Virus record (IMG/VR): IMGVR_UViG_3300009425_000044
Location: 1-36,339 of that record
Origin: a virus
DNA: 36,339 nucleotides
Reading direction: 5' to 3' (one strand)
In this document: positions 1 to 36,339 of the stretch, piece by piece
How the letters are laid out: each line of letters opens with the position of its first letter
Numbering within the stretch: position 1 is the stretch's first letter
The notes under the pieces: generated by a model
Database searches by the model: none
The model's input: the letters and a program-made list of their open reading frames with translations, nothing else
What the model was told of the DNA's origin: nothing
Position numbers and translations under genes: made by a program

Positions 1-3000
1 AAACTCAAAGCTGTCGCACCAGTCATCCCTGAATCTCCCCCCATGAAGAAGTTAGGCACTCCGCCTTCGGCTGCTCCAGTTCTCCTTAAAGTCGAGGGGG
101 ATTGACCAGCATTTAGATGCTGACTAATCGCATTACCCAAACTGCCTTGATTGCTACTGTAAACTCCGACTCCTACTCGGTTGTCGTATCCAATCATCGG
201 CTTCGCAGCAGACCCCGATTCCTTTATCCCCATCCTTTCCGCCGAAACTGCCCTCTCTAACGGGTTATTAAAGTTGGGAACAAATCCCCCGCTAAATCTA
301 CGCATCATCGCCAAACGCTGAAGAAGAATGTTCTTGGTCCCTGTACTCCCTGTAATTTTCGAAGGGTCTATCCCTTTTATCTGTTTTCTAAGTTCCGAAT
401 CCTTTACATCGCCAAACCACTCAGAGGAAGAACGACTAGGGTCTCTCAATGAAGCTAACTCTCGAACTTGAGATCCGAACATATCCCCTTTAAGCCCACC
501 TTGAGCTCTATAACGTAATGCTCCACCCGAATCTATTTGAACGACCTTGCCCTTCTTATCTACCATCATGTTGTCTTGAGACATACCAATCGCATCCCAG
601 TCAGCCATCAGCGCAATCTTCGCTGCACGACTTTGGATTTGCTTCATGATGTTATCTTTTTCTCCGGGTAAAGCAGACCTCATGTAAGTCCCCAGAGAAG
701 TCCCACCTTCCAAATATTTAGAGAGCATGAAAGATCTTCCCTGTGGCGTCTTGTTCAGCGAATGATCTGGAACTGGGACTCCTAAAGATCTGTATATTTT
801 ATTAGCTTCAAATTCATTTATGATGTGACCATTAGAAGCACCAAATTTACGGACAAGTTTTTCTCCAGACGGATCTAGCATTAACTCAGCACCAGTTGAT
901 CCTCCCAAATTGGCTAGTTTCTGCAAATTAAAGTTAGGCACGAATCCCGAAGAAAAATAGTCATCTTTCGGGATCGGGTAAGCCTTTTCTTGCGCCGAAT
1001 GGGTTTTAAAACTACCCGGTTTCCCAAACCCCTTTATTTCATTAGAAGGCCAATCTTTGTAGCCTAACTTCATAAGGCTGGTTTTAGCACTCCCCGTACC
1101 TGCTCCTTGCTTAAACATCGACGGCATTAGCAAGGAAATCTCTCTTTCGTGATCGAAACCATATCTCGCTCCGCTTCCTGTTGGTCCTGAGATACCAAAC
1201 TTTTGGGGATCGAAACCTAGCGGTCTTCCTTGAGCCATGTTATACAGAGAATTTAAAGAACCCTCTTTTTTATAGAGTGCTTCTATCTCTTTTTGCCCGA
1301 ATATGTCTTTGCCGGAAAGTCTAGTTTTAGCCATGTACCCATAACCCTTGTCAGGGCCATGTCTCATAGCGAACGTACTAGCAACGTGTTTATTCGTGGA
1401 CGCAGACATGAAAGGATCAAGACCAGAATTGTTAAAGCCACTCCCTAACATATCGCCACTTGACGAATTCCCTATGTGTTTCGAAAGAGCTTTTTTAAGC
1501 TGATCGGGGGTTGACGGCATTCCGATATTCGGTATCCTCCCTTGCCATATGCCCATCCTCCCAGATAATGCATCCTGAACAGTCCCCGCTCCTCCGCCAA
1601 GACCTTCAGGGAGCCTTTGCCTTGCTAGTGCTCTCCTTCCTTCGATACCTCTGTAAACTTCCGTCATACCGAAATTCGGAATATGACCTTTCCCTAGAGT
1701 TTTATTGAAGAACCTTTCTCCTGGCCAAGGGTTACCATTGCCGGTGAAACCGTGCCCATCGACTTGTCCTTTTCTGCTTAATCCCATCCATTTATAGTAG
1801 CTTCTAGCTTTTTCCCTAAAGCCCCCTTGACCGGGTTCGTTTTTTATCCTATCTATAACTGCACGACGTATTTCTTGCGATTTATTCTTCCTTCCTACGT
1901 CAAAATCACCCGTTAATTTTTTTATTCCTAATTTTTTCAGGATTTTTGCTCCTCTTGGTGTCATTAACGTCTTGATCACGGGCGGACCAACTATGGTGGG
2001 AGCGTGAAGAGTATGAAATTTCTCAATCTGGGATAGGTCAGCTCCAGTCCTCGCGAATTCGGCTCTCCGTTCCGAGTTTGTCATCTTACTTATCTGATCG
2101 ACTCTTGCGCTCCTCTGCTTTATCTGATTAATTAATCCCTTCAATCCTCCTACCCCCGACATGTATCCTATGTTTAGCTGTCCGCCATGATCACTAATGC
2201 CGCTTTGCCAACTTGAGCGATGGATGGTCCCCGGAAACTTCGTGGTCTCCGACGCGTTTGAAAAAGACGGAGGCTTCGGCGATGACCGTGGGGGTAGCGG
2301 TGGTCCAATGTCCCAGGGCATTCTCAAGGGCCTTCTCAAGGAGAAATTCGGAACATGACCTCCTGCTAGAGTCTTACTGAATTCCCTTCCTCCCGAATAT
2401 CCAGAGCCTAGATGTCCCCCGGTTTCGCTGAGCCACTTCGGATTAAGAGGCGTCGATCTCTCCGGTTTTTTTAATCCTAGCCATTTATAGTAGCTTTTAC
2501 TTTTTTTCAGAAAGCTCCCTTGACCGGGTTCATCTTTTATTCGTTGGACAAGTGCCTTGCGTATAGAAGGCATTTTGGTGTTAAAACTACCCGTTAAATT
2601 TTTTATCCCTAACCCTTTAAGGATATCCAGTCCTTTTGGTGTCATCAACGACTTGATCACTTTGTGGCCAACTATGTTGGGAGCATGAACAGTAGTATAA
2701 GCACCAGGCCCATTTCCATACTGAGCCGCGTTTTGCCTATTCCTTATCTTATTAATTAATCCCTTCATTCCCCCTACCCTTGACAGCCAGTCTATGGTTA
2801 GCGTTGAAGTGTCTCCCATTAGGTTCCTCGAAAGAAAATTACGCGGGGAAGCCTCCGAATGGGGACGGCGCAATTCATCTCGATGGCGGCGGAGATCGTT
2901 CGGCTTTTTCTGTCCGGGTAGCGGTGGTAGCGGTGGGTCCATTGGCGACGGTAGCGGTGGTCGTGGGTCTCCGCCAACCAAACGGTCGAACCTTCGCGGT

Positions 3001-5693
3001 GGTAGGAGGCCAAAATTCGGGATATGACCTTTCCCTAGAGTTTTTTCGAACATCCTGACGCCCCTGCTATGGCGGCCTTTCCGTTTTTTCATTCCCAGCC
3101 ATTTATAGTAGCTTTTAGTTTTTTGCAGGAAGCTCCCGTGACCGGGTTCGTTTTTTATTCTATCTACAATTGCGCGACGAAAATCACTGTAAGGCTCCTT
3201 CGCTGACTGACCAATGTCAAAATCACCCGTTAATTTTTTTATCCCTAACCTTTTAAGGACAGACGCTCCTCTTGGCGTTATTAACGACCTGATTACCTGC
3301 GGACCAACTATGGTGGGAGCGTTAAGAGTATGATAAGGCTGAATATGCGATAAGTCTGTTCCAGGAGGGAGTCGCATTTGTTCAGCCAAACGTTCCGAGC
3401 TTGACATCTTGCTTATCCTCTCAGCGTATGCCTTCCTATCTTTTATCTGAGTAGCTAATCCCTTCATTCCCCCTACACCTGACATGTAGCCTATGTCTAA
3501 CTCTCCCAATCGCAAGTCCCGACCGCCACTTGCCCGATCAACGTCAGAACTACTAGCCCAGTCTGAGCGTCTCCTTTGAGATGCGAACTTCGTGGGTGGC
3601 TTCGCGTTCGTCTGCGTTGACCAAAATGACGACGGACTCGCCGCCCCTGGTGATGATGGATGCGGCGGGACGAAACGACCTGATCTAAAGGCTCCCATCA
3701 TATTGAAATTCGGAACGAAGCCTTCGGCTCCCATCTGCTGACCCATCGCACGGCCAATCCTATCTGGTCGGCTACTTGAGTATGGGTCTATCCCTGTCTT
3801 AGAAATAGATTTGATCCTATGCTTTTTACCTGCCTTGCTATCCTTTGGCGGACTAATAAAAGGTTGCTTGAAGCCGCCTAAAAAATCAACTTTCTCTGCA
3901 TCGTTGTAGGTCACCTTACCTACCCCAGCCATACTAAAGCTCTTGACCTCGCCCGGACTGTAGCCTCCAGCATAAGCGTTTACCCTTTCTGCCGTCCTGT
4001 TCTGCGCGTTAGTTTCGGGTATGTGTCCAGACGCTCTCCCTCTCCCTCCTCCCATTTGGAAGCCTCCTGTTTTCGAGTTCTGTATCATCCCCCCTCTCAT
4101 TCCCATCGCGGCGACATTCATCCCGAGAAGAGAATTCTGCTGCATCGCCACGCCTTGGGCTCTTATAGAGGCTAAGATGTCTTTTTGAACCATAGCCATC
4201 GAACTCGTCCTTGAAAGAGATAGTTGGATTAACTGAGGATTTTGAGCCAACATTTCGTTGATCTGCTTTTGGAGCGTCCTCTGCTGTGTGGTTGCGTCAT
4301 TTATGCCTATGATTTGCCTTAGCGCGATTCCCGAAAACTTTATAGCACTACCCAATGTTTTCGCTATGGCTACCACCGCTATACCTAATCCGGGTCCAGA
4401 TATAGCCGCCCCTAACCCTTTGATAAGACCTTTCCCGATATTAGCCCCTAATCCTTCCGCCCCTTCTTTTGGGGTAAGAGCCTCCGATATCTTACCTCCT
4501 ATATTTAAAATATTCTTCAGGGCTGGGCCCACCAAGTCCTTACCTATTACTGCTCCAAATTCTTTGAACGACTCTGTAACTTTATTGACTAACGCTGATA
4601 TCGTAAGATTTAATTGAGCATTTCTCTGTAGCGCAGAATTATTATTCCTCAACGCTATCTCTTGCGCTTGATCAAAGAGATTGTACTCTTTCGACAAGTC
4701 GGAAATTGCTGCCATCAATTGGTTAACTTGATACAAGCCACCAGCCATGATCTTGACTTGCTGCTGTTGAGATTGGCCTAGGCCATCGTACGCCTTGGCT
4801 GTATTCTTCAATATTTGCAAACTATTAAGCCATAGTCCGTTTTGCTCTTTTACTTTAATGCCCATCGCAGCTAACTGCTCCATGGCCTTGGGCCTTTGGA
4901 TCTTGACAAAAATGGACTTAATTGCGTTACCAATAACAGGAGCGTTAAGAGCGGTCTTTTGTTTAATCACTGTTATCAACGCGCCAAGCTCCTCGAAAGA
5001 AACACCAGCAGTAGCAGCGGCAGAAGCTGATCTTTTCAGGGCCTCCGCCAAGTCCCCAGTGCTTACGGCAAAATTAGCATCCAAGTTAGCAAGTTTATTA
5101 ACGACCTGAGTAGAGGTGAGACCAGCGGCGGTAAAAGTATTCATCGCGGCAGTGAGAGCTTCAACTGCTGCTTTGGAATCTAAACCAGAAAGACGGACTA
5201 ATACCATCGCGTCCCTAACCCTTATCATAACCTGCTCGGTGGTGAGACCTTGCCGTGCTAACTCATTAGCAGAATCAGCTACAGTACCAAAAGCCTGACC
5301 CGTATCTTTGGCTATTGCGAATAATTTACTGCGAAAATCTGAAAGCTCCGATGTCGTCCCTTTTAAAAGAACATTGATTTGGGCTAGTCTTTTCTCTACA
5401 TCAATTGTACTCGAAACTAACTCCTTCATTGCCGAGCCAACAGCATATATAGCTCCAGCGGAAGCCCCGAAAGCAAAAACACGAGCATTGGCGGCAGCCA
5501 TTGACTTCCCAAACTGATCTGCTCCTTGAGTCATTGACCCAAGAGCCATCTTAGAAGCACCCGAATCGGAAGATGAAATAGGGTTAAATTTTGCCTTTTT
5601 CTCTATCCTGTTAAGAGAACTCTTAACATTCCTCTCTAGACCCCTAGTGTCTAGTCTTGCTCTAACGTCAATAGTTGCTACTGGTGCTGCCAT
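1..5693 (-). CDS. Tail tape measure protein with C-terminal enzyme-module array (partial, runs off window)
   Basis: This open frame starts at ATG 5693 and stays open to position 1, giving at least 1,897 residues with no stop. The N-terminal third (about residues 20-420) reads as a tape-measure core: alternating helices, Ala/Gln-rich, with an ELGALITVIKQKT-type stretch seen in TP901-like tape measure proteins. A hydrophobic Gly/Ala/Ile segment lies near residues 418-450. Beyond residue about 650 the protein becomes modular, and each module ends in G[FH][VI]PNF (residues 658, 889, 1112, 1336, 1583, 1803, and a shortened form near 1878). Modules 2-4 are related copies. The next carries an ADP-ribosyltransferase-like signature and the following one a kinase-like signature. 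Known role of the family: it sets tail length, fills the tube and is ejected at infection. Delivery of the extra domains into the host is my inference. The gene is last in the tail block, as expected. Confidence 0.88.
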   Translation of the reverse strand, partial: MAAPVATIDVRARLDTRGLERNVKSSLNRIEKKAKFNPISSSDSGASKMALGSMTQGADQFGKSMAAANARVFAFGASAGAIYAVGSAMKELVSSTIDVEKRLAQINVLLKGTTSELSDFRSKLFAIAKDTGQAFGTVADSANELARQGLTTEQVMIRVRDAMVLVRLSGLDSKAAVEALTAAMNTFTAAGLTSTQVVNKLANLDANFAVSTGDLAEALKRSASAAATAGVSFEELGALITVIKQKTALNAPVIGNAIKSIFVKIQRPKAMEQLAAMGIKVKEQNGLWLNSLQILKNTAKAYDGLGQSQQQQVKIMAGGLYQVNQLMAAISDLSKEYNLFDQAQEIALRNNNSALQRNAQLNLTISALVNKVTESFKEFGAVIGKDLVGPALKNILNIGGKISEALTPKEGAEGLGANIGKGLIKGLGAAISGPGLGIAVVAIAKTLGSAIKFSGIALRQIIGINDATTQQRTLQKQINEMLAQNPQLIQLSLSRTSSMAMVQKDILASIRAQGVAMQQNSLLGMNVAAMGMRGGMIQNSKTGGFQMGGGRGRASGHIPETNAQNRTAERVNAYAGGYSPGEVKSFSMAGVGKVTYNDAEKVDFLGGFKQPFISPPKDSKAGKKHRIKSISKTGIDPYSSSRPDRIGRAMGQQMGAEGFVPNFNMMGAFRSGRFVPPHPSSPGAASPSSFWSTQTNAKPPTKFASQRRRSDWASSSDVDRASGGRDLRLGELDIGYMSGVGGMKGLATQIKDRKAYAERISKMSSSERLAEQMRLPPGTDLSHIQPYHTLNAPTIVGPQVIRSLITPRGASVLKRLGIKKLTGDFDIGQSAKEPYSDFRRAIVDRIKNEPGHGSFLQKTKSYYKWLGMKKRKGRHSRGVRMFEKTLGKGHIPNFGLLPPRRFDRLVGGDPRPPLPSPMDPPLPPLPGQKKPNDLRRHRDELRRPHSEASPRNFLSRNLMGDTSTLTIDWLSRVGGMKGLINKIRNRQNAAQYGNGPGAYTTVHAPNIVGHKVIKSLMTPKGLDILKGLGIKNLTGSFNTKMPSIRKALVQRIKDEPGQGSFLKKSKSYYKWLGLKKPERSTPLNPKWLSETGGHLGSGYSGGREFSKTLAGGHVPNFSLRRPLRMPWDIGPPLPPRSSPKPPSFSNASETTKFPGTIHRSSWQSGISDHGGQLNIGYMSGVGGLKGLINQIKQRSARVDQISKMTNSERRAEFARTGADLSQIEKFHTLHAPTIVGPPVIKTLMTPRGAKILKKLGIKKLTGDFDVGRKNKSQEIRRAVIDRIKNEPGQGGFREKARSYYKWMGLSRKGQVDGHGFTGNGNPWPGERFFNKTLGKGHIPNFGMTEVYRGIEGRRALARQRLPEGLGGGAGTVQDALSGRMGIWQGRIPNIGMPSTPDQLKKALSKHIGNSSSGDMLGSGFNNSGLDPFMSASTNKHVASTFAMRHGPDKGYGYMAKTRLSGKDIFGQKEIEALYKKEGSLNSLYNMAQGRPLGFDPQKFGISGPTGSGARYGFDHEREISLLMPSMFKQGAGTGSAKTSLMKLGYKDWPSNEIKGFGKPGSFKTHSAQEKAYPIPKDDYFSSGFVPNFNLQKLANLGGSTGAELMLDPSGEKLVRKFGASNGHIINEFEANKIYRSLGVPVPDHSLNKTPQGRSFMLSKYLEGGTSLGTYMRSALPGEKDNIMKQIQSRAAKIALMADWDAIGMSQDNMMVDKKGKVVQIDSGGALRYRAQGGLKGDMFGSQVRELASLRDPSRSSSEWFGDVKDSELRKQIKGIDPSKITGSTGTKNILLQRLAMMRRFSGGFVPNFNNPLERAVSAERMGIKESGSAAKPMIGYDNRVGVGVYSSNQGSLGNAISQHLNAGQSPSTLRRTGAAEGGVPNFFMGGDSGMTGATALS
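384..929 (-). other. Kinase-like (HipA / PI-kinase-like fold) domain inside the tape measure protein
   Basis: Residues about 1589-1770 follow a GFVPNF motif and resemble an atypical kinase. A G-S-T-G turn precedes a Lys-bearing strand (LVRKF) and then a helix with Glu (NEFEANKIYRSLGV). A hinge-like LSKYLEG follows. The catalytic-loop-like M-A-D-W-D1700-A-I-G-M-S-Q-D1707-N1708 comes next, and a metal-binding-like Q-I-D1721-S-G-G-A-L-R-Y-R-A-Q-G comes last. The D...DN...ID-x-GG layout is shared by HipA, actin-fragmin-kinase-like and PI3/4-kinase-like enzymes. The spacing is compact, about 180 residues, so it would be a minimal member. Substrate is unknown, and protein or lipid phosphorylation are both possible. 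Calling it a kinase rests on motif order alone. Confidence 0.58.
1104..1667 (-). other. ADP-ribosyltransferase-like domain inside the tape measure protein
   Basis: Residues about 1343-1530 show the three landmarks of R-S-E class ADP-ribosyltransferases in the right order. These are Y-R1348-G just after a GHIPNF motif, then PF-M-S1430-A-S1432-T followed by an Ala/Phe helix (VASTFA), and finally H-E1516-R-E1518-I-S-L-L. Spacings of about 82 and 84 residues are compatible with the fold. In this family the Arg and Ser residues hold NAD and the second Glu of E-x-E is catalytic. The usual S-T-S is S-A-S here. A degenerate RIPNI copy of the linker motif lies inside the domain near position 1530. Target and activity are unknown. 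Phages such as T4 inject ADP-ribosyltransferases (Alt), which makes a takeover role plausible but unproven. Confidence 0.62.
1671..2180 (-). repeat. Tape measure module copy C
   Basis: Third related module. It has GYMSGVGGLKGLINQI, HTLHAPTIVGPPVIKTLMTP, LGIKKLTGDFDVG, DRIKNEPGQGGF, RSYYKWMGL and ends in KTLGKGHIPNF, immediately before the ADP-ribosyltransferase-like domain. It is closer to copy A than to copy B in the first half. Confidence 0.8.
2343..2803 (-). repeat. Tape measure module copy B
   Basis: Second related module. It has WLSRVGGMKGLINKI, TTVHAPNIVGHKVIKSLMTP, LGIKNLTGSF, RIKDEPGQGSF, KSYYKWLGLKK and ends in KTLAGGHVPNF. It lacks part of the segment following the first landmark that copies A and C have. 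A proline-rich linker precedes it (about 2890-3000). Confidence 0.8.
3012..3503 (-). repeat. Tape measure module copy A
   Basis: First of three related modules within the tape measure protein. Landmarks are IGYMSGVGGMKGL, then HTLNAPTIVGPQVI, LITPRGASVLKRLGIKKLTG, a helix RRAIVDRIKNEPGHGSF, KSYYKWLG and a terminal KTLGKGHIPNF. It shows no recognisable catalytic motif and is rich in basic and aromatic residues. Confidence 0.8.
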
Positions 5694-5729
5694 TATACCT
5701 TATCCCTTAGGTATTATTACACCTTTTTT
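5694..5729 (-). promoter_or_regulatory. Possible hairpin over the tape measure ribosome binding site
   Basis: On the minus strand ATACCT and AGGTAT form a six-base-pair stem around a loop that contains AAGGG. Both the loop and the 3' arm hold Shine-Dalgarno-like purines a few bases before the ATG at 5693. A weak translation-control structure is possible. The stem is short, so it may also be chance. Confidence 0.25.
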
Positions 5730-6794
5730 TTACTTTACGTTATGTATTTTCATTAGCTCATAAATGTCTAGTTTTCCGCCTTTCTTGGCTGCTTCTTTAG
5801 ATAAACTTATATATTCTCCTTGATCTTCCCCTAAACCAAGCCTCTCCAGATCCTCTTTCGTCGCCCCGACAAGGCTAGTAGCACCACCCGCTTTTTCTTT
5901 ACCCTCTAATGGGTCCTTCCCCTTGGCGTCTAGGCTCTCTATAACCTTCATCGCCTCTTCTCCCTGTTCAAAGAATTCTGTTAACTTGTCTGGATCATCA
6001 TACATCTCATCAGGCGGCTTGTTCTTAGAGTTTTGCAGCATATTCTTATAGTTCTTCCCAAAACTATAAAGTTGAACTTGATAGAACGTTAGATTGACGA
6101 TTGGCTTACCGAAAAAATAATAAGGGTTATCTTCAGATACATAAAAAAAGTTTAAAAAGAATCCAGAGAGAGCAATGCGTTTTAAAGTTTCTGATGAGAA
6201 CTTTGTATTGACGGCGTTATAGTTAGCGACTAAATCCGATAACTCCTTAGCGGATAAGTAGTCAAAGTCTTCGCAGCTAAAAAAAGGTTCTTTCAAGTCT
6301 CTGTCTTTATACAAAGATGAAAAAACATAGTACTCGTTTGTTTTCTTTTGAGCATACTTTTCCGAAGTAAACCCAATAAGCTCCTCTCTTTTAGCCAAAC
6401 TTTCAAAAAAAGTTTTGTTATTAGCCTCTATTTGAACCTCTATTTCGTTTTTTTGGTCTTGTATGAAAAGCTTTTTCTTACTTATTTCTAAGCTTTTAAT
6501 GAAGCCCTCAAGCTCCTTCATGTCCTCTTCGTCTTTAGAAGTCCAAAGTTCCTCCCCGTCTAAAAACTTTAGTTGATCCCCCTCTTTGACGAGACCCATC
6601 GTCTCTGATTTGTTCGTAGCCTCTGAATGCACCTCGTCTACTCTAGCGGAGTCCATAGACGTGAAGTGTTTTATGTAACAATCTTCTCCCTTGAAATAAT
6701 CAAACGCACTATATCCAAAAATTATATCGTTATATATAAACCTAAGCTTCTCCTTAGGAATCTCAAATTTTTTCTTTTTACTTTCGCTTTTCAT
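5730..6794 (-). CDS. Unknown tail-assembly protein, 354 aa
   Basis: I do not recognise a family. The protein is Lys/Glu-rich and mostly helical, with an aromatic patch near residues 210-250 (GFFLNFFYVSEDNPYYFFGKP) and a charged, probably flexible, C-terminal third. It lies between the tail tube and the tape measure gene, where siphophages encode tail assembly chaperones, so a chaperone or tail-associated role is the contextual guess. The ATG at 6794 directly abuts the T tract of a terminator-like hairpin. The 3' arm of that hairpin supplies AGGTGG, nine bases before the ATG, which could serve as the ribosome binding site. A later internal start cannot be excluded. Confidence 0.75.
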   Translation of the reverse strand: MKSESKKKKFEIPKEKLRFIYNDIIFGYSAFDYFKGEDCYIKHFTSMDSARVDEVHSEATNKSETMGLVKEGDQLKFLDGEELWTSKDEEDMKELEGFIKSLEISKKKLFIQDQKNEIEVQIEANNKTFFESLAKREELIGFTSEKYAQKKTNEYYVFSSLYKDRDLKEPFFSCEDFDYLSAKELSDLVANYNAVNTKFSSETLKRIALSGFFLNFFYVSEDNPYYFFGKPIVNLTFYQVQLYSFGKNYKNMLQNSKNKPPDEMYDDPDKLTEFFEQGEEAMKVIESLDAKGKDPLEGKEKAGGATSLVGATKEDLERLGLGEDQGEYISLSKEAAKKGGKLDIYELMKIHNVK

Positions 6795-6820
6795 AAAAAA
6801 ACCCCACCTAAGTGGGGTTT
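6795..6820 (-). terminator. Rho-independent terminator fused to the next start codon
   Basis: Minus-strand hairpin AAACCCCAC / GTGGGGTTT, nine perfect pairs with a four-base loop, followed by seven T and then ATG of the downstream gene. It lies 16 bases after the stop of the 348-residue gene. The stem core matches the terminator near 8190. Confidence 0.8.
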
Positions 6821-6836
6821 CATGGTCTAGTGCTTA

Positions 6837-7883
6837 TCAATTTTCGGTCCCTTTATCTTCGGGCTCTTCTGACTCTTCGGACTCTTCGGACTCTTCGGGT
6901 GGCATTTCATCCTTGGACTCTTCAGCTTCCTTTTCAGCTTCGACTTCCTTTTCGGCTTCGACTTCCTTTTCGGCTTCGACTTCCTTTTCGGCTTCGACTT
7001 CCTTTTCCATCTCTTCTGCCTTGGCTATGACATCCTTTTGGGCTTCTTCCATCTTCTCTTCCTCTTCTTTTATAAGATCACTAAAGGCTTCATCTATGTC
7101 TTCTTTTGGAATTCCGCCTCCAGCTTCCGAAGTGGAATCTTCCAGCATCTGCTCTGATTTGGATAGAGCCTCGAATTCTTCTTGAGTACTCGCTCTTCCA
7201 ACGTACCAATAACTTATGTAATAGGAATAAGTCCTTAAAACTTCGTCGATGTAATCGTTCCCTTCTTCTTCTAGGGCATCATAAACCGTTAGTTTTTCTT
7301 CCGAATTTCCATCCCCGAAAAAGGGAATCTCATCCCCAGCTTCTGAGGTTTCGTAGGACAAATTCAAAACCCACCACATAATCGTTTTCGTCCGCGCTCT
7401 GTTTTCGGCGGTTTGATCGAAAAAACTAGCTTGAGCAGTTTCGAAGTCCTGTATTTTAGCTCTACACCCGATCAACGCTCTTACGGCTGCGTTGTATTTC
7501 TCACGTTCTTCTTCCGTCTGCTCTGCTTTCGGGATTATCTGTAAGCGAGTAACCTCGTTTTGTAGCTCAAACATAGTGAAGTAAAGCCCAGAATATTGCT
7601 CTTGATCGGCCTCGCTTAACACTCCTCCATCGTTATCGAACCTTTTGGCTAACATTGCCCTCGTGAGCATCCCTGCCTTAATTCCTTCGGACAGCTTAAC
7701 GCCAAAATATAATTCAGCCTCGTCAAACATCACCCGCGTAGGTTTTTTAAGGAAAAAAGACCTTTCCTTATTCGTCTCTACGGTCTTCTTGACTGTGACC
7801 TCGTTACCGTCTGCATCTTTACTCTTTTCTTCTTCCTCTCTGAGAACAGGCTGAGTAAGTGTAAATTCGTATAATTTTTTCAT
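6837..7883 (-). CDS. Putative tail assembly chaperone-like protein, 348 aa, with acidic repeat tail
   Basis: The N-terminal 240 residues look folded (YEFTLTQPVLREE, SFFLKKPTRVMFDEAELYFGVKLSEGIKAGMLTRAML). The last 100 residues are almost only Glu, Lys, Ala, Val and Ser, built from tandem KEVEAE hexads followed by EES triplets. This predicts a long charged helix or disordered tail. The start ATG (7883) overlaps the stop of the upstream 78-residue gene by four bases (ATGA), indicating translational coupling. Position between tail tube and tape measure suggests a tail assembly chaperone or tape-measure partner. Length exceeds typical siphophage chaperones, and no frameshift signal was found at its end. 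The function is inferred from context. Confidence 0.72.
   Translation of the reverse strand: MKKLYEFTLTQPVLREEEEKSKDADGNEVTVKKTVETNKERSFFLKKPTRVMFDEAELYFGVKLSEGIKAGMLTRAMLAKRFDNDGGVLSEADQEQYSGLYFTMFELQNEVTRLQIIPKAEQTEEEREKYNAAVRALIGCRAKIQDFETAQASFFDQTAENRARTKTIMWWVLNLSYETSEAGDEIPFFGDGNSEEKLTVYDALEEEGNDYIDEVLRTYSYYISYWYVGRASTQEEFEALSKSEQMLEDSTSEAGGGIPKEDIDEAFSDLIKEEEEKMEEAQKDVIAKAEEMEKEVEAEKEVEAEKEVEAEKEVEAEKEAEESKDEMPPEESEESEESEEPEDKGTEN
6922..7008 (-). repeat. 18-bp tandem repeat encoding KEVEAE
   Basis: On the plus strand the unit cttcgacttccttttcgg recurs about four and a half times with almost no change. It encodes EVEAEK hexads on the minus strand. A separate nine-base repeat (gactcttcg type, encoding EES) lies at about 6862-6897. 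Near-identity at DNA level suggests recent slippage. Confidence 0.85.
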
Positions 7884-8116
7884 TCTTGTTTTTGTTTAAG
7901 TGTTATATTGAGTTTCGAGAAGTTTTCTTCTAGGTCTCTAATAGTGTCATTCCCATGATCGAGAACTCTTTTTCTGGCTCTCTGGTACGATTGGTCATTA
8001 ACCTTATTACCATCTTCATCCTTAATATCCTCAAGGATGAATAGAAACTGTTTATATAAACCAGTTACTTTTCTGGATATTTGAAATCTAACGAATTCGC
8101 CACAATCTTCACGCAT
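7880..8116 (-). CDS. Small tail-region protein, 78 aa
   Basis: Unrecognised. A helical, charged protein (RFQISRKVTGLYKQFLFILEDIKDEDG) with a Lys/Gln C-terminus. The ATG at 8116 is preceded by GAAAGG at good spacing. It overlaps the next gene by four bases, so the two are probably co-translated. It is the first gene after the tail tube terminator and could be the short partner of a tail chaperone pair. The evidence is positional only. Confidence 0.7.
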   Translation of the reverse strand: MREDCGEFVRFQISRKVTGLYKQFLFILEDIKDEDGNKVNDQSYQRARKRVLDHGNDTIRDLEENFSKLNITLKQKQE

Positions 8117-8173
8117 AGAATACCTTTCACCTTTTTCCTACTTCTATTATACACTCGAAACCAAAAAAAACAT

Positions 8174-8204
8174 AAAAAAAAACCCCACCTTTCGGTGGGG
8201 TTTT
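8174..8204 (-). terminator. Rho-independent terminator after the tail tube gene
   Basis: Minus-strand AAAACCCCACC / GGTGGGGTTTT, eleven perfect pairs with a GAAA tetraloop, then T9, ATG and T8. It lies 23 bases after the tail tube stop. A strong signal would fit an abundantly expressed gene. Confidence 0.88.
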
Positions 8205-8227
8205 GTTCAGTTTAAGGCTGAGAGTTA

Positions 8228-9481
8228 TTATTGCTCGGCACTGGCGTCTTGAGCTAATCCCAAGTTACCGGGCGCGATACCGCTGATATACAACCCTTGG
8301 TTCGCTTGATTCGGTCCTCCAACTTGAGTGGAGAATTCAAAGGTCACAGACTTGTTAGATCCAATATCGGAGCTAAACGACTGAGAGTTGACCTTCGCGT
8401 TCTTCAATCTGTACTGCACGAATATGTCCTTAGTGGACGCACCAGCACAGTTAGTCGGACGCAACAGATTCACCTGAAGGTCGTAAGACTCATCACAATT
8501 TACAAGATCGTTCAGAGAACCCACGGACAAGTCAGCAACTAAAGCGTCGATAGACATGGACGCCGTTATTGGGAACGTGATTTCACGACTAAACGCATAT
8601 CTGCTACCCAGTTTCAAGATGGGTTCACGAGGCATATCCAGAGAGATGTTATAGCTCTGAATTTTAGCGTGTTCAGTATTCGTGCCGTCACCGAGCTTCG
8701 CACCGGGAGCATCGTAGATGCTTACTCCGAGATCTTCTCCAACGTCGATGGACTCCGCTTGACGCTTAGTGAATGAGAAGGTGATGTCTCCGGGTCGGAG
8801 CACACTCACCATCAAATCACCCGTGTCAACAGAACCAGTAGCAGTCGGAAGCTGGAAGTCGAAATCATTATTGCTAATTCGCAGTCCGTTTACTGGATCG
8901 ATAGCTGGGTTGTCTCCAGAAATGTCGTTCTGGAAAGTCATGTTGAGAGCTTCAACATTAACCGAGCAAGTTGGGAAACCTCCCACAGCAGCTTCGGTAG
9001 AGTAGGACGACAAAAACCCGTTTCCGACTCCAATAGTAGATGAAGAGAAAAGGGAATCATGGCTAACTGTAGTGTCGCCGATTGCGTCCACGCCTTCCTT
9101 GGAAGTGCGAATAAAATAGTTTTTATCGTCTTGGTTTTTGTCGATAATGTTCTTCACGCAAGTGTTTGAACCATCGATAACAAAGCCGAGAGCTTGTTCA
9201 TTGGCAAGGTTGCTCAAGAGATAAGAGAAGTCCAAAGACACCGTTGGGGTATCTAAGTTAACTCTATCAATAGCGGCCAACTCGCCGAATTGGTTGACAT
9301 CCGTCCGATCAATGTTGAACGAATAGTTCGCGCTTTGAATTCGGTGTAGCTGCTTGATTGTGTTCCAACCAGCAGTAGCACTTAAAGTAGCCACGCCAGT
9401 GTATTGTTGCCCTGTTGCGGGAGTTGGCCCTACAAAAAGGGCTTCGCTTTGATAAATGACTCTATTTCTTCCGTAACCCAT
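8228..9481 (-). CDS. Major tail tube protein
   Basis: A 417-residue beta-rich protein starting MGYGRNRVIYQSEALFVGP. It is clearly paralogous to the protein at 24232-25371: both share the N-terminal RNRV-YQSEA-VGP signature, a PTV-x-L/G-x-x-SYL segment, a K-E/E-EGVD-A loop and a C-terminal LKNA...GSNK-V...F...G-L/F-SG block. Position before the pre-tape-measure genes, a strong terminator directly after it, and isolation from the upstream gene by 97 bases all fit a highly expressed tube protein. GGAG lies nine bases before the ATG. Homology to a named tube family was not checked. An alternative is another repeated tail-shaft protein. Confidence 0.72.
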   Translation of the reverse strand: MGYGRNRVIYQSEALFVGPTPATGQQYTGVATLSATAGWNTIKQLHRIQSANYSFNIDRTDVNQFGELAAIDRVNLDTPTVSLDFSYLLSNLANEQALGFVIDGSNTCVKNIIDKNQDDKNYFIRTSKEGVDAIGDTTVSHDSLFSSSTIGVGNGFLSSYSTEAAVGGFPTCSVNVEALNMTFQNDISGDNPAIDPVNGLRISNNDFDFQLPTATGSVDTGDLMVSVLRPGDITFSFTKRQAESIDVGEDLGVSIYDAPGAKLGDGTNTEHAKIQSYNISLDMPREPILKLGSRYAFSREITFPITASMSIDALVADLSVGSLNDLVNCDESYDLQVNLLRPTNCAGASTKDIFVQYRLKNAKVNSQSFSSDIGSNKSVTFEFSTQVGGPNQANQGLYISGIAPGNLGLAQDASAEQ

Positions 9482-9578
9482 GATTAATATCTCCAGTTAA
9501 AAGTTGTTTTTTGTACGCCTTAAACCTTTGTACCTATTACATTTTTTAGAACGGAATGAGAACTTTTTTAAAAAAAAA
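9482..9578 (-). promoter_or_regulatory. Leader of the tail tube gene
   Basis: This 97-base A/T-rich gap separates the tube gene from the upstream structural genes, which otherwise touch or overlap. It probably holds a promoter or processing site. On the minus strand GTTCT appears twice six bases apart, and GTAC flanks a GGTTTAAGG core. No convincing -35/-10 pair was found. Confidence 0.3.
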
Positions 9579-10451
9579 CTAGCATTCCTGCCTCGGAAAC
9601 CTTTCCTTGGTCAACTCAAAGTCAATGACAGATGTGTAAATTTCTGGGTTTAAGTCTTGAATATCTCCACCGTCTGGTATACCTGCCCCAAAACGAGATA
9701 CCCTCACATCATTTATATACACAAATTTATCCGTATGTGTCGTACCTGTTGCGAAATTTCTGTAGTCATAGAGATTACCGTCCCTAAAATCACCGAAAAA
9801 GTTGAAAGGCATATCTGCCTCGGAAAAAAGAGGGATCAATTCGAACTTTTGATCTCTAAAAATGCTGCAAACTCCGTCTATGTCGAATTGGGAATCAGAG
9901 AAGACTAAGGCTCTGACACTTACCGTAGTTTGGTCATGGCCCCCAAAAGCGAACGCTTGGTTGGAACTCCCATTATTTTTAATAAATACCGCTGGGATAG
10001 TGTTATCCTTACTTCTAGTTCCGGTGGTTATGTTCTGGAAGGTTTTAGGTCTCACTTCGAACTTGGTCTCGTATATGAGCTCTCCTTCGTTTTTGTCGGT
10101 TAATTGTATCGAAAAATCTTTAATGCAATAGTCTCCACTGATAGTGCCACTAGGTTTCTGACTAAAGTAAACCCTGCCTTGTTCGTAGTTTATAGCAGAT
10201 AAATTGCTTGTCCCTGTAGGGGTAAAAGTCCCATCTATGTAAACTCCGCTCATAACGGTAACGTCCCCTACTGACTTGTCAGACACGAAAGGCTTGTATG
10301 GAGCAGAGTAAGCATAATAACCATTGTACAAACTATCTGCCTCGTAGAGATCACTCTTATGGTTTTCGAAAGCTTCTCCTCGCCTTGTCAAGGTATGGTC
10401 AAACCACAAGAAAAAACTAGACATTACTTGATTGTCAAATTGAGGTTTCAT
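9579..10451 (-). CDS. Virion structural protein, likely neck or tail completion, 290 aa
   Basis: Unrecognised at family level. Beta-rich composition with many aromatic and Gly residues (YNGYYAYSAPYKPF, MPFNFFGDFRDGNLYDYRNF) and no signal peptide or membrane segment. The start overlaps the upstream stop by one base (TAATG), so it is co-translated with the 253-residue protein. Lying between connector-type genes and the tail tube, it may be a tail terminator or neck protein. This is a positional inference. Confidence 0.72.
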   Translation of the reverse strand: MKPQFDNQVMSSFFLWFDHTLTRRGEAFENHKSDLYEADSLYNGYYAYSAPYKPFVSDKSVGDVTVMSGVYIDGTFTPTGTSNLSAINYEQGRVYFSQKPSGTISGDYCIKDFSIQLTDKNEGELIYETKFEVRPKTFQNITTGTRSKDNTIPAVFIKNNGSSNQAFAFGGHDQTTVSVRALVFSDSQFDIDGVCSIFRDQKFELIPLFSEADMPFNFFGDFRDGNLYDYRNFATGTTHTDKFVYINDVRVSRFGAGIPDGGDIQDLNPEIYTSVIDFELTKERFPRQEC

Positions 10452-11212
10452 TACTTTCCAAATCCTAAAGACCCTTTTAATCTATCAAAGAACCCTTTAA
10501 ATGTTTTATCGTAATCGGTATAAGTAAACGAATGCTTCCCTGCTCTGACTCCTCTAATCACTACCCCCGTTGATCTGTACAGGGCGTTGGCCAGTATTGG
10601 AGTCGTGTATGGGGTGGTATTAAATTTTGCTGATGGACTATGGATTCTCTTAACTTGTAGGCCCGTGCCACTTAAACTGTTCGCATTCGGGCCGAAGCCC
10701 TTCTTCCGGTAGAGATAGTATTTTAAGTTATCAAAGCCCTTCTCTACGCCGTGTATCCAGCTTCTCCCTCCCATCCAGTCAGGGGATGAGTTTACTGCTA
10801 TTTCTTCTATCTCGTCAGATGACGGAAGATAGGCTGGAAAATGAAAAGTAACAGTGCCAGTTTTTTTATTTACATCTTTCTTTCCTTTAAACATCCCCGC
10901 TACAGAATACCTGTCAAGAGCGGCTCTTACTTCTCTTGTCGGATCAGATCCTTCAGTAAATCCAATAAATGAGAATAGATTTCCGCTTTGTCCGCCTTTA
11001 CCTTTTATTCCCTTTAAAATACCTGAGAGAGATTGCGATTTGGGCCCAGCCTTAATTTCTTGTGTCACTGGGTGATCGTCGAACTCTTTAAGCATTATCT
11101 CTTTAGTCTCATGGTTTATCATCGCCGCCGTAGCTTTTGCTGCTGACCAAGCCACGTTCCCCATGCCTTTGGTGACTATAGATACGAGAGCATTTCTGTT
11201 TACCTTAGCCAT
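10451..11212 (-). CDS. Neck / tail-completion candidate, 253 aa
   Basis: Unrecognised. The N-terminal 55 residues are helical and Ala-rich with an EFDDHPVTQEIKAGP motif like those of tail completion proteins. The middle is Gly/Lys-rich and the end is basic and aromatic (GKHSFTYTDYDKTFKGFFDRLKG). It is coupled to both neighbours by one-base TAATG overlaps (positions 11212 and 10451). HK97 gp10- or minor-tail-type roles would fit the gene order but cannot be shown from sequence. Confidence 0.7.
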   Translation of the reverse strand: MAKVNRNALVSIVTKGMGNVAWSAAKATAAMINHETKEIMLKEFDDHPVTQEIKAGPKSQSLSGILKGIKGKGGQSGNLFSFIGFTEGSDPTREVRAALDRYSVAGMFKGKKDVNKKTGTVTFHFPAYLPSSDEIEEIAVNSSPDWMGGRSWIHGVEKGFDNLKYYLYRKKGFGPNANSLSGTGLQVKRIHSPSAKFNTTPYTTPILANALYRSTGVVIRGVRAGKHSFTYTDYDKTFKGFFDRLKGSLGFGK

Positions 11213-11649
11213 TATCTGGTCTCCTCCAAATGATAAACGTAAAGCCTAAATCCGAAAAAGTATTTAATCGCAGGGCCCGATTTCACCCTAAAAGTATTCT
11301 CGTCAACGGTTACTCTTTCCACCTTAGCTTGTTTCAAGTAGAGGTGCGCCGGTTCTTCAACTTTTATCCTAACGTTACCATCATAATAGTTAGATTTCGT
11401 TTGCTCTAAGTTGTTCCCTTCCATTTCGTCATCGTAACGAATCATTCCGTCGAAAACCCCGCTTATAGGAATAAAAGATGTGGTTATTTGGTTTTGCGGT
11501 TTGTAACCTGCATACAAAGTAGTATTGACTTGGGAAACTATCTTCTTCGGCTCTCTGTGAACAGTAAACGGCCTTTTAAAGGTATCAAAAAGATTTTTGA
11601 AATCACCTGTAAAAGAATCTACATCCGTTTGTGTCAACAGAGAGGCCAT
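11212..11649 (-). CDS. Head closure / head-tail joining candidate, 145 aa
   Basis: A compact 145-residue protein. A helix at the N-terminus (DVDSFTGDFKNLFDTFKRPFTVHREP) is followed by beta strands ending in FFGFRLYVYHLEE. Size and place, directly after the adaptor-like gene and before neck genes, match head closure (stopper) proteins. It follows the adaptor-like gene by two bases and overlaps the next gene by one. Assignment is by context. Confidence 0.65.
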   Translation of the reverse strand: MASLLTQTDVDSFTGDFKNLFDTFKRPFTVHREPKKIVSQVNTTLYAGYKPQNQITTSFIPISGVFDGMIRYDDEMEGNNLEQTKSNYYDGNVRIKVEEPAHLYLKQAKVERVTVDENTFRVKSGPAIKYFFGFRLYVYHLEETR

Positions 11650-11651
11650 TT

Positions 11652-12146
11652 TTATTTATTGCTGTTCGTTCTGTTCATGTGTCCGTAACCAGCGTTGTAT
11701 TGCCCCTCGATAGTATCGTCTCCAGCGACTTGCACAGGATGCGCTTGTCCTAGTTTATATCTGTTTACCATATCGATTAGCTGATCGTAAGCCGATTTCC
11801 TATAGGATAGCCAAGTCTTTCCAAGTTCGGATTTGTTAACTTTTTTAATCCTAGACCCGTCAGATTCCAACTCTACTACAGCGTCTGTAGATGCGTTAAT
11901 TAAAGTAGCCCTTAACTGAACATCGTAATAGTGGACACTGTACATTTGTTTTAGAATCGCGGCTTCATCGATCCCTATCTGAGGGGTCACCTCGTAGTCG
12001 CTGATACTGATCTCATACGAAGTATAAATCATCGTATTCAATTCCCCTATATTGGTTCTAAGCCAAAAAGTAATTGGGGAAATAGACAGAGAAGAGGGCT
12101 CCCCCAATTCTCGATAAATTTCATCTGCTATACTGGCTACGTTCAT
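11652..12146 (-). CDS. Head-tail connector (adaptor-like) protein, 164 aa
   Basis: It begins MNVASIADEIYRELGEPSSLS and continues with a helix ending in ELNTMI. This is the helical opening typical of adaptor proteins that dock on the portal. Long helices recur in the second half (TWLSYRKSAYDQLIDMVNRYKLG). Its length is normal for the class. The following small gene starts two bases away, giving a connector cassette. The family match is from memory of pattern, not a search. Confidence 0.65.
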   Translation of the reverse strand: MNVASIADEIYRELGEPSSLSISPITFWLRTNIGELNTMIYTSYEISISDYEVTPQIGIDEAAILKQMYSVHYYDVQLRATLINASTDAVVELESDGSRIKKVNKSELGKTWLSYRKSAYDQLIDMVNRYKLGQAHPVQVAGDDTIEGQYNAGYGHMNRTNSNK

Positions 12147-12175
12147 GTTTTTATTTACACTCTTATTTGAGTTTT

Positions 12176-13015
12176 TTATTTTGATTTATTCTTACCGTAG
12201 TCTCCGTTCACAGAATATACGTTATTTCCGCAAAATACACTGAAAAATGAGCCCACAGTACCAACATATATGGTGTTTACTTTTCCTTCTACGTATTCTT
12301 TCTTACCTTTGTAATGCTCCGCTCGGAATACTTGTCCGTCCACTAATACCGGATGGTCATTAGTTATGTGCAGTTCGTCTTCTATTATGTAGTACCCTTC
12401 TCTTGGGTGATCTTTTATTAAAGACTCTACTTGAGTCAGCCCATCCTCGGTATGAATGAAATCCCCGATTTTCAAATCCTCCACTCTCACCAAAGAGCCA
12501 GAAGCGTGTTTAACCAACATGTCAGGTAACAGACAGAAACCACCGGGACCTTTACCCGGACCACCACCGCCACCGTAATCATCCATAACCGCACAAATGT
12601 CATTTTCGTTAGCGCATATGACACAGCCAGTATATGGTCCACCATAAGCGTAACTGTCTGGATTACCTGTGGCATTGAGGCTAAGAACCTTAGCGCAATA
12701 CGCGCTGTCACTAACGTATTGGTTTACTGCAACTGTCATACCTTGTCCATCCCAGACCTGATACGCTCCGCTTGTTTCGCCATCTAAATCAGTCAGTAAT
12801 GTACAATCGCAATCACCACCTTCTTCGTCATACTCGAGGATTCTAACATTAAATTTTGTCGTGGTTGCTGCGTATTTGTCGTAAAACTTGACCCAGCTTC
12901 CTCCCTGTCTTTTATAGGCTTCTTCAGCCTCTGTCCAACTTCCTCCGCTCTTGGAATAAAGGTTAGTAACATTCGTCCAAGAACCTCCGTTTTTTATATA
13001 ATTCGGATTAGACAT
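12176..13015 (-). CDS. GGSW-repeat fibre-type protein with C-terminal Hint (intein-like) domain
   Basis: A 279-residue protein with three parts. Residues 5-45 hold three GGSW repeats spaced exactly 14 residues apart (W13, W27, W41), as in phage fibre and adhesin linkers. Residues 50-145 form a Cys-rich globular part (C69, C71, C107, C131, C134, C141). After a poly-Gly linker, residues 161-275 match a Hint domain. C161-L-L-P-D-M follows GGF, then VRVEDLKIGDFI (block A), ITND-H221-P (block B) and a terminal GNNVYSVNG (block F-like). Hint domains cleave or splice the chain at the first Cys. The usual His-Asn end and C-extein are absent, so N-terminal cleavage or ester formation is more likely than splicing. 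Lies between collagen-like fibre genes and connectors. Confidence 0.75.
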   Translation of the reverse strand: MSNPNYIKNGGSWTNVTNLYSKSGGSWTEAEEAYKRQGGSWVKFYDKYAATTTKFNVRILEYDEEGGDCDCTLLTDLDGETSGAYQVWDGQGMTVAVNQYVSDSAYCAKVLSLNATGNPDSYAYGGPYTGCVICANENDICAVMDDYGGGGGPGKGPGGFCLLPDMLVKHASGSLVRVEDLKIGDFIHTEDGLTQVESLIKDHPREGYYIIEDELHITNDHPVLVDGQVFRAEHYKGKKEYVEGKVNTIYVGTVGSFFSVFCGNNVYSVNGDYGKNKSK

Positions 13016-13021
13016 TAGGCT

Positions 13022-15256
13022 TTAGGTTTTAAACCAAACATCTCCGTTATCACCTCCACTAGGACTGCTAGAAGATACTGTTATATTAATACTTGGCCCA
13101 GTTGCGCCAGTAGGACCTGTTCCCCCAGCGGGTCCAGCGGGACCAGTAGATCCGCCACCACCAGCGGGTCCAGCAGCACCAGTCGCACCGGAAGGACCAG
13201 TTGAACCAGCAGGACCAGCAGGACCAGCAGGACCAGCAGGACCAGAGCCTCCTGAAGAACCAGCGGGTCCAGCAGCACCAGTCGCACCGGAAGGACCAGT
13301 CGAACCAGCGGGACCAGCGGGACCAGTAGGTCCAACTGCCCCAGTAGCACCAGAAGGTCCACTAGCACCTGAAGATCCAGTAGCACCAACATCACCGGAA
13401 GGTCCCTTTAGGTCGTCTACTGTTCTCCATCCTACCCGCCCTTCGTCAGCAGCAGATAAAGTTAATATTTGATTGCTGCTACCAGAAGCGGCTTCTAAAT
13501 AAACGGTTCCGCTTACCGCTAATCTTTCTGATTTTGCCGCGTGTGTGTACCCGACCATTAAGCTAGAGGAACTCGCTGCGCCTATTGAAACGTCACCATC
13601 CACGTCTAGTTGGAGCCACAATGCATCGCCATCGAAAGACTGAATGGTGTTCGGCCTACTGGCTCCCGTTCCTATGGCGAGATCCCCAGCCAATATGCCT
13701 CCAGAAGCATAAGGTATGTTAGGCACTTTTATAAATGAGCTACTAGGATTGCTTGTAGTACTATAAACGAGACTAGTCGCTCCTGCGAAAGCACCATTAT
13801 TATTATATTGAAATTCTCTATTGGAGCCCGAAGGAGTTCCTCCGCCTCCTGCTCCAGCAGGACCAGCGGGTCCAGTTGAACCAGCGGGTCCAGCGGGACC
13901 AGCGGAGCCTGTAGCTCCAGTAGGACCAGCCGAACCGGCGGAACCAGCGGGTCCAGCGGGTCCAGTAGGGCCAATAGCCCCTGTCGCCCCACTAGGTCCT
14001 GTGGGCCCATTTAAGTCATCTACCGTCCTCCACTTTACCCGACCTTCGTCTTCATCAGATAAAGTTAGTATTTGATTGTCGCTACCAGAAGCTGCATGTA
14101 AATAAACGTTTCCGCTTACTCCTAATCTTTCTGATTTCTGACCGGGTCTATAACCGATTTGTAAACTTGACGCGCTACGTTCTCCTACTGAAATGTCACC
14201 ATCCACGTCTAGTTGGAGCCACATTGGATCGCCATCGAAAGACTGAATGGTGTTCGGTCTACTGGCTCCCGTTCCTATAGCGAGTTCTCCAGCTAATATA
14301 CCTCCAGTAGCAAAAGGTAAGTCGGCTACTTTTATAAGTGCACTACTAGGATTAGAAGGAGTGCTGTAAACAAGACTAGACGCTCCTCCGAAATTGCCCA
14401 TATTGTTGTATTGAAATTCTCTATTAGAGCCTGAAGGAGTCCCCCCGCCTCCTGCTCCAGCGGGACCAGTGGGACCAGCGGGACCACTGGCTCCACCGGG
14501 ACCAGCGGGACCAAGGCCACCAGCGGGACCAGCGGGACCAGCGGAACCCGTAGCTCCAGAAGGACCAGTCGAACCAGCCGAACCAGCGGGTCCAGTCGAA
14601 CCAGCGGGTCCAGTCGAACCAGCGGAGCCTGTAGCTCCAGTAGGACCAGCCGAACCAGCGGGACCAGCCGAACCAGCGGGACCAGCGGGTCCAGTCGAAC
14701 CTCCAGCTCCCGGAATTCCTGAAGGTCCAGTAGGACCAGCCGAGCCATCCGAGCCATCGTTACCGGGGTTACCTTGGGGTCCTTGCGGACCAGCGGGACC
14801 AGCAGGTCCTCCATCTGGCCCAATAGCTCCTGAAGGGCCAACTGAACCAGAAGGACCAGTAGGTCCAGCAGGGCCAAGATTTCCTTGAGATCCTGTTGAC
14901 CCTGATGGTCCAATAGGGCCCACAGGACCAGTAGAACCCACAGGACCAGTAGAACCCACAGGACCAGCAGAGCCTATAGATCCAGTCGCCCCAGAAGGAC
15001 CAGTGGAACCTACTGATCCTTGAGGTCCCTGAATGCCTTGAACTCCTTGAGGCCCTTGAGACCCGGTAGGCCCAGTAGGACCAACAGGTCCTCCAGCGGG
15101 TCCTTGGGGTCCTTGGGGCCCTTGCGGACCAGCAGGACCAGAAGAACCAGCGGGACCCGAACTACCTGCGGGACCAGTAGACCCAGCAGGGCCGCTAGTC
15201 CCAGAGGGGCCTGAAGGTCCGACTTCCCCTACTTGTCTGTTAATCCAATTAGCCAT
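13022..15256 (-). CDS. Collagen-like fibre protein 1 (744 aa) with duplicated internal domain
   Basis: Gly-x-y repeats rich in GPT, GPS, GPA and GAT occupy residues about 10-265, 420-466 and 620-720. Between them lie two copies of a 150-residue beta-type domain (about 266-419 and 467-619; [55 protein letters not shown]). The C-terminus ends in [10 protein letters not shown], a motif common at the end of phage fibre proteins. Collagen-like phage proteins trimerise and form stalks. Proline is mostly in the x position. The protein precedes the connectors rather than following the tape measure gene, so it may decorate the head or neck. No transmembrane segment was seen. Confidence 0.88.
13400..14461 (-). 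repeat. Duplicated fibre domain in collagen-like protein 1
   Basis: Two copies of one domain lie at about 14000-14461 and 13400-13859, offset by about 602 bases with long near-identical DNA stretches. Both are followed by a new collagen block. This is a recent in-frame domain duplication. Confidence 0.85.
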
Positions 15257-15257
15257 T

Positions 15258-15653
15258 TTAAATATCTATATAAGTTGCAGTAGCTGTGACACGATTGCCG
15301 TGCCTTCCACTGGCGGCAAGTTTGTCCCCGTAACCCAATATGAATTTTTCACTCTGAAATTGAAAAGTTTCATAACCAGTGATATCCAAATTTTTAACGA
15401 TAGTATTCCTATCAGACGCAAACTCGCCGCTGCCTAAAGCGTAAATAGAAATGTGCTCAGTACCCGCAGTATAATTGCAAAAATATAAACCTACAGAGGC
15501 TTGTTTCGTAGAGTCAGTACCGGAAACTATATCGGTTACTATAGCCCCCGTAAAACCTTGACCTGTCGGGTTTGCTGGGAACCTATGGTCTGTCTCTCCC
15601 AAATCGGGAGCGATACCGCTTCCTGTTCCTAAAATGACGCTTCTGAAACTCAT
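15258..15653 (-). CDS. Small fibre-associated structural protein, 131 aa
   Basis: A beta-rich protein without membrane segments. The C-terminal part, [25 protein letters not shown], resembles the end of small phage virion proteins in which a strand pair precedes T-x-T-x-x-Y-x-x-I. It is separated by only one base from the collagen-like gene after it, indicating co-translation. Probably a fibre cap, adaptor or decoration protein. Function is inferred from context and pattern. Confidence 0.65.
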
Positions 15654-15688
15654 TTTTCCTTATACCTTTTTAACAATTACACCCAATT

Positions 15689-17923
15689 TTAACCAAGAAT
15701 TATACTATATTTTATAATTTGTCTGGTCAGATCTGCACTATCTAAAGCTCCAGACACAGTCAAGGTCCCTCCAATTACAGCCGTGGTGGTGCTCACTGTG
15801 CCTCCCGACACCGTCAAAGAGCCTCCTACTGAAGTATTACCAAAAATTACAGAACTACCACTATTGACAATTCCACCTGAACCGAAATTAGTTGTTGTAT
15901 TTATACTCGCTGGAAATTGTATGCCCCCAGTGCCCAGAACGAGTAAAGTCGTCGAATCACCAGATTGCATTACATCATTTATAAGAGGCGTTCTTCTTAC
16001 TATGAAATTATTATCAACATTCCTTAATTCGACTACGTCTTCACCCACCATATAAATGCTATCGCCTTTAACAAATAAATCCTTCCAAGGTTTAACCACA
16101 GAGCCTATGTCGAAAATTCCGCTCTCCTTAGGCATAAGATCTCCACTAATATGTACTCCGCTATAAAGAGATATTGTGTTCCCGCTCTCGATGACTAACC
16201 CGCCAGAACTAATTACTATTCCGCTAGTTATCCCTGATGTTAGGGTTACTGATGGCCCAGAAGGACCGACGTTCCCCTGCTCTCCTTTATCTCCAGTTCT
16301 AGCAAAAGTTATTACTATATTCTCATCGTTATCAAGCGAACTAACACTTCCGTCTATATACGTACAGTTAACTTCAAAGTAGCCAACGTTCTCTGTTATC
16401 GAATTTACGACATAAATAACAAACTTATCGCTATCGTCTTCGTGAGATACTTTAAAGTGACCTTTTACCGTGCTGGTGGAATCGTCTATCGTTCTCAAAA
16501 AAGATTGTATATCGTTTGAGTATATATCTTTATCGTCTATATAGAGAGTAGTCGCTAATGCTAAATTAGAGTTATTAAATCTTAGATCCCCTGCTGCTCC
16601 ACCGGGAGACGGATCAGCATTCGTCGTGCTGGTATCGAACGTATACCGGAAAGAAGCTCCGCCAAAACTGCCCTGTGGGCCAGTCGGCCCAATAGATCCT
16701 GTGCTTCCTGTAGGACCGATGCTTCCTCCCGCGCCAACGGAACCTGCGGGACCCGTAATCCCAGTCGCTCCAGAAGGACCAGTCGGGCCAATCGGACCAA
16801 TAACACCGGAATGACCAGACGGCCCAATAGGACCCGTGACAGTAGAAGATGCCCCCACAAGTCCACTAGCACCAGAGGGTCCGGTTGAGCCAATAGACCC
16901 AGCGGGACCAGTAGGCCCAGCGGGACCAGCAGCCCCAACAGGGCCAACGGAACCTGTAACACCAGAAGGCCCAACGGGACCAGCAGGTCCGATAGGTCCA
17001 GCCACAGTTGAAGGCGAACCCGTAGCACCGGATGGGCCAGTTAACCCTCTCGGGCCAGTAGGCCCAATAACGCCAGTCGCACCGGAAGGTCCAGTAGATC
17101 CTAATGGCCCTATAGGACCTATAGGACCTGTAACACCTAATGGCCCCTGAATTCCTTGAGCTCCTTGAGGTCCTTGAGCTCCTACTCCACCAGCAAGACC
17201 GACAGGGCCTTGTACTCCACTAGGGCCAGTAGAACCTACGGGGCCAGTAGGCCCAATATCCCCATCGTCTCCTTTATCTCCTTCGGGACCAGCAGGGCCG
17301 AGAGGACCGATAGGACCGACAGTGCCTTGCGATCCTTGAGGACCTCTCGATCCAGCAGGGCCAGTGACACCAACGGAACCAGTGGGGCCAACGGACCCGA
17401 CATTTCCTTGAGATCCTTGAGGCCCAGTTGATCCGCTCGGACCGCTAGAACCAGCGGGTCCAGTGGGTCCAGTTACTCCTATAGCCCCAGATGGTCCAGC
17501 GGGACCAGCGACAGTAGACGCCGTACCTGTTGGGCCTACAGGGCCCGTTAAACCAGTGGCTCCAGATGGGCCAATAGAACCAGCGGGACCTACAGGACCC
17601 GTAGGCCCTATAGAGCCAATCCCCCCGCTAGGTCCAGTTGGTCCGGTGGGACCTAGACCCGTACCGCGAGGACCCGCAACTCCTGACGGCCCAGTAAGAC
17701 CGATGCCGCCTGAAGGTCCGATAGGACCAGTCGGGCCAAGCGGACCTTGAGGACCCTGCACGGGAATAGAAACAGTTGCTGTTTGAGAATCAGAAGGACC
17801 GATAACGGAAGAGGACGTAGTGGCGACTTGGGTAGTTATAGTCGCCGAATTAGAAGAGCTCGTACTGGTTACGCTCGATAACGCGCCAGTAGAGATCGTT
17901 GCGGTTATAACTTGGTCAGGCAT
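15689..17923 (-). CDS. Collagen-like fibre protein 2 (744 aa)
   Basis: An N-terminal Ser/Thr-rich head (residues 1-55) is followed by Gly-x-y repeats over about 57-418. A globular domain follows (about 420-545; [35 protein letters not shown]), then a short second collagen stretch. The C-terminus is beta-solenoid-like, built from Gly/Ser/Thr turns with GG at regular intervals ([10 protein letters not shown] near the end). Its length equals collagen-like protein 1 exactly, although the non-collagen domains differ. Likely a trimeric virion fibre. The start overlaps the upstream stop (TGATG). Alternative names such as tail fibre or head fibre cannot be separated here. Confidence 0.86.
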
Positions 17924-18282
17924 CAGGTGGTTACTTCAGGAGAAACGTTAACTTTGCCTTGCAGGATTCTAGTCACTGTCCCAGCAGCATTGTACATTTC
18001 CACATCGTAAACACCTTGAATTACTGGTAATGACGCGGTTTGGATTGCGGTCAGATTTATATCAACTAAACCACTAGGAAGAGCAGCATAGCTTGGGGCA
18101 ACTCCACTCACAACATCTGGATCTAAGTCTATTAGAGACCCAGAGTGTCCATATGACATCCTAGCTGTTCCTCTAGTGGTGTAGCCGCTCAGGTTAATAG
18201 CGTTGGAATCAGAATCCTTGACTGCGACTCTTGCTGAATAAGTAGCTCCTTGTACAATATCGAGATTAGCGGACGTAGCCAT
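17923..18282 (-). CDS. Fibre attachment / Ig-like structural protein, 119 aa
   Basis: It starts [34 protein letters not shown] and ends in [15 protein letters not shown]. This small beta-sandwich pattern (QG-A-T-Y/F, D-x-x-G/N-x-x-x-x-LSGYT, LQGKV-V-PEVT) recurs in phage proteins that sit at the base of fibres or decorate the virion. It precedes and overlaps collagen-like protein 2 by one base. It probably anchors that fibre. Confidence in the gene is high, in the role moderate. Confidence 0.68.
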
Positions 18283-18324
18283 GTCATTTTTAAATTACAC
18301 TTTTTCCCCTTGAAAATCTTCCAA

Positions 18325-18363
18325 TAAAAACAAAACCGCCAAGAACTTTACTCCTCGACGGTT
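18325..18363 (-). terminator. Terminator after the 130-aa gene
   Basis: Minus-strand AACCGTC / GGCGGTT (one G-U pair, 16-base loop) is followed by TTGTTTTT. Weaker than the three perfect-stem terminators elsewhere. It lies in the 115-base gap before the fibre cluster. Confidence 0.55.
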
Positions 18364-18397
18364 CGTGTTGTGAAATGTTTATTAGAGTTTTATCAAA

Positions 18398-18790
18398 CTA
18401 ACTGCCTTCCCGAAGGATTCTTTTCACTGTATCGCTTGGCTCTATATCGTCTTTATTCTCAATAGGAGTAGAAAATTGGCCAACATGCCGCGCAAATTCC
18501 CTAATGCACCTTTTTGTCAAGATGCCCCTGTCATCGACAGGAATGAGCCCTACTTTAGTAGCGTGAACATGCAACTCGCTTTTGGCCATTCCTCCCAAAG
18601 TTTTTTCATATTCACTCTGATCTAGAGTGCCGTATTTCGACGACCCATCAGATCCCCAGATTTGCTCTAGGGAAGTAGGCTGAAATTCCTCTGGCTTATC
18701 AACCTTTCCGTGAGTTTGATTCAATTCGTCTATTTTTGTTGGTTTAGAAGCTTTAGCCGTGCTTTTTTTAGGTTTTTTTCTAGAAGTCAT
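18398..18790 (-). CDS. Unknown protein between capsid and fibre genes, 130 aa
   Basis: I place the start at ATG 18790 (MTSRKKPKKS), preceded by AAAAGG. A longer frame opens upstream at 18850, but that ATG lies in a terminator T tract and would add a stretch with no support. The first 30 residues are Lys/Ser-rich and the rest is helical, with IRE, HVGQF and DTVKRILREG near the end. Position after the major capsid gene is typical of head completion or minor head proteins. No family was recognised. Confidence 0.68.
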   Translation of the reverse strand: MTSRKKPKKSTAKASKPTKIDELNQTHGKVDKPEEFQPTSLEQIWGSDGSSKYGTLDQSEYEKTLGGMAKSELHVHATKVGLIPVDDRGILTKRCIREFARHVGQFSTPIENKDDIEPSDTVKRILREGS

Positions 18791-18850
18791 AATCTTGCCT
18801 TTTCCCTGTACTCTCTCTTTATAGTACCCTGAAAGAATAAAAAAAAACAT

Positions 18851-18878
18851 AAAAAAAAGCCTCCCCGAAGGGAGGCTT
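18851..18878 (-). terminator. Rho-independent terminator after the major capsid gene
   Basis: Minus-strand AAGCCTCCC / GGGAGGCTT, nine perfect pairs closing a TTCG tetraloop, then T8, ATG and a longer T run. It lies 20 bases after the capsid stop and is typical for a highly expressed gene. Confidence 0.9.
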
Positions 18879-18897
18879 GTGATTTTTTTCGTTATGA

Positions 18898-20034
18898 TTA
18901 GACGACAACGCCGACAATCGCACGAGCGTCGATACAGACACGACCCTCTTCCATGTAGCCCCAGAAGCCAGTCTTCTCATGACGAGAAAGGAACTGGTCA
19001 TCAGGCTGAGCGGTGAACGTGCCACCAGTCTCAGACTGTTGAGCAACCGGACGGATGAAGGCATCGCGAGAGGCATCCACACCCACAATAATCTCGTCGG
19101 TAGCAGCAAACGCTGAACCGCCAGAGGATGGGAACGTGGTAGAACCAGCGAAAGTATCAAACAAGGTGTTGTACTTCTGTCCAACTCCGAGTTCGTGAAC
19201 TTCGCTAATAGCCATGCCGTAGAGCTCTTGAGCTCCAGCACCATTCCAGATGCCATCACGGATACTATCCGATAGAGCGATACCAGTGCTATCCTTATCG
19301 GCAGTGCCGACAGCCGCACGAGTATTCATCGGTTGGTAAACGAACGCACGGATTTGCTCCATGATTTCAGGACTTACGAATAAGTCAGTAAGACCACGGG
19401 TTTCAGCAGGAGTGCCACCAGCAAAAGACTGGTTGAGACGCTTGTGAAGGGTCATCAGTCTGTTAAGCTCGTCTAGAGTAAAGACGTTATCCGTAACGGC
19501 CTGAATACCATGATTCAGAGCACCGGAAGCGGAACTAGCTTTACCGTCCTTTGTAGACGCCTCGGCCAAAGCTTTCATCACGACAGCCCAAGCATTACGC
19601 TCTTGCTTAACAAGAACTTCTTGAGCCATACGTTCAACGGCTTTACCGACAACGTCCAAACGACCACGACGAGCATACTTTTTGAGAAAGGAGACTGCGC
19701 TATCGAGACGATAGGTAGCAATTTTCATTTCCTTCATGCCTTCAACTTGTGAGCTCGGTAGGCCACCAGCCATACCTTGACTCCAAGTCTTAACAAGACC
19801 AGCATCTTCGTTGTAGTACAAATCAAGAGGATAGCTAGGGCTATCATCTTCGTCATAATTTACATCGCTGTAAATAGCACCAGCCGTAGCAGCTTGAGCG
19901 ATCACCTTTTGGATCACAGGACCAATAAAAGCCGCGAAAGCCTGAGTGGCTTGTCTCGACGCTTCAAGGTCTTTGGAGCCCATCGCTTTGATGAGCTCAA
20001 CCTGCTTGGGAGTATTCTTTAATTTCAAGTTCAT
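18898..20034 (-). CDS. Major capsid protein (HK97-fold type)
   Basis: A 378-residue protein placed after the protease-scaffold and decoration genes, with a strong terminator directly behind it. Features fitting an HK97-type capsid subunit are an Ala-rich N-terminal helix, a long spine-helix region (VVGKAVERMAQEVLVKQERNAWAVV), a middle segment with GLTDLFVSPEIMEQIRAF and a GIWNGAGAQELYGMAI loop, and a C-terminal strand ending in RAIVGVVV. The protein lacks the cleavable coiled-coil delta domain inside itself, in line with a separate scaffold fused to the protease gene. No named capsid family was identified. Confidence 0.85.
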   Translation of the reverse strand: MNLKLKNTPKQVELIKAMGSKDLEASRQATQAFAAFIGPVIQKVIAQAATAGAIYSDVNYDEDDSPSYPLDLYYNEDAGLVKTWSQGMAGGLPSSQVEGMKEMKIATYRLDSAVSFLKKYARRGRLDVVGKAVERMAQEVLVKQERNAWAVVMKALAEASTKDGKASSASGALNHGIQAVTDNVFTLDELNRLMTLHKRLNQSFAGGTPAETRGLTDLFVSPEIMEQIRAFVYQPMNTRAAVGTADKDSTGIALSDSIRDGIWNGAGAQELYGMAISEVHELGVGQKYNTLFDTFAGSTTFPSSGGSAFAATDEIIVGVDASRDAFIRPVAQQSETGGTFTAQPDDQFLSRHEKTGFWGYMEEGRVCIDARAIVGVVV

Positions 20035-20054
20035 TTTAAAATTCTCCGATTATA

Positions 20055-20597
20055 TTAGAGGTTGAGTTTAATGAGAACGTCTCCGTTGTCGTCTTTAGTC
20101 CCGAGGAACTTACCGACTGCAACAGTACCGTCCGATACATTAGTGAACAATCCACTATTATGGCAGTAAGCTTTCGATCCAGGAGTGATAGTACCACCTT
20201 GCTGGTTCACACCGTTCACCAAGAAGATTCCCTTGGTTGCGATAGGAACAGCTTGGCCACTGACCACTACGTTCATTTCGGCAGCTTTCTGCGGGTTATA
20301 GATTAGTTTCTCGCCGTTCTCGTCTGTTTCAGCAACGCCGTAAAGAAGCATACCTACGGGAGTGTCACCAGAGGTGGCATTCTCGCAAAGAGCAGCAACG
20401 TTATAACGCTGGGAAATGACGTTCCCGGGAGCGAAGTCAGAAACTCCATGAGCGAGACCAAGCTCGTCCGTAGATTCCCAACCAGCAGTTGACTTCACTT
20501 TGACAAGTGTTGCCTTGTCAGCGGAAGAACCATCGAATGCAAAGAGATTGATGACATCATGCTCATCATAGTCTCTAAAGGGTTTAAGATTTGGCAT
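20055..20597 (-). CDS. Head decoration protein, 180 aa
   Basis: A beta-rich 180-residue protein (PGNVISQRYNVAALCENATSGDTPVG, KGIFLVNGV, ITPGSKAYCHNSGLFTNVSDGTVAVGKFLG). The closing pattern of a value, a source loop and V-G-K-F-L-G-T-K-D-D-N-G-D-V-L-I-K is characteristic of capsid cement proteins found between scaffold and capsid genes. It lies 20 bases upstream of the capsid gene in the same transcript. Likely binds the outside of the shell at trimer positions. Confidence 0.75.
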   Translation of the reverse strand: MPNLKPFRDYDEHDVINLFAFDGSSADKATLVKVKSTAGWESTDELGLAHGVSDFAPGNVISQRYNVAALCENATSGDTPVGMLLYGVAETDENGEKLIYNPQKAAEMNVVVSGQAVPIATKGIFLVNGVNQQGGTITPGSKAYCHNSGLFTNVSDGTVAVGKFLGTKDDNGDVLIKLNL

Positions 20598-20624
20598 CTT
20601 TTTATTTCTCCAATTTAGTTTTTA

Positions 20625-21299
20625 TTATAGTTTGATATCAAAGCCATCTACAGAGAAAGCGTCTTGATATTTGTCCATTAGCGAAGCTTCTTCCGAAACA
20701 GAGTTCGGGACTTCAGTGTTCTCTTCGGCTACCGTAGAATCCAAAGCTTCTTCAACTTCGTTCACGGGCTCCTCAGGGGTCACCTCAGGCAATTCTTCTG
20801 AACTAGCAGTCGCCACAGATTCCTCTGCAACCTCGGCTTGTCCTTCAGATTTTTCAGCAACAGACGCAATGATTTCCTTATCCTTCGCAATCATAAGTAC
20901 TTTCATTTTTTCCACGTATGCGGCAAAATTATTGTCGTCCAAGTCTTTAATGTCGGAAGCAAGAAGCTCACGATCACCATCGTTAAGCTCGAACTTCTCG
21001 TCTAAAAGACTCATTCTTTCGGTAAATCTTTCTTCGGCGGCTTTCGCTTCTTTTTCGGCAACGATAGAGTCCAAATCAGACTTGATTTTATCGAAATCGG
21101 TTTTGAGCGTATTATGCTCTTTAACCAGAGTTTCGTGTTTTGCGTTAGCAGCTTCAGCAGCCTCTTCAAGAGCGGATTTTTCGTCCGCGTATTTCTCAGA
21201 GGCGTCTTTCAACTGCTCTTGAATATAATCAGTGACAGCAGCAGCTTTCAATTGCTGCATACTCTCATCAGTTATGTCGTTGAGGCTTTCTATTTTCAT
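20625..21299 (-). CDS. Internal-start scaffolding protein (224 aa) within the protease gene
   Basis: An in-frame ATG at 21299 (residue 278 of the fusion, MKIESLNDITDES) is preceded by TAGGGAAAC, a good Shine-Dalgarno match at normal spacing. It sits at the junction between protease and coiled coil. The product would be a scaffold lacking the protease, made from the same gene as in lambda Nu3. This is predicted, not shown. Confidence 0.55.
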   Translation of the reverse strand: MKIESLNDITDESMQQLKAAAVTDYIQEQLKDASEKYADEKSALEEAAEAANAKHETLVKEHNTLKTDFDKIKSDLDSIVAEKEAKAAEERFTERMSLLDEKFELNDGDRELLASDIKDLDDNNFAAYVEKMKVLMIAKDKEIIASVAEKSEGQAEVAEESVATASSEELPEVTPEEPVNEVEEALDSTVAEENTEVPNSVSEEASLMDKYQDAFSVDGFDIKL

Positions 21300-22130
21300 G
21301 ATTGTTTCCCTATACAGGTTATTTTCTATTACATTGATACTATTAGATTGTGAAATTTTTTCGGTTTTTTCTTCTTTAGAGTCAGGCTGGACCTCAATCT
21401 TAACAGCCACTCCTATAACTTCAGCCGCAGGAGATTCAGTCAGTCCAATGCCTAAGGGCAGTACTTTCCCTGTGACTTTCCTATGAACTTCTGTCGTCTT
21501 ATTTATGACTCCTGATCCGCCAAGAGCTTTGAGATGCTCTCTAATAGAGTCCATTTCATTTTGATCGGTGACTACAGTCGCGTCTTCTAAATTCTTGTTT
21601 CCTATAGCTGACGTGACCAATTCGTACTGATTAAATCCTAGCTCCCAACTAGCACTAATAGACTGATAATGCTCACTAGAAGGGTCACTGGCGTCTTCGA
21701 TCATGTTCGTTAGCGTGTTATTAACGATCTTCCAAACCACTCCGCCGAGAGTTATATTAAATGGGAATCGTCCGCCTTTTACTTCCTCTTCGGTTAAAGG
21801 CTTGTCTGTTCCGAATTCGCTGTAGCCAACCGACAGGATAGTACCCACAACTCTATCCCTTTGGTGCTCTAGGTTTATTGGCTTGTTAATAAAATTGTTA
21901 GCCATGGAGATAGCTGTATTAGCGTCAACTGCGTCTCCGTTTTTATTAATCCTATTTACAACACATGCGTTAAAGGCTATTGGGAGCAGATCAACGTTAG
22001 CTTCTGTATCTATGTCCGGCACAAAACTTCCGATATCGACTAAACTAGCTAAAGCTAAGTACTTATCTTTGTCTTCAGCCACAAGAGCTTTAACGTTTGA
22101 ACTAAAAGAAGTAATAAATTCGAATTTCAT
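20625..22130 (-). CDS. Prohead protease fused to scaffolding domain, 501 aa
   Basis: The N-terminal half (about 1-245) looks like a phage prohead serine protease. It has INKPINLEH89QRDRVVGTI with a candidate catalytic His and YQSIS-A-S-W-E-L (residues 155-163) with the candidate Ser. The C-terminal half is an extended, highly charged coiled coil (about 278-400; KYADEKSALEEAAEAANAKHETLVKEHNTLK) followed by an acidic Glu/Val/Ser tail. Proteases of this type process the scaffold and capsid proteins and then themselves. Fusion of protease and scaffold in one frame, with a separate internal start for the scaffold, recalls lambda C/Nu3. The start overlaps the upstream stop by one base (TAATG). Confidence 0.8.
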   Translation of the reverse strand: MKFEFITSFSSNVKALVAEDKDKYLALASLVDIGSFVPDIDTEANVDLLPIAFNACVVNRINKNGDAVDANTAISMANNFINKPINLEHQRDRVVGTILSVGYSEFGTDKPLTEEEVKGGRFPFNITLGGVVWKIVNNTLTNMIEDASDPSSEHYQSISASWELGFNQYELVTSAIGNKNLEDATVVTDQNEMDSIREHLKALGGSGVINKTTEVHRKVTGKVLPLGIGLTESPAAEVIGVAVKIEVQPDSKEEKTEKISQSNSINVIENNLYRETIMKIESLNDITDESMQQLKAAAVTDYIQEQLKDASEKYADEKSALEEAAEAANAKHETLVKEHNTLKTDFDKIKSDLDSIVAEKEAKAAEERFTERMSLLDEKFELNDGDRELLASDIKDLDDNNFAAYVEKMKVLMIAKDKEIIASVAEKSEGQAEVAEESVATASSEELPEVTPEEPVNEVEEALDSTVAEENTEVPNSVSEEASLMDKYQDAFSVDGFDIKL

Positions 22131-22420
22131 TATTTGCTCACAGTCGTGTTCATTGTTAGGTAGGTTGCTGAAACATTTCCAGCGGTACTATAAATAGCAG
22201 TGTTTTCCTCTATGGCTATAGGCGCGTTAAGGGCTATAGCTCCTGCGGGGATGTGAATGATTACGGCTCCTGCCGAGTTGGTTTTCTTGAGGGTCGTGGC
22301 TGCTGAAGCCATCAAGTCCACAAGAACGTATGACTTACCCGCACCCGGTGCGCTTAACAATTCTCCAGCACCCGCTACGTTAGCTACTGGCAATACTCTT
22401 CCTCTATAATTAGTGCTCAT
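22130..22420 (-). CDS. Small virion protein, 96 aa
   Basis: Short Ala/Thr/Gly-rich beta protein (YVLVDLMASAATTLKKTNSAGAVIIHIPAGA, ending TYLTMNTTVSK). It resembles small decoration or trimer-stabilising proteins by composition only. It overlaps the gene before it by four bases and the protease by one, so it belongs to the head operon. Function unknown. Confidence 0.68.
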   Translation of the reverse strand: MSTNYRGRVLPVANVAGAGELLSAPGAGKSYVLVDLMASAATTLKKTNSAGAVIIHIPAGAIALNAPIAIEENTAIYSTAGNVSATYLTMNTTVSK

Positions 22421-23016
22421 TTTAAGTAGATCCTGTGATCCTCCTGATCATCCACTATGTAGAGATCAGAAAGAGAATTAAACTCGTACTCTAGATTTAA
22501 GTCTTCGATTTGATTTTTTGCTATTCTGAAATCAACGTCTTCAGGCTGATCCCCACTAGCCCCTTCGGATTTGTTCCTTAGGTAGTGATTTACACAGGCA
22601 AAGCACAGAACTGTCTTTTTTTTGCCTATAATTTTATGTTCTTCACAATATAACGCTGCTTGTACGAAACATTCTTTTATTTTGTTTGAGAAAACTTTTT
22701 TACCAGAGTTCTCATAATTGAACTTTTTCATCAATTTCTGAAAGGCAACTATAAGCTTTTTCGAGAATTCGATGCACTCTTCGTCTGATTTTAATACAGG
22801 GAAAGAAGATTCTATAGCCGTCTTCTCTTCTGCCGCTTCAACCGCTTTTTCTTCTGGCTTGGGTTCAACGATCTCCGCTTTCTCCTCGACTTGTTCTGAG
22901 CACTCTTTTTCTTTAAGCTTTTTATATAGGTCGAGATACTTTTCTTTTTGAGAGAAAGATATGGACGATCCTTTATAGATCTTCAATAAGTCTGATGTGT
23001 TCGTCTTTTTCGCCAT
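22417..23016 (-). CDS. Unknown charged protein in the head region, 199 aa
   Basis: Residues 30-75 are Glu/Lys/Ala-rich and probably disordered. The C-terminal 110 residues look folded, with a helical block (KKLIVAFQKLMKKFNYENSGKKVFSNKIKECFVQAALYCEEHKII) and CFACVNHYLRNK, whose Cys-x-x-Cys may bind metal. No family was recognised. A role in head assembly is a guess from position. Confidence 0.65.
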   Translation of the reverse strand: MAKKTNTSDLLKIYKGSSISFSQKEKYLDLYKKLKEKECSEQVEEKAEIVEPKPEEKAVEAAEEKTAIESSFPVLKSDEECIEFSKKLIVAFQKLMKKFNYENSGKKVFSNKIKECFVQAALYCEEHKIIGKKKTVLCFACVNHYLRNKSEGASGDQPEDVDFRIAKNQIEDLNLEYEFNSLSDLYIVDDQEDHRIYLK

Positions 23017-23072
23017 GTTCCCGACAAAGTTTACACTTCAATTAAGCAAAACCCTTTAACTTTTTTGGAGTC

Positions 23073-23390
23073 TTATGTTTTTTTTTGTTTTTTAGAAGAA
23101 GCTCTTTTAGGGGCTGCTTTTTTTGAAGCTGTTTTTTTTTCGACCGTTTTTTTCGGCGCAGCTTTCTTGGAGGAGGACTTCTTCGTGGGTTTCCTGACTG
23201 GTTTACGAGTGGACGCCTTTTTACCTACCTTTGCACGAAGCGTATCTTCACGATATTGATGATCGATTTCTGGTCTGTCTTCATTGCCTTTTATAAAGTC
23301 TTTGAGTATTTGGCAGATCATCCAAGCAATGAGCGTTACTAGGATCACACCTAAGTAATACATTACTAATTGAAACCAATCTAAGCTCAT
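23073..23390 (-). CDS. Membrane-anchored protein with histone H1-like Lys/Ala tail, 105 aa
   Basis: The N-terminal residues 5-28 form one hydrophobic segment (LVMYYLGVILVTLIAWMI). After about 25 polar residues the last 50 are built from Lys, Ala, Pro and Ser with KKAAPKK and KKTASKKAAPK units, as in histone H1 or bacterial H1-like proteins. It should sit in the inner membrane with a strongly basic tail able to bind nucleic acid or anionic surfaces. It lies next to the lysis-like group. The combination is odd and no known function matches. Confidence 0.68.
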   Translation of the reverse strand: MSLDWFQLVMYYLGVILVTLIAWMICQILKDFIKGNEDRPEIDHQYREDTLRAKVGKKASTRKPVRKPTKKSSSKKAAPKKTVEKKTASKKAAPKRASSKKQKKT

Positions 23391-23403
23391 CCCTCATCTC
23401 TCT

Positions 23404-23622
23404 TTAGTCTTGAGGAAGTCCACCCGCATACCATCCCTCTGGAAGTTTGACTTTATTCTTTGAGAGAATCCATTCCCCATCTTTGAGGACGTATACTTTT
23501 CCAGAGGGAAAATCAGGGCCTATCCTAATTAATTGAGATTGCGTATCCACGAAAACTACGCGGGTTGACCCACAGCCTACGAGTAGTAAACTAATCAGAG
23601 TTAGAATTGCTATCTTCTTCAT
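23404..23622 (-). CDS. Small lipoprotein, possible o-spanin, 72 aa
   Basis: MKKIAILTLISLLLVGC17 is a lipoprotein signal with a clear lipobox (L-V-G-C), giving a mature chain of 56 residues. The gene begins inside the 3' end of the preceding 98-residue gene (32-base overlap), an arrangement seen in Rz/Rz1 spanin pairs. The mature part has few prolines, unlike classic Rz1, so the spanin call is tentative. A phage-encoded outer-membrane lipoprotein with another role, such as superinfection exclusion, is an alternative. Confidence 0.65.
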   Translation of the reverse strand: MKKIAILTLISLLLVGCGSTRVVFVDTQSQLIRIGPDFPSGKVYVLKDGEWILSKNKVKLPEGWYAGGLPQD

Positions 23623-23887
23623 TTTTTCGCTTTCTTACTTCTGCTTTTAGCCGCTGTTCCCAGAAATTTAGAGGTTCTTTCTTTTCAGTTGCGTCCTTTT
23701 CTAAGACCAACTTCTTCGGAGCGGCCTTCTCGCTTTTCGATTCAGCCTCTTGCTCTTCTATTCGTCTACGCCATTTGTCTTTGAGGCTTTGCGGAGTAGC
23801 ATCAGCGTCACTCGCCTTAGTGTCCTTCTTCACTTCTGAAGAAAGCCATTCTAAGAGAGCTTTAAATAACGCTGACAACCACGCCAT
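23591..23887 (-). CDS. Amphipathic-helix protein in lysis-like cluster, 98 aa
   Basis: MAWLSALFKALLEWLSSEVKK is a strongly amphipathic or hydrophobic N-terminal helix, too short and mixed for a confident transmembrane span. The remainder is charged and helical (QSLKDKWRRRIEEQEAES, FWEQRLKAEVRKRK). It ends inside the following lipoprotein gene and starts four bases after the holin-like gene. It could be the inner partner of a spanin-type pair or a membrane-active peptide. Confidence is good for the gene, low for the role. Confidence 0.62.
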   Translation of the reverse strand: MAWLSALFKALLEWLSSEVKKDTKASDADATPQSLKDKWRRRIEEQEAESKSEKAAPKKLVLEKDATEKKEPLNFWEQRLKAEVRKRKNEEDSNSNSD

Positions 23888-23891
23888 AGTA

Positions 23892-24107
23892 TTAACCTTG
23901 TTTTTTGGCCATACCTCTGGAAATGGTATACCCTAAAGCTGCGGCTGCTGAACAGACGAATCCGAATACTTTATCCGCGCCTGTTGCCCCCTCCGGGTCC
24001 ACGAGACCTGCTCCCCATGCGAGTGACGCTAAAGTCACGCAAACTGTGACCCAAAATTCGGTGCTCTTATAACCTGGTTTTGCTTCTTCTTTTTTACTAG
24101 TAGCCAT
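23892..24107 (-). CDS. Holin-like protein, 71 aa
   Basis: Two hydrophobic segments (about residues 18-36 and 46-63; FWVTVCVTLASLAWGAGLV and VFGFVCSAAAALGY) are flanked by a Lys-rich start (TSKKEEAKPGYKSTE) and a basic end (SRGMAKKQG). Length, topology and the GY-T-I-S-R-G ending match small phage holins. It leads the lysis-like group and is separated from the gene before it by a 124-base gap. Holins set lysis timing by opening the inner membrane. Confidence 0.72.
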   Translation of the reverse strand: MATSKKEEAKPGYKSTEFWVTVCVTLASLAWGAGLVDPEGATGADKVFGFVCSAAAALGYTISRGMAKKQG

Positions 24108-24231
24108 AATGTTTTATTGTATTTATTGTTTAACTAGAGAAATAAGACAAATCAGGTCCAGTTTCTCGTTTCGGACTTTTTGAGTCCAAAAGTATTATTC
24201 GCTAATGTCTAAATAAATCTAAATTTTTATA
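24108..24231 (-). promoter_or_regulatory. Leader region before the holin-like gene
   Basis: A 124-base A/T-rich gap in an otherwise tightly packed operon. A five-pair hairpin (GGACT/AGTCC, centred near 24179) lacks a T tract, so it is not a terminator. A promoter or delay element for lysis genes may be here. No clear -35/-10 pair is visible. Confidence 0.3.
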
Positions 24232-25371
24232 CTATGTGTTTACGAACCCACTCAAAAATAAACCTTTGCTTAAATCTAGCGGATCTAAATCCACAGTAAA
24301 TCCGAGAGCTACCGTCTTGTTACTCCCAACAGAGCTATCATAAGAAGCCCGATCTAGCCTCGCGTTTTTCAGCACGTATTTATTGGAGATGTTTCTTTCG
24401 TTTAGCCCACCGGACACGCAATTTAAAAAAGAATACATATTCAACTCTACGTCATATCTTTCGTCATCATTAAGTAATGCGAAGACGCTGCCTGTCGCCG
24501 CATTCGCTACAAGACCGTTGACACCTAACGTTGCTATAACTGGGCTAACGATCTCGTAATCTATTGGTATCTTATACCCTATAGACTCTATTCCTCTTCT
24601 CTGCAAATCTAACTCCAAATTAAAATTTTGAATTTTTACATCATTAAACGAAATTCCAATATCATCTATATTGCTATCGTCTAATTTGGTTATAGATAGC
24701 TCGATGTCCCTAGGGCTTAAAATCGAAACCCCTGTGGCTTCGTAAGTTGGGAGCACGACTCTTTGCGTTGGTAAATCTCTAGTCTTCTTAAAGTTTATTA
24801 TTGGCATGTTAATAGTGCCAGTCGAATTAAAATACTGAACATCACAGGCTTGAAACGAAAATGAATTCGTAATTAGGCTGTTAACCCCGCCTTGAGAAGC
24901 CCATTTGTTAATATAGCATTTACTGAAACCCGCCACGGAAGTGAGACCGTTGACGTTGTCTGCTACATCTACTCCTTCTTCCGAAAGAGAAACATAAAAG
25001 TTCTTCCTATCTAGATTCCTGTTCTCGTTAGATGAAAATCCCTCTATCAAAGAAGTGCCGAAAGTATTGGATAACGAGTCTGCTACGTTTGTAGAATTAT
25101 GATTTAAGTTGAGCCCAATCGCTTTCTCGTTCCTAAAGCTTCCGCACAAGTACGAGATCTCTCCCTCAACAGTCGGACTTTGTATTATGGGTCCTCCTAT
25201 CAAACCAGCCTTTCCGGCCTGAGATACGTCCGCTCTTGAAATCTCTATTGAGTAAGACAGCGACTGAACCCTCTCTAAGGGCTCTACTGAATCGGTAAGA
25301 AGAGCCCCACTGATTATTGGAGGACCAACATAAGCAGCTTCCGACTGGTATGTTACTCTATTTCTTGACAT
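24232..25371 (-). CDS. Second tail-tube-like protein (paralogue), 379 aa
   Basis: MSRNRVTYQSEAAYVGPP and the C-terminal block from LKNARLDRAS through VGSNKTVALGF to SKGLFLSG align with the tail tube protein at 8228-9481, with 38 fewer residues overall. It sits between portal and lysis-like genes, far from the tail block, and overlaps the portal stop by 14 bases. It may form a different ring of the tail or neck (tail terminator, collar or distal tube) or alternate with the main tube. Divergence is too high for a recent duplication. Confidence 0.75.
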   Translation of the reverse strand: MSRNRVTYQSEAAYVGPPIISGALLTDSVEPLERVQSLSYSIEISRADVSQAGKAGLIGGPIIQSPTVEGEISYLCGSFRNEKAIGLNLNHNSTNVADSLSNTFGTSLIEGFSSNENRNLDRKNFYVSLSEEGVDVADNVNGLTSVAGFSKCYINKWASQGGVNSLITNSFSFQACDVQYFNSTGTINMPIINFKKTRDLPTQRVVLPTYEATGVSILSPRDIELSITKLDDSNIDDIGISFNDVKIQNFNLELDLQRRGIESIGYKIPIDYEIVSPVIATLGVNGLVANAATGSVFALLNDDERYDVELNMYSFLNCVSGGLNERNISNKYVLKNARLDRASYDSSVGSNKTVALGFTVDLDPLDLSKGLFLSGFVNT

Positions 25372-27295
25372 CGCCGCTCACTTTACTTGCGAATACAATT
25401 GCAGCTAGGTAGTCATTTAATCCGTGCTCTAGAGCTACCTCTGAAATATCGTCAACCCTGCTTTGATTTTTGTCACAAGGCTTCTTCACGTAATCCTTAG
25501 CTTTGGCAATCCAGTTTTCAGTATCTTCGTTGCACATAACTAAGGTTGATATGAAGCCAGAAACTTCCTTCTGACTATCGCTAAGCTCTTTAATTTTGTG
25601 GTTTCGTTTCAGCAAACCATCGACTTTCGATTCGAGCTTTTGGGCTAGGATCATATTCTCTTTGATTTTAGAAACGCTAAAGTGATAATCAGCAGCGGCT
25701 TCTTTTTGAACTGTTTTTTGATTAGGATTGTCTCCCTTGCCTATGGGGGAAACTTCCTTTGTCGATTGGGGGGCTCCTTCTGTTCCTTCTGGTCTGCCTG
25801 TGACACCTCCGCCGCCGTTCAAAGGCTGGTAAAGACCTTCTTCTCTTAACTTTTTAAACTTCCTTTGGGAATCTTCGGACTCCTTGGCGTCAGGCAACCT
25901 TCCGCTCTGTATCGCCTCGAACCCTTGCTCTGGAGTAAGCACTCCAATTTCAACTAGTCTACTGAAAATTCTAGAGGTCACCGCGCCTTCGCCTAAATGT
26001 ATCGAATCAAATATAGGGGTAGGATAACTTCTGAAGCCCAATTCTTTGCATAGCCTTTTGATTTCTGGGAGTAAAAAACCGCTCAAGAACTCTTGTTGAG
26101 CTCTCTCTAGCCTTTTTAGAAAGACCTCCATCTTTGTCATTTGATTTGAGTACTTCTCGGAACCAAACAGTATATTGTTTAGGCCGATTAAAATATCCTT
26201 ATCTACGATCTCGTACTTTTTGGGGTCGAGTAAGTCAGCGATTTTCGGAATAATAAACTCCGCTTTCGTTGTGTAGTCGGCTATCAAAACTCTTCCAACA
26301 GATTCGTTCCTAAATAGCTCCTGCATGTTAATTAAATTTTGCTGATTGACGCCTCCCTTATCTGGCTCGTCTCCCATCGTAATAAGAAGGACTGCTTGGC
26401 TCACAGTGCGAGTTATAGCCATGTCCATTTTCTTCATTTCTTTCTTCCAGTTTAAATCTTCTAAAACCGGAAAACCCATAGGAATCGCAAAGGGCTCGTA
26501 GTCCTGCTTCTTATAAAAAATTGTATAAAGTCTATCTAGGTCAATTGGAATAGCCACACTGATGTCGCTCGTTCCCATGTTTTTGCTGTTAACTCTTTCT
26601 TTAGTCAGCGGGTCTAGAGCTTCGTACATCTGCCTGTCTTCGTCGGTCTTAGGATGTCTTAGTCTTTCGACCTCAAAAGCAGTAAGGATTTTTTTGTAGT
26701 TTGGGGTAGTGTAAGTAAGCGTACCGTTAATTTGTATTTCTGACGGATTCAACATTACGTAACGAACTGGAATTTTGAATTTGTCATTAACAGCAGCCAA
26801 AGAGGAAAGCTTTCGCGCTTCTTCCCCCTCGATCACACCATCGAATCTATAAACGAATACGTTTCCTGATCTAAAATACTCTCTATAAAACTTATCCTGT
26901 ATAGCGTCTACGTCTATCTTCCGAAGAAAAGCTTCAATGAAATCTCTAGATTTTTTGTTGCCGCCGCGAAGAAATAAATTCCCGATTGAGAACTCCGTCA
27001 TCAAATCTATCGTGTTCCTGAAAACGGCGAAATTATAGTAAGCTTTCTGGCATAAGATAACTGCGTCTTTAATATCTAAGCTCGAACGGTTCTGGTAATT
27101 CTGATTCCGAAATGGGATTATGCCGTCATCAATGTTCTTGTATACATTAGTTCGCTCGATATAGGCGGACCTGTTCGCTCTTTGCCTAGTAGAAGTCGAA
27201 TGGGAAGCTTTTGCCTCGTGCCCTACCATTAAAGGTTTGGTTTCAGGATTCTTCTTCCTTCTCGGCTTTTTTTGCGGTTTTTCGTCTTCTTTCAT
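25358..27295 (-). CDS. Portal protein, 645 aa
   Basis: The gene follows the large terminase by 15 bases. An N-terminal Lys/Arg-rich tail (KKPRRKKNPETK) leads into IKDAVILCQKAYYNFAVFRNTIDLMTEFSIG and a portal-type segment, FYREYFRSGNVFVYRFDG. Later regions include YVMLNPSEIQ (wing-like), AIPMGFPVLEDLNWKKEM, GLNNILFGSEKYSN and a stem/crown-like helical end. The last 160 residues, with a Gly/Pro linker (GGGGVTGRPEGTEGAP), may be an extra domain. Portals form the dodecameric packaging channel. Confidence 0.88.
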   Translation of the reverse strand: MKEDEKPQKKPRRKKNPETKPLMVGHEAKASHSTSTRQRANRSAYIERTNVYKNIDDGIIPFRNQNYQNRSSLDIKDAVILCQKAYYNFAVFRNTIDLMTEFSIGNLFLRGGNKKSRDFIEAFLRKIDVDAIQDKFYREYFRSGNVFVYRFDGVIEGEEARKLSSLAAVNDKFKIPVRYVMLNPSEIQINGTLTYTTPNYKKILTAFEVERLRHPKTDEDRQMYEALDPLTKERVNSKNMGTSDISVAIPIDLDRLYTIFYKKQDYEPFAIPMGFPVLEDLNWKKEMKKMDMAITRTVSQAVLLITMGDEPDKGGVNQQNLINMQELFRNESVGRVLIADYTTKAEFIIPKIADLLDPKKYEIVDKDILIGLNNILFGSEKYSNQMTKMEVFLKRLERAQQEFLSGFLLPEIKRLCKELGFRSYPTPIFDSIHLGEGAVTSRIFSRLVEIGVLTPEQGFEAIQSGRLPDAKESEDSQRKFKKLREEGLYQPLNGGGGVTGRPEGTEGAPQSTKEVSPIGKGDNPNQKTVQKEAAADYHFSVSKIKENMILAQKLESKVDGLLKRNHKIKELSDSQKEVSGFISTLVMCNEDTENWIAKAKDYVKKPCDKNQSRVDDISEVALEHGLNDYLAAIVFASKVSGDVKK

Positions 27296-27310
27296 CTTTT
27301 TTTATTACAC

Positions 27311-29134
27311 TTAAATCATTATAGGACGGAAAGTATTTGTTTTCACCTCTAAATTCATCGACGTAATGTCAAAATATACCTTCGCTGCCCAGTTCGCCAT
27401 GAGTAATGTCGTATAGTTATCTCTCCTCGCTCTGTTCGGTGAAGTATTTCGCTTTAAGTGCTGTGGCAAATCAAAGGTTTGGTTTCCCTTAGCAGTGCTT
27501 TTCACTTCTATCAAAGCGCATTGCTTCTTCACTTGGTATATAAGATCATCCTGAGTTTCAATCAACTCTAAAATATTATCCTCACCGACTAGGTCCATAT
27601 TTATCCTAAGTTTGCTTTGCGAGTCAAAAGCCTTATTGTCAGCCGTTGATTTCGACGCAAACCAAATTCTCTTGTGATCTATAGCCGCCTGTAAAAGCTC
27701 ATTAGACTTCCTTAGCCAACTACTATTAAACACTTGCTTGTAACAAATCGTGTGGTTTTCTTTATTAAATACAGCTTTCGCTTTTTTAATTTCTTTTATG
27801 TAATCCAATCCTTCTTTATCCGTATTGATATCGAAGAAGTTTAATACGTTGTCTCTAAAAAGTTCCGACTCATTACACCCATCTATGAATTGAAAACCAG
27901 CGTTATCTATGCATATCATTTCTATGTTAAAGTTTTCGACTACATAGCTAAAGTATTTTATGTGATCTTTTAGATCTCCTCCTGCTACAGCGTAATTGTG
28001 TACTACTGTAGTCTGTTTAGACTCCATATCTAACTCAAGAATGCACATAGCAAAGTAGTCAGAGCTTGGGCTGTTTGAAAAAGAAGGATCAATGGCGACT
28101 AAATATTTCTGATTAGATTTGCCTCTTATTAGGGTATGAGGACTTTCTCCGTCAGGGATAGTACATTCGTGCATCTTTCTCCCACTGAAGTAAGAATCAC
28201 TCCCATCCGTGAATTGAGCGCAATACTCTCTTTGAAAAGACGAGTGGCTTTGTCCGCCGTTTTGAGCTTCTTCGATTATTGTAGAATCGATCATATGATC
28301 TGGAAGAGATTCCCAGCCTAGTTGAGATATAAAATATGTCGCATCTCTGATCACGGAATCATCATATATATTCTGCATCCATTCTTTGTAAGTTTTATAC
28401 AAATTCTCAAAAGTATAAGAAGCTGATGAAAGAGCTATCATCTTTGAGTTGTTCTGGAACTTCATCCTGTCTTCTTCTTTCATTAGCCCTTTCTCTATAA
28501 GGCCGTTCTCCATTTCCCTGATTTCGATACGCTCCTTCATGTCTTGAGGGGCAACCAAAAACGGCATGAGCACGGTTTTGATTGTATCCTCAGGAAGCAA
28601 CAGAAACTCGTCGAGGACTAAAACGTTAGCTCTAAATCCGCGAATCTTTTCTCCACTCAAAGGGATCGCTGTTATGGAGCCTCCGTTTATTTGCCACTCA
28701 AAGGCGTCGTTCCGTTTTGCCTTCGCTCCGAATGCTTGTTGGAGTAAAGAAGCTCCCTTTGTGTCCACTAACTTTTCTAGATTGTTGAAGATAAATCTCG
28801 CGGTACGGAAAGTGGGACCCGCAATAAGAATCTTTGTCTTCGGCTCAAAGATGCATTGCAAGAAGCAAAAGACCGAGGCTATAAACGTCTTACCGCAACC
28901 GCGCCCCCAGACGCACATAGAGAAGTTCCGGTTCATCATTCCCTTTAAGGTGATCTCCTGAAACTCAGCTAATTTAATTCCAGATATTAACTCGGTAGTA
29001 AAGCCGAGATTACCTCGCAGAAATTTAGCCAAAGACACCTTCGCGGCTGTGTCATCTAACTCCCCCTTTAGGCTGAGTATTTCTTTGTTAACGTCCGGTA
29101 ATGGGCGATTATATTTTTCTGGGCAATACCACAT
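27311..29134 (-). CDS. Terminase large subunit
   Basis: A 607-residue packaging motor with both domains. The ATPase has Walker A GRGCGKT (residues 77-83), an AGPTFRTARFIF coupling segment, and Walker B VLVLDE (171-176) followed by a SSASYT motif near 236. The RNase H-like nuclease shows VAID349PS, MICID410NAG and an acidic residue in ARRDNYTTLLMANW near the C-terminus. The stop of the upstream nuclease gene overlaps its ATG (TAATG at 29134). Terminase type (cos or pac) cannot be judged from sequence here. Confidence 0.95.
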   Translation of the reverse strand: MWYCPEKYNRPLPDVNKEILSLKGELDDTAAKVSLAKFLRGNLGFTTELISGIKLAEFQEITLKGMMNRNFSMCVWGRGCGKTFIASVFCFLQCIFEPKTKILIAGPTFRTARFIFNNLEKLVDTKGASLLQQAFGAKAKRNDAFEWQINGGSITAIPLSGEKIRGFRANVLVLDEFLLLPEDTIKTVLMPFLVAPQDMKERIEIREMENGLIEKGLMKEEDRMKFQNNSKMIALSSASYTFENLYKTYKEWMQNIYDDSVIRDATYFISQLGWESLPDHMIDSTIIEEAQNGGQSHSSFQREYCAQFTDGSDSYFSGRKMHECTIPDGESPHTLIRGKSNQKYLVAIDPSFSNSPSSDYFAMCILELDMESKQTTVVHNYAVAGGDLKDHIKYFSYVVENFNIEMICIDNAGFQFIDGCNESELFRDNVLNFFDINTDKEGLDYIKEIKKAKAVFNKENHTICYKQVFNSSWLRKSNELLQAAIDHKRIWFASKSTADNKAFDSQSKLRINMDLVGEDNILELIETQDDLIYQVKKQCALIEVKSTAKGNQTFDLPQHLKRNTSPNRARRDNYTTLLMANWAAKVYFDITSMNLEVKTNTFRPIMI

Positions 29135-30096
29135 TATAAATTGGATATATCGTACATGTATTGAAGGTCTATCTGAGAATAATAATCAGGATTAGCGAAT
29201 ACTTTTTGAGCCACCCTAGACGACTCCTCTCTTCCATCAACGAATAAAAATTGTATATGACTAAATTCCTGACACAAGTCTCTCATTTGTTTTAGAATAT
29301 AGCCGGGGTTCATTTTCGTATCTTTATGGATTCTCTCTTTTGATCTCACTTCTCTCTGCTTTTTAAAGCTCATCGCATTAGAGAAAACAGACTCCACTAA
29401 AACTACTAAAAATGCCTGAGAGTCAGCAGCCTTCATGATCTCGTTTCTAAACCTATTAAAGTGCTTTGGACTTAGCGTCCCCACAAAGTCAGCCAAGGAT
29501 TTTCTTTCTATGTATAACAGACACTTTTCATAAGCATTACTAGCGCAGTAATCCCCAAATTTTAGAGTCCTTACTTCTGTGTCCTTGGACCCAAATTCGA
29601 GGGGCAACTGTTCTCTCGTGTCTATATATATCGTGAAATCATTGTCCTCTGCTGGTCTCTCTACGTCTAAGTAATATTTAAATTTATTTATGAGGCCGAC
29701 ACTGGAACAAAAGTCATAATAGCCATCGAAAAGTTTTTCACATTCCGAAACCGTAGGCCACATCAAGCTTCTAAGCTCTACCTCGCTTAGCGAAAACCTG
29801 ACTTTACCATCTTTAACCCTATCGTTAAAAAGCTTAGAGCAGAACTTCCTTACTTCATTAATGTCCGTAATCTTTCTCCAAGTCTTGAAGTTAGTTGCTG
29901 ATACAAAATGCTTTTTCTTGTAACTCTCTTTGTTCGTAAACTCTATTTTCTCGCCAGTAAGAAGATCTTTTTTCGGAAAAAATTTCTCGTAATACTCCTT
30001 AGTCTTAATGCTATGAGCCTTTAAATGAAAATGTAGAGACTTGTCAGAATCAAATCTCTTACTACAGATCATACATTTATGTTTTCTGCTATCCAT
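29134..30096 (-). CDS. C2H2 zinc finger plus ERCC4-type nuclease, 320 aa
   Basis: Residues 8-28 form a C-x2-C-x12-H-x3-H zinc finger (C8, C11, H24, H28). The C-terminal half (about 153-300) shows the ERCC4/XPF nuclease core: IYID159TRE162QLP, LKFGD182Y, YIE197RK199S and D203 in LADFVG. ERCC4 nucleases cut branched or flapped DNA using this D...GD-x-n-ERK-x3-D set. The gene directly precedes and overlaps the terminase gene, suggesting a job in genome-end processing, resolving branches before packaging, or host DNA attack. The zinc finger is probably a DNA-binding module. The middle part is unassigned. Confidence 0.85.
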   Translation of the reverse strand: MDSRKHKCMICSKRFDSDKSLHFHLKAHSIKTKEYYEKFFPKKDLLTGEKIEFTNKESYKKKHFVSATNFKTWRKITDINEVRKFCSKLFNDRVKDGKVRFSLSEVELRSLMWPTVSECEKLFDGYYDFCSSVGLINKFKYYLDVERPAEDNDFTIYIDTREQLPLEFGSKDTEVRTLKFGDYCASNAYEKCLLYIERKSLADFVGTLSPKHFNRFRNEIMKAADSQAFLVVLVESVFSNAMSFKKQREVRSKERIHKDTKMNPGYILKQMRDLCQEFSHIQFLFVDGREESSRVAQKVFANPDYYSQIDLQYMYDISNL

Positions 30097-31192
30097 TTAG
30101 AATCTCGTTTTCCCCGATCCCCATAACACGAGCTTTTATCTCGTCCATTGTGGTTATCCTATCAACCTCTTTCAAAATAGATTGTTTCCTCAGGTCTGCT
30201 AGTTGAACCATTTTTTTTCTAGTTTCTTCCTCTTTCCAAGCTTCAACCAAGTTTAGAATACTAGCGTTATCTTGATGCTGTTTGGACAGCCTTTTGCTTC
30301 TCTTCTCTTTTAGGTCATCCAGTAACTTCTGTTGCCGATTAACACATTGGTTATACTCTGTCTGTGCGGAGCTTATCGCGTCGGACAATCCCATCGATAT
30401 TCTGCGTCCATCGGTGTCTTCCGCAGCGTTATCCAGCATTGTGGATAATCTGTTAATTCTTATCTGAATGTTGGAAGATATTACGACCTCAGTAGACAGC
30501 ACGATATACTGGTCAACTTCCTCTTGCGTTAGATCCGACTTATCGTTCGTATACCTCACAAAGCTAGACTCGAAGAGATCTCTCTCTACCTTTGTCCCGT
30601 AAGTACTCGCTTGGTGAATAAACCTGTATGCGCTCATGTACGACATACATGCTTCGACATCTCTTTTTATTTTCGGGGTTATTTTATCTTTGTCGATCTG
30701 AGGATTTACATATTTGTTAATTCTCGCGAAAGTAGTTACAAAGGTTTTAGGCGGCTTGAATCCTTGGGTCGTGTTTTCTTCCTCGTTCACGCCAATGGCC
30801 TCGACGGGCAGACTTCTTATATACTCGAATATAGCCTTAGTCTCCTGATGTAAGTTAGTTAAGGAGTCATCTTTAAAAACGATCTTAGCGATTTCAACTC
30901 CGCTCATTAAAGCCACGTTGTTGCGCGTAAATTCTTTTTGCTCTTCTGTTAAAACGATTTTCTTCTTTTTAACGTAGTCGTGACCGCTTGAGGGTTTTAT
31001 GTCTCTACTCAACAAGGCTTCGGTTACTGCTTTCCCGTACTGACTCCTGCCGTCTTTCAACTCGTCTGATATATCTGGGAAAATGTGCCCAATTAAGTCC
31101 TTCCTAGATAATTTTTCATCAGACTGGCTATTCCAATAATCGACTAAAGAATTGGTTTGCTCTTCGGTTAAGGTTATTTTTTCTTTACTCAT
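30089..31192 (-). CDS. Possible small-terminase-like or DNA-binding protein, 367 aa
   Basis: Two LTEEQ-beginning segments (ITLTEEQTNSLVDYW and IVLTEEQKEFTRNNV) each open a helical block of about 60 residues, suggesting a duplicated helix-turn-helix-like N-terminal half. The remainder is helical with a coiled-coil-like stretch (residues 270-350; KLLDDLKEKRSKRLSK). Location upstream of the nuclease and large terminase fits a small terminase subunit, which recognises DNA and oligomerises by coiled coils. It is long for that family, so the call is tentative. Confidence 0.6.
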   Translation of the reverse strand: MSKEKITLTEEQTNSLVDYWNSQSDEKLSRKDLIGHIFPDISDELKDGRSQYGKAVTEALLSRDIKPSSGHDYVKKKKIVLTEEQKEFTRNNVALMSGVEIAKIVFKDDSLTNLHQETKAIFEYIRSLPVEAIGVNEEENTTQGFKPPKTFVTTFARINKYVNPQIDKDKITPKIKRDVEACMSYMSAYRFIHQASTYGTKVERDLFESSFVRYTNDKSDLTQEEVDQYIVLSTEVVISSNIQIRINRLSTMLDNAAEDTDGRRISMGLSDAISSAQTEYNQCVNRQQKLLDDLKEKRSKRLSKQHQDNASILNLVEAWKEEETRKKMVQLADLRKQSILKEVDRITTMDEIKARVMGIGENEILNG

Positions 31193-31193
31193 T

Positions 31194-31892
31194 TCAAAAA
31201 TCTATGCCTCCTTTACTGAGGAAGTTCTTGGCTTTGGCGAGGATTTTTTTCTGAATGTTTTTGATCTGCTTGTACCCCGGACTCCTGTTTACTTCTGTTG
31301 TCTTATATCCCATCTTCTTTGCTGCCTCGTTTTCGGAGAGCCCATCTATGTATATCATTTTATATACCTTCCACTCTAAAGGCTTCAAAAGCTTTTCCAT
31401 AGCTTTATGCAACTTAAAGGTTGCTCTTTCGACGTCGAAGCCGCTATCAAACTTAGAGTATACTTCTTGTATGTGATTTTCTATAGCGACTGGTAACTTA
31501 GCGTCGTAGCAAGATTTTTTATTCTTTACCCAATTAGAGTAAAGCGGACACGCATCGCATTGACTTTCGTATATCGCGCATAAATTGTAATCTTGCGCTG
31601 CTGCACATTTGAGACATGGCCTTGAGAAATTTCCATAGTTGTTTCTTATAAGGTTTTTTATTTGGTTCGTTATGATTCTGTTTAGCCAAGGAGAGAGAGG
31701 TTTTTTAGGGTCGTACAAATGCCATTTTTTGAAGATATGTATTCTTATTATCTGGGAAACGTCATCGTAATCCATCCAATTTAATATGGATAGATTCCAT
31801 TTGCCTCTCCTCTTTCTTATCTCTAGGTCTATAAGATCTATAAAATCTTCGTAGACAGGAGGAGCTTCAGGTTTTGCTTTTTTACGGGGCAA
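31194..31892 (-). CDS. Sigma-70-like transcription factor with Cys-rich insert, 232 aa
   Basis: Residues 38-90 match sigma region 2 (DYDDVSQIIRIHIFKKWHLYD, then LSPWLNRIITNQIKNLIRNNY). Residues 166-222 match region 4 (LLKPLEWKVYKMIYIDGLSENEAAKKMGYKT, a helix-turn-helix). Between them lies a Cys-rich segment with C93, C96, C105, C112, C115 and C128, a likely zinc site. Phage sigma factors redirect host RNA polymerase to late promoters. The gene heads the long late operon, one base before the next gene, so it may activate its own operon or the later ones. ECF or Gp55-like status is not resolved. Confidence 0.82.
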   Translation of the reverse strand: MPRKKAKPEAPPVYEDFIDLIDLEIRKRRGKWNLSILNWMDYDDVSQIIRIHIFKKWHLYDPKKPLSPWLNRIITNQIKNLIRNNYGNFSRPCLKCAAAQDYNLCAIYESQCDACPLYSNWVKNKKSCYDAKLPVAIENHIQEVYSKFDSGFDVERATFKLHKAMEKLLKPLEWKVYKMIYIDGLSENEAAKKMGYKTTEVNRSPGYKQIKNIQKKILAKAKNFLSKGGIDF

Positions 31893-31894
31893 AA

Positions 31895-32305
31895 TTACAA
31901 GTTACGTCTAGGATTTGAGCCACCCTCTTCGGAGTACTGTTTTAGAAAGTCTTCTTCTGAGGCTCTGGGCTCTTCCCCTCTAGGCCCGAACTCACTAGTG
32001 CTAGAAGCAGGTCCTCCCATTAATTGTTTCAAAGATTGCTTTTTGGCTACTGATACCTCGAACTCTAACTTTGTCATATCTGGGATCGAAGTGATTTCTG
32101 AGTTGCCGCCTTCCTCTATACCGAAAGCATCCTTATCTTTAGTCGCTTGAGGCTCAACTGGACGCTCCTTACCCCGGACTGGTTTTATGGGCTCTGTCTC
32201 CTGATGCCCAAAAACAGAGAATTTATGTCCGCAATTAGGACAAAAGTTCGGAGGACTTACACCGTATTCCATCGGTTTTGAACAATCTGTACAGTATTTT
32301 TTCAT
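31895..32305 (-). CDS. Zinc-ribbon protein, 136 aa
   Basis: C5-x2-C8 and C22-x2-C25 form a zinc ribbon within the first 30 residues (YCTDCSKPMEYG, FCPNCGHKF). The rest is polar, probably unstructured and rich in Glu, Pro and Ser. It starts the leftward operon two bases before the sigma-like gene, so it may be a transcription co-factor. Zinc ribbons also occur in proteins binding DNA, RNA or polymerase. Function unknown. Confidence 0.75.
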   Translation of the reverse strand: MKKYCTDCSKPMEYGVSPPNFCPNCGHKFSVFGHQETEPIKPVRGKERPVEPQATKDKDAFGIEEGGNSEITSIPDMTKLEFEVSVAKKQSLKQLMGGPASSTSEFGPRGEEPRASEEDFLKQYSEEGGSNPRRNL

Positions 32306-32375
32306 AAGTATACTATTATTAGACCTTTTTCTTCAAAAATCTAATCAAAAAATTAAAAGAGTGTAATATTCATAG
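32306..32375. promoter_or_regulatory. Divergent intergenic region
   Basis: Seventy A/T-rich bases separate the leftward zinc-ribbon operon and the rightward HExxH gene. Promoters for both must lie here or inside the genes. TAATAT at 32364-32369 is a -10-like hexamer only six bases before the plus-strand ATG, which would give an almost leaderless transcript. On the minus strand TTGAAG and TATACT are spaced by about 18, but the -10 touches the ATG. Both are weak calls. Confidence 0.4.
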
Positions 32376-32699
32376 ATGAAGAATAGACCATCCTTTAAGT
32401 TTAAAAACTCTCAAGGGGTAGAGTATGAGGTTTACTTCAGAAAACCTAACGAAAGACTTTATGGTGAGGCTGATGGAGTATGCATAGATCCGAAGGAAGA
32501 AAAGCCCAAAATAGAGATCAGTCCGTACTTGACTAAAAAGACAGAACTGAACACTTGTATACATGAATTCTGTCACGCCTTCTTCTGGGACAAATCAGAA
32601 GCAGAGGTAAATAAATTTGCAAATACTATGGCTAGATTTCTGTACACTAGATGCTCTTGGAGAAAAACGGAGGCGAGGAAACGTGACTCAAAAAAATAA
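32376..32699 (+). CDS. Small HExxH metalloprotease-like protein, 107 aa
   Basis: H63-E64-F-C-H67 in CIHEFCHAFFWDKSEAEVNKFANTM is a zinc-binding HExxH followed by Glu residues at 75 and 77 that could be the third ligand (as in SprT- or ImmA-like proteases). The N-terminal part is beta-rich (SFKFKNSQGVEYEVYF). At 107 residues it is close to a minimal protease domain. First gene of the short plus-strand group. No strong ribosome binding site precedes it. Peptidase activity is inferred from the motif. Confidence 0.7.
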   Translation: MKNRPSFKFKNSQGVEYEVYFRKPNERLYGEADGVCIDPKEEKPKIEISPYLTKKTELNTCIHEFCHAFFWDKSEAEVNKFANTMARFLYTRCSWRKTEARKRDSKK

Positions 32700-32850
32700 A
32701 AAAGCAAAGAACAAGCTTCTAGAGATTGGTAAATTGTCCCTGACAATGTGCACAAGTGATAATGATAATCACGATGTAGCAAGAAAAATCAACAAACTCG
32801 CTCGTGAAGTGTATAATATGTTCGATAAGGGAGAACCAGATCCTAAGTAG
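32683..32850 (+). CDS. Small protein with GTG start, 55 aa
   Basis: GTG at 32683 is preceded by GGCGAGG at good spacing and overlaps the HExxH gene end by 17 bases. An ATG further upstream (32617) would lie wholly inside that gene and looks less likely. The product is basic at the N-terminus, with a helical middle (ARKINKLAREVYNMF). Unknown function. Confidence 0.55.
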   Translation: MTQKNKKAKNKLLEIGKLSLTMCTSDNDNHDVARKINKLAREVYNMFDKGEPDPK

Positions 32851-32915
32851 GAAGGCTTTAGCCGTAAAAACTCTTTCCCTCTTATTCCTTTTGCAAAGAT
32901 AAAAAAAGAAATCAT

Positions 32916-33095
32916 ATGAAAAAACTAGTACTCTCATTATTGGTGTTGGCTGGAATCGCCTCCATCGGATGCACCACAACCCTGAGCGTTGGTCCTAAAG
33001 CTAATGAAGGAGATGGTTGGGCCGATGCTTCCGTTAAAAAGGATAGCATCAGCTTGACTATTCCATTCGTTTCTGCTGAATTGAAAGCGGATTAA
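32916..33095 (+). CDS. Small lipoprotein, 59 aa
   Basis: MKKLVLSLLVLAGIASIGC19 is a type II signal peptide with a lipobox ending in I-G-C. The mature chain of 41 residues (TTTLSVGPKANEGDGWADAS) is short and polar. A strong terminator follows 22 bases after the stop, so it is probably transcribed as a unit with the preceding genes. Candidate role: outer or inner membrane lipoprotein acting in superinfection exclusion. That role is inferred only from similar small phage lipoproteins. Confidence 0.72.
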   Translation: MKKLVLSLLVLAGIASIGCTTTLSVGPKANEGDGWADASVKKDSISLTIPFVSAELKAD

Positions 33096-33116
33096 CGATT
33101 ATCACTGCTGCTCGAC

Positions 33117-33150
33117 AAATCCCCTTAGGACCCCCTGAGGGGATTTTTTT
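33117..33150 (+). terminator. Rho-independent terminator after the lipoprotein gene
   Basis: AAATCCCCT and AGGGGATTT form a nine-base-pair perfect stem around a 12-base loop, and the 3' side runs into a T7 tract. The next gene starts only ten bases after the T tract. Confidence 0.88.
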
Positions 33151-33160
33151 AAATTTAGAT

Positions 33161-33625
33161 ATGTTTGACCTAAGTACTCAGTATCCGAGCCCAGAAGCGA
33201 TCCTCGTCGCTGTAAGCGGCTATTTTGACCCATTCCATGTAGGCCATCTAGAATATCTCGAGCAATCAAAGAAACTCGGGACGGATTTGATCGTAATTGT
33301 CAATAACGACGAACAAGCAAAATTAAAAAAAGGTGAGTCCTTTATGAATGAGGATGACAGGCTTAGGATCATTAACGCTCTATATGTTGTCGATTATGCA
33401 ATAATATCAAAAGATAAAGATCTGTCGGTATGTAAAACTCTCGAGATAATCAGACCCTCAATATTCGCTAATGGCGGAGACAGAAAAGAGGAAGAAATCC
33501 CCGAATCCCAAATTTGTAGAGAATTAGGAATAGAAATGGTGGACGGTTTAGGGGAGAAGATAAGGTCTTCCTCGGAAATCGCGGAACAGATACGGGAGTT
33601 GTCAGCCCGAGCCCAGTTGGAGTAA
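33161..33625 (+). CDS. Cytidylyltransferase-like nucleotidyltransferase, 154 aa
   Basis: VAVSGYFDPFH26VGH29LEYLEQSKKLG is the HxGH nucleotide-binding signature. A closing GEKIRSSSEI (S136-S138) corresponds to the I/R-S-S-x-x-I signature of this superfamily. The best fit is to the ADP-heptose synthase (RfaE C-terminal)/glycerol-3-phosphate cytidylyltransferase group, which joins a sugar or alcohol phosphate to a nucleotide. In a phage it may modify surface polysaccharide or supply a nucleotide-activated precursor. Substrate cannot be deduced. The start follows a terminator closely and has no evident ribosome binding site. Confidence 0.82.
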   Translation: MFDLSTQYPSPEAILVAVSGYFDPFHVGHLEYLEQSKKLGTDLIVIVNNDEQAKLKKGESFMNEDDRLRIINALYVVDYAIISKDKDLSVCKTLEIIRPSIFANGGDRKEEEIPESQICRELGIEMVDGLGEKIRSSSEIAEQIRELSARAQLE

Positions 33626-33631
33626 GAGGTA

Positions 33632-33653
33632 ACGAGAAAAAGGGTTTTCTCGT
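33632..33653 (+). terminator. Stem-loop after the nucleotidyltransferase gene
   Basis: ACGAGAAAA and TTTTCTCGT form nine perfect pairs with a four-base AGGG loop, seven bases after the stop. No T tract follows on the plus strand (CAACGTA), so it may be an mRNA 3'-end stabiliser or processing site rather than a true terminator. Confidence 0.45.
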
Positions 33654-33765
33654 CAACGTAAGTACAAGCCGTCAACTATAAGTGAAAAAGTCATCTTCTT
33701 ATGAACTGTTTAACCCACAAAAACAATAAAACTGACTCAAGAAGAGTATAAGGTAATTAGAAGAA

Positions 33766-33885
33766 ATGAAGAAGATATTTGATATGGCAGACTCTGTAGT
33801 CCTTCCCTTAATGGTAGTTTCATTTAGTTTGATTTTGGGGGTACACCTTTCAATCGTAGCAGCATTCTACTATCTACTAAGATGA
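33766..33885 (+). CDS. Single-span membrane peptide, 39 aa
   Basis: A 39-residue product, mostly one hydrophobic segment (residues 11-37; VVLPLMVVSFSLILGVHLSI) with a KK start and a terminal R. GAAG lies upstream. The next ORF begins four bases after its stop. Such small membrane peptides can act in lysis or exclusion. Function unknown, and a non-coding origin cannot be excluded. Confidence 0.5.
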   Translation: MKKIFDMADSVVLPLMVVSFSLILGVHLSIVAAFYYLLR

Positions 33886-33889
33886 TAAT

Positions 33890-34006
33890 ATGAAGTATGA
33901 AGAATGGCTGGAATGGAGAGAAGAGTATTTCAAAAAGAATCCGCATGTAAACGGGAAGAAAAGGCAGATATTGAAGAAGAAGCAAAAGATAATAGAAGAA
34001 ATCTAG
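33890..34006 (+). CDS. Small basic helical protein, 38 aa
   Basis: MKYEEWLEWREEYFKKNPHV then a Lys-rich helix ending IIEEI. Starts four bases after the membrane peptide stop and ends four bases before the convergent coiled-coil gene. The coding case rests on a clean ATG and tight spacing only. Confidence 0.45.
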   Translation: MKYEEWLEWREEYFKKNPHVNGKKRQILKKKQKIIEEI

Positions 34007-34009
34007 AGA

Positions 34010-34327
34010 TTAGCTTCCCTCTTTAAGTTGTTTAAGTTCAACCTTCAACTCCTCTATCTCCTTCTGTATATACTCTATCCGTAAATCTTGCTTAGCATCA
34101 TCCGGTAAAGCTCCCAACTCTCCTCTAGGCCATTTAACCCTGAACTCATTGTTCATCTTGACCGTGTCCTGCATACGAACCACATCCAATTGCAATTGTG
34201 CAAGTTGAGCAGTAAGGGTAAACCATACCCCAGCAATAGATAATATAGTCAATACGATTCCAACCAAAGACTTCACATCCAATTTAACCTGAGAATCCTC
34301 CTTTATGTCTATATCATGGTCGCCCAT
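34010..34327 (-). CDS. Membrane protein with coiled coil, possible spanin or holin-type, 105 aa
   Basis: I take ATG 34327 (MGDHDIDIKED), seven bases after AAGG. A GTG three bases earlier is also possible. One transmembrane segment lies at about residues 20-38 (LVGIVLTILSIAGVWFTLT). A charged coiled-coil-like region (LQLDVVRMQDTVKMNNEF, EYIQKEIEELKVELKQLKEG) follows. N-terminal anchor plus periplasmic coiled coil is the layout of inner-membrane spanins (Rz), but many phage membrane proteins share it. It lies next to PhoH, away from the lysis-like group. The role is open. Confidence 0.68.
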   Translation of the reverse strand: MGDHDIDIKEDSQVKLDVKSLVGIVLTILSIAGVWFTLTAQLAQLQLDVVRMQDTVKMNNEFRVKWPRGELGALPDDAKQDLRIEYIQKEIEELKVELKQLKEGS

Positions 34328-34365
34328 CACATTACCTTACACTTTTAGTCCCCCCAAAAACTAAC

Positions 34366-35130
34366 TTAAACCTTCTTCAGTGCCTTTACGATGTATTTTA
34401 CTAAAGCAGATCTCATTACATCGTCCTCATTGAACTCAAAAGTTTCTATACCCTGTTCTCTAGCCTCCTCATTAGAGAATGCCGTTTCTATCCTGTCAAA
34501 TCCCCCCTGAAGCTCTTTTCTGTGAAGATCGGTCTGTGCAGGGTCCGCCAAAACAAAGCACCTAGAGCCTTCTCCGAGCCTAGTCAAGACCGTAGTGATC
34601 TCTTTCATTGAACTGTTCTGTGCTTCGTCCAAAATAATGCATTTTGACTTCCAACTCATACCTCTAGCAAAGTTAACAGGGTACATTGAGATGCGTCCCT
34701 CTCTCTCTAATCTCTCAGCAGTAGCGTCAGTGACCAGTTCGTCCAATTTGTCAAGGAAAGGCAGATTATAAAACCTGAGTTTGTCCTCCGCTGAACCCGG
34801 TAAGAAACCCAACTTGCTTTCTGAGCTCTCAACAGCCGACCTTAGGTACATAATGTCTGAGATCTTCTTCTCATTTAAGAGTCTCAACCCGCAATAGACC
34901 GATAAGAGTGACTTGCTTGTACCAGCAGGTCCTTTAACGAGCATAATCTTAGTGTTTTCCGCCAAAGCGATCTTAAAAAAGTCTCTTTGTTTGGCTGTCC
35001 AAGGAAATTGCTTTAGCTTTAAAGATCTTCTTATAGGATTCGGATTAGCAGAATCTATTGCATCGATGATCTCGGTGGCTACATCCTGTTTGAGTTTAGT
35101 CCTTGAAGGGCTCCCGCGCTTTTTGCTCAT
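34366..35130 (-). CDS. phoH: PhoH-like ATPase
   Basis: A 254-residue protein with Walker A GPAGTSKS (residues 67-74), a PhoH-type YLRSAVESSESKLGFLPGS segment, Walker B IILDEAQN (165-172) and VLADPAQTD as sensor-like motif. These are PhoH family signatures. PhoH-like proteins are ATPases linked in some hosts to phosphate stress, and many marine phages carry them; their role in phages is unclear. No strong ribosome binding site precedes the ATG. The upstream gene ends 17 bases before the ATG. Confidence 0.9.
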   Translation of the reverse strand: MSKKRGSPSRTKLKQDVATEIIDAIDSANPNPIRRSLKLKQFPWTAKQRDFFKIALAENTKIMLVKGPAGTSKSLLSVYCGLRLLNEKKISDIMYLRSAVESSESKLGFLPGSAEDKLRFYNLPFLDKLDELVTDATAERLEREGRISMYPVNFARGMSWKSKCIILDEAQNSSMKEITTVLTRLGEGSRCFVLADPAQTDLHRKELQGGFDRIETAFSNEEAREQGIETFEFNEDDVMRSALVKYIVKALKKV

Positions 35131-35147
35131 ACGTGACGATACTTACA

Positions 35148-35855
35148 CTACGAAAACCAGCCCGTGAATGATAGCCTGTGATTAGTCACCCCTCCTACGA
35201 CGTGAGACACGTAATGAGGGACACCTGAGGACTTTGGAATATTGAATATAGTAAGCTGATTATACTTTGGCATAACTACTTTTGAAATTGTTCTGTAATT
35301 CCTCTCCATTACATGCAACATGCCACCCCACTCTGGCTTCCAATCTTTAGTCACGTTATATACGAACCCGATTTTGCCTTTATTCGTGTCATGGTGTGGA
35401 CTTAGAAATTGAAATTCTTTGTACCGTGATATAAATAGCTCCCCTGTGCCCTTTAACTCTTCCCCTGCGAGTCCTCCCACCCATTTCATAGTGTTTGGAC
35501 TGCGTATCCACGTTTTGAACTTGCACTCATCACAGTCACAACTAGCGTGATGCCCTGTAGACCTATCAAAGTTATAGGAGAAGTGACCATTTATGAATGA
35601 TTCTTGAGCCTTATCCCTATTATTTTGCAAATGTTCTGAATTCTTGGGATCATGCCGCACATTCTCTACCCCATTTTGATCGCAAGTACTTTGAGACCAC
35701 CAGTCACTTGGATAATTTGCAATGAAGTTATAAACCCAATCCGCCGATTCTGGCTTTAACCAATCTTCGACAACAGTCGATCCCTTCTCATTATATTCTG
35801 TCCCTATTTCCCAAATATTTAAATCGGGGCTAATCAAATCAGACAACTCATTCAT
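35148..35855 (-). CDS. 2OG-Fe(II) oxygenase (prolyl-4-hydroxylase-like), 235 aa
   Basis: The C-terminal half carries the jelly-roll metal site. H154-H155-D156 in LSPHHDTNKGKIGFVYNV supplies the H-x-D pair, and a distal His follows (H214 in GVPHYVSHV, or H218). R227 in TNHRLSFTGWF is the 2-oxoglutarate anchor. The order and the closing RLSFTGWF match prolyl/lysyl-hydroxylase-type oxygenases. The N-terminal half is less clear and contains a Cys cluster (HHASCDCDECKF). GGAAG lies just before the ATG. Possible substrates include collagen-like fibres of this phage, nucleic acids or host proteins. No substrate can be shown. Confidence 0.8.
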   Translation of the reverse strand: MNELSDLISPDLNIWEIGTEYNEKGSTVVEDWLKPESADWVYNFIANYPSDWWSQSTCDQNGVENVRHDPKNSEHLQNNRDKAQESFINGHFSYNFDRSTGHHASCDCDECKFKTWIRSPNTMKWVGGLAGEELKGTGELFISRYKEFQFLSPHHDTNKGKIGFVYNVTKDWKPEWGGMLHVMERNYRTISKVVMPKYNQLTIFNIPKSSGVPHYVSHVVGGVTNHRLSFTGWFS

Positions 35856-36027
35856 TCTTCCTTAATTTTATCCTGTATGCTTAGAAAGCCCTAAAAATAA
35901 AAAGGGTCCCGCCGATTTTTTCACTTCTAAGCTCTTTTGATCCCTTCGATTTTGACTTTCATGCTCAAAAGACAGGGTCATCCATGGCGAAATAGAAATT
36001 CACCCCCTGTTCCCAAAACGACGTAAA

Positions 36028-36095
36028 CGCCGCCCCACGGCTTTTCAAAAAGGGTGGCCACCCCCCTTATTTAGAGGGGGGGCTTTTCGGCGGTG
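36028..36095. promoter_or_regulatory. Nested stem-loop / double-hairpin element
   Basis: An outer seven-pair stem (36028-36034 with 36089-36095, one G-U) encloses a perfect 12-base palindrome GGGTGGCCACCC (36052-36063) and a C6/G6 hairpin (36061-36066 with 36077-36082). T runs follow on both sides, so it may terminate transcription in both directions, or form an RNA element. Confidence 0.45.
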
Positions 36096-36114
36096 GAATT
36101 TTTGTGGAAAACTT

Positions 36115-36146
36115 TTTTCAGATTCTGAGATTTTTTTCTTGACACG
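36115..36146. repeat. 32-base repeat, copy 1, with TTGACA
   Basis: TTTTCAG, a variable core, G-A-T7 and TTGACACG. It matches copy 2 at 27 of 32 positions. TTGACA at 36139-36144 looks like a -35 box, but no TATAAT-like -10 follows at normal spacing. Confidence 0.6.
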
Positions 36147-36236
36147 ATTTTTTGTTACCGATCCGAAATTTCAGAAAACGCATTTTAGGATTTTGAAAAC
36201 ATTTTTTCTGCCGAGCCACCCCACCCCTAAAATTTA

Positions 36237-36268
36237 TTTTCAGAATTTGTGATTTTTTTATTGACTCG
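36237..36268. repeat. 32-base repeat, copy 2, with TTGACT
   Basis: Second copy 122 bases downstream of the first in the same orientation, with TTGACT at 36261-36266 and no -10 box at normal spacing. Conserved T7 and TTGAC suggest protein binding or a phage-type promoter. Confidence 0.6.
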
Positions 36269-36291
36269 CCCTAGGCTCCCAGTCCTGCCCT

Positions 36292-36339
36292 CTAAGCCCT
36301 TAGCGGCGGCGGCGGCTGCTGCTCTTGGTTGTTACCCCT
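36292..36339 (-). CDS. Possible 3' end of a minus-strand gene with Pro-rich C-terminus (partial)
   Basis: Read on the minus strand, a frame open from the window edge to TAG at 36292 gives a C-terminus GNNQEQQPPPPLRA. The Pro run comes from a GGC/GCC triplet repeat. Another minus frame ends in Ser/Arg runs and also has a stop. Only 15 residues are visible, so coding is uncertain. The terminator-like structure to the left would fit a gene ending here. Confidence 0.25.
   Translation of the reverse strand, partial: RGNNQEQQPPPPLRA

What the first reader, a model, noticed from the sequence alone, without database searches (positions are those of the whole stretch)
1104..1667. ADP-ribosyltransferase-like domain built into a tape measure protein
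In one continuous frame with the tape-measure core there is a Y-R1348-G, then M-S1430-A-S1432-T, then H-E1516-R-E1518 series, the order and spacing of R-S-E ADP-ribosyltransferases. Tape measure proteins are ejected into the host, so this would deliver an NAD-dependent modifying enzyme with the genome. T4 Alt is injected from the head. A carrier built into the tail ruler would be a different route.
Basis: partly seen in the sequence, partly recalled or inferred. Interest (0 to 1): 0.85.

Follow-up and report, generated by a model that had tools for sequence, protein, structure and literature searches.

The report
Enzyme cargo inside phage tail ruler
The protein that sets the tail length of an uncultured phage carries, in the middle of the same chain, an exchangeable set of enzyme-like modules (here a probable ADP-ribosyltransferase next to a HipA-like kinase), and many related phages carry different modules in the same slot, so phages may load host-modifying enzymes into the tail and not only the head.

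Summary
The motif is real. In one 1897-codon frame with a TP901-type tape measure core lie Y-R1348-G, F-M-S1430-A-S1432-T-x3-V-A-x2-F-A and E1516-x-E1518. No shuffle of the module reproduces the triple (0 of 2000).

Residues 1339-1586 are one module of a "cargo bay" delimited by G-[FHYL]-[VI]-P-N-[FY] linkers. All 82 tape measure proteins (TMPs) compared carry this motif: 375 copies, none in the core, 2 in 604,657 aa of other ORFs. Contents vary: mostly PD-(D/E)XK-like nucleases (56 of 82), in others GHKL ATPase, GNAT, nucleotidyltransferase, PcfJ, SNase.

Support for the ADP-ribosyltransferase (ART) reading: (1) similar modules sit in other phages' TMPs, including a family of 8 sequences, all in TMPs, with R, S-x-S and E-x-E invariant while the middle of E-x-E varies; (2) the adjoining HipA-like kinase module (E down to 8e-16) occurs in MuF/portal proteins that often also carry a Pfam ART.

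Weak points: no Pfam hit; motif spacing two to three times that of ordinary phage ARTs; both AlphaFold models low-confidence; delivery untested.

Verdict: probable R-S-E ART in a modular TMP cargo bay; a new carrier for virion-borne effectors.

The parts
3..5693 (-). Tape measure protein ORF, residues 1-1897, C-terminus beyond the contig end
   Evidence: TIGR01760, PF10145 and 16 PHROG tail-length tape measure families
4476..5450 (-). TP901-type tape measure core, residues 82-406
   Evidence: TIGR01760 E=1.3e-35
3780..3980 (-). Conserved segment before the bay (GGY..G...VTYN..EKV....QPFI.PP..SKAGK..R.....G.DPY), residues 572-638
   Evidence: alignment with relatives
3705..3722 (-). Bay-opening linker GFVPNF, residues 658-663
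3027..3704 (-). Repeat module A1, residues 664-889, function unknown
   Evidence: phmmer against A3 E=1.5e-62
3012..3029 (-). Linker GHIPNF, residues 889-894
2358..3011 (-). Repeat module A2, residues 895-1112
   Evidence: phmmer against A1 5e-26
2343..2360 (-). Linker GHVPNF, residues 1112-1117
1689..2342 (-). Repeat module A3, residues 1118-1335
1671..1688 (-). Linker GHIPNF, residues 1336-1341
948..1670 (-). ART-like module, residues 1342-1582
   Evidence: R-S-E triple; co-linear hhalign match to the TMP-borne ART-like family A6, pairwise E=0.0012 over 116 columns, above 300 shuffles and all but one of the other TMP segments
1650..1652 (-). R1348 codon (YRG)
   Evidence: invariant in A7
1398..1406 (-). 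S1430-A-S1432 codons (S-x-S)
   Evidence: invariant in A7; pattern match 1369-1412
1140..1148 (-). E1516-R-E1518 codons (E-x-E)
   Evidence: both E invariant in A7, middle residue free
930..947 (-). Linker GFVPNF, residues 1583-1588
288..929 (-). HipA-like kinase module, residues 1589-1802; K1616, E1627, D1700, D1707-N1708, D1721-x-G-G kept
   Evidence: tblastn to phage proteins down to E=8e-16; profile E=2.7e-66 and conserved residues across 82 sequences; one homologue matches PF07804/PF20613 weakly
270..287 (-). Linker GFVPNF, residues 1803-1808
66..269 (-). Conserved bay-closing segment (R.GVGVYSSNQGSL.NAI..HLNAG..), residues 1809-1876
   Evidence: matches the same segment of relatives at 51 and 46% identity
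48..65 (-). Bay-closing linker GGVPNF, residues 1877-1882

Best explanation
The region is an R-S-E-type ADP-ribosyltransferase module carried, together with a HipA-like kinase module, in a variable cargo bay between the structural core and the C-terminal coil of a tape measure protein. Modules are separated and bounded by G-[FHYL]-[VI]-P-N-[FY] linkers. Most likely mechanism: the TMP is built into the tail as usual; at infection it leaves the tail ahead of the DNA, and the cargo modules enter the host with it (probably unfolded in the tube, refolding afterwards, perhaps cut free at the linkers); the ART and kinase then modify host proteins early, much as T4 Alt or MuF-borne effectors do. Shown here: the architecture, the linkers, the module exchange between phages, the conserved catalytic-type residues and the kinase-module homology. 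Inferred: ART fold and activity, virion presence of the cargo, delivery, targets, linker function.
For: Motif triple at exact positions, 0 of 2000 shuffles. S-x-S signature scanned over all viral contigs: the two hits in complete genes are R-S-E ARTs. Related modules in other phages' TMPs: the L158/L180 family, 8 loci from a whole-collection scan, all in TMPs, R, S-x-S and both E invariant while x in E-x-E is A, R, S, N, H or E; in the joint alignment with window and L133 only 10 columns are invariant, including R, both S and both E. hhalign window vs that family ranks 2nd of 496, above all 300 shuffles. TMP-borne family and window rank 1-3 of 82 profiles against an R-S-E ART profile, above 60 column-shuffled decoys. 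Kinase module: 19 phage records including the particle-associated 'ADP-ribosyltransferase toxin' WOL24339 of fHe-Yen8-01; PF03496 confirmed in four of five proteins checked; of 46 kinase-bearing phage proteins 19 match MuF, 12 PF03496, 10 PF01129, 6 portal. Bay motif: 375 hits in 82 TMPs, 0 in cores, 2 in 604,657 aa of other ORFs. Other enzymes in the bay: PD-(D/E)XK-like module with E 57/57, D 56/57, D/E 55/57, K 56/57, HIGH NTase 3.4e-8, HATPase, weak GNAT, PcfJ, SNase. Lambda TMP reaches the inner-membrane ManYZ complex during injection (PMC13190303); RcGTA TMP is modelled as ejected with DNA (PMC7296036).
Against: No Pfam, NCBIfam or PHROG match for the module. No close homologue anywhere searched. 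R-S and S-E spacings are two to three times those of ordinary phage ARTs. The alignment of E-x-E in A7 was helped by trimming the window sequence just after that motif. AlphaFold: pLDDT 40 alone, 51 for the family model; Foldseek best E 4.9; two ADP-ribosyltransferase CDTa chains among 7 hits at E 9-9.6 are not significant. hmmsearch with an ART profile does not clearly separate the window module from shuffles (rank 11 of 1888). No data on virion content, processing or ejection.
Confidence: 0.72

Rival explanations
1. The cargo bay is real but the module at 1342-1582 is another enzyme or a binding domain whose Y-R-G, S-x-S and E-x-E are coincidental.
For: No domain-library hit, unusual spacing, unconvincing models, low hhalign probability in absolute terms (5.7 to 19.7%).
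Against: 0 of 2000 shuffles; R, S, S, E, E invariant across independent TMP modules; pairing with a kinase that elsewhere accompanies ARTs.
Confidence: 0.2
2. The bay is cut out of the TMP during tail assembly (linkers as protease sites) and the released enzymes act in the producing cell or are discarded, not injected.
For: A highly stereotyped linker at every module boundary; a folded 25-kDa domain is hard to fit in several copies inside a tail tube (general knowledge of tail lumen size); lambda gpH and other TMPs are processed (general knowledge); some bays hold an HExxH motif that could be a peptidase.
Against: There is no obvious reason to tie enzymes for the producing cell to the tail ruler; sister modules ride in MuF/portal and particle-associated proteins.
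Confidence: 0.25
3. The modules are structural or receptor-type elements at the tail tip that happen to be enzyme-derived, including degenerate (inactive) copies.
For: Three tandem copies of an unknown module (A1-A3) next to the enzymes; kinase positions I1693, D1698, Q1719 deviate from residues that are 98-99% conserved.
Against: Catalytic-type residues of kinase, nuclease and ART modules are kept; the range of unrelated enzymes is that of injected effectors, not of structural parts.
Confidence: 0.1
4. Assembly or frame artefact joining unrelated genes.
For: Single record; contig ends inside the gene.
Against: 1897 codons open without a stop; same plan in 82 TMPs from many metagenomes and MAGs, open frames up to 10,441 aa.
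Confidence: 0.02

Closest known systems
Polyvalent proteins (Iyer et al. 2017, PMC5512222)
   Same: Several unrelated effector-type domains (ART, kinase, GNAT, nuclease, NTase) in one virion-linked polypeptide; exchange of modules between relatives.
   Different: The paper never mentions tape measure proteins; [quoted passage not shown] Here the carrier is the TMP and the ART-like module is R-S-E.
MuF- and portal-fused ARTs (PMC9503650; PMC5576092)
   Same: R-S-E ARTs and, as found here, the same HipA-like kinase module in one protein.
   Different: Carrier is a head protein; module order is kinase then ART; ART spacing is compact and Pfam-recognisable. The survey of 21,191 viral proteomes does not mention tape measure carriers.
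T4 Alt / ModA / ModB
   Same: R-S-E motif; L269 (Alt/ModA-like) has FLSTSTDGTVATGFARR and DEREF where the window has FMSASTNKHVASTFAMR and HEREI.
   Different: Alt is a separate head protein, not built into a structural tail protein; no significant sequence match.
TP901-type tape measure proteins, e.g. SPbeta YomI, Lactococcus 949-type TMPs
   Same: Core homologous.
   Different: Matches stop at the core; no cultured phage in the collection showed the bay.
Polymorphic toxins / MuF toxins
   Same: Constant trafficking part plus exchangeable effector modules.
   Different: Cargo is internal, flanked on both sides by linkers, and several modules can occur in series.

Membership tests
R-S-E ADP-ribosyltransferase | Arg in strand 1 (aromatic-R-G) | tested here: met
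   YRG 1347-1349; invariant R in A7
R-S-E ADP-ribosyltransferase | S-x-S strand followed by helix | tested here: met
   FMSASTNKHVASTFA; signature hits elsewhere are ARTs
R-S-E ADP-ribosyltransferase | E-x-E | tested here: met
   E1516, E1518; both E invariant and middle residue free in the related TMP family
R-S-E ADP-ribosyltransferase | Typical motif spacing of phage R-S-E ARTs | tested here: not met
   82/88 aa against about 27-29/37-43; not an absolute requirement of the superfamily
R-S-E ADP-ribosyltransferase | Significant match to PF03496, PF01129 or PF18760 | tested here: not met
R-S-E ADP-ribosyltransferase | ART fold with NAD pocket | tested here: inconclusive
   pLDDT 40 and 51; no significant fold match
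R-S-E ADP-ribosyltransferase | NAD-dependent transfer activity | not testable with these tools
   needs a bench assay
TP901-type tape measure protein | TIGR01760 / PF10145 core at the N-terminus | tested here: met
   E=1.3e-35 and 1.8e-25
HipA-like kinase | Lys, Glu, D-x6-D-N, D-x-G-G catalytic-type residues | tested here: met
   K1616, E1627, D1700, D1707-N1708, D1721
HipA-like kinase | Match to a kinase family model | tested here: inconclusive
   No match for the window module; one of 46 homologous proteins matches HipA_C at 0.0028 and HipA_2 at 0.0056
Polyvalent protein | Two or more disparate enzymatic domains in one polypeptide | tested here: met
   ART-like and kinase-like modules adjoining; both enzymatic by motif only
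Polyvalent protein | Virion packaging and injection | not testable with these tools
   TMPs are virion proteins by family; presence of this cargo in the particle unknown

The most novel reading that the evidence does not exclude
A large, so far uncultured phage lineage uses the tape measure protein as a general-purpose effector carrier: an internal, linker-delimited bay into which enzymes (ARTs, kinases, nucleases, acetyltransferases, nucleotidyltransferases) are swapped, delivered to the host from the tail lumen ahead of the genome.
Probability: 0.55. Interest if true: 0.88.

Novelty: new variant of a known kind. Interest (0 to 1): 0.75.

Why it matters
Injected phage effectors are known from heads (T4 Alt, MuF and portal fusions, polyvalent proteins). 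The tail ruler leaves the particle first, so a bay inside it would put enzymes into the cell before the DNA, the best moment to disarm defence or redirect the host. It also raises a concrete structural puzzle: how tandem folded domains are stored in or threaded through a tail tube, and what the GFIPNF-type linker does. The linker is an easily searched tag for finding hundreds of unknown candidate early effectors.

Tried and rejected
Pfam, PHROG, NCBIfam and PDB sequence searches of the module alone: nothing significant; best PDB hit 2kxi at E=1.2, aligned at the S-x-S strand. Direct scans for homologues of the module or whole TMP in viral contigs: none, because exact seeds were too specific; solved by going through the terminase and then an alignment of TMP cores. 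tblastn of the module against phages and plasmids up to E=10: nothing convincing. About 790 bacterial genomes of two groups: no match, uninformative without a positive control. Profile of ordinary phage ARTs against the window: rank 11 of 1888, not significant. AlphaFold on the window module alone and on the TMP-borne ART-like family: low confidence, so fold searches were not used as evidence. The PNI at residue 1388 was first taken as a linker; alignment with L158/L180 (MPSF, LPSF) shows it is inside the module. Weak DUF6824 hit to repeat A1 (25.0 bits, below the 27 cutoff) was set aside. By-eye guesses of HAD (L159), Nudix (L099) and two kinase-like modules (L097) got no Pfam support and are not claimed.

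Full report
OBSERVATION. The ORF on the minus strand from window base 5693 to base 3 is open for 1897 codons and runs off the contig. Its N-terminal part is a TP901-type tape measure core (TIGR01760 E=1.3e-35, PF10145 E=1.8e-25, sixteen PHROG tape-measure families). The ordered triple was absent from 2000 shuffles of the module, from 345 other TMP segments and from 4643 ORFs of the TMP loci, and present in 7 of 24 real phage ARTs under the same regular expression, which was written after seeing the window. A DNA pattern for the S-x-S strand plus helix gave 4 matches in all of IMG/VR; the two in complete genes are R-S-E ARTs, one Alt/ModA-like (L269), one fused to a portal and 2H domain (L271). 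What is not right in the finding is the spacing: 82 and 88 residues here, against about 27-29 and 37-43 in ordinary phage R-S-E ARTs.

ARCHITECTURE. After the core, the protein is cut into modules by G-[FHYL]-[VI]-P-N-[FY] linkers: at residues 658, 889, 1112, 1336, 1583, 1803 and (as GGVPNF) 1877. Between them lie three copies of an unknown 220-residue module (A1-A3), the ART-like module (1342-1582), a kinase-like module (1589-1802) and a conserved closing segment (1809-1876).

RELATIVES. No cultured phage has a related terminase at E<=1e-20, but the terminase finds 368 loci in viral contigs; five of the 50 records searched also hold the TMP, with frames of up to 4796 aa. An alignment of five TMP cores (A1) then found at least 458 related TMPs in viral contigs and 7 in bacterial MAGs. 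They share one plan: core to about residue 540, linker, 80 conserved residues (QPFI.PP.S.AGK..R...G.DPY), linker at about 630, variable bay, linker, about 70 conserved residues (GLGVYN..QGSL..AI..H...G), linker, coil. The linker motif occurs 375 times in 82 non-redundant TMPs, never in the core, once beyond residue 2700, zero times in shuffles, and twice in 604,657 aa of other ORFs from the same loci. Linker-bounded segments, including the constant ones, fall into about 78 similarity groups. In 56 of 82 TMPs there is a module with the PD-(D/E)XK pattern G-x2-F-E...D...(D/E)-x-K...K, with E 57/57, D 56/57, D/E 55/57, K 56/57. Others match HATPase, HIGH nucleotidyltransferase, GNAT (weak), PcfJ and SNase models. 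Frames reach 10,441 aa.

IS IT AN ART? Library searches say nothing. Looking through other bays after a profile ranking showed modules with the same order of motifs: L133 (LYRG..IISTSKRPSVAREFA..EYEV) and L158/L180 (LYRGQ..SFSTSKTVAKDFAG..EAEV). A scan of all viral contigs with the L158/L180 pair returned 8 loci, two of them the query contigs again, and all are in TMPs (five show the core motif, three begin with or lie inside recognisable TMP sequence). In this family of 8 sequences (57-97% identical to L158) R10, S75, S77, E213 and E215 do not vary, while the residue between the two Glu is A, R, S, N, H or E. Two fixed Glu with freedom between them is what an E-x-E motif looks like. Aligned with the window module and L133, only ten columns are invariant and five of them are R, S, S, E, E; this alignment was helped by ending the window sequence just behind its E-x-E, so the Glu columns are weaker evidence than the R and S columns. 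The window module aligns co-linearly with the L158 family over 116 columns from YRG past the S-x-S helix to K-x-IF-x-x-K (hhalign pairwise E=0.0012), ranking second of 496 against shuffles and unrelated TMP segments; the one segment above it aligns over 28 columns only. Against an R-S-E ART profile built from kinase-linked phage proteins, the TMP-borne family, its subset and the single window sequence rank 1, 2 and 3 of 82 profiles, above 60 column-shuffled decoys, with the match on the S-x-S strand and helix. Absolute probabilities stay low (1-20%), so this is a ranking result, not proof of homology. Structure prediction failed to decide: pLDDT 40 for the window module alone, 51 with pTM 0.48 for L158 with ten sequences, no significant fold match.

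THE NEIGHBOUR. The module at 1589-1802 matches 19 phage records at E between 8e-16 and 1e-8. They include the particle-associated 2146-aa 'ADP-ribosyltransferase toxin' of Yersinia phage fHe-Yen8-01 and the Pseudomonas phage Jeremy ADP-ribosyltransferase. Pfam finds PF03496 in four of five of the proteins checked; in Gordonia phage Mareelih the kinase-like and ART domains are in gp77 and gp79. A scan found 482 relatives in viral contigs. Among 46 such proteins 19 match MuF, 6 a portal, 12 PF03496, 10 PF01129, 6 Nudix, and 21 show a downstream R/S-x-S/E-x-E triple against 0 in the upstream control. The conserved residues K, E, D-x6-D-N and D-x-G-G are kept in the window; a weak HipA_C/HipA_2 match of one homologue suggests a HipA-like kinase. 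The window therefore places next to its ART-like module the module that elsewhere travels with ARTs in virion proteins, in a different carrier.

MECHANISM. Shown: architecture, linker, exchange, conserved catalytic-type residues, kinase-module homology. Inferred from the biology of TMPs: the TMP leaves the tail during infection (lambda TMP is labelled next to the inner-membrane ManYZ complex during injection, PMC13190303; the RcGTA TMP is proposed to be ejected with the DNA, PMC7296036), so the modules would go with it. A tube of ordinary width does not hold several folded 25-kDa domains side by side (general knowledge), so either the cargo is stored unfolded or staggered, or it is cut out before assembly; the stereotyped linker fits a processing or docking site. 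This is the main uncertainty about delivery.

COMPARISON AND NOVELTY. The polyvalent-protein paper does not mention tape measures and says R-S-E Alt-clade ARTs are absent from genuine polyvalent proteins. The NAD/ADP-ribose survey of 21,191 viral proteomes describes head packaging via MuF and portal and no tape-measure carrier. Literature searches for tape measure plus ART, polyvalent or toxin domains found no precedent in the held library; most subscription papers and all preprints are not covered. The kind (virion-borne effector modules) is known; the carrier, the internal bay and the linker appear new.

VERDICT.

Noticed in passing
L277 / G895 and L278 / G896: Tape measure frames of 10,441 and 8,172 aa with many P-N-F linkers, far longer than usual TMPs.
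   Followed up: partly
82 TMPs, e.g. L107 residues 628-893: The commonest bay module looks like a PD-(D/E)XK nuclease (56 of 82 TMPs), unrecognised by Pfam and PHROGs.
   Followed up: partly
L128 TMP residues 977-1547; L108 residues 1081-1303: Bays with an HExxH motif (HEAAH, HESTH), in L128 together with a GHKL ATPase; possible self-processing peptidase.
   Followed up: no
window 1689-3704: Three tandem copies of a 220-residue module of unknown function (GVGG.KGL; TPRG..ILK.LGIK.LTG.F; SYYKW.G) ahead of the ART-like module.
   Followed up: partly
window 6837-7883 (-): Protein two genes from the TMP ends in an acidic repeat (EVEAEKEVEAEKEV...), in the place where tail assembly chaperones usually lie.
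   Followed up: no
window 13022-15256 and 15689-17923 (-): Two 744-aa collagen-like tail fibre proteins, with an L-shaped-fibre-assembly-like protein beside them.
   Followed up: no
window 27311-29134 (-): Terminase of a lineage with 368 relatives at about 70% identity in viral contigs but no match at E<=1e-20 in 50,697 phage records.
   Followed up: partly
L188-L267: HipA-like kinase module plus R-S-E ART is a recurrent pair in MuF and portal fusion proteins (482 loci with the kinase module).
   Followed up: partly

What the first reader, a model, noticed from the sequence alone, without database searches (positions are those of the whole stretch)
384..929. Kinase-like domain next to the ADP-ribosyltransferase-like domain in the same protein
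A Lys-bearing strand, a Glu helix, D1700...D1707-N1708 and I-D1721-S-G-G occur in kinase order, directly after a GFVPNF motif. Two different modifying-enzyme signatures in tandem within one ejected protein suggest a multi-effector payload.
Basis: partly seen in the sequence, partly recalled or inferred. Interest (0 to 1): 0.8.

Follow-up and report, generated by a model that had tools for sequence, protein, structure and literature searches.

The report
Kinase cassette inside a tape-measure protein
A phage tail protein that normally just sets tail length carries, between repeats of a six-letter motif, a swappable row of enzyme-like domains, one of which is predicted with high confidence to be a small protein-kinase-like enzyme that the phage probably delivers into the bacterium with its DNA.

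Summary
Window 384-929 (-) encodes a compact, kinase-fold domain (aa 1589-~1775 of an ORF of at least 1897 aa). AlphaFold2 on 96 homologues gives pLDDT 95.6, pTM 0.91; all 1000 top PDB chains align at Z>=5, best RIO1 and PRPK/Bud32 (Z about 12). K1616, E1627, D1700, N1708 and D1721 are present and nearly invariant in 147 family domains. The family has no Pfam/NCBIfam model and otherwise sits in virion-linked phage proteins (MuF, portal, ADP-ribosyltransferase fusions).

The larger result is the carrier: the ORF is a tail tape-measure protein (TMP). Eight G-x-[VIL]-P-N-[FI] motifs (shuffles: 0.018) cut it into cassettes. In 40 distinct TMPs, 163 cassettes fall into 41 clusters (SNase, GNAT, P-loop, nuclease-like, ART-like, kinase). 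TMPs over 97% identical in their N-parts differ in cassettes, so payloads are exchanged. Only the window and L008 carry the kinase.

The neighbouring ART-like domain keeps an R-S-E triad, but its model failed (pLDDT 37): plausible, unproven. Delivery to the host and phosphotransfer are inferred. I found no published description in the library searched. New variant of a known kind (virion-delivered polyvalent/MuF effectors) on a tail vehicle.

The parts
3..5693 (-). Tail tape-measure protein ORF, 1897 aa read, 3' end lies outside the window
   Evidence: TIGR01760 bits 123.1 (cutoff 28.8), PF10145 90.5 (cutoff 33.2), 16 of 17 PHROG rows named tail length tape measure protein
3723..5693 (-). Tape-measure N-part, aa 1-657
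   Evidence: 36% identity over 629 aa to the L008 tape-measure protein
3705..3722 (-). First delimiter motif GFVPNF, aa 658-663, preceded by the conserved linker QPFI-x-PP...TGIDPY
1689..3704 (-). Three copies of one unknown domain (aa 664-888, 895-1111, 1118-1335), separated by GHIPNF and GHVPNF
   Evidence: one cluster; alignment; PF20710 DUF6824 E 2.6e-5, below its cutoff
1671..1688 (-). Motif GHIPNF, aa 1336-1341
948..1670 (-). ART-like segment, aa 1342-1582 (R1348 in YRG, S-A-S at 1430-1432, E-R-E ending at E1518 by alignment A7)
   Evidence: R, S-x-S and E columns invariant with three other tape-measure cassettes; ART profile rank 3 of 164; hhalign Prob 44.8, E 2e-4 against 37 phage ARTs; AF2 model failed
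930..947 (-). Motif GFVPNF, aa 1583-1588, directly before the kinase
288..929 (-). Kinase cassette, aa 1589-1802 (fold about 1589-1775)
   Evidence: AF2 pLDDT 95.6, pTM 0.91; PDB and BFVD fold matches; homologues
846..848 (-). K1616, beta3 lysine
   Evidence: 145 of 147 domains
813..815 (-). E1627, alphaC glutamate
   Evidence: 145 of 147
594..596 (-). D1700, catalytic-loop aspartate
   Evidence: 147 of 147 (within a search pattern)
570..575 (-). D1707-N1708, metal-binding loop
   Evidence: N 147 of 147, D 91%
531..533 (-). D1721, DFG-type aspartate (D-S-G-G)
   Evidence: 147 of 147
270..287 (-). Motif GFVPNF, aa 1803-1808, closes the kinase cassette
66..269 (-). Terminal short segment, aa 1809-1876, aligned by BLASTP with the ~65-aa end segment of L008
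   Evidence: cluster 0, last cassette of 37 of 40 TMPs
5730..7883 (-). Two genes upstream of the TMP (354 and 348 aa), syntenic with L178 (same contig as L008)
   Evidence: 31% identity E 9e-50; 30% identity E 7e-31

Best explanation
The segment is a catalytically equipped, minimal protein-kinase-like domain carried as one interchangeable payload cassette inside a phage tail tape-measure protein. The G-F-[IV]-P-N-F motifs mark the cassette borders. During DNA ejection the tape-measure protein leaves the tail and reaches the host inner membrane/cytoplasm; the kinase (and probably the ART-like domain before it) then modifies host targets early in infection, as the injected T4 Alt ART does. Shown by computation: kinase fold, conserved catalytic residues, TMP identity, motif-delimited exchangeable cassettes. 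Inferred: presence in the tail, delivery, release at the motif, phosphotransfer, host target.
For: AF2 pLDDT 95.6/pTM 0.91. Foldseek PDB: 771 matches at E<=1e-3; VIA: RIOK1 4otp Z 12.4, rmsd 3.5, 167 aligned; PRPK 7sza Z 12.2, rmsd 3.3, 165 aligned; 1000 of 1000 chains Z>=5. K/E/D/N/D conserved. TMP profiles. 68 of 70 TMP loci hold an ORF with at least 2 motifs; 40 distinct TMPs, 163 cassettes, 41 clusters; motif 8 times in the window protein against 0.018 in shuffles. L178 (SNase, cluster 3, ART-like, kinase) and L175 (SNase, cluster 3, cluster 13, end segment): N-parts 97.5% identical, C-parts 71%; L174 has cassettes 12, 7, 10 that L173 lacks, with N-part 98.5% and C-part 99.2% identical. 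Related kinases are fused to virion proteins: of 47 viral proteins scanned, 17 match MuF, 9 ADPrib_exo_Tox, 7 ART, and portal models match 2, 1 and 1; the Yersinia phage fHe-Yen8-01 homologue is annotated 'phage particle associated protein'. Lambda TMP is labelled by an inner-membrane proximity probe during injection (PMC13190303, passages).
Against: No activity, virion proteome or host is known for this phage. In the window and L008 the otherwise 99% conserved D105 is Ile and the 98% conserved N110 is Asp, so the TMP branch could have altered or lost activity. Only 2 of 163 cassettes are kinases. A folded 20-kDa domain inside a tail tube is hard to picture; most cassettes have no recognised enzyme (10 representatives, 1 above a Pfam cutoff). 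Known TMPs help DNA cross the membrane and need not release domains into the cytoplasm.
Confidence: 0.62

Rival explanations
1. The domain has the kinase fold but no phosphotransfer: a pseudokinase or binding module kept as structural filler or target binder.
For: TMP-branch-specific changes D105 to Ile and N110 to Asp.
Against: The five residues that define an active site are all kept in both TMP copies, which are only about 50% identical.
Confidence: 0.15
2. It is an active phosphotransferase on a small molecule or lipid, or an AMP transferase, rather than a protein kinase.
For: Kinase-fold relatives with such substrates also appear among the fold matches (LicA; APH(2'')); BFVD rank 10 is a PI3K/PI4K-named virus protein.
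Against: The best matches are RIO and PRPK/Bud32, but fold does not set the substrate.
Confidence: 0.2
3. The cassettes act in the particle, not in the host: they tune tail length or assembly, and enzyme-like domains are co-opted spacers.
For: A TMP's length is known to set tail length (established, recalled); 37 of 40 TMPs end the cassette region with the same ~65-aa segment.
Against: Spacers would not need SNase, GNAT and kinase families with kept active-site residues; near-identical TMPs differ by hundreds of residues of cassette.
Confidence: 0.15
4. The finding is a chance or assembly artefact.
For: The ORF runs off the contig end.
Against: An independent contig (L008/L178) has the same order TMP N-part, ART-like, GFIPNF, kinase in a complete 2951-aa ORF with syntenic upstream genes.
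Confidence: 0.01

Closest known systems
Polyvalent proteins of phages and conjugative elements (Iyer et al. 2017, PMC5512222; passages and section 10 read)
   Same: Many effector domains, ARTs and minimal kinases included, in one polypeptide predicted to be delivered with the DNA; kinases that have lost most of the C-terminal subdomain.
   Different: The words 'tape measure' do not occur in that paper; its kinase group is described with a conserved His, whereas here the loop is N-W-D; no repeated hexapeptide delimiter is mentioned in what I read.
MuF polymorphic toxins of temperate phages (PMC5576092; passages read)
   Same: Exchangeable enzyme domains on a virion protein; 17 of 47 relatives of this kinase carry MuF.
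   Different: Head (portal-linked) protein with a C-terminal toxin; here a tail protein with internal cassettes. 'Tape measure' and 'kinase' do not occur in that paper.
TMP-related effectors of contractile injection systems, Sle1 and Tme (PMC13277306 outline, abstract and passages read; PMC11126660 search listing only)
   Same: A TMP-like protein as vehicle for a variable functional domain.
   Different: Bacterial injection systems, not infectious phages; one C-terminal domain in what I read, no motif-bounded row; 'kinase' and 'ADP-ribosyl' absent from the text.
TMPs with peptidoglycan hydrolases (TM4; SPbeta YomI)
   Same: Enzyme domain inside a TMP (YomI rows; TM4 seen only as a reference).
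   Different: They act on the cell wall, to help entry; here nucleases, GNAT, ART-like and kinase.
RIO1 and PRPK/Bud32 atypical kinases
   Same: Best fold matches, small C-lobe.
   Different: 9-17% identity; no significant sequence match of the profile in PDB.
T4 Alt and T7 protein kinase (described in PMC5512222)
   Same: Phage enzymes that modify host proteins early; Alt is injected.
   Different: Alt rides in the head; the T7 kinase is made in the cell (recalled).

Membership tests
Protein-kinase-like fold superfamily | Two-lobed fold with N-lobe sheet, alphaC and catalytic loop | tested here: met
Protein-kinase-like fold superfamily | beta3 Lys, alphaC Glu, catalytic Asp, loop Asn, DFG-type Asp | tested here: met
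   K1616, E1627, D1700, N1708, D1721
Protein-kinase-like fold superfamily | ATP-dependent phosphotransfer | not testable with these tools
   needs bench assay
   not among the 50 rows shown; absence does not exclude
RIO / Bud32 kinases | Fold similarity over the whole domain | tested here: met
   Z 12.4 and 12.2 over 167 and 165 residues; shared fold only
RIO / Bud32 kinases | Family sequence profile | tested here: not met
   no Pfam match for P0002 up to E 1
Polyvalent-protein kinase group (Iyer 2017) | Conserved His plus Asp in the catalytic loop, with an insert between them | tested here: not met
   N110-W111-D112 in this family (text)
Polyvalent-protein kinase group (Iyer 2017) | Loss of the C-terminal subdomain | tested here: inconclusive
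MuF polymorphic toxin | MuF domain in the same protein | tested here: not met
   no PF04233 in P0001
Tail tape-measure protein | TMP domain profile above curated cutoff | tested here: met
Tail tape-measure protein | Located in the tail tube and setting tail length | not testable with these tools
   no virion known
ADP-ribosyltransferase (neighbouring segment) | R, S-T-S, E-x-E signature | tested here: met
   R7, S89, S91, E177 invariant in 4 sequences; E-x-E in 3 of 4
ADP-ribosyltransferase (neighbouring segment) | ART profile or fold | tested here: inconclusive
   no Pfam hit; profile E 0.034, rank 3 of 164; hhalign Prob 44.8; AF2 pLDDT 36.7

The most novel reading that the evidence does not exclude
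A family of uncultured phages uses its tail tape-measure protein as a programmable multi-effector magazine: a conserved G-F-[IV]-P-N-F motif acts as a cutting or hand-over site between cassettes, so that nucleases, acetyltransferases, ART-like enzymes and a kinase are delivered one after another ahead of the DNA, and phages trade cassettes by recombination at the borders.
Probability: 0.4. Interest if true: 0.9.

Novelty: new variant of a known kind. Interest (0 to 1): 0.75.

Why it matters
It adds the tail tape-measure protein to the vehicles by which phages are thought to deliver enzymes, gives a sequence handle (the hexapeptide) for finding such payloads, and defines a large kinase-fold family without a Pfam or NCBIfam model. 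It makes testable whether tape-measure proteins enter the cell as effectors and not only as conduits, and offers many uncharacterised anti-host or anti-defence domains.

Tried and rejected
HipA, actin-fragmin and PI kinases as nearest kin: not among the 50 rows shown by either PDB comparison; this does not exclude them. PADLOC: no match. Profile against PDB sequences: nothing significant. Single-protein scans for relatives of the kinase, the whole TMP and the ART-like segment in viral contigs: none; alignments were needed. ART-like segment: tblastn in phages and phmmer in PDB gave only insignificant rows (E above 1), phmmer in 6265 local ORFs none; AF2 model unusable, so no fold search was run on it. 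Cultured relatives of the cassette TMP: only partial TMP matches in 140 and 66 phage records, none covering 80% of the query. A protease for the motif: none recognised among 10 window proteins by Pfam; a sub-threshold Hint-like match only. The library lacks most subscription papers and all bioRxiv preprints.

Limits: kinase conservation is partly set by the search patterns. Alignment A3 used 95 of the 109 non-redundant domains plus the window; the rest were dropped by hand. Pfam on relatives used 47 of 80 viral loci (length and size limits). Cassette clusters depend on blastp E<1e-4 with 60% coverage; with looser coverage gave 27 clusters from 142 cassettes. The motif pattern [VIL] misses GFMPNF in L008 (seen), so counts are slightly low.

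Full report
Observation. ORF 3..5693 (-) is open for 1897 aa and leaves the window at its left end. The stretch at 384-929 (-) reads as described. With the numbering it holds K1616, E1627, D1700, D1707-N1708 and D1721, right after GFVPNF at 1583-1588. The window is a 36,339-base virus record.

Kinase family. P0002 matches nothing in Pfam, NCBIfam or PADLOC and nothing significant in PHROGs. tblastn finds 19 phage records at 30-36% identity: Gordonia, Pseudomonas, Morganella, Enterobacter, Yersinia, Aeromonas and an actinomycete phage. In GodonK and Mareelih the gene follows the portal gene; in Mareelih an annotated ADP-ribosyltransferase lies two genes on. A profile search gave 547 relatives in IMG/VR (80 kept) and 60 in GTDB genomes. 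Over 147 domains D112, N120, D133 and the GG are invariant and K28 and E39 are 145/147; search patterns covered NWD and GG-x-L-x-[YFW]-RA, so those columns are partly chosen. The ART profile I built finds an ART in the same ORF in 53 of 146 kinase loci (51 with an ART after the kinase, 3 with one before it), in another ORF in 12, and in none for 81. Pfam on 47 of the 80 viral proteins: MuF 17, ADPrib_exo_Tox 9, ART 7, NUDIX 6, portal models 2+1+1.

Fold. With 96 sequences (A3) AlphaFold2 gave pLDDT 95.6 and pTM 0.91, with beta1-beta2-beta3-alphaC-beta4-beta5 and a small C-lobe. K30, E41, D114, N122 and D135 of the model fall in beta3, alphaC, the catalytic loop and after beta8, as in kinases (reading). 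Foldseek against PDB: 771 matches at E<=1e-3, the first ten all protein kinases, LicA at rank 11. VIA: RIOK1 Z 12.4 (rmsd 3.5, 167 aligned), PRPK Z 12.2 (rmsd 3.3, 165 aligned); rows within 1 Z are tied. In BFVD the best is an uncultured phage 'portal protein' of 1201 aa, TMq 0.89, 36% identity.

Carrier. TIGR01760 and PF10145 are well above cutoff. L008, found through its kinase, carries the same order in a complete protein: TMP N-part, SNase (PF00565, E 1.3e-6, above cutoff), a nuclease-like segment (by eye), an ART-like segment, GFIPNF, kinase, TMP C-part. Window and L008 match at 36% over 629 aa and 41% over 323 aa, and the two genes upstream of the TMP are homologous.

Cassettes. Two scans with the TMP linker gave 70 loci; 68 hold an ORF with two or more motifs (the other two are one contig cut at its end). 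After removing identical or contained cores, 40 distinct TMPs including the window remain, with 163 cassettes in 41 clusters and 31 different orders. Over 203 motif sites: G 100%, F 88%, I 82 / V 16%, P 100%, N 100%, F 98%, then A 74%; G, P and N are fixed by the search pattern and the third and sixth positions were limited to a few letters, while the second position and the following A were free. The window protein has 8 where shuffles average 0.018 (max 1 in 2000). The first motif sits at aa 627-658 in most complete ORFs (605 and 787 in L190 and L172), whereas the cassette region varies by hundreds of residues. Exchange: L178 against L175 and L179 have N-parts 97.5 and 97.3% identical but different third and fourth cassettes (ART-like + kinase against clusters 13 and 17); L174 and L173 are 98.5% (N) and 99.2% (C) identical and differ by three cassettes. 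Other pairs with near-identical N-parts have C-parts only 16-45% alike, so the proteins are mosaic beyond the cassettes too. The kinase profile finds only two of 163 cassettes, the window's and L178's. A scan with these two kinases alone found five loci: L008's contig and four without the motif, in which the catalytic D, N and D are kept. In the tree the two TMP kinases form a clade (100/96) inside a largely viral branch, nearest to L010, a kinase+ART protein, with weak support 80/79: probably one acquisition from a virion-effector source.

Against. Both TMP kinases have Ile for the otherwise 99% Asp at 105 and Asp for Asn at 110; the window and L008 are the only two such cases at 105 among 147. 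Most cassettes have no known family: of 10 representatives only the GNAT passed a Pfam cutoff. The ART-like segment is not proven: R, S-x-S and E are invariant with three other cassettes, the ART profile ranks these four at the top of 164 but at E 0.004-0.34, hhalign gives 44.8% against 0.1% for the kinase control, and AF2 failed at pLDDT 36.7.

Mechanism. Lambda's TMP is labelled by ManZ-TurboID in the inner membrane during injection (PMC13190303, passages), and injected phage enzymes such as T4 Alt are known (PMC5512222). The simplest reading is that this TMP brings its cassettes into the host envelope or cytoplasm, where the kinase phosphorylates a host target. Presence in the tail, cutting at the motif, phosphotransfer and the target are inferred. 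How folded domains pass or fill a tail tube is unexplained.

Novelty. Effector-rich virion proteins and TMP-derived injection-system effectors are known (PMC5512222, PMC5576092, PMC13277306). A phage TMP with an array of motif-bounded exchangeable enzyme cassettes was not found in ten library searches (listed under Tried and rejected); the library is incomplete. I call it a new variant of a known kind.

Noticed in passing
window 1689-3704 (-): Three copies of an unknown domain (GYMSGVGG...SYYKWLG) between GHIPNF/GHVPNF motifs; weak similarity to DUF6824 (E 2.6e-5, below cutoff). No relatives in local ORFs.
   Followed up: partly
window 12179-13015 (-): 279-aa ORF next to the tail-fibre genes with a sub-threshold Hint (Vint, PF14623, E 3e-5) match at its C-part, possibly self-processing.
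   Followed up: no
window 13022-15256 and 15689-17923 (-): Two 744-aa ORFs with strong matches to collagen-like tail-fibre PHROGs.
   Followed up: no
L099, L100, L122, L126, L147; L123-L146: The kinase family also occurs in Pseudomonas syringae-group chromosomes and in very long (up to 3000 aa) proteins of Gastranaerophilales and other gut bacteria; context not examined.
   Followed up: no
L012 and L041: Long polyvalent-looking proteins (1606-1663 aa) carrying the kinase; a NUDIX-like stretch in L041 and a helicase-like C-end, by eye.
   Followed up: no
L178 6992-8747 (+): The two genes before the TMP overlap by 32 bases in different frames, like the frameshifted tail-chaperone pair of other caudoviruses.
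   Followed up: no
L170 and L218 cassettes c4 and c3: Cassettes with a P-loop-like GxxGxGKTT motif, no Pfam match above cutoff for L170.
   Followed up: partly

What the first reader, a model, noticed from the sequence alone, without database searches (positions are those of the whole stretch)
48..3722. Regular G[FH][VI]PNF boundary motif in the ruler protein
Six full copies, plus one shortened and one degenerate copy, mark module ends every 220-250 residues, across modules that are otherwise unrelated. Codon use differs, so selection appears to act on the peptide. It could be a processing site, a docking motif, or a fold-separating clasp needed for unfolding and refolding through the tail.
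Basis: seen in the sequence. Interest (0 to 1): 0.75.

Follow-up and report, generated by a model that had tools for sequence, protein, structure and literature searches.

The report
Junction peptide between phage cargo cassettes
A short peptide, roughly G-F-V-P-N-F, marks the exact ends of interchangeable enzyme-like cassettes built into the tail ruler protein of uncultured phages, which suggests that the ruler also carries a swappable set of proteins into the host cell.

Summary
The motif is real and non-random. The window's tape measure protein (residues 1-1897, C-terminus lost at the contig edge) has six G[FH][VI]PNF copies (6 against 6e-4 expected), a GVPNF copy, and a degenerate GHIPET at the first boundary. 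Of 80 related tape measure proteins found by their N-domain, 78 carry the strict motif; of the other two, one is cut short and one uses PNY. Layout: N-domain, motif, alpha module (~80 aa), motif, cargo modules, motif, omega module (~75 aa), motif, C-part. Synonymous codons vary as in background, so the peptide is what is conserved. Between close relatives cargo is swapped outright, and homology breaks at the motif. AlphaFold puts the motif in unstructured linkers between folded modules. Cargo includes a kinase-fold module (closest H. pylori CtkA), an ADP-ribosyltransferase-like module, GNAT, SNase and HATPase domains. The kinase module also occurs fused to a phage minor capsid protein. Best reading: a tape measure protein doubling as carrier of exchangeable, probably injected effectors, separated by a linear recognition peptide, most likely a cleavage site, possibly a docking site. 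No partner protease was found. Not located in the papers searched; no cultured relative found.

The parts
4029..5693 (-). Tape measure N-domain, residues 1-555
   Evidence: Pfam PhageMin_Tail 1.8e-25; phrog_4211 tail length tape measure 1.3e-42; 30-41% identical to most members of the family alignment
4011..4028 (-). Degenerate first junction GHIPET, residues 556-561
   Evidence: Falls in the boundary-1 motif columns of a regex-free alignment
3723..4010 (-). Alpha module, residues 562-657
   Evidence: Same position and similar sequence as the ~80 aa module at the start of relatives' arrays
3705..3722 (-). Junction GFVPNF, residues 658-663
3030..3704 (-). Cargo module m1 (triplicated family, fold unknown)
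   Evidence: 42-54% identical to m2 and m3; no clear Pfam match; no relative in the motif ORFs fetched by then
3012..3029 (-). Junction GHIPNF, residues 889-894
2361..3011 (-). Cargo module m2
   Evidence: alignment A1
2343..2360 (-). Junction GHVPNF, residues 1112-1117
1689..2342 (-). Cargo module m3
   Evidence: alignment A1
1671..1688 (-). Junction GHIPNF, residues 1336-1341
948..1670 (-). Cargo module m4, ADP-ribosyltransferase-like by motif (R, S-x-S, E)
   Evidence: Similar to a cassette in L085 (E 2e-10, two-sequence BLAST); R7 G8 S89 S91 E177 invariant in 4 cassettes; Pfam PF03496 does not match the window
930..947 (-). Junction GFVPNF, residues 1583-1588
288..929 (-). Cargo module m5, protein-kinase fold
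   Evidence: AlphaFold pLDDT mostly 80-93 over the N-lobe; VIA-align best 3akk_B CtkA Z 13.9, rmsd 3.9, 211 aligned; Foldseek best E 1.5e-5, kinases
270..287 (-). Junction GFVPNF, residues 1803-1808
63..269 (-). Omega module, residues 1809-1877
   Evidence: HMM matches to omega modules of relatives, best 1.1e-13; 75 aa spacing as in relatives
48..62 (-). Shortened last junction GVPNF, residues 1878-1882
   Evidence: relatives have a full motif at this boundary
5730..6794 (-). Gene just upstream (P0002), relatives conserved in 74 of 80 loci; possible tail assembly chaperone by position only
6837..7883 (-). Second gene upstream (P0003), relatives conserved in 75 of 80 loci; same inference

Best explanation
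The protein is a phage tail tape measure protein with an array of exchangeable cargo cassettes built in between its N-domain and its C-part. The peptide A-[AS]-x-G-[FYHL]-[VI]-P-N-F-[AS] is the junction between cassettes, sitting in a flexible linker at every cassette end. Shown by computation: array layout, peptide-level conservation, cassette exchange with breakpoints at the motif, linker location in AlphaFold models, restriction to the tape measure protein in 25 records, kinase fold of module 5. Inferred: the cargo are effectors that leave the tail with the tape measure and act in the infected cell. Inferred with less certainty: the junction is a recognition site cut by a protease, phage, host or self, so each cassette is freed after ejection. 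My odds: cassette carrier 0.9; injected effectors 0.7; cleavage 0.45; docking 0.3.
For: 80 tape measure proteins found by N-domain homology: 78 have the strict motif. Regex-free boundary columns: G 80 of 80, P 79 of 79 at boundary 1; G 76 of 77, P 78 of 79, N 77 of 79 at boundary 2. Conservation falls to background outside about -3 to +6. Codon usage as background. Of 64 pairs with N-domain identity of 80% or more and canonical layout, 35 have unrelated cargo, and identity falls from high to 0-20% within two residues after the motif, rising again at the next motif. m5 matches L082 from motif to motif at 53%. All four motif copies of a canonical relative lie in pLDDT<50 linkers. 96 of 96 whole-record hits in 25 records lie in the tape measure ORF, reversed control 0. 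Cargo: kinase fold, R-S-E triad, GNAT, SNase, HATPase. The m5 kinase also sits in a protein with Phage_min_cap2 (L378, 1.8e-12) and one with ADPrib_exo_Tox (L381, 3.2e-10). Spacing follows cassettes, from 15 to 1022 aa, as expected of a boundary site rather than a ruler mark.
Against: No protease partner: Peptidase_S78 0 of 25 and S49 0 of 25 records, ClpP 3 of 25, S77 search uninformative; no peptidase in 34 C-parts or in the cargo sets by Pfam. Most cargo has no recognisable family: 5 Pfam families in 123 representatives, 11 in 50 at E 0.01. The dominant cargo's FE-D-DxK signature could not be confirmed by fold search. Delivery into the cell is not shown. m1-m3 have no known function.
Confidence: 0.6

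Rival explanations
1. Docking site: the motif binds a phage partner, such as the two proteins encoded just upstream, which keep each cassette unfolded and threaded during tail assembly. No cutting takes place.
For: The two upstream genes are conserved in 74 and 75 of 80 loci and stand where tail assembly chaperones usually stand (position recalled, no family match). No protease was found. The motif occurs only in the tape measure protein.
Against: Motif positions follow cassette ends, not even spacing (15 to 1022 aa), and cargo of 570-820 aa has no strict internal copy. Four distant tape measure proteins of cultured or gut phages lack the motif.
Confidence: 0.3
2. Unfolding hinge: a flexible stop that lets each domain unfold and refold separately while passing the tube; sequence conserved for this physical role.
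For: Located in linkers of low predicted confidence; separates folded units.
Against: Near-invariant G, P and N over distant proteins is more than a flexible hinge needs; flanking linkers are not conserved.
Confidence: 0.15
3. Recombination mark: the motif is kept because its DNA promotes cassette exchange.
For: Exchange breakpoints coincide with it.
Against: Synonymous codons vary as in background over 555 copies, so there is no conserved DNA word; alpha and omega modules already offer longer homology for exchange.
Confidence: 0.04
4. The modules are structural spacers or host-range determinants of the tape measure, not effectors.
For: Most modules have no family match. Tape measure proteins of some phages are known to interact with host membrane proteins (recalled).
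Against: Kinase fold with conserved catalytic-type residues, R-S-E triad, GNAT, SNase, HATPase; no membrane-like segment in any array of 63 complete proteins.
Confidence: 0.2

Closest known systems
Polyvalent proteins of phages and conjugative elements (Iyer et al. 2017, PMC5512222; passages read)
   Same: One polypeptide joins many conflict enzymes (ART, kinase, GNAT, ParB-like) thought to be delivered with the DNA; the authors infer separation during deployment by embedded peptidases.
   Different: Those passages do not mention tape measure proteins or a PNF motif (0 occurrences of 'tape', 'linker' or 'PNF'). Here the vehicle is the tape measure protein, a fixed peptide marks all joins, and no embedded peptidase was detected by Pfam.
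MuF polymorphic toxins of temperate phages (PMC5576092; passages read)
   Same: Variable toxin domains on a constant virion protein, proposed to be injected; the m5 kinase is found in L378 with a minor capsid domain.
   Different: The constant part is a capsid protein, with one C-terminal toxin; here several internal cassettes lie between constant modules of a tail protein. 0 occurrences of 'tape', 'linker' or 'motif' in that paper.
Sle1 and Tme tape-measure-related effectors of contractile injection systems (PMC13277306; abstract and passages read)
   Same: A tape-measure-related protein carries an exchangeable functional domain out of a tail-like tube.
   Different: Bacterial injection systems, one C-terminal functional domain, DUF4157 partner; no junction peptide mentioned (0 'PNF', 0 'cleav').
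H. pylori CtkA kinase (PDB 3akk, 3akl)
   Same: Best structural match of module 5: Z 13.9, 211 aligned, rmsd 3.9.
   Different: 14% identity; free-standing bacterial protein.

Membership tests
Phage tail tape measure protein | Homology to tape measure N-domain | tested here: met
   PhageMin_Tail 1.8e-25, phrog_4211 1.3e-42; N-segments of 27 of 37 scanned match phrog_4211
Phage tail tape measure protein | C-part of tape measure type | tested here: met
   For relatives only: 16 of 34 C-parts match phrog_3547; the window's own C-part is beyond the contig end
Phage tail tape measure protein | Sets tail length | not testable with these tools
   Needs mutants and microscopy
Polyvalent proteins | Several conflict-type enzyme domains in one chain | tested here: met
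   Window: kinase fold and R-S-E module; relatives: GNAT, SNase, HATPase
Polyvalent proteins | Embedded peptidase domain (common, not universal) | tested here: inconclusive
   None by Pfam among 123 and 50 cargo representatives and 34 C-parts, but most cargo is unassigned
Polyvalent proteins | Delivered into the cell with the DNA | not testable with these tools
   Needs infection proteomics
MuF polymorphic toxins | MuF domain | tested here: not met
   No MuF or minor capsid match in P0001 or its modules
R-S-E ADP-ribosyltransferases (module m4) | R, S-T/x-S and E catalytic triad | tested here: met
   Invariant R7, S89, S91, E177 in four cassettes
R-S-E ADP-ribosyltransferases (module m4) | Profile or fold match | tested here: inconclusive
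   PF03496 no match; AlphaFold of m4 had pLDDT mostly under 50; profile A12 against PDB best E 0.02 to an uncharacterised protein
Protein kinase-like fold (module m5) | Kinase fold | tested here: met
   VIA-align Z 13.9 to CtkA; Foldseek E 1.5e-5
PD-(D/E)XK nuclease (commonest cargo of relatives) | E, D, D-x-K signature | tested here: met
   FE-D-DxK pattern in 36 of 42 canonical cargos; in A8 E259, D303 and K305 invariant, 28 rows already chosen by this pattern
PD-(D/E)XK nuclease (commonest cargo of relatives) | Fold | tested here: inconclusive
   No Foldseek match at E 0.001 or less; VIA best Z 2.8

The most novel reading that the evidence does not exclude
A widespread lineage of uncultured phages uses its tape measure protein as a polyprotein magazine: a variable set of injected effectors, each bounded by one universal cleavage peptide, passes through the tail ahead of or with the DNA and is cut into separate enzymes in the host, and phages re-arm by swapping cassettes at that peptide.
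Probability: 0.4. Interest if true: 0.92.

Novelty: new variant of a known kind. Interest (0 to 1): 0.8.

Why it matters
It gives a search key: one peptide pattern locates the borders of hundreds of otherwise unrecognisable phage cargo domains, most without any Pfam match, so candidate host-takeover and counter-defence enzymes can be cut out and tested one by one. It would make the tape measure protein, usually seen as ruler and pore, a protein delivery vehicle, and would make the question of what phages inject besides DNA directly testable by looking for PNF-ended fragments.

Tried and rejected
Led nowhere: the search for related loci with the whole P0001 and with the m1-m3 alignment gave no relative. 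GHIPNFG pattern gave 13 stretches; in the five motif ORFs of 200 aa or more from them that one search lists the motif stood alone, likely chance. Genome-contig scan gave 6 stretches, of which one lake MAG contig (L183) has four copies. Literature scan for the motif letters gave 14 papers, unrelated by title. Microcystis phage MaeS, whose terminase matched at 22%, has no motif. Tube protein and P0003 had no match in 50,697 phage records. Foldseek and VIA of the canonical relative: no meaningful match; absence from that list excludes nothing. A first ART regex found nothing, a relaxed one found two, so that pattern was fitted after the fact; the L085 match is the independent support.

Rejected: DNA-level element; motif as buried clasp; evenly spaced ruler mark; GRIPNI as a real copy.

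Cautions: pair counts are not independent, since the same proteins recur. In one search the letters G, P, N and F are fixed by the regex; only searches are regex-free. The 80 N-domain relatives are the best 80 of at least 521 and were found with peptides from motif-bearing relatives. One search scanned 123 of 177 segments of 85 aa or more (dereplicated); one search scanned 36 of 72 N-segments plus the window (dereplicated); one search scanned 34 of 71 dereplicated C-parts, longest first, because of the residue cap; 42 of 80 had canonical layout, 36 with signature, 28 kept after dereplication for AlphaFold. Stop-to-stop frames were used as ORFs. The terms alpha, omega, junction and cassette are mine.

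Full report
What is there. The finding lies in a minus-strand ORF, window 3-5693, 1897 aa, open at its 3' end because the virus record ends there. Its N-terminal part is a tape measure domain: PhageMin_Tail 1.8e-25, phrog_4211 1.3e-42. The motif G[FH][VI]PNF stands at residues 658, 889, 1112, 1336, 1583 and 1803, and GVPNF at 1878. Shuffling gives 6.1e-4 expected copies.

The motif is widespread and belongs to one protein family. Of 120 frames with GFVPNFA, 86 hold two or more G[FYHWLM][VILT]PNF copies, up to eight. Of 58 control frames none holds a second permuted motif and none a real one. To avoid choosing by motif I searched by the N-domain: at least 521 relatives exist and the best 80 were kept. 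Of these 80, 78 carry at least one strict motif and 76 at least two. L360 is cut off before the array, and L364 carries nine GFVPNY or GHVPNY copies. Aligning the boundary regions without any regex gives G in 80 of 80 and P in 79 of 79 letters at boundary 1, and G 76 of 77, P 78 of 79 and N 77 of 79 at boundary 2; the window reads GHIPET at boundary 1. Four distant tape measure proteins (SPbeta YomI, Lactococcus AM4, Bacillus FADO, a gut phage) have no copy. In 25 whole virus records all 96 pattern hits lie in the tape measure ORF on its strand, with no hit for the reversed pattern.

Architecture. Segments before the first motif match tape measure families in most cases (phrog_4211 in 27 of 37), and segments after the last match other tape measure families (phrog_3547 in 16 of 34). 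The array is therefore an insert between the N-domain and a C-part of roughly 800-2600 aa in complete proteins. The usual order is N-domain of about 540 aa, motif, alpha of about 80 aa, motif, cargo, motif, omega of about 73 aa, motif, C-part. In 63 complete proteins no membrane-like segment lies in the array, while 51 have one in the N-domain and 41 in the C-part. The window follows this plan with five cargo modules and loses its C-part at the contig edge.

The peptide, not the DNA, is conserved. Over 555 motif copies synonymous codon use is close to that of the same residues elsewhere in the same ORFs. Conservation spans about ten residues, A-[AS]-x-G-[FYHL]-[VI]-P-N-F-[AS], and falls to background on both sides. 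In 183 copies not chosen by the search pattern, A follows in 127 and A or S precedes at -2 in 154.

Cassettes are exchanged at the motif. Of 64 canonical pairs with N-domains at least 80% identical, 35 have cargo without detectable similarity; the pairs overlap in their members. In these 35, identity is high through alpha and the motif, 40% at the next residue and 0-20% after it. On the right it is mostly under 30% until about five residues before the motif, then high through motif and omega. Examples: L315 and L319, N-domain 95%, alpha 86%, cargo none, omega 92%; L331 and L332, one cargo 97% identical and the next unrelated. The window's m5 is 53% identical to a cassette of L082 from motif to motif. 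Pooled, 378 distinct cargo segments form 129 similarity clusters, 77 of them single.

What the cargo is. Module m5 has a kinase fold: AlphaFold is confident there, Foldseek finds kinases from 1.5e-5, and VIA-align ranks H. pylori CtkA first, Z 13.9, rmsd 3.9, 211 aligned. Relatives of m5 sit in phage proteins with a minor capsid domain (L378-L380; Phage_min_cap2 1.8e-12 in L378) and with an ADP-ribosyltransferase domain (L381, 3.2e-10). Module m4 shares R-G, S-x-S and E with three other cassettes and matches one in L085 at 2e-10. This is the triad of R-S-E ADP-ribosyltransferases (triad recalled), but no Pfam profile confirms it. Relatives carry GNAT, SNase and HATPase domains. The commonest single cargo has an E, D, D-x-K pattern in 36 of 42, suggestive of a nuclease, but no fold match supports it. 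Most cargo has no Pfam match.

Where the peptide sits. In the model of a canonical relative (28-row alignment) the four motif copies fall in the segments with pLDDT under 50 (1-25, 92-100, 328-347, 414-437; one motif residue, 348, just outside), while alpha, omega and the core of the cargo are mostly at 70-87. In the model of the window's own residues 1326-1897, the copies at 1336, 1803 and 1878 lie in segments under 50, and four of six residues of the copy at 1583 do; module m4 in that model is itself under 50, so only the copies around m5 are informative. The most conserved columns are thus in linkers, as for a linear recognition site.

How it most likely works. The tape measure protein lines the tail tube and leaves it on infection (general knowledge of tailed phages). 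A set of effectors spliced into it would be delivered with it. Each must then act as a free enzyme, and a fixed peptide at every join, in a flexible linker, regardless of cassette length (15 to 1022 aa between copies), is what a polyprotein cleavage site would look like. I put cleavage at 0.45. Docking to a partner is next at 0.3: two upstream genes are conserved in 74 and 75 of 80 loci and no protease partner was found (S78 0 of 25, S49 0 of 25, ClpP 3 of 25; S77 search uninformative).

Comparison. Polyvalent proteins (PMC5512222), MuF toxins (PMC5576092) and the tape-measure-related Sle1 effector (PMC13277306) are the nearest ideas; I read an abstract and found passages, not whole texts. None of the passages describes motif-bounded cassettes in a phage tape measure protein. 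One paper on protein shuffling in phages (PMC10684548, passages) reports mosaic signal in tape measure proteins by sequence but could not confirm recent cases; the exchange at fixed borders seen here would be such a case. Searches for print: in an open-access library only, so absence elsewhere is not shown.

Verdict. Motif and boundary role: firm. Cassette carrier: strong. Injected effectors: likely. Cleavage: plausible, untested.

Noticed in passing
L378-L380 (ORF from about 4621), L381 (ORF 4963-7536): The kinase module of the window also occurs in a phage protein with a minor capsid domain and in one with an ADP-ribosyltransferase domain, so the same effector travels on different virion proteins.
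   Followed up: partly
window 1689-3704: Module tripled in tandem (m1-m3), no relative found; weak DUF6824 similarity (2.6e-5 for the whole protein, below the curated cut-off).
   Followed up: partly
window 13022-15256 and 15689-17923: Two 744-aa collagen-repeat tail fibre-like proteins of equal length.
   Followed up: no
window 27311-29134, 29134-30096, 34366-35130: Terminase large subunit, ERCC4-type nuclease and PhoH-like gene.
   Followed up: no
window 6837-7883: P0003 ends in a strongly acidic repeat (KEVEAE units).
   Followed up: no
L015, L080, L074, L347: Pairs of motif copies only 10-16 aa apart, as if a site were doubled.
   Followed up: no
L364: A relative in which nine copies all end in Y (GFVPNY, GHVPNY) instead of F; a natural test for co-evolution with a partner.
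   Followed up: no
L183: A 3.5 kb contig of a lake MAG carries four motif copies, possibly a phage binned with a host.
   Followed up: no
C-parts in alignment A4: Consensus GGxVxGGxGxxDxVPAMLxxGEYV, present twice in variant form.
   Followed up: no
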